DNA from: Alopecurus myosuroides
Lineage: Eukaryota; Streptophyta; Magnoliopsida; Poales; Poaceae
DNA length: 64,000 nucleotides
Direction of reading: 5' to 3'
Assembly: GCA_028641055.1 (NCBI GenBank)
Contig: CM054059.1
Coordinates: forward strand, 44,652,477-44,716,476
Shown here: piece by piece, positions 1 through 64,000 of the stretch
Numbering within the stretch: position 1 is the stretch's first letter
Layout of the letters: each line of letters opens with the position of its first letter
The notes under the pieces: generated by a model
What the model was told of the DNA's origin: nothing
Database searches by the model: none
The model's input: the letters and a program-made list of their open reading frames with translations, nothing else
Position numbers and translations under genes: made by a program

Positions 1-31
1 CTGTGCTGGTCTTTTATGATTACCAGCAGCT

Positions 32-868
32 TTGAATACTTTCTGTTATTCCATGGATAATACGGCCTATTTGAACTTGGATTGGATTGTTTTTTATTGG
101 AATGTGAGAGGCCTCAATGATAAATCTAAAAGAGAAGCAGTCTATAATAAAATTGAGGAAAGTCAGGCTTCTGTAATTTGCTTACAGGAGACTAAATGCC
201 AGGATTTTGACCATTCCTTTATTAGGTCGTTCTGTCCTAAAAGGTTTAATCAATTTGCTTTTTCTCCCTCTGTTGGAGCTTCTGGAGGTTTAATTGTGCT
301 ATGGAATAGTTCCATTTTCAATGGAGAATTGTTAGAAGTTCATCGTTCTGCCATTCACATTAAATTCACATCCATTCACGATTCAGTTTCTTGGAATTTG
401 GTGAATGTTTATGGCCCTTGCAAGGGGGTGGAAAGAGAAGAATTTATTAACTGGTTATATAATCTTTCCATTCCTATCCATCAGAACTGGATGATTCTTG
501 GTGATTTTCATTTCATTAGATCACTGGATAATAGAAATAAACCGGGGGCTGACCTTAATGATATGTTTATCTTTAATGATGTCATCAGCCATCTGGGTTT
601 ATTGGAATTGCCTGTTAAAGGTAGAAATTTCACTTGGTCCAATATGCAAAGTGATCCTCTTTTGGTCCAACTAGATTGGTTTTTTACTTCATGTCAGTGG
701 ACACTGGATTTTCCTAATACTATGGTGTTACCCATGTCAAAAATCACTTCTGACCACTTGCCTTGCTCTGTTAAAATTGGAACAAACATTCCAAAGGCAA
801 AGATCTTTCGGTTTGAAAATCATTGGGTTAATCAACCTGGTTCCATTGACCTTGTGACTAAGATTTGA
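32..868 (+). pseudogene. LINE endonuclease domain (EEP fold)
   Basis: About 278 codons encode the endonuclease/exonuclease/phosphatase domain that nicks target DNA for target-primed reverse transcription. Visible motifs in order are WNVRGLND, ICLQETK, GGLIVLWN, LVNVYGP, WMILGDFH, RNFTWSN, QLDWF and SDHLP. In the family the GDFN and RLDRF motifs are usual; here N is H, and R..R is Q..W, so catalysis is probably lost, although the SDH triad end is kept. The first in-frame codon shown is a TTG and the real protein starts outside the window. The frame ends in a stop at 866-868, and the homologous protein continues in another frame just downstream. Confidence 0.88.
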
Positions 869-3649
869 ATACTCCAGTTATGGCCAAATCAATTACCTCC
901 AAAATCACTGCTAAATTAAAGAATCTTAGATATGCTTTGAAGTATTGGGGAAGGAATTTATCTCAACTAAAGATTCTTATTGAAATGAGTAGTAAAGTGA
1001 TCTTGTTCCTGGACCAATTGGAGGATGTGAGGAAGTTGAGTGTTCCTGAATTTAATTTCAGACTTATTGTTAAAAAGCATATCAAAAATTTGCTTGCTTT
1101 ATAGTCTGATTACTGGAAGCAACGATGTACTATTCGATGGGCTAAGCTTTCTGGTGAAAATACTAAATACTTCCATGCCAGAGCCACTGAGAGGTTTAGG
1201 CGAAATTCTATTCCATCCATCTCAGATGCTTCCGGGAATTTGTTGGTGGATCATATGGACAAAGCTGCTGCTTTTTGGTCCTGTTTTAAGAACAGAATGG
1301 GTGTCTCCTGCCCACCCATGACTGATACTGATTTGTCTGTTTTCTTGCCTGTGGTTGAGGGTTTAGAGATTCTGGCTAATCCCTTCACTGTTGAGGAGAT
1401 TGAGGGTGTTGTAAAACACCTAAAACCTGATCGTGCGCCTGGCCCAGATGGCTTTACAGGGCTATTTATTAAACACTGTTGGAGTATAATAAAAGAGGAT
1501 TTTATCAAACTATGCAATGAATTTCACAGTGCTAAGATCTCTTTGGAGAGTATTAATGGCTCTTTCATTACTCTTATTCCAAAGATTAATTCTCCTGAGA
1601 CAGTGAATGATTTCAGACCTATTTCTCTGACCAATACTTGTTTGAAATTTATCACTAAAATTCTGGCTAATCGTTTCGAAGATAAAATCTTTGGATGCAT
1701 CCATGCTAATCAATATGGTTTCATCAAATCCAGAACTATTCAAGATTGTCTGGCCTGGTGTTTTGAATACATTTACCTAGTGTAAACAGTCTAAGCAGAA
1801 AGTGGTGATTTTCAAGATTGATTTTGAGAAAGCTTTCGATACCATTGAGCACTCTGCTATTCTGCAAATTTTGAGATTTAAGGGATTCCCTCCCTTAGTG
1901 ATAAAATGGGTCAAGGAAATTCTAGCCTCTGGATCATCGTCGGTTCTGTTAAATGGTGTTCCTGGCAAGCCTTTTGTCTGCAAAAGAGGTGTCAGGCAGG
2001 GTGATCCATTGTCACCAATTCTATATGTGTTGGGTGGGGATCTGCTGCAAAGTATTGTTAATTTGGCCCTAAGAGAGGGAAGACTCCGGTTGCCAATTCC
2101 AATAGGTGGAGATTTTCCTATTGTTCAATATGCTGATGACACTTTAGTCATATTACCTGCTGAATCGGCACAATTGTTGGTAGATCTGCTTAACCTTTAT
2201 GCTCATATCACTGGGTTAAAGGTGAATTATAACAAGTCTTCTATGATACCGATCAATCTATCACAGCAGGAAACTGTTGATCTGGCTTCTGTTCTGGATT
2301 GTACTGTGGCCTCTATGCCCTTTACATACTTAGGCTTGCCCATGGGAACCACAAAACCAACTATCAAGGATTTTGCACCACTAATTGACAGAATTGAGAG
2401 GAGACTTTCTGCTACAGTCTCATTTCTTTCTTATGGGGATAGTTTGGTTCTTGTGAATTCGGTTCTATCCTCCTTGCCCTCATATTACATGTGCACACTT
2501 GTAATACCTAAAGGTGTCATTGACATAATTGATAAAGCAAGGAGGAGATGCTTATGGAGGAAGGACAAAAATAAGCAAAGAGTGAATTCTTTAGCTGCTT
2601 GGGATATGGTATGCAGGCCCAAAAACAAAGGAGGTTTAGGGATCATCAATCTTCAGATTCAAAATAGAGCTCTACTACTGAAATTCTTGGCAAAATTCTA
2701 TAACTCTATGGATATCCCTTGGGTCCATTTAGTCAAGAATGCCTATTATTTCCAGTCAGTACCACATGCTGTGACTTCCTGTGGTTCTTTCTGGTGGAGA
2801 GGTGTTATGCAACTAGCTGATACTTGGTGCTCTTTATCTTCTTGCATTATGGGAAATGGATTTACTGGGCTTTTCTGGAAAGATTCGTGGATAGGACAAC
2901 CTTTGGCACTAAAATTCCCGAGATTATTCTCCTTTGCCAAGGATCCTTTGTCCTCAGTAAGAGATTTATTAATGATGACAGATCTCTCGGATGCTTTTCA
3001 TTTGCCGTTTTCAAATGAAGCTTTCCAGGAGTATACTGATCTGCTAGTCATTGTGGCTAATGTTCAGTTGACTGACAGTGAGGACAGTTGGAGATGCAAT
3101 TTCAATAAAGGGGTATATACCTCAAGTAAATTCTACCAACTACAATTTGCTCATTTGCCTCCTGATGGGCCTGCAAAATGGATCTGGAAATCCAAATGCA
3201 TGTCAAAGCATAAATTCTTTGCTTGGTTGATTCTCAAGGATAGGATTAATACAAAGGATATGATCAAACGAAGGAACTGGAAGATTGAAGGCACTGATCA
3301 CTGTGTTCTTTGTTGCACACATTGCCATGAGGATTGGATCCATCTGTTCTTTCAATGTGTTTTTAGCTCTCGGATTTGGAACTATTTGCAAATCAGCTGG
3401 AGTGATAACACACTTGTGCAAAATCTTACGCTTGCAAAAAAGTCTTTCAAAGGACCTTGTTTCACTGAGATAGTGATTCTTGCATGCTGGAATATTTGGA
3501 AGCAGAGGAATGGAGTCATTTTTAAATCGGAAAGACATTCCTTTATGGGATGGAAAGTGGGCTTCTTGTTAGATCTCCTTATGCTTAAGCATAGGTTGAG
3601 TGCTTCTGTGGCTGCTGACTTAGCTTTATGGATTAATTCCCTAAATTAG
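865..3649 (+). pseudogene. LINE reverse transcriptase and zinc-binding C-terminus, broken
   Basis: Homology runs in frame 1 from 865 to about 1785 and then in frame 2 to 3649. Frame 1 holds the linker, an amber codon at 1102-1104 where family members usually have Gln before SDYWKQR, and RT blocks APGPDGF, LIPKI and FRPISL. Frame 2 holds motif A (KIDFEKAFD), the RQGDPLSP block, motif C YADDT with both catalytic Asp, the GLPMG block, and a zf-RVT type C-terminus with WKSKCMSKHKFFAWL and Cys/His spacing around 3295-3355. A one-base shift near 1780-1790 separates the frames. The RT active site itself looks intact, so decay is recent to moderate. Confidence 0.9.
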
Positions 3650-3744
3650 ATAGACTGGGATAGACTGCCTTAGTCTATTCCATGTATATTTGTACATATC
3701 TGTAACTGTAACACTCTTGGTTGGCAATAAAGGGTTGTGGGGGA

Positions 3745-3749
3745 CTCCC
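3745..3749. repeat. Target site duplication, left copy (CTCCC)
   Basis: CTCCC directly precedes the first LTR (TGTAACACC). The identical CTCCC follows the last LTR (GTCACA) at 24235-24239. A 5 bp duplication is the normal size for gypsy integrases. It shows that the whole multi-LTR block sits in one insertion site. Confidence 0.92.
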
Positions 3750-6700
3750 TGTAACACCTGGGGTGTTACCCCAATAGGAAGTTGTTTGTTTTCTTTTGCT
3801 TGCATCACAGGCATCACATGAGCATTGCATTCTGTTTTCAAAAAAACAAATCAAAATTCAAAACAATTTAAACTTTCACCCCTTGTTCCAAAATTTCCAA
3901 TTTCAAAATTGCAAGCTAAACCACTCATTTGTTTTTCAATAGTTTGAAGTTGTTTTAATCAAATTGCCTGCTAAATAAAATTTTCCCTTTTGTTAAAACC
4001 CTAATGGCAAATTCAAATATTCAAAAGCAAATCAATCCTACTTATCATATTTCAATATGGGTTTAAAAATTAAAATTTTGCAAACAAATTAAATTAAATA
4101 ATGCTTGCAAAATTTCTTGAGCTTATTAAATAAAATTTGTTTATTTCCACAATTCCCAAAATCAAACCTTATTTGAAATTCAACTAACCATTTAAAATCA
4201 AACTAATATTCCCAATTTTGGAAATCAAAAACAACCTTGCTTTCACTCATTGTTTTGCAACTTAATAAAATTTAATTATCAAAATCAAAACCCCAAACTC
4301 TATTGGGAAAATTCAACTAAAAACTTTAATTCAAATTAAAATTACAAACTTGTGAAATAATGTTAACATTGTTTTAAGTTTCTGTTTTGAAAATTAACAC
4401 CAATAATCCATAAAAAGAAAAACCCTATTCCTTTTTTATCCCTCTATTCCTCTTTTAACCTTTACAAAAAAAAAGGGAAAAGAAATCCAAAGGAGAGGGA
4501 AGCAGCCCACCCCATCCTCTTTCCCCCCAAGCCCATTTCTTTTTTTCTTCTGGCCCATACCCTTCTGTTGTCGTCTTCCTCCCCCCTGTACGACTCCATC
4601 TCCTCCCTCTGATCAACCTCCACCTCCACCCGATGCTTGCCGTACTTGCTCCACCTCTCCATAAAATCCATCACCCTACCCTCTGCCTCACCTAAACCCT
4701 AGACCTCTAGCCCCAGCCGCCGCCAATTCCCCTTTCTCTCCCTCCTCATATAACTGCCCCCTGCTCCTCTGTATTTCTCCACCATCACCGGTACGGCATG
4801 GTCGCTGCTGGACCTTCACGGGGACGCCACGGCCACCGCGAGGCTCCTCTGTTCCTGGGAATGGGTTCCCCACGCTCCCACCTTCGTCGTCGCGGGAGAT
4901 CGGCGCCGGAGCCGCGCTAGGGAGGGGCTGCGCTTCCACGTTCTCCGGCGAGCTCCCTGCCGCTGCCACCTTTTTCGCCTCCAGCAGAACAGCTCGTCGT
5001 CGCCGCTCCTCCTTCCACGACGCCACCCCGTGGTGAGCGCTCCTTCCCGGCCTAGGCCCACTCCTCCCTCTTGCTCTGTGATGTATGGCCGCACCCCATT
5101 GCCTCGCCGTCGCTCGGTTCTGGTCGCCGTCGCTCGGATTTCTGAAACCTGACGAGGTGTTCGAGCCTGTGTGCGAAATTCAGTTAAACACCGAGAACCA
5201 CACCTCTTCTTTCGTCAGTCATCTGAACCAACACGACCGTGACAGTAGCGTAGTGGTTCCGTTCCCTTCCGCGTAGCGCAGAGACCCGGGATCGATTCCC
5301 CGCGGGCGCGATAAGCCACCCCTTTTTGTGAATTAATCAGCGCCACCCCCCAGGGCCCACCCGTCATACACCGCGGTGCCCTGTCACCTTCCACCGCGCT
5401 CCACTGTGGCGCCACCCTTGCGTGGCCCCACTGGTCAGCCAGTGTGGGTAGCCCAGCCACGGTGCAAAGGGTTCAATCCCCTGTTTTCTTTTTTTTTCCA
5501 GAAATGCTTAATAACCCTCAAAATTCAACTGGCTATAATTTCTAATTCATAAATCCAAATAATACAAACTTTATATGTATTCCACTCCAAATTTTCTGTA
5601 CTTTCTAAATATGCAATTTGTTTTCTGTGTTGCACATTTCAAAATTGTTTCAAATTTCAAATTCAAACCAATCCTCTTAATTTTGGTTAATTCCATAAGT
5701 AATTAATACTTAATTCAAATAAAACAAATAAAATATGTTTTTCAGTCCAAATTCAATGTACTTTCTGTTTATCAACTTTGTTTTGCAATTTGGGCAATTA
5801 AAATTAATGTTATTTAATAATCCTTAAACATGACCAATTAAATGGCATAATTAATAACTTTCAAATGTTTGCTCCAAATTAAATACCCAAAACATGAATT
5901 TCATCCAAAATCACATGCCACACTTGAATATCAACTTTGTTTTCTGGTTTGCCACATTAAAATTGAATAATTGTTCCATCTCTTATTTAATGCAATTAAA
6001 TTGGTAACCTGCTTAATTAAATCATTTGAAATTGTTTTCCAACAAACTAAATATGTTTTCCATGCCAAATTGAACCACCTAATCAAATATAAACTTTGTT
6101 TCCTGTTTTGAATAATTAAAAGTGGTTAAATAATTTAAGCCTTGTTTAATTCATTTAAAATTGCTGAATTAATAACTTGCTCAAATTAAATTATTTTTGA
6201 ACTAATAAAATATGTTTTCAGACCAGAAAAACATAACCTTTTTCAAATAGGAATTTGAATTTATGTTTTGAACAAATAAAATTCAATTAATATTCAAACT
6301 TGAATTAAATTCAATTAAAACTTGTTTAATCTTGTTTAATTCATAATTAAATCCTTGTAATTCCTTTTTCAATAATTGAAACATGTAATCCACCTAAAAT
6401 TTTGTGTTCTAATCAAATATGAACTTTGTTATCTGTTTTGAACAATTTAACTTGATGAAAACAACAAATGCTTGTGTGACACCTTTGAGTAACCAAAAAT
6501 TCCAAAACTTAATAAGTGAATTTCAAAATGGGTAAACCTTATTTCCAATTGGTTCTATTGTTGTTATTTTTCTGTTTTCATCATCCATGCATCATACTAA
6601 TCCACCTTCACATGTTGATTAGTTGGAAAACAAATAATCTAACCAAAATTCATGGGCTTTTCATATGCAACTCAAATTGCATATGGGTCCATTTAAACAT

Positions 6701-8491
6701 GTTATCATGTCAACTAGTTTATTTCTATGCATCCATTAAATTGTCATGCATCCATATCTTGATCATGCTGGATCTTTTGCCGTAGTAGTAATTGTTGCAT
6801 CCGGTGTTTGTTCGAGGTTCGTTGCTTCTTCCCGGATAGGACGTTGAGATGATGTGAGCAACGACAAGTTCTGTGGATGTACCTCTACCTGCTGGATTCC
6901 AGGCAAGTATACTCACTTGCTGCCAAATGGCTACCTTTCATCACTTGCTACCGATTCTTTCCGTTGTTCTTATTCTAGCCTGTTGATTCGATGCTTGTGT
7001 CTCGATCCTATTATATGTTACCTTGCAGCCATGATATAGCCTTTCCTTCCACTTCCTATTAACTGTTGCTTGTTTACCTTGTTAGCCCTCGTGTCGTAGT
7101 TGCATGCTTAGATTTGTTTGTGCTCGAGTCTTGTTATCCTTTGTCGTATCACCTGTTTAGTTGATAGCTGGGTTTCAATTCAATCAACAACATGTTAATC
7201 TTTTGGGTAATAATAATTTGATGATAAGGCACCGGCAGGAGGCCCGGCGTGGTTTTGAGGCCTGCTAGTGTCGACCCTAATAGGAAAAGGGTCTTGTCTA
7301 CTGATCCATGTTGAGCGCACTAACCGCATGTGGGAAGCGAGTATGGGCGCCCCCCTCAATTTGACTCGATTCGCATCTCGTCCAAATCGCCACACTTAGT
7401 TCGGGCTTTCCATTTGATGCACGCATATGCAGGTACGAACCCTTGGCGCCAGGGTGGAACTTTTGTAGTCGGCATTTAGGGCGGCGTGGTCTTCCAGTGC
7501 TATGAGGGTCCCCTTTTCTTCGTGGGGCTCGATTAGCCGCGCACGCACAGCACGTGGTGCTTTGGGCTTGATGCGAAGCAGAGTTGGGTTGTGTTGAGTA
7601 CCTCGCTTGGTGGGTTGATCCCCCGTCTGGCGGGTTATTCTTACGTGTACGGCCAAATTGGTGCACCCCTGCAGGGTTAAATCTTCTCGAGAAGCCGTGT
7701 TTTCCGCGGTTATGGTTGACTTGGTGAAAGTACTGGCTAACAAGTACTCAGAACAACTTACACCTAACTAATGATACTTGACTAGTAATAGTCTGATTGA
7801 CACAATAACTTGATCCATCCTTAATCCAACAGTGTGAGTTATCCTTGGGTTGCTTCCTTAGTAGGGGGTGACATTGGATGGGTTTGTTTGGTGGTTAGCT
7901 GTAGTTGGTTACGATACGCTATCTTATCCCCCTCTTTTAGCCGGATGTTGTATTGAGTGTCTGTAGTTGGTTAGTGCAGCCCGCTGTCGCTTATTTGCAA
8001 TAACCCCTTCCCTTCCGTTGATCCCCAAGTATTTGTATCTTGTGATGACTGGCTACGCCGGTATCTTGTGAGTATGGTTTATCCACTTGCCAGTACTTAA
8101 CCGTACTGACCCACGAATCTCTTTCGTGGCTGCATATTCAACATTGCAGTCAACAGGTTTGAAGTCTGATGACGTTAGCTTGGGAATCCCTCCGGCTTGG
8201 CCTGGGCAGGGATTGGACGCTCTCGGTTATCTTCAGGACTCTTAGTCCAATTTGTATCTTGTCCGTAGTCGGACGTTATGTTGTTTCTTCCACTGTTATT
8301 TGGATCTTTGTATTGTATCAGTTGTATCCTTGGCTCGTTTGAGTCATCTTGTATATATCCTTTCTGTTGTTGTTGTGGATTATTCGTGACTATTGTAATG
8401 TTATCACAAGTGGCAACCTGGAATCGGTTATTATGTGGATTTTTGGCGGGAATGCTGAAATCTGCATAGTGCCCGATCCCGGGCTGTCACA
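3750..8491 (+). repeat. LTR 1 of the array
   Basis: 4742 bp from TGTAAC to GTCACA. It has an A/T-rich first 700 bp, a GC-rich block around 4480-5470 and a long A/T-rich centre. The last 1.7 kb is balanced and contains the segment with GGCACCGGCAGGAGG. Variants private to its 5' half are AATATTCAAAAGC near 4016 (others AAAAATTC), CATCACCC near 4670 (others CACCACCC), GAGCTCCC near 4950 and ATTAAAATTG near 5956. Its 3' half matches LTR 2. It is followed by the PBS at 8494. Confidence 0.88.
5239..5311 (+). other. tRNA-like Pol III A and B boxes inside each LTR
   Basis: TAGCGTAGTGG at 5246-5256 fits the A-box consensus TRGYNNARNGG. GATCGATTC at 5290-5298 fits the B-box consensus GWTCRANNC. Their start-to-start distance is 44 bp, as in real tRNA genes. 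The pair recurs in LTR 2 (10496 and 10540), LTR 3 (15745 and 15789) and LTR 4 (20992 and 21036) with the same spacing. A second B-box-like GTTCAATCC (5471-5479) is followed by a T-rich run near 5484-5497 that could end Pol III transcription. The acceptor stem does not pair well, so this is not a functional tRNA. A tRNA-derived SINE remnant is the simplest reading. Confidence 0.5.
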
Positions 8492-8991
8492 AATGGTATC
8501 AGAGCCTTGGTTCCGATTCCCGATATTGTTTCGATACGAATGGTTATCGAAGCAACGGGTCCGCAAAGCCTGTAGGTTAACCTCGCTAACGGTCGTTGTT
8601 TCTAGAGTGTCGAAAACTATTTCTGCTAAACTATTTTGGAAAACAACTCAATAGGATTCTTGTTTTCTCCTCATCTCTATTCTATTTCCCCTCCCATCTT
8701 ATTTGTTTTGGAGTCCCCCCCCCCTTGTCTATCTTTCAAAGTGTTAGGATCCTACGTGGGTGGACGTTTTCTGAGCCTTTAACCTAGTAGGTTCGATCAT
8801 CGGAAGATTCCTGGTGGAAGAACATCGTCGTCGCTCCGAGCAAGAATCCCTTGTTAGTGGTGTCGAGAAGCCCTTGTTAGTGGTGTCGAGGAGATCAACT
8901 GGAAGCACGAAGAATCGATAGTCGAACTTCTTTCCCCTCCCGGGTTAGCAGGTGGATTGCGAGGGCGCAATCCCTTGTTAGTGGTGTCGTC
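8492..8991 (+). other. Internal segment 1 with initiator-Met PBS
   Basis: 500 bp between LTR 1 and LTR 2. TGGTATCAGAGCC starts at 8494, two bases after the LTR, as expected for a minus-strand primer site. The rest is leader-like sequence. It contains three copies of CCCTTGTTAGTGGTGTCG at 8848, 8871 and 8972; the last ends two bases before LTR 2. No polypurine tract precedes LTR 2, so this is a leader fused to an LTR, not a full internal domain. Confidence 0.85.
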
Positions 8992-11900
8992 TGTAACACC
9001 TGGGGTGTTACCCCAATAGGAAGTTGTTTGTTTTCTTTTGCTTGCATCACAGGAATCACATGAGCATTGCATTCTGTTTTCAAAAAAAAAAAACAAATCA
9101 AAATTCAAAACAATTTAAACTTTCACCCCTTGTTCCAAAATTTCCAATTTCAAAATTGCAAGCTAAACCACTCATTTGCTTTTCAATAGTTTGAAGTTGT
9201 TTTAATCAAATTGCCTGCTAAATAAAATTTTCCCTTTTGTTAAAACCCTAATGGCAAATTCAAAAATTCAAAAGCAAATCAATCCTACTTATCATATTTC
9301 AATATGGGTTTAAAAATTAAAATTTTGCAAACAAATTAAATTAAATAATGCTTGCAAAATTTCTTGAGCTTATTAAAATAAAATTTGTTTATTTCCACAA
9401 TTCCCAAAATCAAACCTTATTTGAAATTCAACTAACCATTTAAAATCAAACTAATATTCCCAATTTTGGAAATCAAAAACAACCTTGCTTTCACTCATTG
9501 TTTTGCAACTTAATAAAATTTAATTATCAAAATCAAAACCCCAAACTCTATTGGGAAAATTCAACTAAAAACTTTAATTCAAATTAAAATTACAAACTTG
9601 TGAAATAATGTTAACATTGTTTTAAGTTTCTGTTTTGAAAATTAACACCAATAATCCGTAAAAAGAAAAACCCCTATTCCTTTTCTATCCCTCTATTCCT
9701 CTTTTAACCTTTACAAAAAAAAAGGGAAAAGAAATCCAAAGGAGAGGGAAGCAGCCCACCCCATCCTCTTTCCCCCCAAGACCATTTCTTTTTTTCTTCT
9801 GGCCCATACCCTTCTGTTGTCGTCTTCCTCCCCCCTGTACGACTCCATCTCCTCCCTCTGATCAACCTCCACCTCCACCCGATGCATGCCGTACTTGCTC
9901 CACCTTTCCATAAAATCCACCACCCTACCCTCTGCCTCACCTAAACCCTAGACCTCTAGCCCCAGCCGCCGCCAATTCCCCTCTCTCTCCCTCCTCATCT
10001 AACTGCCCCCTGCTCCTCTGTATTTCTCCACCATCACCGGTACGGCATGGTCGCTGCTGGACCTTCACGGGGACGCCACGGCCACCGCGAGGCTCCTCTG
10101 TTCCTGGGAATGGGTTCCCCACGCTCCCACCTTCGTCGTCGCGGGAGATCGGCGCCGGAGCCGCGCTAGGGAGGGGCTGCGCTTCCACGTTCTCCGGCGA
10201 GCCCCCCTGCCGCTGCCACCTTTTTCGCCTCCAGCAGAACAGCTCGTCGTCACCGCTCCTCCTTCCACGACGCCACCCTGTGGTGAGCGCTCCTTCCCGG
10301 CCTAGGCCCACTCCTCCCTCTTGCTCTGTGATGTATGGACGCACCCCATCGCCTCGCCGTCGCTCGGTTCTGGTCGCCGTCGCTCGGATTGCTGAAACCT
10401 GACGAGGTGTTCGAGCCTGTGTGCGAAATTCAGTTAAACACCGAGAACCACACCTCTTCTTTCGTCAGTCATCTGAACCAACACGACCGTAACAGTAGCG
10501 TAGTGGTTCCGTTCCCTTCCGCGTAGCGCAGAGACCCGGGATCGATTCCCCGCGGGCGCGATAAGCCACCCCTTTTTGTGAATTAATCAGCGCCACCCCC
10601 CAGGGCCCACCCGTCATACACCGCGGTGCCCTGTCACCTTCCACCGCGCTCCACTGTGGCGCCACCCTGGCGTGGCCCCACTGGTCAGCCAGTGTGGGTA
10701 GCCCAGCCACGGTGCAAAGGGTTCAATCCCCTGTTTTCTTTTTTTTTCCAGAAATGCTTAATAACCCTCAAAATTCAACTGGCTATAATTTCTAATTCAT
10801 AAATCCAAATAATACAAACTTTATATGTATTCCACTCCAAATTTTCTGTACTTTCTAAATATGCAATTTGTTTTCTGTGTTGCACATTTCAAAATTGTTT
10901 CAAATTTCAAATTCAAACCAATCCTCTTAATTTTGGTTAATTCCATAAGTAATTAATACTTAATTCAAATAAAACAAATAAAATATGTTTTTCAGTCCAA
11001 ATTCAATGTACTTTCTGTTTATCAACTTTGTTTTGCAATTTGGGCAATTAAAATTAATGTTATTTAATAATCCTTAAACATGACCAATTAAATGGCATAA
11101 TTAATAACTTTCAAATGTTTGCTCCAAATTAAATACCCAAAACATGAATTTCATCCAAAATCACATGCCACACTTGAATATCAACTTTGTTTTCTGGTTT
11201 GCCACATTTAAATTGAATAATTGTTCCATCTCTTATTTAATGCAATTAAATTGGTAACCTGCTTAATTAAATCATTTGAAATTGTTTTCCAACAAACTAA
11301 ATATGTTTTCCATGCCAAATTGAACCACCTAATCAAATATAAACTTTGTTTCCTGTTTTGAATAATTAAAAGTGGTTAAATAATTTAAGCCTTGTTTAAT
11401 TCATTTAAAATTGCTGAATTAATAACTTGCTCAAATTAAATTATTTTTGAACTAATAAAATATGTTTTCAGACCAGAAAAACATAACCTTTTTCAAATAG
11501 GAATTTGAATTTATGTTTTGAACAAATAAAATTCAATTAATATTCAAACTTGAATTAAATTCAATTAAAACTTGTTTAATCTTGTTTAATTCATAATTAA
11601 ATCCTTGTAATTCCTTTTTCAATAATTGAAACATGTAATCCACCTAAAATTTTGTGTTCTAATCAAATATGAACTTTGTTATCTGTTTTGAACAATTTAA
11701 CTTGATGAAAACAACAAATGCTTGTGTGACACCTTTGAGTAACCAAAAATTCCAAAACTTAATAAGTGAATTTCAAAATGGGTAAACCTTATTTCCAATT
11801 GGTTCTATTGTTGTTATTTTTCTGTTTTCATCATCCATGCATCATACTAATCCACCTTCACATGTTGATTAGTTGGAAAACAAATAATCTAACCAAAATT

Positions 11901-13741
11901 CATGGGCTTTTCATATGCAACTCAAATTGCATATGGGTCCATTTAAACATGTTATCATGTCAACTAGTTTATTTCTATGCATCCATTAAATTGTCATGCA
12001 TCCATATCTTGATCATGCTGGATCTTTTGCCGTAGTAGTAATTGTTGCATCCGGTGTTTGTTCGAGGTTCGTTGCTTCTTCCCGGATAGGACGTTGAGAT
12101 GATGTGAGCAACGACAAGTTCTGTGGATGTACCTCTACCTGCTGGATTCCAGGCAAGTATACTCACTTGCTGCCAAATGGCTACCTTTCATCACTTGCTA
12201 CCGATTCTTTCCGTTGTTCTTATTCTAGCCTGTTGATTCGATGCTTGTGTCTCGATCCTATTATATGTTACCTTGCAGCCATGATATAGCCTTTCCTTCC
12301 ACTTCCTATTAACTGTTGCTTGTTTACCTTGTTAGCCCTCGTGTCGTAGTTGCATGCTTAGATTTGTTTGTGCTCGAGTCTTGTTATCCTTTGTCGTATC
12401 ACCTGTTTAGTTGATAGCTGGGTTTCAATTCAATCAACAACATGTTAATCTTTTGGGTAATAATAATTTGATGATAAGGCACCGGCAGGAGGCCCGGCGT
12501 GGTTTTGAGGCCTGCTAGTGTCGACCCTAATAGGAAAAGGGTCTTGTCTACTGATCCATGTTGAGCGCACTAACCGCATGTGGGAAGCGAGTATGGGCGC
12601 CCCCCTCAATTTGACTCGATTCGCATCTCGTCCAAATCGCCACACTTAGTTCGGGCTTTCCATTTGATGCACGCATATGCAGGTACGAACCCTTGGCGCC
12701 AGGGTGGAACTTTTGTAGTCGGCATTTAGGGCGGCGTGGTCTTCCAGTGCTATGAGGGTCCCCTTTTCTTCGTGGGGCTCGATTAGCCGCGCACGCACAG
12801 CACGTGGTGCTTTGGGCTTGATGCGAAGCAGAGTTGGGTTGTGTTGAGTACCTCGCTTGGTGGGTTGATCCCCCGTCTGGCGGGTTATTCTTACGTGTAC
12901 GGCCAAATTGGTGCACCCCTGCAGGGTTAAATCTTCTCGAGAAGCCGTGTTTTCCGCGGTTATGGTTGACTTGGTGAAAGTACTGGCTAACAAGTACTCA
13001 GAACAACTTACACCTAACTAATGATACTTGACTAGTAATAGTCTGATTGACACAATAACTTGATCCATCCTTAATCCAACAGTGTGAGTTATCCTTGGGT
13101 TGCTTCCTTAGTAGGGGGTGACATTGGATGGGTTTGTTTGGTGGTTAGCTGTAGTTGGTTACGATACGCTATCTTATCCCCCTCTTTTAGCCGGATGTTG
13201 TATTGAGTGTCTGTAGTTGGTTAGTGCAGCCCGCTGTCGCTTATTTGCAATAACCCCTTCCCTTCCGTTGATCCCCAAGTATTTGTATCTTGTGATGACT
13301 GGCTACGCCGGTATCTTGTGAGTATGGTTTATCCACTTGCCAGTACTTAACCGTACTGACCCACGAATCTCTTTCGTGGCTGCATATTCAACATTGCAGT
13401 CAACAGGTTTGAAGTCTGATGACGTTAGCTTGGGAATCCCTCCGGCTTGGCCTGGGCAGGGATTGGACGCTCTCGGTTATCTTCAGGACTCTTAGTCCAA
13501 TTTGTATCTTGTCCGTAGTCGGACGTTATGTTGTTTCTTCCACTGTTATTTGGATCTTTGTATTGTATCAGTTGTATCCTTGGCTCGTTTGAGTCATCTT
13601 GTATATATCCTTTCTGTTGTTGTTGTGGATTATTCGTGACTATTGTAATGTTATCACAAGTGGCAACCTGGAATCGGTTATTATGTGGATTTTTGGCGGG
13701 AATGCTGAAATCTGCATAGTGCCCGATCCCGGGCTGTCACA
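8992..13741 (+). repeat. LTR 2 of the array (mosaic)
   Basis: 4750 bp. Its 5' part shares variants with LTRs 3 and 4 (for example AAAAATTC, GAGCCCCCC near 10200, GCCACATTTA near 11205). Its 3' part shares variants with LTR 1 (TTTTCAGACCAG near 11467, AAATAGGAA near 11497, CTTCACATG near 11858). The switch lies between about 11210 and 11470. Confidence 0.85.
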
Positions 13742-14241
13742 AATGGTATCAGAGCCTTGGTTCCGATTCCCGATATTGTTTCGATACGAATGGTTATCGA
13801 AGCAACGGGTCCGCAAAGCCTGTAGGTTAACCTCGCTAACGGTCGTTGTTTCTAGAGTGTCGAAAACTATTTCTGCTAAACTATTTTGGAAAACAACTCA
13901 ATAGGATTCTTGTTTTCTCCTCATCTCTATTCTATTTCCCCTCCCATCTTATTTGTTTTGGAGTCCCCCCCCCCTTGTCTATCTTTCAAAGTGTTAGGAT
14001 CCTACGTGGGTGGACGTTTTCTGAGCCTTTAACCTAGTAGGTTCGATCATCGGAAGATTCCTGGTGGAAGAACATCGTCGTCGCTCCGAGCAAGAATCCC
14101 TTGTTAGTGGTGTCGAGAAGCCCTTGTTAGTGGTGTCGAGGAGATCAACTGGAAGCACGAAGAATCGATAGTCGAACTTCTTTCCCCTCCCGGGTTAGCA
14201 GGTGGATTGCGAGGGCGCAATCCCTTGTTAGTGGTGTCGTC
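13742..14241 (+). other. Internal segment 2 with initiator-Met PBS
   Basis: 500 bp, apparently identical to segment 1. The PBS TGGTATCAGAGCC starts at 13744. The three CCCTTGTTAGTGGTGTCG repeats are retained. No coding potential or purine tract. Confidence 0.85.
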
Positions 14242-17200
14242 TGTAACACCTGGGGTGTTACCCCAATAGGAAGTTGTTTGTTTTCTTTTGCTTGCATCAC
14301 AGGAATCACATGAGCATTGCATTCTGTTTTCAAAAAAAAAAACAAATCAAAATTCAAAACAATTTAAACTTTCACCCCTTGTTCCAAAATTTCCAATTTC
14401 AAAATTGCAAGCTAAACCACTCATTTGCTTTTCAATAGTTTGAAGTTGTTTTAATCAAATTGCCTGCTAAATAAAATTTTCCCTTTTGTTAAAACCCTAA
14501 TGGCAAATTCAAAAATTCAAAAGCAAATCAATCCTACTTATCATATTTCAATATGGGTTTAAAAATTAAAATTTTGCAAACAAATTAAATTAAATAATGC
14601 TTGCAAAATTTCTTGAGCTTATTAAAATAAAATTTGTTTATTTCCACAATTCCCAAAATCAAACCTTATTTGAAATTCAACTAACCATTTAAAATCAAAC
14701 TAATATTCCCAATTTTGGAAATCAAAAACAACCTTGCTTTCACTCATTGTTTTGCAACTTAATAAAATTTAATTATCAAAATCAAAACCCCAAACTCTAT
14801 TGGGAAAATTCAACTAAAAACTTTAATTCAAATTAAAATTACAAACTTGTGAAATAATGTTAACATTGTTTTAAGTTTCTGTTTTGAAAATTAACACCAA
14901 TAATCCGTAAAAAGAAAAACCCCTATTCCTTTTCTATCCCTCTATTCCTCTTTTAACCTTTACAAAAAAAAAGGGAAAAGAAATCCAAAGGAGAGGGAAG
15001 CAGCCCACCCCATCCTCTTTCCCCCCAAGACCATTTCTTTTTTTCTTCTGGCCCATACCCTTCTGTTGTCGTCTTCCTCCCCCCTGTACGACTCCATCTC
15101 CTCCCTCTGATCAACCTCCACCTCCACCCGATGCATGCCGTACTTGCTCCACCTTTCCATAAAATCCACCACCCTACCCTCTGCCTCACCTAAACCCTAG
15201 ACCTCTAGCCCCAGCCGCCGCCAATTCCCCTCTCTCTCCCTCCTCATCTAACTGCCCCCTGCTCCTCTGTATTTCTCCACCATCACCGGTACGGCATGGT
15301 CGCTGCTGGACCTTCACGGGGACGCCACGGCCACCGCGAGGCTCCTCTGTTCCTGGGAATGGGTTCCCCACGCTCCCACCTTCGTCGTCGCGGGAGATCG
15401 GCGCCGGAGCCGCGCTAGGGAGGGGCTGCGCTTCCACGTTCTCCGGCGAGCCCCCCTGCCGCTGCCACCTTTTTCGCCTCCAGCAGAACAGCTCGTCGTC
15501 ACCGCTCCTCCTTCCACGACGCCACCCTGTGGTGAGCGCTCCTTCCCGGCCTAGGCCCACTCCTCCCTCTTGCTCTGTGATGTATGGACGCACCCCATCG
15601 CCTCGCCGTCGCTCGGTTCTGGTCGCCGTCGCTCGGATTGCTGAAACCTGACGAGGTGTTCGAGCCTGTGTGCGAAATTCAGTTAAACACCGAGAACCAC
15701 ACCTCTTCTTTCGTCAGTCATCTGAACCAACACGACCGTAACAGTAGCGTAGTGGTTCCGTTCCCTTCCGCGTAGCGCAGAGACCCGGGATCGATTCCCC
15801 GCGGGCGCGATAAGCCACCCCTTTTTGTGAATTAATCAGCGCCACCCCCCAGGGCCCACCCGTCATACACCGCGGTGCCCTGTCACCTTCCACCGCGCTC
15901 CACTGTGGCGCCACCCTGGCGTGGCCCCACTGGTCAGCCAGTGTGGGTAGCCCAGCCACGGTGCAAAGGGTTCAATCCCCTGTTTTCTTTTTTTTTCCAG
16001 AAATGCTTAATAACCCTCAAAATTCAACTGGCTATAATTTCTAATTCATAAATCCAAATAATACAAACTTTATATGTATTCCACTCCAAATTTTCTGTAC
16101 TTTCTAAATATGCAATTTGTTTTCTGTGTTGCACATTTCAAAATTGTTTCAAATTTCAAATTCAAACCAATCCTCTTAATTTTGGTTAATTCCATAAGTA
16201 ATTAATACTTAATTCAAATAAAACAAATAAAATATGTTTTTCAGTCCAAATTCAATGTACTTTCTGTTTATCAACTTTGTTTTGCAATTTGGGCAATTAA
16301 AATTAATGTTATTTAATAATCCTTAAACATGACCAATTAAATGGCATAATTAATAACTTTCAAATGTTTGCTCCAAATTAAATACCCAAAACATGAATTT
16401 CATCCAAAATCACATGCCACACTTGAATATCAACTTTGTTTTCTGGTTTGCCACATTTAAATTGAATAATTGTTCCATCTCTTATTTAATGCAATTAAAT
16501 TGGTAACCTGCTTAATTAAATCATTTGAAATTGTTTTCCAACAAACTAAATATGTTTTCCATGCCAAATTGAACCACCTAATCAAATATAAACTTTGTTT
16601 CCTGTTTTGAATAATTAAAAGTGGTTAAATAATTTAAGCCTTGTTTAATTCATTTAAAATTGCTGAATTAATAACTTGCTCAAATTAAATTATTTTTGAA
16701 CTAATAAAATATGTTTTCAAACCAGAAAAACATAACCTTTTCAAATATGAATTTGAATTTATGTTTTGAACAAATAAAATTCAATTAATATTCAAACTTG
16801 AATTAAATTCAATTAAACTTGTTTAATCTTGTTTAATTCATAATTAAATCCTTGTAATTCCTTTTTCAATAATTGAAACATGTAATCCACCTAAAATTTT
16901 GTGTTCTAATCAAATATGAACTTTGTTATCTGTTTTGAACAATTTAACTTGATGAAAACAACAAATGCTTGTGTGACACCTTTGAGTAACCAAAAATTCC
17001 AAAACTTAATAAGTGAATTTCAAAATGGGTAAACCTTATTTCCAATTGGTTCTATTGTTGTTATTTTTTTGTTTTCATCATCCATGCATCATACTAATCC
17101 ACCTTCACCTGTTGATTAGTTGGAAAACAAATAATCTAACCAAAATTCATGGGCTTTTCATATGCAACTCAAATTGCATATGGGTCCATTTAAACATGTT

Positions 17201-18988
17201 ATCATGTCAACTAGTTTATTTCTATGCATCCATTAAATTGTCATGCATCCATATCTTGATCATGCTGGATCTTTTGCCGTAGTAGTAATTGTTGCATCCG
17301 GTGTTTGTTCGAGGTTCGTTGCTTCTTCCCGGATAGGACGTTGAGATGATGTGAGCAACGACAAGTTCTGTGGATGTACCTCTACCTGCTGGATTCCAGG
17401 CAAGTATACTCACTTGCTGCCAAATGGCTACCTTTCATCACTTGCTACCGATTCTTTCCGTTGTTCTTATTCTAGCCTGTTGATTCGATGCTTGTGTCTC
17501 GATCCTATTATATGTTACCTTGCAGCCATGATATAGCCTTTCCTTCCACTTCCTATTAACTGTTGCTTGTTTACCTTGTTAGCCCTCGTGTCGTAGTTGC
17601 ATGCTTAGATTTGTTTGTGCTCGAGTCTTGTTATCCTTTGTCGTATCACCTGTTTAGTTGATAGCTGGGTTTCAATTCAATCAACAACATGTTAATCTTT
17701 TGGGTAATAATAATTTGATGATAAGGCACCGGCAGGAGGCCCGGCGTGGTTTTGAGGCCTGCTAGTGTCGACCCTAATAGGAAAAGGGTCTTGTCTACTG
17801 ATCCATGTTGAGCGCACTAACCGCATGTGGGAAGCGAGTATGGGCGCCCCCCTCAATTTGACTCGATTCGCATCTCGTCCAAATCGCCACACTTAGTTCG
17901 GGCTTTCCATTTGATGCACGCATATGCAGGTACGAACCCTTGGCGCCAGGGTGGAACTTTTGTAGTCGGCATTTAGGGCGGCGTGGTCTTCCAGTGCTAT
18001 GAGGGTCCCCTTTTCTTCGTGGGGCTCGATTAGCCGCGCACGCACAGCACGTGGTGCTTTGGGCTTGATGCGAAGCAGAGTTGGGTTGTGTTGAGTACCT
18101 CGCTTGGTGGGTTGATCCCCCGTCTGGCGGGTTATTCTTACGTGTACGGCCAAATTGGTGCACCCCTGCAGGGTTAAATCTTCTCGAGAAGCCGTGTTTT
18201 CCGCGGTTATGGTTGACTTGGTGAAAGTACTGGCTAACAAGTACTCAGAACAACTTACACCTAACTAATGATACTTGACTAGTAATAGTCTGATTGACAC
18301 AATAACTTGATCCATCCTTAATCCAACAGTGTGAGTTATCCTTGGGTTGCTTCCTTAGTAGGGGGTGACATTGGATGGGTTTGTTTGGTGGTTAGCTGTA
18401 GTTGGTTACGATACGCTATCTTATCCCCCTCTTTTAGCCGGATGTTGTATTGAGTGTCTGTAGTTGGTTAGTGCAGCCCGCTGTCGCTTATTTGCAATAA
18501 CCCCTTCCCTTCCGTTGATCCCCAAGTATTTGTATCTTGTGATGACTGGCTACGCCGGTATCTTGTGAGTATGGTTTATCCACTTGCCAGTACTTAACCG
18601 TACTGACCCACGAATCTCTTTCGTGGCTGCATATTCAACATTGCAGTCAACAGGTTTGAAGTCTGATGACGTTAGCTTGGGAATCCCTCCGGCTTGGCCT
18701 GGGCAGGGATTGGACGCTCTCGGTTATCTTCAGGACTCTTAGTCCAATTTGTATCTTGTCCGTAGTCGGACGTTATGTTGTTTCTTCCACTGTTATTTGG
18801 ATCTTTGTATTGTATCAGTTGTATCCTTGGCTCGTTTGAGTCATCTTGTATATATCCTTTCTGTTGTTGTTGTGGATTATTCGTGACTATTGTAATGTTA
18901 TCACAAGTGGCAACCTGGAATCGGTTATTATGTGGATTTTTGGCGGGAATGCTGAAATCTGCATAGTGCCCGATCCCGGGCTGTCACA
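14242..18988 (+). repeat. LTR 3 of the array (mosaic)
   Basis: 4747 bp. It follows the LTR 4 variant set through TTTTCAAACCAG (near 16718), CAAATATGAA (near 16742) and CTTCACCTG (near 17103). By CTCTACCTGCTGG (near 17390) it has the LTR 1/2 form and keeps it to the 3' end. The switch therefore lies at about 17107-17392, a different place from LTR 2. Confidence 0.85.
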
Positions 18989-19488
18989 AATGGTATCAGA
19001 GCCTTGGTTCCGATTCCCGATATTGTTTCGATACGAATGGTTATCGAAGCAACGGGTCCGCAAAGCCTGTAGGTTAACCTCGCTAACGGTCGTTGTTTCT
19101 AGAGTGTCGAAAACTATTTCTGCTAAACTATTTTGGAAAACAACTCAATAGGATTCTTGTTTTCTCCTCATCTCTATTCTATTTCCCCTCCCATCTTATT
19201 TGTTTTGGAGTTCCCCCCCCCTTGTCTATCTTTCAAAGTGTTAGGATCCTACGTGGGTGGACGTTTTCTGAGCCTTTAACCTAGTAGGTTCGATCATCGG
19301 AAGATTCCTGGTGGAAGAACATCGTCGTCGCTCCGAGCAAGAATCCCTTGTTAGTGGTGTCGAGAAGCCCTTGTTAGTGGTGTCGAGGAGATCAACTGGA
19401 AGCACGAAGAATCGATAGTCGAACTTCTTTCCCCTCCCGGGTTAGCAGGTGGATTGCGAGGGCGCAATCCCTTGTTAGTGGTGTCGTC
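18989..19488 (+). other. Internal segment 3 with initiator-Met PBS
   Basis: 500 bp, nearly identical to the other two (one visible change in the C-run near 19210). The PBS begins at 18991. The segment joins directly to LTR 4 at 19489. Confidence 0.85.
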
Positions 19489-22400
19489 TGTAACACCTGG
19501 GGTGTTACCCCAATAGGAAGTTGTTTGTTTTCTTTTGCTTGCATCACAGGAATCACATGAGCATTGCATTCTGTTTTCAAAAAAAAAAACAAATCAAAAT
19601 TCAAAACAATTTAAACTTTCACCCCTTGTTCCAAAATTTCCAATTTCAAAATTGCAAGCTAAACCACTCATTTGCTTTTCAATAGTTTGAAGTTGTTTTA
19701 ATCAAATTGCCTGCTAAATAAAATTTTCCCTTTTGTTAAAACCCTAATGGCAAATTCAAAAATTCAAAAGCAAATCAATCCTACTTATCATATTTCAATA
19801 TGGGTTTAAAAATTAAAATTTTGCAAACAAATTAAATTAAATAATGCTTGCAAAATTTCTTGAGCTTATTAAAATAAAATTTGTTTATTTCCACAATTCC
19901 CAAAATCAAACCTTATTTGAAATTCAACTAACCATTTAAAATCAAACTAATATTCCCAATTTTGGAAATCAAAAACAACCTTGCTTTCACTCATTGTTTT
20001 GCAACTTAATAAAATTTAATTATCAAAATCAAAACCCCAAACTCTATTGGGAAAATTCAACTAAAAACTTTAATTCAAATTAAAATTACAAACTTGTGAA
20101 ATAATGTTAACATTGTTTTAAGTTTCTGTTTTGAAAATTAACACCAATAATCCGTAAAAAGAAAAACCCCTATTCCTTTTCTATCCCTCTATTCCTCTTT
20201 TAACCTTTACAAAAAAAAAGGGAAAAGAAATCCAAAGGAGAGGGAAGCAGCCCACCCCATCCTCTTTCCCCCCAAGACCATTTCTTTTTTTCTTCTGGCC
20301 CATACCCTTCTGTTGTCGTCTTCCTCCCCCCTGTACGACTCCATCTCCTCCCTCTGATCAACCTCCACCTCCACCCGATGCATGCCGTACTTGCTCCACC
20401 TTTCCATAAAATCCACCACCCTACCCTCTGCCTCACCTAAACCCTAGACCTCTAGCCCCAGGCGCCGCCAATTCCCCTCTCTCTCCCTCCTCATCTAACT
20501 GCCCCCTGCTCCTCTGTATTTCTCCACCATCACCGGTACGGCATGGTCGCTGCTGGACCTTCACGGGGACGCCACGGCCACCGCGAGGCTCCTCTGTTCC
20601 TGGGAATGGGTTCCCCACGCTCCCACCTTCGTCGTCGCGGGAGATCGGCGCCGGAGCCGCGCTAGGGAGGGGCTGCGCTTCCACGTTCTCCGGCGAGCCC
20701 CCCTGCCGCTGCCACCTTTTTCGCCTCCAGCAGAACAGCTCGTCGTCACCGCTCCTCCTTCCACGACGCCACCCCGTGGTGAGCGCTCCTTCCCGGCCTA
20801 GGCCCACTCCTCCCTCTTGCTCTGTGATGTATGGACGCACCCCATCGCCTCGCCGTCGCTCGGTTCTGGTCGCCGTCGCTCGGATTGCTGAAACCTGACG
20901 AGGTGTTCGAGCCTGTGTGCGAAATTCAGTTAAACACCGAGAACCACACCTCTTCTTTCGTCAGTCATCTGAACCAACACGACCGTGACAGTAGCGTAGT
21001 GGTTCCGTTCCCTTCCGCGTAGCGCAGAGACCCGGGATCGATTCCCCGCGGGCGCGATAAGCCACCCCTTTTTGTGAATTAATCAGCGCCACCCCCCAGG
21101 GCCCACCCGTCATACACCGCGGTGCCCTGTCACCTTCCACCGCGCTCCACTGTGGCGCCACCCTGGCGTGGCCCCACTGGTCAGCCAGTGTGGGTAGCCC
21201 AGCCACGGTGCAAAGGGTTCAATCCCCTGTTTTTTTTTTTTCCAGAAATGCTTAATAACCCTCAAAATTCAACTGGCTATAATTTCTAATTCATAAATCC
21301 AAATAATACAAACTTTATATGTATTCCACTCCAAATTTTCTGTACTTTCTAAATATGCAATTTGTTTTCTGTGTTGCACATTTCAAAATTGTTTCAAATT
21401 TCAAATTCAAACCAATCCTCTTAATTTTGGTTAATTCCATAAGTAATTAATACTTAATTCAAATAAAACAAATAAAATATGTTTTTCAGTCCAAATTCAA
21501 TGTACTTTCTGTTTATCAACTTTGTTTTGCAATTTGGGCAATTAAAATTAATGTTATTTAATAATCCTTAAACATGACCAATTAAATGGCATAATTAATA
21601 ACTTTCAAATGTTTGCTCCAAATTAAATACCCAAAACATGAATTTCATCCAAAATCACATGCCACACTTGAATATCAACTTTGTTTTCTGGTTTGCCACA
21701 TTTAAATTGAATAATTGTTCCATCTCTTATTTAATGCAATTAAATTGGTAACCTGCTTAATTAAATCATTTGAAATTGTTTTCCAACAAACTAAATATGT
21801 TTTCCATGCCAAATTGAACCACCTAATCAAATATAAACTTTGTTTCCTGTTTTGAATAATTAAAAGTGGTTAAATAATTTAAGCCTTGTTTAATTCATTT
21901 AAAATTGCTGAATTAATAACTTGCTCAAATTAAATTATTTTTGAACTAATAAAATATGTTTTCAAACCAGAAAAACATAACCTTTTCAAATATGAATTTG
22001 TATTTATGTTTTGAACAAATAAAATTCAATTAATATTCAAACTTGAATTAAATTCAATTAAAACTTGTTTAATCTTGTTTAATTCATAATTAAATCCTTG
22101 TAATTCCTTTTTCAATAATTGAAACATGTAATCCACCTAAAATTTTGTGTTCTAATCAAATATGAACTTTGTTATCTGTTTTGAACAATTTAACTTGATG
22201 AAAACAACAAATGCTTGTGTGACACCTTTGAGTAACCAAAAATTCCAAAACTTAATAAGTGAATTTCAAAATGGGTAAACCTTATTTCCAATTGGTTCTA
22301 TTGTTGTTATTTTTTTGTTTTCATCATCCATGCATCATACTAATCCACCTTCACCTGTTGATTAGTTGGAAAACAAATAATCTAACCAAAATTCATGGGC

Positions 22401-24234
22401 TTTTCATATGCAACTCAAATTGCATATGGGTCCATTTAAACATGTTATCATGTCAACTAGTTTATTTCTATGCATCCATTAAATTGTCATGCATCCATAT
22501 CTTGATCATGCTGGATCTTTTGCCGTAGTAGTAATTGTTGCATCCGGTGTTTGTTCGAGGTTCGTTGCTTCTTCCCGGATAGGACGTTGAGATGATGTGA
22601 GCAACGACAAGTTCTGTGGATGTACCTCTACTTGCTGGATTCCAGGCAAGTATACTCACTTGCTGCCAAATGGCTAACTTTCATCACTTGTTACCGATTA
22701 TTTCCGTTGTTCTTATTCTAGCCTGTTGATTCGATGCTTGTGTCTCGATCCTATTATATGTTACCTTGCAGCCATGATATAGCCTTTCCTTCCACTTCCT
22801 ATTAACTGTTGCTTGTTTACCTTGTTAGCCCTCGTGTCGTAGTTGCATGCTTAGATTTGTTTGTGCTCGAGTCTTGTTATCCTTTGTCGTATCACCTGTT
22901 TAGTTGATAGCTGGGTTTCAATTCAATCAACAACATGTTAATCTTTTGGGTAATAATAATTTGATGATAAGGCACCGGCAGGAGGCCCGGCGTGGTTTTG
23001 AGGCCTGCTAGTGTCGACCCTAATAGGAAAAGGGTCTTGTCTACTGATCCATGTTGAGCGCACTAACCGCATGTGGGAAGCGAGTATGGGCGCCCCCCTC
23101 AATTTGACTCGATTCGCATCTCGTCCAAATCGCCACACTTAGTTCGGGCTTTCCATTTGATGCACGCATATGCAGGTACGAACCCTTGGCGCCAGGGTGG
23201 AACTTTTGTAGTCGGCATTTAGGGCGGCGTGGTCTTCCAGTGCTATGAGGGTCCCCTTTTCTTCGTGGGGCTCGATTAGCCGCGCACGCACAGCACGTGG
23301 TGCTTTGGGCTTGATGCGAAGCAGAGTTGGGTTGTGTTGAGTACCTCGCTTGGTGGGTTGATCCCCCGTCTGGCGGGTTATTCTTACGTGTACGGCCAAA
23401 TTGGTGCACCCCTGCAGGGTTAAATCTTCTCGAGAAGCCGTGTTTTCCGCGGTTATGGTTGACTTGGTGAAAGTACTGGCTAACAAGTACTCAGAACAAC
23501 TTACACCTAACTAATGATACTTGACTAGTAATAGTCTTATTGACACAATAACTTGATCCATCCTTAATCCAACAGTGTGAGTTATCCTTGGGTTGCTTCC
23601 TTAGTAGGGGCTGACATTGGATGGGTTTGTTTGGTGGTTAGCTGTAGTTGGTTACGATACGCTATCTTATCCCCCTCTTTTAGTCGGATGTTGTATTGAG
23701 TGTCTGTAGTTGGTTAGTGCAGCCTGCTGTCGCTTATTTGCAATAACCCCTTCCCTTCCGTTGATCCCCAAGTATTTGTATCTTGTGATGACTGGCTACG
23801 CCGGGATCTTGTGAGTATGGTTTATCCACTTGCCAGTACTTAACCGTACTGACCCACGAATCTCTTTCGTGGCTGCATATTCAACATTGCAGTCAACAGG
23901 TTTGAAGTCTGACGACGTTAGCTTGGGAATCCCTCCGGCTTGGCCTGGGCAGGGATTGGACGCTCTCGGTTATCTTCAGGACTCTTAGTCCAATTTGTAT
24001 CTTGTCCGTAGTCGGACGTTATGTTGTTTCTTCCGCTGTTATTTGGATCTTTGTATTGTATCAGTTGTATCCTTGGCTCGTTTGAGTCATCTTGTATATA
24101 TCCTTTCTGTTGTTGTTGTGGATTATTCGTGACTGTTGTAATGTTATCACAAGTGGCAACCTGGAATCGGTTATTATGTGGATTTTTGGCGGGAATGCTG
24201 AAATCTGCATAGTGCCCGATGCCGGGGCGTCACA
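19489..24234 (+). repeat. LTR 4 of the array
   Basis: 4746 bp. Its last 1.6 kb is the most distinct of the four: CTCTACTTGCTGG (22630), GGGGCTGACATT (23607), TTTAGTCGGATG (23680), GCCTGCTG (23722), CTGACGACG (23909), CTTCCGCTG (24031) and the terminal GCCGGGGCGTCACA. This fits an original 3' LTR, whereas LTR 1 is the original 5' LTR. It is followed directly by the target duplication. Confidence 0.88.
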
Positions 24235-24239
24235 CTCCC
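24235..24239. repeat. Target site duplication, right copy (CTCCC)
   Basis: CTCCC follows LTR 4 and matches 3745-3749. Confidence 0.92.
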
Positions 24240-24266
24240 CTGCAGTAGAAAATGTTTCAAAAAAAA
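24240..24266 (+). mobile_element. LINE 3' end with short A-run
   Basis: With the array and one CTCCC removed, the LINE 3' UTR reads on through CTGCAG into a run of eight A (24259-24266). A GGGGACTCCCC motif next to a terminal A-run is common at the 3' end of grass LINEs. This places the LINE terminus here and shows that the array split it. Confidence 0.7.
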
Positions 24267-24381
24267 GAGGATCTGCTTGACCAGCAGATCCACTCGACGA
24301 CTCCGCGACAACGCCTGTTACCTGGAAGAAGATAAGAAAAGTTAAGGAATACTTCAAGACGCTCCATTCGAGAAATAAAAC

Positions 24382-24422
24382 CACCTATTCGACAGGTGCT
24401 CGGGGGCTACTCCCATCGGGAG
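24382..24422 (+). repeat. Stem-loop plus purine-tract module 1
   Basis: A short hairpin (CACCT 24382-24386, AGGTG 24394-24398) runs straight into CTCGGGGGCTACT and then CCCATCGGGAG. It is the weakest of the four modules, with a 5 bp stem. Confidence 0.5.
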
Positions 24423-25541
24423 GAACTCATGACAATCAATCACAGGAAGCATCTCAGATATCAAAAGAAACATTTCGAGTAAAGATAAAATACGGGAATA
24501 CATCCCAAGGTTCATCACAACGGAAGCACAAACTACGTAAAGTCTATCCTAAGGAACTACAGAAGTGCTGCCACTCGCGGCAGATTGCCCCCTGCGACTA
24601 GCGCGGGCGATCAAATCAGATAACTTCCGGGAAAGGACTCCTGCCGGATCGCCAAAAGGACGAAGCGCTACCTTTCTGCCCGTAGTAGCATTGACGGGAA
24701 GGTTCGAGTACGCCTCGTCCAAGCCTGCGACTCCGTGCGCCAGAGCAAACTGGATAGCAGTCTTCGCCCCGGACTCTGACTGAGCAACCGAGTAGGCCTG
24801 AAGGAGATCGCCCTCCAGGAAAACCTTCAGGAGACCACAGCGTCGACCAAAAGACGCCCGTGAAGTTGCGTCAACACTCGAGTGGCATCGCCAATCAGGG
24901 AGCAATTCCCGCTAGCATGCATTCAAAGTTGAGCGCAGGAATCTGTCAAGGCGTCCACCCGTTGAACCCCGGGCAGCTCCAGCGCAACGCCAAGAAGATC
25001 TGCAGAAAGAAACATTAAAATCCAAAGAACTTACCAGCCAGTCGAGAAACAACAAAGGATAAGTGCAACTTACCTGCAAAACGCTGGGCCAGAGGACGAA
25101 GGAAGTCAACGAGATCGTTGTCCTGCTTGGTGCCAGCCTCCTCCAATTTCTTCAGGGCATCCTGGGCATCCGCAAGCTTTCCCTCGAGGTCAGTCGACTG
25201 CTTGCGAGAGGATTCAAGTTCCTTTCGAGCAGCTTCCAACTGAGCCTCCAGGGTGCTTACCCGAGTGACAGCGTCCACCTTCTCGGCCTTCAGCACTTCG
25301 GCTTGAGCTACACAGCAATAAGTTTAAAACAAAAAGGAATTCGCATGAGCGAAAAGATTGGATAGAAGAAGTAGATAAATTTACCTCGAAGAAGCTTGCT
25401 TTCTGAGACGAGTCGATCGCGATCTGCCCGACGGGTCACGCAATCTGTCTCGTCCGAAATAACGTGACGGCCAATGGCTGCAACGGAGTCAAGAAGAGAC
25501 TGCAAGAACATGGAGATGAAAAAGTCAGAGAGGAGAAGATT

Positions 25542-25617
25542 GAGCCTATACACGACTGCAAACAGTCGAGTATAGCCTCGGGGGCTACTCCCATCGGGAG
25601 CACTGCCGTGCACCCGA
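25542..25617 (+). repeat. Stem-loop plus purine-tract module 2
   Basis: Arms 25542-25558 and 25563-25579 pair at 15 of 17 positions around a CAAA loop. The 3' arm flows into GGGGGCTACTCCCATCGGG and then ACTGCCGTGCACCCGA. It lies in an intron of the antisense gene. Confidence 0.65.
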
Positions 25618-25650
25618 AAAAATGAAGAGAAGAAAAGAGCTTAAGTTCTT

Positions 25651-25727
25651 GAGCCTGTAGCCAATCGCAAGCGATTAACTACAGGCTCGGGGGCTACTCC
25701 CATCGGGAGCACTGCCGTGCACCCGAT
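25651..25727 (+). repeat. Stem-loop plus purine-tract module 3
   Basis: Arms 25651-25668 and 25671-25688 pair at 16 of 18 positions around AA. They differ in sequence from module 2, yet the following GGGGGCTACTCCCATCGGG and GTGCACCCGA are the same. Confidence 0.7.
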
Positions 25728-28700
25728 AAAAATCCTAAACGATCAAAGTACAGGAGGCAAAGGAAAATGGCAAAATTTACCTGGCCTTTAGCAATGCAGA
25801 GAGGATCAGCCGAGCTACCCGACACTTCTTTCGAAGTCGAGGCCCCAACTGCAAAGCTAGGAAGCCTATATTCTGTAGCCGCAGCTGTGGGAGCTGGGCT
25901 CGGTGAATTCTGGACGGTCCCAGCAGTGGGGGTCCCACCCGCATCAGCGGCCTCTTTCCTCTTCTCAAGAGGAAGGGAACGGGCAAACCGGCCGGGGCTG
26001 ATGGACTGGAGCCTGTGATGAAAGAAAACAACAATGTCAGAAGGAATAAGAAGGAAATGTTCGACTAGAACGAAGAAGCAAAAAACTTACTCGTCATCGT
26101 CTTCGTCGTCCAGCATATCCGCGTTCCAGGCGGTCTGGATCTTTGGCTGCGGAGCGGGAGGAGCGCGCACACTTAGTGGGGTCACGATGAGGGGCTCTTT
26201 GTCAGATCCCCCACCCAAGGAATTATCCTTGGAGGTGGCCTCATCGTCTCCCACTCGGCGGCGTTTGCGGTGGTGGAGATTGCTACCCGATTCTTCCACT
26301 TCATCCGAAGAATCGTTCTCGGAACTCAAGTCGGCATCGGCAACGCTGGTGTCGACAGAGACATCCAGATTGCTCGCCAACAGGTCCGAGGCGTCTTCAC
26401 CGGAGACTGGCGGGTAGCAGGTGACCACCGCTAGAATCTACAAGAAGAAAACAAAAAGAAGAAAAGGAAGAAGAAATTCAGTCGACAAACTTCCGAACAA
26501 GAAAAAGGACTAAGATAAAGAAAGATTGAAACTTACATCAGATGGAGGAGGCTTCGAGGCGTCAAAAGCTGTGATTGGACAATCGGCAAAAGACTCGCCT
26601 ACCTTCAGCTTCGTGATGGTCGTGATCTTCTTCTCAAACTCAGCAGTCGAGAGTTCTTCTCGGCTCACTCGGCTGGGGTCTTTAGATCCTTGATACTCCC
26701 ACATGGTGGAGGGCCTCGCTTGCAGAGGCTGGATCCTGCGCTTAAGGAACAAGCTCGCAAGATGCAAGTCGTTCAGCGTAACTCCTACAGTGTGATCGCG
26801 GAGCGTTGCAACCTTGGCGAGTAGAGGGGCGACGACTCGGCTTTCTTCGACTGAGAGCCTGTGCGCCCAAGATTTTCGCCGCTTCGAGACGGCGAACGGG
26901 TGAAATTCGTTAACTCCACCCGCGTTGTCGTCAACGACGTAGAACCCCTTCTTCCTCCACCCTTGCGCGGAGTCGAGGAGTTGCATATCGAAGTAGAGAG
27001 TGTCCGACTTCGCCTGGATTCCGTAGCCGCCGGTGCGCAGCGTCTCCCCGAGCTCAGTCTCCACCCGCGATCTCTCGCGGAAAGCCCGCACCTTGAACAA
27101 CGCCTTCCAGAGGCCCCAGTGTGGGCGAATGCCAAGAAAGCACTCGCAAAGCACGATGAAGCACGAGATGTTCTTCACCGCGTTCGGAGGCAAGTCGTGG
27201 AGTTGTATGCCGTAGACATACAGCAATGCCACGAAGCAAGGATGGAAGGGGAGAGAGATCCCACGCGAAACGTGATCCGCAAAGATCACGCGTTCGTTCG
27301 CGTGGGGATTGGGTACCTCTTCTTTCTTGCTGAGGCGAACCCGCTTCTCGGCTTAGGGAGGCAGCATTCCCTCCCTTTGCATCTCCTTGATGCTCTTCTG
27401 CGTGGTGTTGGCGGAGCGCCAGTCGCCGGAGTGCGGAGCGGGCGCAGCACAAGCATCTTCGGGCGCCCGAGAGGAGGAAACCGCGGCGCTGCGTTTCTTG
27501 CCTCCCGCCATGAGCACTGGTGCAAGCTTGAAGGAGCGCGAGAAAGACAAAGGCGAGGAAGACGCAGGCTAGGGAGGTGAAAACCGGGAAGCGAATGACG
27601 GGAAGTTTTCACTTTTCACCTAAGGGCCGTATTTATACACGGCATCGTCTAATCGTGGCCGCTCATCGAGCGACGTGGCGCTCATCGCAGCAGCCACGCG
27701 TGAAGCCGAAACGAAACGGCGGTGAATGTTGTTTCGTGCCACGATCTAAACAGAAGATCGTGTGCAATTACTGCGTGCAGTTCGCATAAAAACCGGAAAC
27801 GACGTCTCGTTTTTTGGCAAAAAGCTGACAAGGTGGGCCACCGCCTCTGCTCTCGTTCCGTCACGTCCCATCGGGAGGATAAAGTGCGCTATGACGTCAT
27901 GGTGAACATCATCAGGCTAAAAAAACTCCTTCGAATAAAAGCCCCAAAACACGAAAATACTTCGTATGGGCGAATCAATACGCAAAAACTCCTTCGCATA
28001 AAGCCCCAAAACACTAAATAACTTCGTATGGGCAAACTGTGACGCGAAAATTCTCTTGCATGAAAGCCCCAGATATGAAATTTCCTTTCAAATGGGCATG
28101 GCAAGATTTCCAAACACGAAAACTCTTTCGTATGGAAGGAAGACTACAAAGCACAAAAAACTTTGTGCACAAAATCAAGGGAGAAATTTTCACTTGAAAT
28201 ATCCCTGGATAAAAAATTGCGAGTGGTAGCTCCTACCACTCGATTATACGGTGTACACACATCAATCTCCTGGATTGTTCAACCGACTAGGCACATACGG
28301 ATGCCGTATTTCTTTCGAATACGAAGGTAAGACCCAAAAGATCTCTCTTGAGGGCCTGGAATCGCACTCAAGCTGCGTCCTTCGGTAAAATTCCGTGTCA
28401 ACAACACGAAGAAAAATCCTAGCGGGCGCGCCGGGTACCCAATTAGGTTAAGTTTGACTCGGTAAGACCTCTACGGCCCAGTCGCAATGATCACCTCACC
28501 GGATTCGAGTCGGAGGTCTTGAATCCGTGTAGGCCTGAACTGTTTTTGCCCTAGATGCAATTAATTGGCCCTGAGCTTTCGCGAGAACCAAGCAACGGAG
28601 CCACATCCTTCTGCGAAAATAGCCAAACACACAGGCACTTTCTATTTTTCTCGATTCCCGGGTACAAGAAATGCATCGCATACAGGATACACATCCTCTT

Positions 28701-28745
28701 CAAACGATTGAAGCCACCAATCGAAAAGGAACCAAGATAAGTTCT

Positions 28746-28793
28746 GAGCGTCCACTCGACGGATCCTCAGTCAAGTAAACGCTCGGGGGCTAC
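28746..28793 (+). promoter_or_regulatory. Stem-loop and polypurine tract of element B (module 4)
   Basis: Arms 28746-28760 and 28770-28784 pair at 12 of 15 positions around a 9-base loop. The tract GCTCGGGGGCTAC (28781-28793) directly precedes the LTR at 28794, so this is the plus-strand primer site. It has the same stem-then-G5-CTAC layout as modules 1-3. Confidence 0.7.
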
Positions 28794-29286
28794 TGACGAA
28801 GGGATGGATCCTAGGCCTGTCGGATGAGCCTACCCGGTTTTCGGCCCACGACCCAAGCTCCAAAGGAGGCGTCAAGGATTACTCTATAAGGCCCACTTGG
28901 AGCCCACCCGCAAAGCCTTGCGGGTCAAGTTAGGAAACTTGTAACCGACCTTAGGTTAGAGTTCGAGTCCTCTCCGGGTACGGTTTGAGACCTGGCCACC
29001 TATATAAAGGCCAGGAGAACCACAGGAGAGGGACCAAGCAATACCGCATCACCAAGCCGTGAGATCGAGATCATACTCTCGACTTGAGCAACCCCCCATT
29101 GTAACCGATCTACTCGTTAATACAGATCGACAGAGGCAGGAGTAAGGGTTTTACCTCTACGAGGGCCCCAAACCTGGGTAAATCGTGTCCCCTGTCTAGC
29201 CGACGATTGTCGCCAGCGCCTACACGTTCTCCTAATCGAAACCCTATGGGTTCACCCGAGGGACTTGTTGAGATGCAGATTCGACA
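28794..29286 (+). repeat. 3' LTR of element B
   Basis: 493 bp from TGACGAAGG to TTCGACA (TG..CA ends). A TATA box, TATATAAAG, lies at 29001-29009, and a transcribed leader with GAGATCGAGATC follows. The next bases, GACTA, would be the right target duplication; the left copy is outside the window. Confidence 0.75.
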
Positions 29287-30039
29287 GACTATGTCTTTGT
29301 TCCTGGTAAAAATTGATCTCTATGGATTTTCAGCCCTTTCTGGGAATATTTTCATAAGAAATTTTCTTAAATAGAAAAACAGCAAAAAAGAGCAACTGGC
29401 CTGGATGTCGGATATATACCAAATAGGGGTATAGAAGATGGTAGGCCAAGTACCGGATTACCAGGGTGGCCTAAGTGGTAGTGGGCTTAGGTCCATTAGG
29501 CGGCCCAGTAATCCGACGCGCAGAAGCCAGATTCTAGAAGAACCTGGATCACAGCCCATGTGATCTGGCTTGGAGGAGAAGACGGATTCCTTGCTTGCCA
29601 AGTTACAAGTTACCGTAGTTTTCTAGGTTTCCTATTCTGTAAGCCCTAATCCGGCTATTATATAAACTCGGACGGGAGATAAACAAAACAAGGAACAAAC
29701 GGAGAAGCTCTACGCCAACTCGCCGAGAAGCTCATCCTCGCCGAGTGGTTTAGATCTAAAACCCTCACATTGTAACCCTGTTTACGGGCTTTAGTCCCAA
29801 TTAGTGAGAAGTGCAGGAGTAGGCACGTCGTACTGTCGCGACGTACCTAACCTGGGTAAAATCCTGTGTTCTGTGTTACTACGCTATCCCGTTACCCCAC
29901 GTCTCTACCGTAGTCTCATGGCACCCCCGTCTATGAAAACTACTACCATGTCTCGACACTGGGGCATCTTGTTAATAGGTTAGTCTATGAAAATATCAAA
30001 AACAAACGTACAAATTATAGATATGTCTGCAACGTATCT
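29287..30039 (-). repeat. 3' LTR fragment of element A (interrupted)
   Basis: The minus strand from 30039 reads AGATACGTTGCAGAC..., a variant of the TGATACGTCTCC LTR start. It continues after the solo LTR insert (29406-29955) into 29405-29287 and is then cut by the end of element B. Only about the first 200 bp of the LTR is present. Confidence 0.65.
29406..29955 (+). mobile_element. Solo LTR related to the element D LTR
   Basis: 550 bp with ends TGTCGG and TCGACA, no internal DNA, and imperfect flanks CTGGA and CTGGG. A TATA box TATATAAA lies at 29659-29666. The leader segment GCCAACTCGCCGAGAAGC and the end ATGGCACCCCCG are shared with the LTR of element D near 63018-63270 (minus). It therefore appears to be a solo LTR of the same Tat-like family, left by LTR-LTR recombination. 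Confidence 0.65.
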
Positions 30040-30055
30040 GCATCCCCAAGCTTAA
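30040..30055 (-). promoter_or_regulatory. Polypurine tract of element A
   Basis: The minus strand reads TTAAGCTTGGGGATGC directly before the LTR start at 30039. The same tract precedes the LTR of element C at 48332-48346. Confidence 0.65.
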
Positions 30056-31732
30056 CTCCTGGTCGTCCTCGAGTAGGTAAGTGATAACAAGATAATTTTT
30101 GAGTTGACATGAAGCCAACACAAATCTTGATCAACGTTATGTAAAAGCATTGCAAAGCTGAGATCAAAGTACTTTAACAAAGGCATGATAAATAATATTT
30201 CAACTGATGTAAATTTAGCAACCATGTTGCACATGAAAAGAAACACAAACAAAAGAAATGAATAATGAAACATTGAAAGTGATATGGTTGTTTGAATCAT
30301 AAAGAGAAGCATAATAAAGTGGTATGCAGCTAGTCCTTCGTGTGGTTGCAAAACATAAATGTTAGGATACCTTCAAAGTTTAAATGGTGACAAGATACAA
30401 ATAATTCGAGAGGAAGCAATACCAAAAATCATGAATCAATCAATAATAATTTTGGGACTATGCACATTATACTCAGAATGATAACTATGCTCTCTTAGTT
30501 GTTGCATAAAGTAATAAGATGAAGACTCAACATAAAAGTAAAACAAAGGCCCTTCGGAGAGCGAAGCAGGGATTACGCATGTGATAGACCTTTTTATTTG
30601 ATAAACAGAGGTATTGAAAACAAATTTGAGATAGGTGTATGTCTATGTCAACGAATGGTAATGAAAAAATTATCATAATCCATGTCAAGCAAAGTTTTAG
30701 ACTTTTGAGATCTATTTCCGTTGTTTTATTAGTTTTCCACTTGCCCCCACCTTTATTTCACAAACCAGGGCTAGCCATGTATACGGGTACCCACTAGCTT
30801 TCACCAAACCATGGGGAAGTGCATTTTAGTTGTTATTCGGCACCAGCTCTCTGCAAATTTAGATGAGTACAGATTCCATACTCATCGGGTGAAATAAGGA
30901 AGAAATTTGCTTGACACAAACCATAAGAAACTTTAAACTACTTCCTCATGAGCTAAAACAAGAACAGAAAACAGGTTATTAGTTTTGAAGGTTTAAAGGT
31001 AGCACACGAGAAATTTACTTGGAGTGGCGGTTGAATAACATATATAGGTATATATGGTGGACACATTTGGAAAACTTTGGTTTTTGGGAGTTGGATGCAC
31101 GAGTAGAGCTCATATTCTGTATAGGTGTAGGCTAGCAAAAGACTGGGAGCGACCAACTAAGAGAGCAATAACGGCCATAATCGTGCAAAGCAAAAAAATC
31201 ATCATTAATTAAAACATGAAGTGATATTACAAGTCAAAAACTAAATGATCATCAAGGCTAGATGTGAATTTATTGTAGTCATAACATGGTGTGAGCATGC
31301 GCCAAGTTAATCCAGATAAATCATTCAAAGGAGAAATACAACAAAACCATGCTTCAATATGACAAAACAACACATGATTAAATTCAAGGGCACATTAAGC
31401 ACTCTCAACTATTTGAGACTAGTCATGGTACATCATATACTACTAAGCACACAATTAAAATAAAATCTAACATTACATGCCAAAGCCTAAGCCACAGTCA
31501 AAACAAGCTTCCTATTGCACCACTACAAGCATGAAAAATTTACTCTTCTCCAACACCAATCAACTTATTCGAAACAACTCTAAAAGAAAATAATCATCAA
31601 AGAACAGAGATCTAATAAAATACAACTAAAGCAAACCAACAAGCTCTGAACAAAATTCGAGTGAAAATCAAGAGCTAAACGTAGTACTAGCAAAAACTGA
31701 ACACTCACAGAACAATAAAAGTGAATACTAGA
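30056..31732 (-). other. Element A internal region, 3' part, non-coding
   Basis: 1.7 kb without credible coding sequence. Next to the tract, the minus strand has a CTACTCGAGGACGACCAGG segment like the CTACTCGAGGACGAG of element C. The rest is A/T-rich. The piece ends in AGA at 31730-31732, duplicated after the CACTA insert at 40110-40112. Confidence 0.6.
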
Positions 31733-32050
31733 CACTAGTGGAAACAACCCCTCTCGTCCAGGGGGCCGGGGGGCAGCTGTCCCGGTTGCAACCAAATCCG
31801 GGACAAATGCCCTGCATTGGTCCCGGTTCGTGCGCCCGGGGCAACAGGAATCGCCTGGGCGCATTGGTCCCGGTTCGTGGGGGGTATGTCGGTCCCGGCT
31901 CTTGCCACGGACCGGGACCAATGCCTAGCCACAGGCCACGTGGCACGCGCATGACCTGTTGTCCCGGTTCAGTCCACGAACCGGGACCAATGCCCCTTCC
32001 CCTATATATACTGCCCCAGCCCCTCCCTCCTTCCATCTTTTTTTTTGCTT
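31733..32050 (+). promoter_or_regulatory. CACTA 1 left end: subterminal repeats and TATA box
   Basis: GTCCCGGTT motifs recur in both directions (about 31782, 31821, 31866, 31913, 31962 and 31979). Such subterminal repeats bind the second transposon protein in characterised CACTA systems (En/Spm TNPA). A TATA box CCCCTATATATACTG at about 31999-32013 lies 270 bp before the transposase ATG. It probably drives that gene, with a 5' UTR intron ending at GCAG 32276-32279. Confidence 0.6.
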
Positions 32051-32279
32051 GGAGGTGTGAGAGAGTGTGGTGTTAGTGTGTTTTTTTTTACTATGCACAC
32101 GAGGTGTTCGACGAAATTCCCGAGACGCGCACATGCTCACTGAAAATGGTATCTTCGACCGAGGTTAACAAATTATCTTTTTCATCTGTAACTGATACAT
32201 AAAAAAGTATTATTTGTCGATGTACTGTGGTCATCTCTTAATTAATATGTATTTTGATAAACTTAATTATATGATGCAG

Positions 32280-35200
32280 ATGGATGCACGGCAGCGATGG
32301 ATGTACGGTGACCGACGCACTTCCGAGTATATGGCAGGCCTGAATGCATTTCTTGCTGTAGCTCAGGCGAACAAAGATAATGGCTTCATGTGTTGCCCAT
32401 GTGTTGATTGTCGGAACGTCAGAGAACATTCTTCCGAAAGAATCCTTCACGGCCATCTACTTCGGAGAGGTTTCATGCCCAGCTATAATTGCTGGACCAA
32501 GCATGGAGAAAGAGGGGTTGTGATGGAAGACGATGAAGAAGAAGAAGAAGATCCTTCGTTCCCTGAATACGACGATACTGCAATGGAAGAGAATGCAGAA
32601 GAAGGAGGTGATCAAGAACAGCCATCAGAAGAGGCCGATGATGATCTTGGCCGAGTTATTGCTGATGCAAGGGAAGACTGTGAAAATAAATTGGAGAGGT
32701 TGAAGCTGGACAACATGTTACAGGATCACAAAAAATTGTTGTACCCAAATTGCGAAGATGGTAGCACAAAGCTCGGTACCACACTGGAGTTGCTGAAATG
32801 GAAGGCACAAAACGGTGTGACTGACAAGGCATTTGAGAGTTTACTTCAACTAATGAAGCCAAAACTTCCAAAGGATAACGAATTGCCTGAGAGTACGTAC
32901 GAAGCAAAGAAAGCTCTCTGCCCTCTAGGATTAGATGTGCAGAAGATACATGCATGCATTAATGACTGCATTCTCTTCCGCGGTGAGAAGTACGAGAATT
33001 TGGATGAATGTCCGATATGCACTGCACTGCGGTATAAGATCAGAGCAGATGATCCTGGTGATGTTGACGGCGAGCCCCCCCGTAAGAGGGTTCCTGCTAA
33101 GGTGATGTGGTATGCTCCTATAATACCACGGCTGAAACGTCTGTTTAGAAACAAAGAGCATGCTAGGTTGTTGTGATGGCACAAAGAAGACCGTAAGAAA
33201 GATGGAAAGTTGAGGCACCCCGCCGATGGATCGCAGTGGAGAAAGATCGAGAGAGACTTTCCAGACTTTGCAGGAGAGGCGAGAAACTTATGGTTTGGTC
33301 TAAGTACAGATGGCTTTAATCCTTTTCGGGAGCAGAGCTCCAGTCATAGCACTTGGCCTGTAACTCTATGTATGTACAACCTTCCTCCTTGGTTGTGCAT
33401 GAAGCGCAAGTTCATTATGATGCCAGTTCTCATCCAAGGCCCGAGGCAACCTGGCAACGACATTGATGTGTATCTAAGGCCATTAGTGGAAGAACTCTTA
33501 GAACTGTGGGGCAAACCAGGTGTACGTGTGTGGGATGAGAACGAACAAAAGCCATTTGACCTACGGGCGTTGCTTTTCGTGACCATCAATGATTGGCCAG
33601 CTCTTAGTAACATTTCCGGTCATACAAACAAGGGATACAATGCATGCACACACTGTTTAGATAAGACTGACAGTGTTTTTTTGGATAAATGTAAAAAGGT
33701 TGTATACCTGGGGCATCGTAGATTTCTTCCGATCAAGCATCCCTTAAGGAAAAAAGGAGGGAAGCATTTCAGAGGTGAGGCAGATAACCGAAAGAAGCCT
33801 GAGCTCCGTAGTGGTAATGATATATTCGATATGGTCAAGGACCTAGAAGTAATCTTTGGTAAGGCTGCTGGCAGCCAACCAGTTCCGTACGGCCCTGATA
33901 AGCGGGCACCCATGTGGAAGAAGAAATCTATATTTTGGGAGCTACCCTATTTGAAAGTTTTAGATGTCCGGTCTTCGATCGACGTGATGCACGTGACAAA
34001 GAATCTATGTGTCAATCTGCTATGCTTCCTGGGCGTGTATGGGAAGTCAAAAGATACGCCTGAAGCACGGGAGGACCAGCAACGTATGAAAGACCCAAGC
34101 AACAAGCACACAGATACAGGGCGCCATTCCTTAAGCAGCTACGCTCTTACTAAAGCAGAGAAGGAAATATTCTTTGAAGTCCTTTACAGTATCAAGGTTC
34201 CGTCTGGCTTCTCGTCGAATATAAAGGGGATAATAAACATGGCAGAGAAAAAATTCCAAAACCTGAAGTCTCATGACTGCCACGTGATTATGACACAATT
34301 GCTTCCGATTGCATTGAGGGGGCTTCTACCGGAAAATGTTCGAGTACCCATTGTGAAGCTATGTGCATTCATGAACGCAATATCTCAGAAGGTAATCGAT
34401 CCAGAAATTCTGACAAGATTACAGAGGGATGTGGTCCAGTGTCTTGTTAGTTTTGAGTTGGTGTTCCCACCATCCTTCTTCAACATTATGACTCATCTCC
34501 TTGTTCACCTATGTGAAGAGATTCATATTCTCGGTCCGGTCTTTCTACACAATATGTTCCCCTTTGAGAGGTTCATGGGAGTCTTGAAGAAATATGTTCA
34601 TAACCGTGCTAGGCCAGAAGGAAGCATCTCGAAGGGCTATGGAACAGAGGAGGTCATTGGGTTCTGTGTTGACTTTATTCCTGACCTTAAGACAATTGGT
34701 GTTCCTGAATCGCGACATGAGGGGAGACTGAGGGGAAAAGGAACGCTGGGAAAGAAAACAATGATACCTAGGGACGGGCATTCTTTGACCAAAGCACACT
34801 ACACAGTTCTACAAAATTCTATGTTCATGGCTACGTATGTCGAGGAACACAAGAATATTGTACGGTCTGCAAACCCGGGGAAGGATGACTCATGGATTAA
34901 ACGCGAACACATGGAGACTTTCGGAAGTTGGTTGCAAACACGTCTTATAAATGACACCACTGTTGAAGATCAGCTATACATGTTGGCAGGGTCACCATCT
35001 TCGACTATTGGGAGTTTTCAAGGGTACGAGATAAATGGAAATACATTTTACACGAGCTCCCAAGATAAGAAGAGCACCAACCAAAACAGTGGTGTCCGCT
35101 TTGATACAACAAACGAGAATGGAAAAACTGACACATACTATGGTTACATAGAGGAGATATGGGAACTTGACTATGGACCTTCTTTTAAGGTCCCTTTGTT

Positions 35201-35582
35201 CAAGTGCAAATGGGTCAACCTGAATGGAGAAGGGGTAAAGGTAGACCCGCTTTATGGAATGACAACAGTGGATCTCAACTGTATTGGTTACAATGATGAA
35301 CCATTCGTTCTAGCCAATGATGTGGCTCAGGTCTTCTATGTGAAGGACATGTCTTCCAGACCGAAGAAAAGAAAAAATAAGGGAACAATTTCATCATACG
35401 ATGAGCCGAAGCGTCACATAGTTCTCTCAGGGAAAAGAAACATCGTGGGAATCGAGGACACGACAGACATGTCAGAAGATTATAATAAGTTTGTTGAAAT
35501 TCCACCCTTCACAGTGAAATCTGACCCCACCATCCCGTTAAATAATGAAGATGCTCCATGGTTACGGCCGAAGCGATCATAA
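32280..35582 (+). pseudogene. CACTA TNP2-type transposase, one nonsense codon
   Basis: 1100 codons in one frame from ATG 32280 (MDARQRWMYG) to the stop at 35582, interrupted only by TGA at 33174-33176. It has the N-terminal transposase-associated domain with a Cys/His cluster (CCPCVDCRN). An acidic linker follows (about residues 80-145, Glu/Asp-rich). Then comes the Transposase_21 region (WNEPPRK-like DGEPPRKRVPAK, LSTDGFNPF, YNLPPWLCMKRKF, DIDVYLRPLVEELLELW, HTNKGYNACTHC), DUF4218-like (MTHLLVHLCEEI, HNMFPFERFMG) and DUF4216-like (Y..EEIWELDYG..KVPLFKCKW) C-terminal parts. Relatives read LLRWHKED where this copy has LL-stop-WHKED, a CGA to TGA change typical of CpG deamination. The start was chosen because a likely intron acceptor precedes it. 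Apart from the stop it looks functional. Confidence 0.88.
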
Positions 35583-35997
35583 GCAAGGGACACGAAGAAA
35601 AGCTGGCAAGCATTATTGTTCCACCATCCCACTTTTCTGTTTCTCTCTCCTCCGTATGTTGGTGATGTGTAATAATAAGCGTGGAATACATGATCATATA
35701 GTTCTGTTTGATTAGTATTTTGTATTGACCGGTAAATAGCTGACAACTATGACCCATATCCGAATACATTTCGAAGTGATAGTACGGATAACATCCTGAC
35801 AGATATTGCAGGATTATAACTACTTTTAAGATGTAGTATCTGTTGACACACGGTATAGAACAAGCGATTGTTATTCATTGGAGTTAACCACCATAAACAA
35901 CACAAAAAAGTTTTGACTGACTGCTTTACATCGATAGGCCTTATGGGTGTCATATATTCCGCGCACATATTGCAGGCACACCATATTAATTTGAGGC

Positions 35998-36174
35998 ATT
36001 GGAGGAGGAGAGATAGCTTTGCACAGGCTTGGCATCCACATGAAGACAGTGATTTCAGTTGAGATAGGTGAAGTTAATAGGAGGATTCTGAGGGGTTGGT
36101 GGGATCAGACACAAACTGGCACTTTAATTGAGATTGCCGACGTGAAGTCTCTCACTAATGATAGAATTGCATAA
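35998..36174 (+). pseudogene. DRM methyltransferase fragment (duplicate)
   Basis: About 177 bp repeat 37195-37371 of the larger ORF with only a few changes (for example CACAGG for CATAAG and GACAGTG for GACAATG). It covers the segment after the SAM-binding FSGIGG, including WWDQTQTGTLIEIADVKSL. Homology starts at ATTGGAGGAGGAGAG and ends near ATTGCAT. The flanks are unrelated. It sits about 415 bp after the transposase gene. Either a second capture or an internal duplication produced it. Confidence 0.8.
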
Positions 36175-36585
36175 TCTTGAAAAAACCTTTGCCTTGATCG
36201 TCCAAGATGTCCCAGTAGTGGTGCTCAGCGCCTTGTCTGCATGTTTCGCAGGACATGCCCATTTTACAGTGTAGAAACATCTACAGAAAAGAGCAAACAT
36301 CTGTAAACTAGGCAGAGGAGAAGTAGAATCAGGTAGAGAAACATTAGAGCCGATGAGAAGTACAAATAGCATATGGAGAGAAACAAGGTTTAAAAGATAT
36401 TGCTAGGTGCTTCCGGCCAAAAGATTATCAAATCAAAGTTTTGAAATTCTCAAATCAAACCATAAGTTCACAAAGCATACGCAAACATGGACCATTACCA
36501 ACCTGAGCCGCAAGGAGCAGTAGAGCAGAGCAGAGCAGACTCTAGAGGATGGACAAGCAGCCAGGACTGACATCGACTCTAGAGG

Positions 36586-37614
36586 ATGAACAAGCCACCC
36601 TACTTCTACTATGAAAATGAGGCCCTAGCTCCAAAAAGTGTATGGGTGGAAATTTCCAGAAATTTGTATGACATAGAGCCGGAGTTTGTGGATTCTAAGC
36701 ACTTCTGTGCAGCTGCTCAAGAAAGAGGCTACATCCATAATTTGCCAATTAAGAATAGGTCACGTCTCCTTCCTCTCGCTCCAAAGACCATATTTGAGGC
36801 ATTCCCTCATTATGAGAACTGGTGGCCTTCCTGGGATCCTAGAAAGCAGCTCGATTGCTTGCAAACCCGTCTGGCAAGTCCAATTCTGATAAAACAGATC
36901 GAACGTACTCTTGCAGGCTCAAGTAATCCACCACCTATAACTGTTCAGAGGTATGTTATGGACGAGTGCAGAAGATGGAACCTTGTTTGGGTTGGAAAGA
37001 ACAAGGTTGCCCCTCTAGAGCCAGATGAGATGGAATTTTTACTCGGTCTCCCAAGAAACCACACAAGGGGAGTCGCCAAGAGAGAGAGGTACAAATCTCT
37101 TGGCAATTCATTCCAAATTGATACTGTGGGTTGCCACTTGTCGGTGTTAAAGAACATGTTTCCCAATGGTGTTAATGTGGTGTCCTTATTCTCCGGTATT
37201 GGAGGAGGAGAGATAGCTTTGCATAAGCTTGGCATCCACATGAAGACAATGATTTCAGTTGAGATAGGTGAAGTTAATAGGAGGATTCTGAGGGGTTGGT
37301 GGGATCAGACACAAACTGGCACTTTAATTGAGATTGCCGACGTGAAGTCTCTCACTAATGATATAATTGCATCATTTATTGCTAGATATGGTCGCTTTGA
37401 CTTTGTGATTGGGGGTCTGGAGGGCGAGCAACCTGCTTTATTCTACCACTATTCTAGAATCTTGAAAGCCGTTAAGTCATCTACAACAAGTCTGATGCTC
37501 CCGCTGCGTACACGGAAGTTACTATGTTTTCAAGCGGGGGTCGGGATAAAGGGAAAATACGTGGGGATGCGCAGAGTAAACCTTCGAAGGAAAACTATGG
37601 TTTTTCTGTTGTAG
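36586..37614 (+). CDS. DRM-type DNA methyltransferase-like ORF, motif IV missing
   Basis: 342 codons from ATG 36586, no intron. It matches the C-terminal catalytic half of plant DRM (domains rearranged) methyltransferases, which perform de novo cytosine methylation in RNA-directed DNA methylation. In order: PPYFYYEN (motif VI, normally ENV, here ENE, residues 10-12), DIEPEFVDSKHFCAAA, WWPSWDPRKQ, WNLVWVGKNKVAPLEPDEME, SLGNSFQIDT, motif I FSGIGGGE (202-209), WWDQTQTGTLIEIADV and FDFVIGG (to 277). Family members then have a Pro-Cys-Asn segment of about 16 residues; here GG277 joins directly to LEGEQ. Thus the catalytic Cys is absent while the frame stays open. The N-terminal UBA domains are absent too. 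The last 43 or so residues after AVKSS are unrelated. It lies between the transposase gene and an opposite-strand gene inside CACTA 1. DRM genes normally have introns, so a cDNA-derived copy is likely. Protein production is unproven. Confidence 0.82.
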   Translation: MNKPPYFYYENEALAPKSVWVEISRNLYDIEPEFVDSKHFCAAAQERGYIHNLPIKNRSRLLPLAPKTIFEAFPHYENWWPSWDPRKQLDCLQTRLASPILIKQIERTLAGSSNPPPITVQRYVMDECRRWNLVWVGKNKVAPLEPDEMEFLLGLPRNHTRGVAKRERYKSLGNSFQIDTVGCHLSVLKNMFPNGVNVVSLFSGIGGGEIALHKLGIHMKTMISVEIGEVNRRILRGWWDQTQTGTLIEIADVKSLTNDIIASFIARYGRFDFVIGGLEGEQPALFYHYSRILKAVKSSTTSLMLPLRTRKLLCFQAGVGIKGKYVGMRRVNLRRKTMVFLL

Positions 37615-38340
37615 ACGAAAATCTCAAATTCACCGTGTCAATAAGGTACAATTCGCTTTGAATTAGGAAGATCACGAGAGAAATAAAAAATTGTAACATT
37701 TTTATATTCAAATTATATACAAATGAAAAAATAATTAATAGTTTCAATAGTTAGAATAATTATTTAGTTAAACGAAAAATGGATTTAAATTAGTTTTGCA
37801 AATTCTAGAATTTTTCATGTTGGAATTTTTGTCAAATTTGGAAGTATATAGAAGTTGTTAATGTGCAAACTTAACACTTTTCAAATTTTGGCGCTAAAAA
37901 ATTTTGGGCACGCAGGGGTGCCACCGAATTCGAAATTTGTTTTTGGTCCCGGGTCGTGGTACCAACCGGGACCAAAGGGGCTCTAGTCCCGGTTGGTGGC
38001 ACGGGCCGGGACTAAAGGCCCAGGTGTATAAAAAGCGCGGCCCTCTCTCCAGGCCGAGCGGACACTCGAGGGGCGGGTACGAGTGGATTTGGCTGGGCGA
38101 AGCCCTGCCGGCGGCGGGAACGAGTGGACAGATCCGCCGGCGTTCCACCACCGCCGGCGGGGATGGGGTAGGGACACAGTAGATTAGGGGGAACACAACT
38201 TATATTAAAATAAGGCCAGGGGCCTTGCTTACATAGGGGCGGCGCGGCCACAGGCGGCCGGCCGTTTCTTGGGGGGGTAGCTAGGGGCGTTGTCTATATA
38301 GAATAGGGGGGCGGCGCGGCCACAGGCGACCGGCGCCGAT
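37615..38340. other. CACTA 1 spacer with an internal CACTA-like repeat block
   Basis: 37620-37900 is A/T-rich with no gene. At 37943-38022, GGTCCCGG, CAACCGGGACC, AGTCCCGGTTGG and GGCCGGGACTAAAGG repeat in both directions, like a CACTA subterminal region, but far from either end. A TATA-like TATAAAAAG follows at 38027-38035 on the plus strand. 38100-38340 is GC-rich 3' flank of the opposite gene, with a GGGGCGGCGCGGCCACAGGC direct repeat at about 38235 and 38309. Confidence 0.5.
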
Positions 38341-39408
38341 CTAGTCGTCCTCGTCGTCGGAGATGCACTGGTAGGGGGGCGGCTGCCACAGGTGGGCAGG
38401 CGGCGCCTGGGCCGGGGGTGCAGGCATCGGGGGCATCGGAGGCGGGTACGGCGGTGGCGGGGGCAGCACCTCCTGCGGCGGCGGCGGCGGAGGGGGCAGC
38501 TCCTCCTCCTGCTCCGGCGACCCCGGCGCCCAAACGCCGCCGGTCCAGGCCCAGGTCATGCCGTACTCCAGGCCTGGTGGGAGCGGCTGCGGCTCCGGCT
38601 GGTCCTCGGACGCCTCCAGCTCGGCGTTCATCACCTGCCACCAGGGGGCAGCAGGCTCGTTAGGGGGTGGCGGCGGCGGCGGCATGGCGGCGGCGTCGGC
38701 GGCGGCGGCGGCCACGACCCGCTCCCACCGCTTGATTTCGTCGTTGATGAGGGAGCGGCGGGAGCGCTCGCAGGCCTCCTCCATGGCGGCCCGGAGCTCG
38801 GGGTCCTCCTCCCCGGAGAAGTCCTCCGGCTCGTCCACGAGGAGCCATAGCTCCCTCTCCCGGCCGGGCGCTGGCGGGGGGTAGTCGTCCATGTTGGCCT
38901 CGTGGGGGGCGGGGATGAAGGAGCGGCGGCGCAGCTCGTGCTCCTGCTCGAGCCAGGCGGCCCAGTAGGGGGAGCTGCGCGCGTACGCGCGCTCCCTGCG
39001 GACGGGGGCCGGCAGGAGCTCGCGCCGGCGGTCGACCTCCTCAAGCAGCGCCTGGCCGGTCGGGACCGGCGGCACAGGGATCCGCTGGGGGTTCAGGTGC
39101 CAGCCGTCCGGGAGGTGGACGTCGGCATAGAACACCGGAGTGGCATTGTTCCAGTGCCACTCGGCCTCGTCCACCCGGACGTACCGGCGGAACCTCTTGC
39201 CCTTGGGCGCGGCGCTGGGCGGCGGGCGTGCAGCCGGTGGTGGCGCGGGGACGCGCGGCACCCCGCCGAGGCGGACACCTCCAGGGCCGTAGCCGAAGGC
39301 CTCCGCCGGCGGTGGTGGGACGCGGCCGGCGCCGCTCGAGGAGCCGCCTTCATTCCTGGGGCGCTTGCCGGAGCCGCTGCCGGAGCCGCTGCCGAACCAG
39401 CGGGACAT
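38341..39408 (-). CDS. CACTA second protein, proline-rich (TNP1-like)
   Basis: 355 codons from ATG 39408 (MSRWFGSGSG), the likely start because it opens the conserved Ser/Gly leader; the frame is open to 39504. The protein has a basic patch (KGKRFRRYVRVD), then a core with EAEWHWNNATPVFYADVHLPDGWHL. A charged helical middle follows (WAAWLEQEHELRRRSF, PELRAAMEEACERSRR), and a long Pro-rich tail ends CISDDEDD. This ORF type recurs in Triticeae CACTA elements. By position it is the candidate subterminal-repeat-binding partner of the transposase, but its biochemistry is not established. No stop or frameshift is visible, so it is the best preserved conventional gene in the element. It runs towards the DRM-like ORF. 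The GC content is very high, unlike its surroundings. Confidence 0.75.
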   Translation of the reverse strand: MSRWFGSGSGSGSGKRPRNEGGSSSGAGRVPPPPAEAFGYGPGGVRLGGVPRVPAPPPAARPPPSAAPKGKRFRRYVRVDEAEWHWNNATPVFYADVHLPDGWHLNPQRIPVPPVPTGQALLEEVDRRRELLPAPVRRERAYARSSPYWAAWLEQEHELRRRSFIPAPHEANMDDYPPPAPGRERELWLLVDEPEDFSGEEDPELRAAMEEACERSRRSLINDEIKRWERVVAAAAADAAAMPPPPPPPNEPAAPWWQVMNAELEASEDQPEPQPLPPGLEYGMTWAWTGGVWAPGSPEQEEELPPPPPPPQEVLPPPPPYPPPMPPMPAPPAQAPPAHLWQPPPYQCISDDEDD

Positions 39409-40109
39409 GGTGGCTATGGTTGGTCTGCCTTGGGCGCGGCCGGGGGTGAATGGGTTGTACGGGCGGCGGGGGGCCTTTAAAAAGGACCCGGGGTGGGCTG
39501 GCATGCCAACCGGCGGCCTGGACGTGGCGGCGGTTGCAGGCGGCCATGAATGCGCGTGGGGAAGTGGGGGCGCGGGAAGCCGAGGCGGGGCGGGAAGACG
39601 AGGCGACTGGCCCTTTGACCGTCCTGTAGTCTTAATTTAAGGGACCAGGCGAGCCAGCCAACGGCCGCTGGCCAGTGGCCCCTACGAACCATTTGACTGA
39701 CCACGCTGGCCAGTGGGCCCTTCGAACCGTTGACTGACCATAATAAAAGACGCGGGCCAGTGGGCCCTTTTGACAAAAAAATGTGACCAGTGGGCTTAAT
39801 AAAAGACGTGGGCCTGGACGCGGTTGGGGAAGTGGAGGCCGGCTCGGGATTGGGAGACAGGAGCCCAAAAGATCGGGCTCGGGATTGTATATATTTTTTT
39901 GTCAAAAAAGTATCCATCCCGGTCCCTTGAACGAACCGGGACGAACTCCCTGGCCCAGGTTCGCCACGTGCCCTATCCTTACCATCCCGGGTCCTGGCAC
40001 AACCGGGACCAATGGGACGGGCCATTTGTCCCGGCCAGCCCATCCCGGTTGCACAACCGGGACAACTGGCCCTTACGACCCGGGACAAAAGGCCCTGTTT
40101 CCACTAGTG
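39409..40109 (+). repeat. CACTA 1 right end: subterminal repeats
   Basis: 39650-39830 has repeats of CTGGCCAGTGGGCCC and TAATAAAAGACG. From 39916 to 40089, CCCGG/AACCGGGAC motifs alternate in direction, mirroring the left end. The terminus is TGTTTCCACTAGTG at 40096-40109. Confidence 0.65.
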
Positions 40110-40230
40110 AGAGTGTTCTAGGAAATGAAAACGGAGCATATCTCTCCAAAAATAAAAGTGCTAGGATACAACCAAAATCTACATCAAAGAAAACAAAACA
40201 AACTGAAAGAAAAATAAAATGACGCTCCAA

Positions 40231-41619
40231 TGACCCACAAGTATAGGGGATCGCAACAGTCTTCGAGGGAAATAAAACCCAAATTTATTGATTTGACACA
40301 AGGGGAGCCAAAGAATATTTATTAGCCTTAACAACTGTGTTTTCAATTCAGCTGCACCTGAAAGTAGGCTTGCTCGCAACAATTTATCAGTGGTAACATT
40401 TTTATAGCAGCGGTAGAAATAAAATAACAGCATTAGTAAAATAGTAACAGCAGTAGCAATTCCGGAAAATAGCAGGATGGGAAGTACTATGGGCATAGAG
40501 GGAATGGACGGACAGGCATTGCATGGATAACATAGGTCATGTAATAATCTAACATGAGCATTGCAGATAATAATAGTAAAACATCAAACATTTAGGCAAA
40601 CCATAGGCATGTGTTCCAATATAGTCGTACGTGCTCGTAATGAGAAACTTGCACAACATCTTTGTCCTACCAGCCCGTGGCAGGGGGGCCTCTAGGGAAA
40701 CTACTGGTAATTAAGGTGCTCCTTTTAATAAACACCAGAGAAAATCATTAACACTCCGTGAACACATGTGATCCTCACACCACAACCATCCCCTCTGGTT
40801 TTCCCAATTTCTGTCACTTTGGGGCCTCGGGTTCCGGACAATGACATGTGTAAACAACTTGCAGATATGATCAAGAAACATAATTATACTCATGAAACAA
40901 TAACATGTTCAGATCTGAGATCATGGCACTCGGGCCCTAGTGACAAGCATTAATCATAACAAGTTGCAACAACGGTAGAAAACACGAACAATGGATACTA
41001 GGCAATAAGCCCTAACAATCTGGCATTAGTACATGATCAATCTCATCCAATCCCTTCCATCCCTTTCAGCCTACAGCGGTGTTTACTCACACATGGACGA
41101 GGGAATCATGGATGGTTGATGGAAAAGAGGTGGTGGTGTCGATGGCGATGATCTCCTTCGAACCCCCATCCCGGCAGGGCGCCAGAACAGGAACTTCTGA
41201 TCCCCGAATCGAGTTTCGAGGTGGCGGCGGCGCTCCGTTGTGTTTATGTGGAATATTATGAACCCTCCTTGGTTTTTAGGTTATGGGGCATATGTAGTCG
41301 AAAGGGGAGGCCGAGGGGCTGAGGGAGTGGCCCACACCACCTGGCGGCGCGGTCAAGGGGGTGCCAGGGGGTGGTGTGTCCCCCTCCTGGCCCCTCTCCC
41401 GACCCCCTTCTGGCTCCCGCGGTCTTCTGGTGTTTTAGGACCAATGGGATCTTTTTTGGGAATTTTCCCGAAATTTGATTTTTCTGCACAAAAACGAGAC
41501 ACCAAGGTAATTCTGCAGAAAACAGCGTTAGTCCGTGTTAGTGGTATCCAAAACTCACAAGTTTAGAAGAAAACAATAAGAAAAGTGTTCGGAAAAGGAG
41601 ATATGTTTTGGACATATCA
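40231..41619 (-). mobile_element. Solo LTR in element A
   Basis: 1389 bp. On the minus strand it begins TGATATGTCC (like the TGATACGTCTCC start of elements A and C) and ends TTGTGGGTCA. No internal DNA accompanies it. The 8 bp CGCTCCAA occurs immediately on both sides (40223-40230 and 41620-41627), and element A resumes across it. A G/C-rich leader block lies around 41190-41440. The short ORFs show no family. Confidence 0.75.
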
Positions 41620-43388
41620 CGCTCCAAGAATAACACATATCATGTGAAGCAATAAAAATATTGTGTTTCGAAAGAAACCTGATATTTTTGTTCATGGAGA
41701 AGAGGATGCCTTGGGCATCCCCAAGCTTTGACACTTGAACTTCTTGGATATGTCTTGGGGTAACATGGGAATCCACAAGCTTGAGCTTTTGTCCATCCTT
41801 CATTTCATCACATCATTCTTCTCTCCCTACATTTGAAAAATTCCTCCACTTACAACTTCCTCACAATCTTCATTATCAACGTTAGTGTAATAAAAATAAT
41901 AAATCCACTTGGTTCAGGATCAACAAAAGTCTCACATTTCAATCAAAACATTAGCTACTATCACAACTTATTTTAAATTTCTCCCTCTCAAAAGAACACA
42001 AAGTGAAAGAGATTAAGACGCAAATGCAAATATTGGCAGAAATCTGTCAAAACATAATAGTCCATAAATATGAAATTTTCTAAAATCTTCTGTTGCTCAA
42101 ATCAAAAAGTGAGAATCTAACTAAAGTTAGATAACAACATGTGGCATGTGTCTATTTTGTTTCAAATCAATCTGACGTTCTATCTGAGATATATGAACTT
42201 ATTGGTAACATCCCAGAAATCTTATTCAGAACAACAACTTCCCCAAATCGCACTACCTCTCAATTAGAGGTTACCCTTGGCACAAAAATGAAATAAAAGC
42301 ATAAGGAGAGGATCCTATAGAGGTAACAACTTCCAATACACAAAAAGAACAAAATAAAAGAGAAGAAAACAAAAGTAAAACAAACAAAAACAAAGTGGGT
42401 TGCCTCCCACAAGCGCTTTTATTTAAAGACTTTTAGCTAGGCATAGTGTTTTTAAAAGATGCTCACATAAAAATAGGAATTGAAGAACAATAAGAGATCA
42501 TCAAGAAGCAAATATAAAATATATTTAATTATAACCCACTTCCTATGCATAGGAGTCTTGCAAGAAAATAAATCAATGAAGCACAAAGTAGCAAGCATAG
42601 GAAGGGAAAACAAGTGCAATTTCAAGAATTTCAACATAATAGAGGTATTTTAGTAACATAAAAAAATTCACAACCATATTTTCCTCTCTCATAATAACTT
42701 TCAGTAGCATCATGAACAAACTCCACAATATAACTATCACATAAAACATTCTTGTCATGATCCACATGCATAAAACTATTATTACTCTGCACATAAGCAT
42801 GGTCATTCTCATTAATTGTAGTGGGAGCAAAATCAACAAAATAGCTATCATTATAATCATCATAAATCGGAGGCATATCATAATCATAATAAATTTTCTC
42901 CTCAATAGTAGGTGGACTGAAAATATCATATTCATCATTGTAATTATCATATATTGTAGGCATATTATTATCAAAGTAAATTTTCTCCTACATGCTTGGG
43001 GAACTAAAAATATCATGCTCATGAAAACCCAGTTCCCAAGCTTAAATTTTTTCCATAGCATTAGCAATAATGGTGTTCAAATAATTCATACTAATAACAT
43101 TGCTACTAGCATGCAAATAAAGTTCCATAGGTTTTTTAATTTTCTCTTAAAACACATCATGTCCTAACTCAAGATAAATCTCATAAAGATCTCTCATATT
43201 TTTTGTTGTTTTCCATTGAGCCTAACTAGTGAAAACAAAAATAAAACAAAAAGATAAAATTACAAGATCCAAAGAGATGCCTTCAAGCGCTAACCTCCCT
43301 GGCAACGGCGCTAAAAAAGAGCTTCATTGCCGGAGTGGTGAGCGCCTTTTTACCGTACCTCCCCAGCAACGGTGCGAGAAAAAGTACT
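41620..43388 (-). other. Element A internal region, 5' part, with a small Tyr/Asp-rich ORF
   Basis: Non-coding apart from a minus-strand ORF at 42631-42963 (110 codons). It is rich in Tyr, Asp and Asn, with repeats of PTIYDNYND and PPIYDDYND type and VEFVHDATESYYERG. Such repeats are typical of this group of non-coding derivatives, and no function is known. A second GGGGATGCCC tract lies near 41710 (minus strand). PBS-like sequences occupy 43290-43385. Confidence 0.55.
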
Positions 43389-43460
43389 TGATGAGGACGT
43401 GATAACACCTCATTGGGAGACCCCAAGCGGAAGGTGGCTTTATCAACGGCGCCAGAAAGT
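43290..43460 (-). repeat. Three PBS-like repeats at the LTR/internal junction of element A
   Basis: On the minus strand, GGCGCCGTTGAT (near 43454), CGCACCGTTGCTGGGGAGG (near 43375) and AGCGCCGTTGCCAGGGAGG (near 43306) are variants of the TGGCGCCGTTGCCGGGGA primer binding site. The middle one lies closest to the LTR end (CATCA, 43389). Confidence 0.5.
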
Positions 43461-44407
43461 ACTGATGTGTAGTTGACGGGGACGTGGAACCTGCACATAA
43501 ACACAAACTCTCTCTTGCCCCAACTTTCCAGAATGTTGTCAATCTTCCGATCTTGCTAAAAACAGGGGAATTAAATGCATAGAGTCTTGGAAAACAATAA
43601 AAGTAAAAATGAGACAGCAAGGAAACAATTATTAAACTGCTTAAAATAAGGTTTGTAATATGAGGAAAATAGGACCGACGGCCATAGGTTCACTATTTGT
43701 GTCTCTCCAAATAAAACAAACATGATGGGTGAACAAATTACAGCTGGCAATTCACAAATCATGAATGTATAACAATACTATTATGACGAGATAAAGTTCA
43801 CGGGTTCTAACATTGTAGGCATTGCGTCAAGGAATATAGACCACTATGCAGCATGCATCCATATCTAAAAGTCCACCTCAAGAAAGATATCTAGAAAATC
43901 CCTTGGTATTAAGTTGCAGCAACGAAGTGATTGCTATGTGTGCAACAGACAAATACATTAAGATTAATACGTAATGTAAGCAATGGTTCTCATCCGTAGA
44001 CAAGAGCGTCATTGTTTTCTCCCTAGTGGCAATAGTACATCCTCCCCCCGCACGTTTCTGTCACTCATCGCAGGCAACCAAGAGGCATGAAACCACTATC
44101 TAGCATATAAACACTCTCTTGGAAGTGAAAACAAATATGTGGCCAGGGTAATCATAAACACCGGAGAGTATTGCAAGAAAAGATTGAAACTCTCTACAAA
44201 TATAAGTGAAGCATCTCAAATTGACATGAACAAAATAAATCATAATCTCATGGTTCATCGGATCCCAACAAACACAACATGCACAATTATGTAACGATGC
44301 TCTCGATCATGTGAGGCAGCTCACGATACTCTAAACATGGAGGGATAAGGGAGAGAACAACCATCTAGCTACTGCTATGGGCCCGTAGTCCCGAGATGAA
44401 CTACTCA
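43389..44407 (-). repeat. 5' LTR of element A (3' two thirds only)
   Basis: On the minus strand it runs from GATGAACTACTCA... region (44400) to CCTCATCA (43389). It aligns with the LTR of element C read the other way: the pieces around TGAGTAGTTCATC, ATCGAGATTGATC and CAGGTTCCACGT recur at 48888, 48990 and 49738. The LTR start is missing because the second CACTA begins at 44408. Confidence 0.65.
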
Positions 44408-44680
44408 CACTACTAGGGAAAAGGCTACCGCAGGCGCACCAAATTAGGCTACCGCAGGCGAATTTTGGTTCGCCTGGGACCACATCGCCAGCGGTAATGA
44501 CTACCGCAGGCGAACTTCAAAATGCGCCTGGGGTAACTTGACATACCCCAGGCGAACTGGCCCTGTGCGCCTGGGGTAAGCCTTTTACCTGAGGCGAACA
44601 GGCACTGTGCGCCTGGGGTACAGATTCGCCTGGGGTATCATTTCTTATTCGCCTGGGGTATGGTTTTGCTGTGTCAAAAA
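44408..44680 (-). repeat. CACTA 2 terminal and subterminal repeats
   Basis: After the terminal CACTACTAGGGAAAA, TACCGCAGGCG occurs at about 44425, 44451 and 44502. GCCTGGGGTA-type units in both directions occur about eight times to 44660. The repeat motif differs from the CCCGGTT motif of CACTA 1, so the two belong to different families. Confidence 0.7.
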
Positions 44681-45308
44681 ATAAAAGAAACGAAAATAAC
44701 AAAATCACAGCAAATTGACAGAAATAAGTATGCAATTGACAGCAAAATGACAGAATAAAGTTTCATAACAGAAATATTCTGGATCATCAACACATAGTAT
44801 CGAACAATAGTCTCGATCATCACCACATAGTTCAACAAATATTACATAGTCTCGAAGCGAGATAGTTCAAACAAATCGATAGTTTAGTTATCTAGACAAG
44901 CAAAACAACAAGTAGCATCAACACTAGTAGTACAAGGATTATAAGCACGGCGATGGCGAAGGTGGTCATCCGGGCCCTCGTCTTCTCCGTCTTCTCTCTC
45001 GCTAGGTAAGTGGCGTATCGAGCTTCCGCCTCCACCATGGTCTTGTACCCCTTGTAGCTGTTGCCGCTGAAACCGTGCACCTGCCTCCGGCATTGGTCCC
45101 AGTCGTCGTAGACTCCGGGAACCCTACCGACATACACAACATACCATGTCATCTGTGCATAGGACAAAAATACGAGTTTAGCATCGAAAGTGATAATAGA
45201 CCGCAAATAACTATCAAAAAATAGAAGCATCAAGGTTTACGAATAAAACACGACAAATAAAGGACTAAAAGTTATATGATGCAAGTGTATACTAACATTT
45301 TTTCAATT

Positions 45309-48196
45309 CTATGGTCTCGGCGGGAACGGACGAGCGCCTTTTAGCGTGTTGAATGTCCGGGTGTCATGTTGCTCTCGTAGGTGTGCTTCTATGTCACGGT
45401 TGCTCGGTGGTGCGTGGCCGTGGAAGAACAAGCCACCCCGAGTGATGACATCCGACGAGAGTATCGTGCAGATCCTCCGCTGGATGCGACGGAACTCAGA
45501 CCGCACATATTCATCGGGGGTGTTGGTCATCTTTGTGGTCAGGTCTCGGAGATGACTTGGTAGCTGGACCTCTTGGGCATCCTTTAAGTACTCCCTCGTC
45601 TGAAAGATGACATACCAAGCTTCCAACCCGAATTCTTGCTCTGATTGCTTGAGGCAGGGGAAGTTTGTTACGTGGTTGCACACGTAGGCGCCTCGAACTT
45701 TTTTCTCCTTTTTTAGGGGCTTGCCTAACTCGGCGGCGAAGCCGTTGAGGGCACTATTAAGAATATCTCTTATGTTGTTGTAGTCCTTCTGCACCGCCCT
45801 ACCCGCATCGAGATAAGTGCATACCGACCAGTGCGGTTCCATGACGATGAGTACGCATCCTCCGTTTCTGCGCAGAACATTTCGAACAAGCCATCAATAT
45901 CATCAATCGGAATACTAAGGAGATTCTAGAAAGAATGTAATGACGGGAAGCGGAGAGGACTACTTACTTGGGAAAGTATGGCATGAGAATGGCGTTCTTA
46001 TCCTTGTTATCTATCAAAAACCCCGTTATGAAGTTCGTGATAACAACCCGGTCCGCAGGTGACCGCAAGTAGTCCTCATTCATGTAGTAGGGGTCCATAA
46101 TTGCGATGTGCGGGGTATTCTCCATGACCATGTCGTGCGCCATGCTGAGCGATATCAGGCGGACAATGCCTTGGTCGAGCTTTCCCAAGTGGAAGACCCT
46201 GAATATGTCTTCGTATCTGATGAAGAACACCTCCGCGGGACTTGTATCCTCAAAGCCCACGGATCGGGGCACCTTGACCACGTATAGCGGGTAGGAGGGA
46301 TGTTTCTCACGTAGAAGTTCATTCTCTTTGAACAAAATCCCGTCGTGGATGGTCCTCATGTCACCACCCATGACAGCGACAACCTCTGGCGGCAGCATCG
46401 GCTGACCTATCTCATGCACCTTCCTCCACGGGACGGCGGGCGGCAAACGGTCTAGGACTCGGGCGGCCGCTGGCTGGCTACTAGAGGAGGCACCACCTTT
46501 CTTCTTCTTGGCTACCGGCCTCTTCCGATTCTTCTTCGGCCTCAAGCAGATGGGAGTGCCGCTTTGTTTTACCGCCTCCTCGGCCGTAGCACGGAGTGTA
46601 TTCGAGGTAACCAGCATAGGTTGTGGAGCCGTAAAGGCCGTCTGCTCCTCGGGAGTTTCTTGGGAATAGGTTAGCTTCTTATGGATATCCGGTTTTCTGG
46701 TGGGTAACTCAGAAGAACCGCCCTCTCCGCCATCTACATTCTTCTGGATATCAAGAATTCTGGCGGGTAACTCCGGAGGAATCGGCTTCTCGCCATCCAA
46801 CTGATTTATGAAATCGTCAATGGGAGCAAGTTCAATATCCATGTAGTCGGCATGGGTGTCATGCTCGTGATGTTGCTCGTCATTGGACGTCTCGTGCTCG
46901 AGAGGACGAGGATCCACCGGAGGTGGAGAGAGGACATTGCCAGGTTGGACCTTGTCTTGTTGGCTTGCCGCGGGCGCAACCGGTGTAGTGGTGACGGTCA
47001 TGCCTTGGCTTGGCGCCGACCCTGACGTCGTGTTCAGCCGAATAAGGGCTTTCGGCCATAGCAAGATTTGATTGTCCAGTTGGCCGAGATTCAGCTCGCT
47101 GTCGGCATCGGCGGGTTGATTAGGAGGATACAAGTCCTCGAATCCCGGTAGCACCAGATCGACGCGAACCCGAAGCTCGTTGGCCGGTATATCTCTGTAG
47201 TGGTACTTGCGGGATAGTGGTTGCAAGATGCTCCCCTTTGCAACATCCTTCAACTCGCTGCCCACTTTTAGCAGGAAGGTGCATCCCGTCGCGTCAGCCT
47301 GCGATAACATGCATGGATAGGTCAGAGAGTAGGGTTATATTGAACTGGCTACAGCTTGAGACGGTCAATAATTTACCGTGAGGGCACTGAGCTCGGCTAA
47401 CGTCGACGGACCACAGGTGATGGTGGGCTCGTCGAGCAACGGGGTGGTGGCCGCGCCGGACACGGCCGACGGTCCATCGGGGGCTGGCGCGTCGGGCACG
47501 GCGGGGGCGACAGGCACGGCAGACGTCGACGGACCACCGGCGGCGGCCGCGGCGGGCACGACCAACGTCGACGGTATGTTGATCGTCGTTAACGGCCCCT
47601 GTGAGCCCCCGGCGATGTAGCCACATAGTTTTTCAAATATGGCGAGGATGAGCGCATTCATCTTTTCCCCCACCTTTTCCTCAATCTTCCTCTCCATGTT
47701 TGTTTCCAAGTCATGGACCTTCTTCTTTAGCGCCTCCGCCTCCTCGATCGACTGGCTCTTCTTCGCCGCCCGTGACTCCTTAGTGTTGGGCTCAGCCAAG
47801 CCATAGTTGGCGTGCTTCTTATTAAGTCCGCGGCCGGTGATACGGCCTAAGTGCGGCCTTTTCAGAGGGTCCTGGCTCTTTGCCTTGTTGTACCCCCTGA
47901 TGAAAGGCTTATCCCACGCGACTTTGGCCGTCGACGTCTGCGACGAGGAAGATTCAAGTTGTTGTTCTTCTAGCTGCAGAAGCAACATATGAACGGTTTA
48001 GAAATGGTTTTGTACTAGAATAAAATCATGGACTTGATGATGATGAGTTGCATGAAATGGTAAATTTCTTACCACTAGCTTCTCAACATTCTTCACGCTA
48101 TCGTCCGTGACCAAAATAACACCCTCCACCATCTTCGGGTCCGAGACAAGTTTCCCGGTCGGAGTTACTTTTCTGTACCTCGACCTCATGAATTTA
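45309..48196 (-). pseudogene. CACTA 2 second protein with Ulp1-like C-terminus, 5' truncated
   Basis: Minus-strand exons with good splice sites: about 48196-48074 (KVTPTGKLVSD..NVEKLV), about 47975-47386 (WDKPFIRGYNKAKSQDP, a coiled coil around EEAEALKKKVHDLE), 47298-45968 (ADATGCTFLL start; Pro-rich middle; conserved YPLYVVKVP, AEVFFIRYEDIF, NTPHIAIMDPYYMNEDYL, MPYFP) and about 45861-45309 (GGCVLIVMEPHWSVCTYLD to FPPRP). Joins leave the frame open. The last two exons match the Ulp1-like Cys-protease fold used by CACTA ORF2 proteins. The family HW, Q and CGYY residues are replaced (GGCVL and FGLEAWYV), so protease activity is unlikely. The 5' end is lost at the deletion junction. Confidence 0.75.
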
Positions 48197-48346
48197 TCAT
48201 GCCTGTGTTTATAGTTTTATGATCTCAGCGTGCATATGCTTTTACATTAGATTGATCAAGTTTATGTTACTAGCATGTCACCTCAGAAATTATTGTTTTA
48301 TCGTTTACCTACTCGAGGACGAGTAGTAACTAAGCTTGGGGATGCT
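48197..48346 (+). mobile_element. Element C: internal remnant and polypurine tract
   Basis: 150 bp of 3' internal sequence of a TGATACGTCTCC-type gypsy derivative on the plus strand, with CTACTCGAGGACGAGTAG and the tract AAGCTTGGGGATGCT (48332-48346). The rest of its body and its 5' LTR are missing at the junction with CACTA 2. Confidence 0.75.
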
Positions 48347-49913
48347 TGATACGTCTCCAACGTATCTATAATTTCTGATGCTCCATGATCATATTTTGCC
48401 AATTGCTACTTGTTTTCTCCCTTATTTATAGCATTTTTATACGTTTTATGGCACTAACCTATTAAAAAGATGTCAAGTGCCAATTCCCTGTTTTCTGCAG
48501 TTTTTGTTTTCAGAAAAGCTGTTCTGAAACATTCTCGGAATTGGACCCCACAAAGCCCGAAGTTCCTATTTTCCCCGGAAGCATCCAGAACACCGAAGAG
48601 GAGTCAAAGAGGGGCAACAGGGGGCCACACCATAGAGTGGCTCCCCCCCTTGGTCGCGCCACCTATAGGTGTGGGGCCCTGGAGCTCCACCGCCTTTGCC
48701 CTTTCGCCTGTTCAAGCCCCTCGGATGGAAAACCCTAGGCACCTGATCAAAAATCCCCGAAAAGTTCCGCAGCCACCGTCACCGTCAACCCTAAATTAGG
48801 GGGTTCTGAAGCTGTTTCCGGCACCCTGCCGGAGAGGAGATCATCACCAGAGGCTTCTACATCACCATGCCTGCCTCCGGAGTGATGCGTGAGTAGTTCA
48901 TCCTTGGACTACGGGTTCGTAGCTGTAGCTAGATGTTTTTCTTCTCCTCATATGCCTCCATGTTTAGATCTCGTGAGCTGCCTATCATAATCGAGATTGA
49001 TCTTATGTAATTCTATATGATGTGTTTGCTGGGATCCGATGAATATTGAACTTATGCCAAGTTGATTATAGTCTTTATTTGCTTATGCTATTTGTGATCT
49101 TGCATGATTTCTGTTGCTAGTGGTTGCTCTGGCCAAGTAGTTGCTAGTGACTCCAAGAGGGAGTATTTATGCTTGATAGTGGGTTCATGCCTCCTCACCG
49201 CCTTGCTCGAGTGACAAAAACGTGAAGGGGGGATGTGCTGTTGCCATTAGGGAGAAAACTGCGGTGAGAGTGCCCGTGTGCATAATCATTGCTTACATTA
49301 CACACTTTGTTTAATGCAATTATCTGTTGCTTGCAACTTAATACCTAAGGGGGTTCGGATGATAACCTGAGGGTGGATTATTAGTCATAGATGCAGATGG
49401 ATGTCGGTCTATGTATCTTGTTGTAATGCCCGCACTAAATATCATAGTAATCTTCATGTCATATTGTGCACTACGGTGCAACCTCTATTTTTCAATTGCC
49501 CAGCTGTAATTTGTTCGCCCAGCATGCTATCTTTTATGGAGAGACACCACTATTGAATCTATGAACCCCGGTCCATTTTCCCACACTGTTAAACAAACCA
49601 CAATAATTTCATGCTCTCTTTATTTACTGCATGCATACACTGTTTTCCACACTATACGTCTAATCTTTGTTTTCAGCAAGACCGGTGAGATTGACAACCT
49701 GTACCGTTGGGGCAAAGTATTTTGGTTGTGTTGTGTGCAGGTTCCACGTTGTTGCTGACACCGGTGAAGCGCCAGCACCACCGTCAGTGGCATCAACCTT
49801 CCGAGGGTCCTCTTTCTCCTACTGATTGATAACCCTGGTTCTTAACTAAGGGGAAAACTCCTACCGATGTGCTCATCAAACCCTCCTCTTGGGGTTCCCA
49901 ACAAAGCGCATCA
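48347..49913 (+). repeat. 3' LTR of element C
   Basis: About 1567 bp from TGATACGTCTCCAACG to near GCGCATCA (the end could be 49913, 49915 or 49917, each reading CA). It contains the leader block GCACCCTGCCGGAGAGGAG near 48820 and the LTR motifs shared with element A in reverse. It abuts the antisense gene of element D, so the insertion cut that element. ORFs inside are not family-related. Confidence 0.72.
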
Positions 49914-50136
49914 CACACGCCTATGCCACTGCGTTGATGGCGGAGGTGCCATCTTTTTCTGCCCCGGGAAGGTCCTCTTTCTCCTACTGGATTGATAGCC
50001 CTGGTTCTTAACTATGGGGAAAACTCCTACCGCTGTGCTCATCACACCCTCCTCTTGGGGTTCCCAACAAAGCGCATCACGCACGCCTACGCCACTGCGT
50101 CGACGGCGGAGGTGCCATCTTCTTCTGCCCCGATGA
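49806..50136 (+). repeat. 165 bp tandem duplication across the LTR C / element D junction
   Basis: GGTCCTCTTTCTCCTACTG starts copies at 49806 and 49971. Both run through CTTGGGGTTCCCAACAAAG and on into GCCACTGCGT..GGCGGAGGTGCC. The copies differ at roughly a dozen positions, including one inserted G. Each copy holds the end of LTR C plus about 55 bp of element D. Confidence 0.8.
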
Positions 50137-52913
50137 CTCCCCCGACTGTCTCTACGATGACACCGGAGATCCACGCGAGCGTATCGGTGGGCCTAGATCC
50201 TAGCTCCGCCACCAGTGCTACGCCGCCTCCATCCTCCGCTTCTCCACCTCCTTCCGTCCCCAAATTGGGAGGCTTAGATACTTACGCTCGCGCCGGAGAA
50301 GATGCGGAGGGCGATGCCGCCGCAGGAGGCAAAGAAGATGAAGGAGAGGATGCTGGTAACTGGAGTCAGTGCAATACCACACTGACCCTGTTAAAAAGCC
50401 TAGAAAAGGAGGGCTTTGTCGTCAAAGACAAATGGCGGCTGGATAGCGACGACACCGAGTCGATGCCGAAAGACGGGGAAAGGGTCATTCTTTCCTCCCA
50501 CATTCTAAGAGGTATGGGATATCCGCCTTCCGCCTTTTTTCTCCAAGTCCTCCAGCACTATTGGGTTCAACGCGATGATCTTCCTCCAAATCCTATTCTC
50601 TATACTAGTCATCAACCCGTGCACCTGCACGGGCTAGCTATATTAAAAATATATATTAATATTATTATAAATATTAGACAGGTCGAAACACAAAAAATAT
50701 TAGTTTATTTTGTTTTCAAAAATACATGATATGATCGTATAATCATATGCCCTAATCGATGAAGATTTGGTGTTCTAATTCTTTGTATTGGGATTTGTCA
50801 TATTTTGGTGACCTTAATATTATCGATGTGTATATGTTACATATTTCAACTTTATTAAGCATAATCTATTCTGATGTTTACTTGTGTTACATATTTATGT
50901 AAATCTTAGACACATATAATATGGTAATACTTCTTAGCTTGTAGAAAGTTGTTGTTTCAGATATGGACACGGTCTCCCACATGCAACTTTAGGTTTGACC
51001 TAAATATTTTAATGTACTTCTGTATAATTATGCTATTGTGAAATTATTTTCATCAAAATTAAGTCTAATACTGTTAGCTTGCTACCCCAAAAATAAGTTA
51101 AAAGTGTGGCGGATGCTCCTAAACTAAGTCTAGCGATTGTTTTAGTTTCTCGATTTTATAATTCTTGGAAATGTTAAAATCTATAGCCTAAAATAAAAAA
51201 TGTATCAATAGGAATTAATTAATCAATTAACACTAAATACTTAAGCAGACATACCATATAAAGACAGATATACATCGTGTATGCATAATGAAATATCCGT
51301 GCATGTTGCAAATATCCTGCACGCACGGAAAGCACATGACCAAAGATACGATGAAATGTGTTATCCATGTTTCATCAGTAGCTCAACTTCCCTGCTATCA
51401 ACCAGAGCCAATACAGTATGTCTTATTTTCAGACTAAACCAATGCACTATGCATAAAAGTAGTATTTTAATAATATATGATAGATCAAGTTAGGTGGTAA
51501 GAAACTGGAGATCATACAGAGGCGGAGAAAATTCTCCATGAAAGTTTAGTAGTAAAAAAAATTAATGAACGGATGGTGTTGTCTATACGACAATGCGCCT
51601 GTAGAGATCGTCTTTTTACCTGAACTCTACCTTCATCACGACACCGCTTGACGATTATGTTTCTTCCAGCAGCCGGAGCTTTCCCGTGGAGCCTCCCTTT
51701 GACTCGTGGTAGTCGAGGTCGTAGTCCATATCCAACTACCGCCTGCAGCCACACATGAGGTTCTGAAACTTCTCATGTATGCCTGATTCATGAAGATTAG
51801 AAACAGTACAGGATCATCTCATGATCGATACCGGCCCTGTCGAAATAACTACGTCCTGGCAGATAGACAAATTACAGGGCACCCGATCCGGACTCAAAAG
51901 TCAAGAGCTGTCATCAGAGCCTTGCTGCATCAAACTGTCTTTTGCTTTCGGACGCCGTCCCCGGCATTGTCGCATAGGATGAATTAGGCGCCGACGCGTG
52001 TTCATCACGGCGGGCAGTCGCCTAGCTGCATCAAACTGGCTATATCAGCATGGTGGCGGCGGCATGGCCGAATAAGATGAATTATATTAGTTATTATGTG
52101 ATGCCGCATGAAAGAGGGTCCGTTTGACATGCATCGAAATAAATATGCCAGCGATTGAATAAACCGCACGATACTGCTTGAGATCTCTCTGGATTTAAAA
52201 AATGGGTTAAAAAATATGAGGGTGCGTATTGGGCCCAAACAAACATAGCAGGAGGCGATGTATATAGAAAGTCTTAACTTGGAAGGAGATATGGCTAGAC
52301 TAAATATTTGTACCACTCTAGGACTCCTGGTAAAACTCCATGGACGTTCCGCCATCCCAACCTTAAATTCTAATCTAACATGGAGGCTCCAAAAAAATAT
52401 CGTTACACTGTATTTGTTTGATTCTAGCTAGGATTCTTGGTAAAACTCCACGGTGGTTCTGTGATCCTAACCGTCGAATTCTAATCTAAAGGTTAATTAT
52501 TTAAGTTTTTTAAGATTAATGTGGAGACTCCAAATAGAAATAGCAGACATATGAAAAGAATTTTTGAGTCTGCCACACAACTGGCCATCATACAGCAGCC
52601 AAATCAAACGACAACCCCATGAAAAAGAAATTTGAAATAGTAAAAGAGTAAAATGATGTCCAGAGCCTTTTTTTTTACCAAAGGTGTGAAAGATCCACGA
52701 TGCCACATGACAATTAAAATTTGCATGAAACCCATCGTTAACAAAAATGAAATATCCAGCATGTGATCATCCATGTTACTTGGATTAAACATCTATTTCA
52801 TACCGTATAATCTAATCACCAGAGCCTACAGATACAGAGATAAAAATATCAGACTGTCGTTTTTAGCAAGAAAATAGAAATTAACCACCGCAAAATAAAC
52901 TCCTTTTTATTTT

Positions 52914-53089
52914 CTAGTTTCTTTGAGCTGCTGACTGAACTTGTAATATGTTCGGCCGGGGCCAAGGAAAGTGATCAATAATGTCTTCAGCTGGCTGTAA
53001 CCTTGGCTCCGTTTTGACCGTGCAAGCAGACATCCATTCTACAGAGCGCTGCGCCGTGCCGTGCATGCACATCACCTTGCCGTTGGAAT
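52914..53089 (-). pseudogene. Possible captured terminal exon in Helitron 1
   Basis: After an acceptor-like TGGGTGCAG on the minus strand, an open stretch of 58 codons starts with DSNGKVMCMHGTAQRSVEW, contains a PAEDIIDHFPWPRPNI block and ends in TAG at 52914. The composition and acceptor look like a real last exon. I do not recognise the gene. Upstream exons are not evident in the window. Confidence 0.4.
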
Positions 53090-53956
53090 CTGCACCCATG
53101 CAAAGGCTAAAGCTGAGTTGATTAAGTATTTTTTGCCCAGCTAGACGATGCTCTATCTATTCAATACCCCAAGTTGGAACAGTAACTTCTAAACTCGGGA
53201 GTCCAGATCGCAACGCATTCCTTTTTTTTCTTCATTTTGATCAAGTGCGTTGTGGACTTGTTAGTCACGTCCGGTGATGCCTCCGGCCTCCAGCAAATCA
53301 AATATCTGACCGATTAACTAACTTAAATAACATATCAATTCGAGAGTCCAGACTAACGTCTCATGGCTTTTTATTGTTTCCCATTGTACGTACATACAAC
53401 ATAAAATCGTGGTAGATTATTTGTCGCGTCCAACATGACTTATTTTTTAGGATTATCCTAGCCGTAAAACCGACATCTAACAGCTTAATTAATTTTGATG
53501 ATGTGGATTAACGTGGAGCCGTTGGAATCTGCACCCATGCAAAGGCTAAAGCTGAGTTGATTAAGTATTTTTTGCCCAGCTAGACGATGCTCTATCTATT
53601 CAATACCCCAAGTTGGAACAGTAACTTCTAAACTCGGGAGTCCAGATCGCAACGCATTCCTTTTTTTTCTTCATTTTGATCAAGTGCGTTGTGGACTTGT
53701 TAGTCACGTCCGGTGATGCCTCCGGCCTCCAGCAAATCAAATATCTGACCGATTAACTAACTTAAATAACATATCAATTCGAGAGTCCAGACTAACGTCT
53801 CATGGCTTTTTATTGTTTCCCATTGTACGTACATACAACATAAAATCGTGGTAGATTATTTGTCGCGTCCAACATGACTTATTTTTTAGGATTATCCTAG
53901 CCGTAAAACCGACATCTAACAGCTTAATTAATTTTGATGATGTGGATTAACGTGGA
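53079..53956 (+). repeat. 439 bp direct tandem duplication in Helitron 1
   Basis: Copy 1 is 53079-53517 and copy 2 is 53518-53956. Both begin GCCGTTGGAATCTGCACCC, and no difference between them was noticed. The duplicated part includes the first bases and acceptor of the putative captured exon and DNA close to the Helitron 5' end. Junction homology is GCC. Confidence 0.88.
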
Positions 53957-55410
53957 GCCTTTTATGGTGCCTCCAATTAGTAAATATAAGATATAAGATA
54001 GTCGGCTTCCAGGCTTTATTTGAAGGATACCTAGGAATAGAACCTAGATTAGATTTCTTTAAATACTGCTTCAACGTGAAGCGAAACACTTCCGACGGTG
54101 TTCTTCCGGTCTGTGGGACCATATCCTTCAACCTGCACAAAGGAAGGGAGGTATGGTTCCCAAAAAATCAAAACCTCGGAATCCGTTAAGTTTTGGACGG
54201 GTTCCTTTTTCTATCATCCGAGCGTCCCGTATCCTGGAAAGGATACAGGTATTCCTCCTTTTGAGAATTCCTCTGCCACTCCTAGAGACATCTGGGCTCT
54301 GAACATGATCCAGGTTCTTCCCACAGATCTCTTGCGGATCAGAAGGAGAATAACCAAGTTGGTCGTCTCCTCCCCGCCACTCACAGGCATGGACACTGTC
54401 CTTTGCTAGCTTGGAAGGTAGATTCAACCTCTCTCCTTCCGCTCCAGCCGCCTTCTCTGCGAGTATACTGGTCCGGAAGATGCCGTGCGGGTGACTAAGT
54501 CGGCCATGTCAGAGAAAGTCTTCCGAAAACGTGTCAACCATTTCGTGGCTACTTGTGATCAATACGAGGAAAGCCTCCAAATGTTTCACTCGGAGAACCC
54601 TCCTCCCAAGGTATGCGTTCTTTTTCTGCCTTTGGGCAGGTTTTCATACTTTTGCTTTTCACGAATGTATACTAACAAATTACCCGTGTTTTGACAGCTT
54701 AAGACTCTCATAGAGGATCAACTTGTTTCCGCGGAGGAGGAGGCTGAGCTGAAAGCCTGCTTTGCAGCGACCGGTGGACAGAAACGCAAGAAGATTCCCG
54801 CATCCATCAAAGTTATCGATCTTGACGGGGTCGCCGTCGCCACTTCCAGGCAACCTACTATTTTTGCATAATCTACTCTGTCCTTGCGCAAGCTTTTTCC
54901 TCTGATTTTTATTCTCGACTTTTCTTCCTTTGCAGTCTTTCTCCCGCTCCATTGAAGGGAAAAGGCCGGAAGAAGCAAAATGTTACCACTCATAGGGCAG
55001 CAAAGCCTTCCCCTACCACCGCCCCGGATACACCAATGACGGGTAGAGCAGAGGACCATTCTGCTCCCTTGGAAGAATTCGACTTCCCCATCCCTAGCCA
55101 GTCCAGCCTGCCTGATGCGCCCACTTTGGATGCATGGGAAAGGGCGGCACAGTACGAGAAAGGAGGGACTTACCTCGTCCATATTGACGAGGAGATTCCA
55201 TGTTATGACCAGAAGTTCAAGGTAAAGAAAGAAGCATGCTTTGACGAGCACGGCTTTATGCATTCATGGGCTAGGAATCAATTTGTCCAAGCCCCCTTGA
55301 TCCGTCCTTGGCCACAAGGCGGCCTAATTTTCTGGAATAATTACGCTTTCTTGCCTCGGCAGGTCATCCAAGACGAAATTCATCATATGGGCATATCCTT
55401 CTCTAAGTAA

Positions 55411-56077
55411 AGCAAGGAGTTTACTGAGATGCTCTCGGGGCTTCAAAGAATGAGCCAGGTAATCCTCCAGCCCCCAAGACTTTGTCGATGCCGTCTAAGT
55501 CCATGTCCTGCATGAGCTGAAAGTCGAAATAATGCATTACTTGCTTTCATGATGTAATATTCATATGTAATGCATTCTATATTTTGTATGAACAAATTAT
55601 GGTTTCGCAGTTTTAATTATCTTTGCAAGTTAAATTTGTCTCATTTTCTTTTAAGTTCTCTAATTCGTATGCTTTAACTTTTCTTAGTGTTTGAGTGATT
55701 CTGAAAGCATGAAATCTTCACGTCGAGCAACCGGGTTAAGTAATCAATCAGTCTAAACTCGGAATCATGAGTCATACTTTGGCAATGTAACTTACTAATC
55801 TAGTGACCTAGCAAACAAACAATCAAATAATACTTAAGAAAATAAGGATCTAAAAGTGTGAACTCCAGGCACGTAGGCACAATTATGTGTTATGTAGCCT
55901 TTTTAGGCGAAAAGCATTCAGCAGGAAAAATTCGGGTTAAAATTGAATGGAGTTGAAAGATCATTGGAAAATAGAAAAGACAGAATATGTTTTTGACAAT
56001 AAAGACAGAAAAAATAATTTGCATACTTTTCCGACAACTTTATTTCATGATCTCAATAATGTTTACATAAGATTAAA
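55411..56077 (-). other. Element D spacer between pol and antisense gene
   Basis: 667 bp without a coding frame. On the minus strand a GACTT..AAGTC hairpin runs into CTTGGGGGCTGG (near 55470-55500), resembling the stem plus purine tract of element B. The remainder is A/T-rich. Confidence 0.45.
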
Positions 56078-57150
56078 CTAGGTATAGAAAGGACGTAACT
56101 GCTGGATGCTCCAGGGCCTGTTTGTCTCTCCTAGCTCTACATCTATGCTTATTTTCCTCTTGCAATTCGTCTTTTTCGGGTCATCTTCAGTATTCCGAAT
56201 ATCTACCAGATAGTATGACACATTTTCCATAGCTTCGCTGATAACAAACGGTCCCTCCCAGATTGGGGCTAACTTGTGTTTTCTTTCTTGTACCAACCTT
56301 AGCACCAAGTCACCTTCCTTAAAAGAGCGATGTTTGATTTTCTGGCTGTGATATTGTCGTAAACCCTGCTAATAAATGGTGGATCTCTGCAACACAAGTT
56401 CTCGTTCTTCTTCTAAAATATCAAGGGCATCCTGTCGTGCGTTTTCGGCATCCCTCTCATCGTATGCCTGCACTCTAGGGCTATCATGGATCATGTCCGT
56501 TGGAATCACATCTTCTTCACCATAAACCAGGAAAAAAGGCGTATGCCCCGTTGATCTAATCGGCGTTGTTTGTATGCTCCAAAGCACTAGTGGAAATTCT
56601 TGTACCCATGCTCCAGCTGCTCTATGAAGAGGGGATTCGAGTCTTGGGCGTATACCTTGAAGGATTGAACTATTCATACGTTCAACCTGGCCATTGGATT
56701 GTGGTTGCGCCACAAATGCAAGATCGAGGCGGATTCCCATTTGCCGACAATATTATGTCAGCTCTCCAATTGCAAAGTTAGTCCCGTTATCCGTGATTAT
56801 GCTATGTGGGATGCCGTATCTCATGACTATGTCTATGATGAAATTTCTGGCAGTCACACCCTCAAGTTTTTTGATGGGTTTAGCTTCCACCCACTTGGTA
56901 TACTTATCTACTGCAACTAGTAGATGTGTAAGTTTGCCTTTCGCAGTTTTGAATGGCCCCATCATATCTAGCCCCCAGACCGCAAACGGACATGTTATGG
57001 GGGATAGTCTTGAGTGCTTAAGCCAGCATATTGGTCTACTTGGCGTAATACTGACATCTGGCACATGTCTTAACTGTGTGCTCTGTGTCTGTCTTGGCTG
57101 TAAGCCAGAAAAATCCTTTCCGGAATGCTTTCTTAACTATCATTTTTGAC
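56078..57150 (-). pseudogene. Element D integrase
   Basis: Minus-strand integrase that would insert the cDNA. The zinc-binding end shows CARCQYYAK near 57060. The core has LDMMGPF (first Asp), IITDNGTNF (second Asp) and QSNGQVERMN (Glu), so the DDE triad is present. The core is broken by a frame change between 56753 and 56740. The C-terminal part, KLAPIWEGPFVI to SIQQLRPFYT (56308-56078), is in another frame. No chromodomain is seen, consistent with a Tat rather than a chromovirus lineage. Confidence 0.82.
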
Positions 57151-57509
57151 TTAGTGTGGTGTCCGCAATCTCCGACATGAATTTCTTGCAGAATTTTTCA
57201 TCCTTCTTCCAGCGAAATACAATGCTAGAAAATTCCGATAGTGTTGCGTTTATACAGGCAACCATTAATTACTGTGTATCATTTGCATCGGCATTTTATC
57301 TGCCTTTGCAAGACTTCGTCTGCTCCGTCTAGGAACTTATGATCGACTAGAAAGTTTAAGTATGGGAACATAACTTCTATTGACTCGGATACTAGGGAAT
57401 AGTCGACATCTCCGCATTTTATCGATGGTTCGTATAAATGCTGGACGAATACACCATGTGGTAATGTTTTCACCCTTTCTGAGCCCATCCGGGCTAAAAC
57501 ATCTGCATT

Positions 57510-59229
57510 CTAGTTTTCTTCCCGTTTGACGTGATTTACCTCAAACCCTAGGAAGCAAATGGCGAATTCGTCAACAGTTCTACGATATTCCGCCATTATG
57601 GGGCTTTTGGCATCCCATGTCAGGTTAAGCTGGTGTTGTACTAGGTCCGAGTTGCCATAACATAGTACGCATTTGACACCTATTTCTTTTGAAATATGCA
57701 AGCTATGAAGCAATGCTTCATATTCTGCCACATTGTTACCGGCGTTGAAGTGGATTTGTAATACATACTCCATTTTTTCGCCTTTTGGAGATTTTAGCAC
57801 CACACCTGCACCGGCTCCTTCTTTCATTTTGGATCCATCAAAATGCATGATCCAATATTCTCACTCCAGCATTGGCGTGTTTTCCATAGCTTTTGTCCAA
57901 TCGGCTACAAAGTCTGCCAACAACTGGGATTTAATTGTCGTCTAGGGTTGGTACTTAATGTCGAACGCAGCGAGCTCAATGCCCCATTCGGCTACTCTGT
58001 CCGTTGCATCCGCATTGTTTATAATATCCTCTAGTGGTGCTCTGCTTACCACTATTATGGAATGCCCTTAGAAATAATGATGGAGTTTTCGAGATGCAAA
58101 ACATATGCCATATGCCAGCTTTTGATAATGTGGATACCTTTGTTTTGACTCCGAGAATACTTCGCTGATGTAGTATACCGGGTATTGGTCTGGAATGCTT
58201 TGTTCATCTTTTTGCCTTTTCACAATTATTATTACACTGATAACCCTATTTGTTGTTGTTAGATACAGTAACATGGGTTCTTCGTCATTTGGGGATGCCA
58301 AAATCGGAGCTTTCATTAAAGTTTCCTTTATCTGGGCTAACGCTTTGTCTGCTTCTTCTGTCCAGTCAAATTTGTTGGATTTCTTCAACAATTTTTATAA
58401 TGGCAGAGCTTTGTCACCAAGTTGGCTTATAAACCTGCTTACGGCAGCTGCAGAACCCGTTAATTGCTGGACGTCCTTCAGACACGTAGGTCTTTTGATG
58501 TTCAGGATTGCTTTGATCTTTTCCGGGTTTACTTCGATCCCTCTGTGGGAAATGATAAAACCTAGAAGTTTTCCTAAGGGGACCCCGAATACACACTTTA
58601 ATGGATTTAACTTCATTTTGTAAGTGCGTAGATTGTCGAAGGTTTCTCGTAGATCTTCAAGGAGTGTATGCTCTTCCTTGGAAACGAAGGCAATGTCTTC
58701 CACGTAAAAGTGGACGTTTTTACCTATTTGGTCATGCAAGCGTCTTTGCATACAACGCTGGTATGTAGCTCTAGCAATCTTCAAGCCGAAAGGCATGGTT
58801 ATCTAGTAATACGTTCTGGAGGGTGTTATGAAAGAGGTTTTTATTTTGTCTTCTTCTTTTATGTGTATTTGATGATACCCAGAATAAGCGTTCAAAAAGT
58901 ATAAAATCTCAAAGACAGCAGTGGCATCTTTATATTTGATCGATTCGCGGTAAGGCGAACCTATCTTTTGGGTACAATTTTTCCAGATCGGTATAATCTA
59001 TACACATCCTAAGAACAATAGTATCTTTCTTCGGGACTAATACCGGATTTGCAGACCAATCGGTATGTATGACTTCCCGGATAAAATCAGCTGCTAAAAG
59101 CCGGATTATTTCCTTGCCTATAGCCTTCCGCCTTCTTCCATCAAAATGACGGAGACTTTGTTTGACGGGTTTTGATCCTGGAATAACCTTCAAGTGGTGC
59201 TCAACAAGTTCCCGGGGTACACCTGGCAT
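57510..59229 (-). pseudogene. Element D reverse transcriptase and RNase H regions
   Basis: Pieces on the minus strand: 59229-58930 (VEHHLKVIPGSKPVKQ, NPVLVPKKD, MCIDYTDLEKLYPKD with motif A Asp), 58796-58395 (MPFGLKIARATYQR, then YVEDI at the motif C position where gypsy enzymes have YVDD; LGFIISHRGIEVNPEK), 58391-58068 (first RNase H-like: FDWTEEADKALAQIK, ILASPN) and 57848-57510 (second RNase H: HFDGSKMKEGAGAGVVL, NNVAEYEALL, YGNSDLVQHQL). The Asp to Glu change in motif C and several breaks mean the enzyme is dead. Two RNase H-like domains in series support Tat lineage. Confidence 0.82.
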
Positions 59230-59472
59230 ATCAGCAGGACACTAGGCAAAGATATCCCCGTTCTCATGGAGGAACTCGATGAGCGCTTTCCTATTTGTCA
59301 GTCATTCATGTTCCCACCACAACATAGTTTCCCAGATCTTTGGGGTCCATGATGATCTACTTTATATTCTCGGAATCTTTGAAGTTGTCGTCTGGCTTTT
59401 GGCTTTCTTTTCCGGCCGGCATTTCTATCGGCAATACCTATTTAGCCAGCTGTTTTAGCTCTTCCTTTGCTA

Positions 59473-60001
59473 TTACCTTCTCGTTGCCAGTTTGAAGTCT
59501 CCTTCAATGGTGATTACTCCGCCTCTTGGCCCTGGCATTTTAAACTTGTTGTAGATGTAGCACGACCTAGCCATGAATTTGGCGAAAGCCGGACGTACGA
59601 GTATTGTGTGATACACGCTTTGGAACGATACTACCTCAAATGAAATCATCTCTTGGCGGAAGTGGTCTGCCATTCCGAAGGTTACTTCTTGGGAAATTTC
59701 TCCTAGGGAATGCGCTTGCCTGCCAAGAACAATGTCGTGAAAACGTACATTGATGTACTTCAGCTGGGTCTCTGACAAATGCAATTTCTTTAGGGTACTC
59801 AGATATAATGTTGATGCTTGATCCTCCGTCCATCAGCACTCTTTTGAGCCGAGTGTTTTTCAGAATAGGGCTTACTATCAAGGAGTTTGTGCCGGGTTCC
59901 GGGATATTACCGGGATGATCGGACTGATCCCAAGTAATTGGCGTCTTTGAATACTTTAAGTACTTTGGAGTAGGTGGAATGACTGTGTTGATTTCTCGCA
60001 A
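59473..60001 (-). pseudogene. Element D aspartic protease region
   Basis: VLMDGGSSINIIS on the minus strand near 59825 is the protease active-site motif in the DGG form of Tat-like elements. A frame change near 59770 shifts the reading to the frame with VRFHDIVLG and EVVSFQSVYHTILVRPAF, which belongs to the same domain. It lies between gag and RT as expected. Confidence 0.7.
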
Positions 60002-60042
60002 TGATATCTTCGCTTGTTTAGCTGATCAGGTCGCAAGGAAAG

Positions 60043-60855
60043 TTAAATTGAATTCTCCTTCGATTCTCGGGAATTTAGGTTCGCCTTTCTGTTGCTGTGC
60101 TTGGATTTTGTCGTCGGGATCGGACTCACTTTCGTCCTTATCAGCTTCCGGCTTTTGCTTGTTGAATTTCCTCTTGGAATTCTTTCCTTTGTTCCGGCTC
60201 CAGTGCTGCCCTTAATGTGCTTGTTAAGCCGGCATTGCTGGTTTATATGGTTAGGCTTTCCAAACTGTGTGTGGTGAATGCAAGATTCCCCCTTCATCTT
60301 TTCCCACTCTTCCTTAGAGTAGGAGATAGGTTCCCTGCTTTCTGCACCTTTTCCTTTCCATCTTCTGGTGTTATCCTTTCCAAAGGCTGCATTTACCTCT
60401 TTGGGTTTTGGTTGTGCTTCCGAAGTAGTTGTCTTTTCAGAGTGAGAAGCCTTTTTGGCTTGTACCAGTGCATCAATATTTCCGCATCTTGCTCTGATGC
60501 CGTCTTCGGCCGCTGCATGCTCATTGGCTGTTGTTAGCATAGAACCTAGGTCCTTGTGTGTTTTGGAACCAACCATGAACGGTACGAGGCCGGGTTTTAG
60601 ACCATTAACGAAAGCATGCATTGCTTGGACGTCACTTATTTCGGAGCAGTTGTTCTTCATTGCAGTCCATCTTGAGATAAAGTCGATATATGAATCATCT
60701 TCATATTGGACGCAGTGGTACAACTGGTTAATGCTTTTGGGGCGTTTACACGTGTCGTGGAAACGCTGAGCAAAATATCTTGCCATATCCTCCCGGTTGT
60801 ACACCGTTCTTGACGGAAGTCCATTAATCCAATCTCTATCTCCAACCAGCAACAT
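60043..60855 (-). pseudogene. Element D gag
   Basis: 270 codons including the Retrotrans_gag core: MARYFAQRFHDTCKRPKSIN, LYHCVQYEDDSYIDFISRW, AMHAFVNGLKPGL. The zinc knuckle CIHHTQFGKPNHINQQC keeps Cys, His and Cys in altered spacing. The domain normally forms the nucleocapsid. N-terminal gag continues in broken form to about 61320. Confidence 0.8.
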
Positions 60856-61316
60856 CAGGGGTAAGAACTTTACAGCTTCTAAATCTGTCCCTTTGTTTAT
60901 TTGGACGGCAGTATAGTAATCTGAGAGCCAAGTATCCGAGTGTGCGCTTATAGTATACTTTTGGTAAGTTGGCCCGACTTTGGCAAAGCCAGCATGTGGA
61001 TTGATGTTCCGATCCTATCAGTGAAGCACTTTGCACCAAAATACAGATCATCTCTTTCCGCCTTATCGGAGTGTACAGAGTATCTTCTGACTGAATGGAC
61101 AGAGGGGGGTCTACTTCTCTCTGGTCCTTTGTTGCGCGAATACGCTCGTCTTGCTTCAGCCTGGTATCTTCCAGCAGCCGTCCTTTGGAATGAGGCGGAG
61201 TTCTGCTCCTTGCACGTTCTGTATTCCTTGGAGGGGTTCAGGATCTCTCGCGCCTGTGAGGGAGGTCGTATCTTTTGGCTTTATCACCCAGGTATCTCGG
61301 AGGCGGCATTATTTTT

Positions 61317-62996
61317 TCATCCTTTCGGTTTATTTTCCTCCCATTCTTTATCAAAACGGGGTTTGAGGTTATTATTGCCTTTCAACGAATGAGATCCTGT
61401 TCTGGATGCGGCATCCTTGTTATCCAACATTTTCTTGTCCTTTTTGGGATCTTCAGTCTTTCCTTTGAACTTCCTGAATCTCCCGATTCGCTTGGATCTA
61501 GGGCTACAGCAGCACATGTGGCAGTTTTGCATAAAGCCAAATCATCGTGTAACTTACCTGAACGTGTTTGTCCTCGCTGTTGTTGTAATACTTTTCCTAA
61601 GAAAGCATACACTCCCTAAAGCTTTTCATCGTTGGAGTAAAGGTCGTCATTGAGGATCTCGGTTGCAGTTTTATAGATGCCTTCGCCCTTAGAATTTGTG
61701 CTATTAACATGCCTTTGCCAAGACTGGTTTTCAAATCGTTGTTTAGCTGGCCGTTCTTCCGGTTTTGAAATTCCGGGTAACCTCGTGGGTTTAATTCCAT
61801 ATCTGTTTCGACGCTCATATTCCTCGATTTCTTCATGCTGCAATTTGACGACAGCTTGGGTTTTGAGGAGATTTTCCCGCGTCCGGAAAGATGTTGTTGT
61901 TGCCGCATTATTGCTTGTCTCTTGGCCTCCAGCACTTCCGGTGGTTCGTCTTCTACAACCAGGGTTTGAATTAGGTCGATTTCGTCTTGTTCTGATATTT
62001 GGGGAACATGTACTACTTCGATCAATTTCTTTGTGTTCTCCGTCGTCTTTATGCCGCTGCCTCCTCTGACTTCCAGGTTCCGGTTGGCTATCTCAGCCAA
62101 TTTATCCGTCTTTTTCTTCTGTGCTTTGGAGTTTTGGTGGATTTTTTCTTCTTCTTGGAGGATGGAGGCTTTTTATGTGGTTTGTCTTTCGTCAATTCCT
62201 TCACATCGAGATAGGACGGGCTTTTTTCACCATCTTCTTCCTATCCTTCCTCCTCACCAGTCGGCGGAGGTGTTTTGAGATCTGTTTCCTCTTCTTCCTC
62301 AGCATCCGACATTGCGGTTGGTTTTGCCATGAGTACCTCGTGGAAGTTTCCCTGCATGGACTTGACCTTTCTCTCGAAAAAATCTTGATCCTCATCATCG
62401 GAATATATGTTATACCCCGTAGATCCGGTTTCCGAGTCTAACTTCGCTTCGATAGCTGCTAAGATAGATTCGGCTTTCGAGCTTGTCACCAAATTGGCGG
62501 ATTCTGGGTCATCCACTTTTTGTGTGGGGTTACCGTTTTCTGCCTTTTCCACGGGATTTTCGACTTTCGTGCTTTAGGCGATCTCAGATTGCACCATGCC
62601 AATGAAGTGCGATCTGGGTGCGGACATCTCCTGAGATGCGGCAAATCCAGTCATGCTTTGGTGATATGCAGCTAATGAATCTTGATCTGCCCCAGTGTAT
62701 GTATAGGGAAGATCTGAGCCGAATCCAGCGTTAAACTCTTCATCTACTGGGCATAGGGCGGGTGGGATAAAGTTACTTCCACCACAGAATCCCATAGCTT
62801 CTGCCGTCAAACCAATAAAAACGTTAGCAGATCTGATGGGAAGGACACAGGCACTTACCAGGTGATTTCGTGCCGGCATATAGGATCCATTGTCGAGGAA
62901 GCGTCCGACGTTTCCGTCGAATTGCAGGCTTACGACAATGATCATGTTACCGATTTCGCCAAGTATCCCCGCTCGAAACATGACTCCCGACGCCAC
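61317..62996 (-). pseudogene. Element D gag N-terminus and leader ORFs
   Basis: Minus-strand fragments 62996-62574 (MASGVMFRAGILG.., a leader ORF close to the PBS), 62552-62241 (acidic, with YSDDEDQDFFERK), 62100-61597 and 61612-61317 (Arg/Lys/Gln-rich). They are probably one gag N-terminal region broken by stops and shifts. No conserved domain can be assigned. Confidence 0.5.
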
Positions 62997-62998
62997 TG

Positions 62999-63016
62999 GC
63001 CCACGGTGGGCGCCAA
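62999..63016 (-). promoter_or_regulatory. Primer binding site of element D
   Basis: The minus strand reads TTGGCGCCCACCGTGGGCC one base after the LTR end (GACTCGATA, 63018). This is the common Tat-type site. It sets element orientation as minus. Confidence 0.7.
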
Positions 63017-63017
63017 C

Positions 63018-63329
63018 TATCGAGTCTTCTTAGTTAGGTTCATGGCCGGGGGTGCCATAAGCCTGCTGATGGAACCGTAGGTGGAAACATGGGAGAGTGG
63101 AAACGAGGACACGGATTTACCCAGGTTCGGTATGTCGCAACTATGGCAGCGTTTCTACTCCCGCAATCTCACTAAATCAGGGTTGAAGCCTGAAGTATAC
63201 AAAGTTCAATGTGAGTATGGTTTCGTTAACTCGGCGAGGATAAACTTCCCGGCGAGTTGGCTTCTAGCTATTCGAACTCTTGTTTTTTGTCTCCTTTTCT
63301 TTGATTGCTCCCATCCGGCTTTATATAAA
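63018..63329 (-). repeat. 5' LTR of element D, truncated
   Basis: The minus strand ends CTCGATA (a decayed CTCGACA). It contains ATGGCACCCCCGGCC, a leader with GCCAACTCGCCGGGAAG, and a TATA box TTATATAAAG (63320-63329). The upstream part is replaced by Helitron 2. It shares these parts with the solo LTR at 29406-29955. Confidence 0.7.
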
Positions 63330-64000
63330 CTAGCAAAAAACCCGTGCGATGCAACGGGCGATGTATTTTTCGCAATATAACAACATGCGAAAGGAATAAT
63401 TTATATGCCGTTTTGTCCATAACAACTGATTCCATTACCAAGATGATAGTTTGTCTCACGTGGGAAAACTATCCTTTTAACAAATGTAAATCTAATTTAC
63501 AAACAAACTGAATGGAACTTATGAATATCAAACACGATAGTTAAACCCTACTAATTCATGATTCCTCACCCCCATGCTATTCTAAGCTACATTCGATTTT
63601 GTTACTGTGAAAAATGATTTTACCAGGAACAATGCTACCCTGAAGAATTATAGTTTCTTTATTGTCGGGTCATGACACTATTAAGAGTCATGCTATTCTA
63701 AGCTACATTTGATTTTGTTACCGTGAAAATTTATTTTACCTGGAACACGTTGACCCTGAAGAATGAAAGTTTCTTTTTTGTTGGGTCATGACACCTACTC
63801 CATACATGGTGGCATATATATTACTGTCAAGAAATCTATTTAAACATCCACATAGCATGGCTGCCTTTGGCATGGTGCTTAACAGGTTCCATTAGATCAC
63901 ATGGTATTTTTCCATACTCAAAGTGACTCCACACCACATTTCAAGTGGCCGAGGGCATTCCAATCAACATATAATAAGAATCAACTATACAGTACAGTAA
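63330..64000 (-). mobile_element. Helitron 2, 3' end (continues past the window)
   Basis: On the minus strand the hairpin CCCGTTGCATCGCACGGG (63341-63358, one bulge) is followed by TTTTTTG and CTAG (63330), then host T. This matches a Helitron 3' end and is like Helitron 1. The rest is A/T-rich and non-coding. The 5' end is outside the window. Confidence 0.75.
63573..63804 (+). repeat. 116 bp imperfect tandem repeat in Helitron 2
   Basis: CATGCTATTCTAAGCTACAT starts copies at 63573 and 63689. Each runs through TACCCTGAAGAAT or GACCCTGAAGAAT to GGGTCATGACAC. The copies differ at roughly 15 percent of sites. Confidence 0.75.

Follow-up and report, generated by a model that had tools for sequence, protein, structure and literature searches.

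Has a CACTA transposon taken up part of a plant DNA methyltransferase at this locus, and if so, from which donor, by which route and to what effect? These questions are raised by a DRM-like open reading frame (ORF) in the window, the whole stretch of 64,000 nucleotides from Alopecurus myosuroides that was analysed. The features bearing on them are collected in Table 1.

Table 1. Features of the CACTA element and of the DRM-like ORF, ordered by position in the window
Feature	Position	Strand	Remarks
Left target-site duplication	31730..31732	.	AGA; flank ATACTAGA
CACTA (En/Spm) element	31733..40109	.	8,377 bp; ends CACTAGTGGAAACA and its inverted counterpart, flanked by AGA
Left terminal inverted repeat	31733..31746	+	14 bp, perfect
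Left subterminal repeats	31779..31987	.	8 of the 20 RTCCCGG/CCGGGAY motifs of the element
TNP2 transposase frame	32280..35582	+	1,100 codons including one in-frame TGA; Pfam
In-frame TGA within TNP2	33174..33176	+	relatives: Arg in 36 of 37 aligned, Gln in 1
Partial second DRM copy	35995..36172	+	motif I region, 178 bp, 97.2% identical
DRM-like ORF	36586..37614	+	342 codons, ATG start
DRM-homologous part of ORF	36595..37488	+	residues 4-301, methyltransferase domain; by homology
Junction VIGG/LEGEQ	37416..37417	+	48 nt encoding the catalytic loop absent
Non-DRM tail of ORF	37489..37614	+	41 codons; residues 307-342 with pLDDT below 50
Internal cluster of subterminal motifs	37946..38012	.	4 motifs, then TATA-like box; element-end-like, inside the element
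387-aa frame	38341..39504	-	candidate second transposon gene; from ORF list
Right subterminal repeats	39916..40086	.	8 motifs
Right terminal inverted repeat	40096..40109	-	14 bp, perfect
Right target-site duplication	40110..40112	.	AGA; flank AGAGTGTT

CACTA (En/Spm) elements are defined by terminal inverted repeats (TIRs) starting with CACT(A/G), a target duplication of 3 bp, and subterminal repeats at both ends. TIRs with a 3-bp duplication, subterminal repeats at both ends and a TNP2-type transposase were all found around the ORF. The AGA duplication described in the sequence-only reading is present on both sides, and its perfect TIRs hold for the terminal 14 bases, beyond which complementarity is 75% over 56 nt. 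Subterminal motifs are confined to the two ends and the internal cluster, with none elsewhere in the element and 12 in the remaining window. The internal cluster is located a few hundred bases 3' of the DRM ORF, and its TATA-like box is found as at the left end. Over these repeats (37953-38004), each strand gave a weak match to MIR5387 (28.1 and 25.3 bits); as a captured RNA family MIR5387 was rejected, the score of 28.1 bits being below the gathering score of 69. Our guess is that the MIR5387 family itself perhaps derives from CACTA-type subterminal repeats. A further terminus, CACTAGTGGAAA, was detected at position 56585. No partner turned up for it in the window with the exact end patterns used, and it may mark a different CACTA element of this family.

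The TNP2 gene, which had also been recognized before, was identified by Transposase_21 (5.5e-83) and the accessory Pfam domains Transpos_assoc (9.6e-21), DUF4218 and DUF4216. It is full length compared to its relatives, with 80% identity over 100% in the best match when X was placed at the stop. The single in-frame TGA means that the transposase of this copy is broken by one codon, and a gene with one nonsense codon may indicate a fairly young element. On the other side of the ORF, where a second transposon gene had been proposed, the Pfam scan of the 387-aa frame gave no domain above cut-off (best E 0.12). Of the suggested position between two transposon genes, the TNP2 side is thus borne out, while the second frame is without Pfam support.

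The ORF with the DRM blocks in order was found as previously described. In phmmer searches of the PDB it matched, well outside the range of chance, tobacco DRM (4onj) with an E-value of 6.3e-124 and Arabidopsis DRM2 chains with values of 1.9e-116 to 2.4e-115, while the Pfam scan returned PF00145 only. The order of motifs is of the DRM type, motif X (LGNSFQI) preceding motif I (FSGIGG), and both are kept. The DRM part can be read uninterrupted over 298 codons, from PPYFYYEN to two residues before the C-terminus of a relative from A. aequalis. Because it starts at PPYFYYEN, the UBA half is absent, and the ORF lacks the N-terminal UBA domains expected of an active DRM2. The tail that follows gave no Pfam match in its +1 frame (37489-37614). 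An AlphaFold model of the ORF product has a mean pLDDT of 78.7 and TM scores of 0.73-0.78 to tobacco DRM (4onq/4onj). A scan of the ORF against viral contigs gave no match, and seven weak matches in a scan of genome contigs (26-30 residues, 40-46%) belonged to bacterial records and were regarded as irrelevant. With element ends, TNP2 and DRM homology all found, the claim that a CACTA element has taken up DRM coding sequence stands.

Compared to many grass DRMs, which contain SPCNNLAGSNRHHRDG at this place, the ORF is without 16 residues, in frame, between VIGG and LEGEQ. By alignment, with the motif IV Cys taken as C587, the gap covers residues 585-600 of Arabidopsis DRM2. It includes the catalytic Cys (AtDRM2 C587), and the Pro-Cys expected of an active DRM2 is missing. 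The catalytic loop of DRM2, with catalytic C587 and DNA-intercalating R595, is placed at 585-596 in the text and at 587-599 in a legend of PMC10711165; measured against these limits, the whole loop is gone. The predicted product would be a methyltransferase domain without catalytic loop, which should not methylate DNA. If the sequence-only reading is taken to mean an active methyltransferase, it finds no support, the loop being absent here and in the nearest host-type proteins alike. That the 48 nt represent a spliced intron is unlikely, since the transposon DNA itself has the joined form, and 48 nt would be very short for a plant intron.

Exactly the same gap is present in eight other proteins (P0002-P0009), and decay of the transposon could therefore be dismissed as the cause of the missing loop. 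Two of these proteins are from Alopecurus aequalis, two from Lolium, one each from Puccinellia, Avena and Festuca, and one (P0005) is from a metagenome. The seven from the grass genera are full length (549-585 aa), and of the Poeae-type proteins, P0002 and P0008 were scanned with Pfam, UBA exceeding its cut-off in both. To put the gap into perspective, 186 DRM proteins, consisting of the ORF, the best 120 of 710 matches and 65 more among the best 120 of 970, all clustered at 90% identity, were inspected for motif IV: PCN is found in 169, the gap in 12, and five are otherwise altered or truncated there. Two DRM2-like proteins without catalytic Cys, P0084 from Eragrostis curvula (SPSNHH..) and P0184 from Triticum turgidum subsp. 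durum (SPRNN..), were also noted, hinting at repeated loss of catalysis among grass DRM2 copies.

Among the listed matches, the nearest relative of the ORF is P0002 of A. aequalis with 93% identity. In a tree of the methyltransferase part (54 rows, loop removed), the two are sisters (100/99). All nine loop-less rows of the Poeae type fall into one clade (100/100) within grass DRM2. In the same tree, the ORF nests among DRM2-type proteins of Pooideae, with the rows of Oryza, Typha, Ananas and Phoenix outside. Alopecurus, Lolium and Avena belong to the tribe Poeae, as do Puccinellia and Festuca, whereas Triticum belongs to Triticeae. A placement in Triticeae, as implied earlier, does not agree with Alopecurus (Poeae) and Puccinellia as the sources of the nearest relatives among the listed matches. 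The donor of the ORF thus appears, from these comparisons, to be a host DRM2 paralogue in which the catalytic loop was already lost.

The loop-less host genes look functional, as judged from their sequences, being conserved about as well as the PCN-bearing copies. Between Avena, Lolium and Alopecurus, with three pairs each and one chosen protein per genus, the methyltransferase halves are 82-84% identical in loop-less proteins and 82-83% in PCN-bearing paralogues, and the N-terminal halves 76-79% and 75-83%, respectively; PCN-bearing DRMs were called active from the motif alone. The host gene without the loop is more surprising than the probable passenger in the transposon.

The loop may have been lost once or twice. 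At almost the same position, a gap just as long is present in P0041 from Triticum dicoccoides, P0136 from Hordeum vulgare, and P0045, which groups with them. The residues at the junction differ, LE in the Poeae-type and SP or SQ in the Triticeae-type proteins. In all three Triticeae-type proteins motif I is changed as well (LSLSTGIGG), and P0041 and P0045 have Gln for the Glu of motif VI (QN for EN). Trees based on the methyltransferase part only unite the loop-less rows of both types (95/83 and 90/84). In the full-length tree, loop-less rows of the Poeae type are placed beside PCN-bearing rows of Poeae (92/87, unstarred), and those of the Triticeae type beside PCN-bearing rows of Triticeae (99/93). 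A single loop-less clade was rejected for full-length proteins (p-AU 0.003) and for the N-terminal half (2.8e-5), the latter with a long-branch warning for the outgroup P0101. Given these conflicting trees, two losses of the loop or gene conversion would both fit.

The route of capture was judged from the exon structure of grass DRM2 genes. One frame (ORFs of 374-383 aa) contains the whole domain and the native stop in three metagenome clusters, P0037, P0078 and P0028, whose longest contigs measure 38,303, 10,968 and 10,277 bp, respectively. In five others, found on metagenome contigs of up to 2,981 bp, the frame starts with a few residues ending in LQ, followed by DNSYGG (P0033, P0038 and P0051), DFYGG (P0042) or, after YVLQ, VMDGCFDSVGERRK (P0021). 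A few residues ending in LQ in front of an exon-like start are as expected for a frame that opens inside the 3' end of an intron. Indirectly, these metagenome frames point to a single terminal exon for the methyltransferase half of grass DRM2, although the intronless metagenome copies could themselves be captured or processed. In the rice DRM2 gene, as far as described in PMC3459959, introns are located further upstream.

The lack of introns had been interpreted as a sign of capture from cDNA. If the whole region resides in a terminal exon, capture at the DNA level predicts the same intronlessness, and the apparent single exon of the host, indirect as the evidence for it is, deprives the earlier argument of its force. 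Entry of the DRM sequence as a retrocopy agrees with 894 bp of intron-free DRM sequence and with homology stopping two codons ahead of the host stop codon, but in the stretch read the junction shows no poly(A) tract, and the ORF is without upstream coding region, though 5' truncation could account for that absence. Together with the apparently single exon of the host region, these points make a cDNA origin very unlikely.

The favoured reading, which we consider probable, is a DNA-level capture from an already loop-less host DRM2 paralogue by a Poeae-type CACTA element, in which the sequence is now a passenger. It starts from what can be read directly in the DNA and the related proteins: the element's ends with their target duplication, homology to DRM, absence of the loop in common with host-type proteins, and the TNP2 nonsense codon. 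In this process, a CACTA element of a Poeae-type grass would have captured most of the terminal exon of the loop-less paralogue. Neighbouring element ends, with the host DNA between them, may have been joined as one mobile unit, and the internal element-end repeats would be consistent with capture of this kind, but the internal subterminal cluster could alternatively be normal in this element family. Mobilisation of two nearby elements together with intervening DNA is among the events described for Pack-TYPE elements (PMC8903248, PMC13317346). The captured DRM piece would then ride along as a passenger, and its product, if made, would lack both the catalytic loop and the UBA region at the N-terminus, to which the targeting of DRM2 is attributed.

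The passenger status is derived from the missing UBA half, the foreign tail, the stop in TNP2 and the unconstrained-looking changes since the internal duplication. The changes in the transposon copy did not all point in the same direction. Twelve residues private to the ORF are at sites of lower conservation than expected for random changes (mean 0.636 versus 0.813, P 0.003), and six residues private to P0002 behave similarly (0.609, P 0.014). Avoidance of conserved sites is as expected under constraint and would count against a passenger, as would a DRM part open over 298 codons, but some of the 12 changes may predate the capture, having arisen in the host. Five positions distinguish the partial DRM copy at 35995-36172 from the ORF, three nonsynonymous and two synonymous; the ratio of 3 to 2 is close to the approximately 3.3 to 1 expected without constraint. 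As judged from outgroups, the three amino-acid changes occurred on the ORF side, the partial copy having the residue of P0002 and most outgroups. Conservation in DRMs at the changed sites is 0.89, 0.96 and 0.63, the two conserved residues being Arg214 and Val222. Tiny as the numbers are, with five differences, they tend towards drift once the sequence had been captured.

Could the captured sequence nevertheless have a role? As a protein, the truncated loop-less DRM might pair with active DRM2 of the host in a dominant negative manner, resulting in less RNA-directed methylation of the element. The fold seems to be kept, as judged from the TM scores given above, and the ORF-private changes avoid conserved sites. 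PDB entry 4onq, which we take to be a DRM dimer-interface mutant, is altered at five residues. Among these, Arg309 and Tyr590 are kept in the ORF (ISRNLY, LFYHYSRIL), Asn replaces Phe310 and His replaces Asp591, as in some PCN-bearing DRMs, and the position of Glu283 is absent, being upstream of the DRM part. Interference of CACTA elements with DRM2 does exist in rice, as reported in PMC3459959. On the other hand, the UBA region is missing, a foreign tail is present, the conserved Arg214 and Val222 are hit by two of the three amino-acid changes that followed the internal duplication, and a loop-less partner could instead be a stimulator, the role proposed for DRM3 and Dnmt3L in PMC2965745. Such a dominant negative function is therefore regarded as unlikely. 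We judge a role as RNA equally unlikely, in which siRNAs or a miRNA from the captured sequence would act on host DRM genes, like miR820 on OsDRM2. For this role speak the precedent in rice CACTA elements (PMC3459959) and the two direct DRM copies within one element. However, inverted DRM repeats of at least 25 nt were not found in the element, though siRNAs need no hairpin, and pre-miR820, as described in PMC3459959, derives from another region of OsDRM2, namely its exon 2 and intron 3. With the miR820 sequence as query, no match with up to three mismatches was detected in the window, nor did any Rfam family reach its gathering score there.

The most far-reaching interpretation would be that pooid grasses possess a DNMT3L-like loop-less DRM, in which 48 nt were perhaps lost twice, in Poeae and Triticeae, which is otherwise conserved about as well as active DRM2, and whose captured domain is used by the CACTA element as a decoy against RNA-directed methylation; taken as a whole, it seems quite unlikely. 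The suggestion of the sequence-only reading that the element disturbs silencing retains its general precedent, CACTA elements acting on DRM2 through miR820 in rice (PMC3459959), but not an active methyltransferase, the loop being absent. If the ORF acts, a DNA transposon would attack RNA-directed DNA methylation at the protein level, beside the attack at the miRNA level in rice. Even if it is a passenger, there is a testable finding on the host side, full-length loop-less DRM2-type proteins in several pooid genera. Loop-less but otherwise conserved DRM2-type proteins have the shape expected of a regulatory pseudoenzyme, like DRM3 and Dnmt3L.

Comparisons with known systems revealed partial similarities. 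Closest in theme are the rice CACTA elements with pre-miR820, which specify a miRNA against OsDRM2 (Nosaka et al. 2012, PMC3459959). There, too, a CACTA element contains sequence captured from a grass DRM2 gene, but as a hairpin similar to exon 2 and intron 3 of OsDRM2 (PMC3459959), whereas the element at 31733-40109 has a long methyltransferase-coding piece of a paralogue without the loop, and neither a DRM hairpin nor a miR820 site was found. With Pack-TYPE or Pack-CACTA elements, as portrayed in PMC8903248 and PMC13317346, it shares host coding DNA between CACTA TIRs and signs of a composite structure. The Pack-TYPE rule of captured coding DNA with no transposase match (PMC8903248) does not apply, since TNP2 is present. 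Retrotransposons with cytosine methyltransferases likewise combine a mobile element with host-type methyltransferase sequence (PMC5890265). Those reported in that source are from dinoflagellates and charophytes, with CG methylation demonstrated, in contrast to the DNA transposon with a loop-less DRM piece described here.

DRM3 is, like the loop-less proteins, a catalytically mutated DRM paralogue without the Pro-Cys of motif IV, and has been compared with Dnmt3L (PMC2965745). Its origin, however, lies before the separation of monocots and dicots, and residues of motifs IX and X are missing from it too, according to the same source. The Poeae-type loop-less proteins reside inside grass DRM2, keep motif I, have a nearly intact motif X, and miss the entire loop. 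Nesting of the ORF within DRM2-type proteins of Pooideae argues against identity with DRM3, with the qualification that the trees were made without DRM3 rows. The anti-silencing factors of VANDAL elements are known as VANC. To these factors (KIU-carrying Vandals, PMC13317346) the ORF is alike as a class of hypothesis only, that of a counter-silencing protein encoded by the element. A limited literature search, too thin for a claim of novelty, returned no title on a loop-less grass DRM or on a DRM piece in a non-rice CACTA element.

Outside the element, the window is marked by repeats and by further frames of mobile elements. A tandem array of about four copies of a unit of approximately 5.25 kb extends from 3749 to 24234; it is 99.4-99.6% identical in the two longest self-matches and contains no ORF of 200 aa. 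A perfect tandem duplication (53079-53959; two copies with a period of 439 bp, 100% identical) could be recent or an assembly effect. Directly ahead of the array, a LINE-type reverse transcriptase frame (RVT_1 and zf-RVT) is located at 1802-3649, preceded by an endonuclease-family frame at 32-868.
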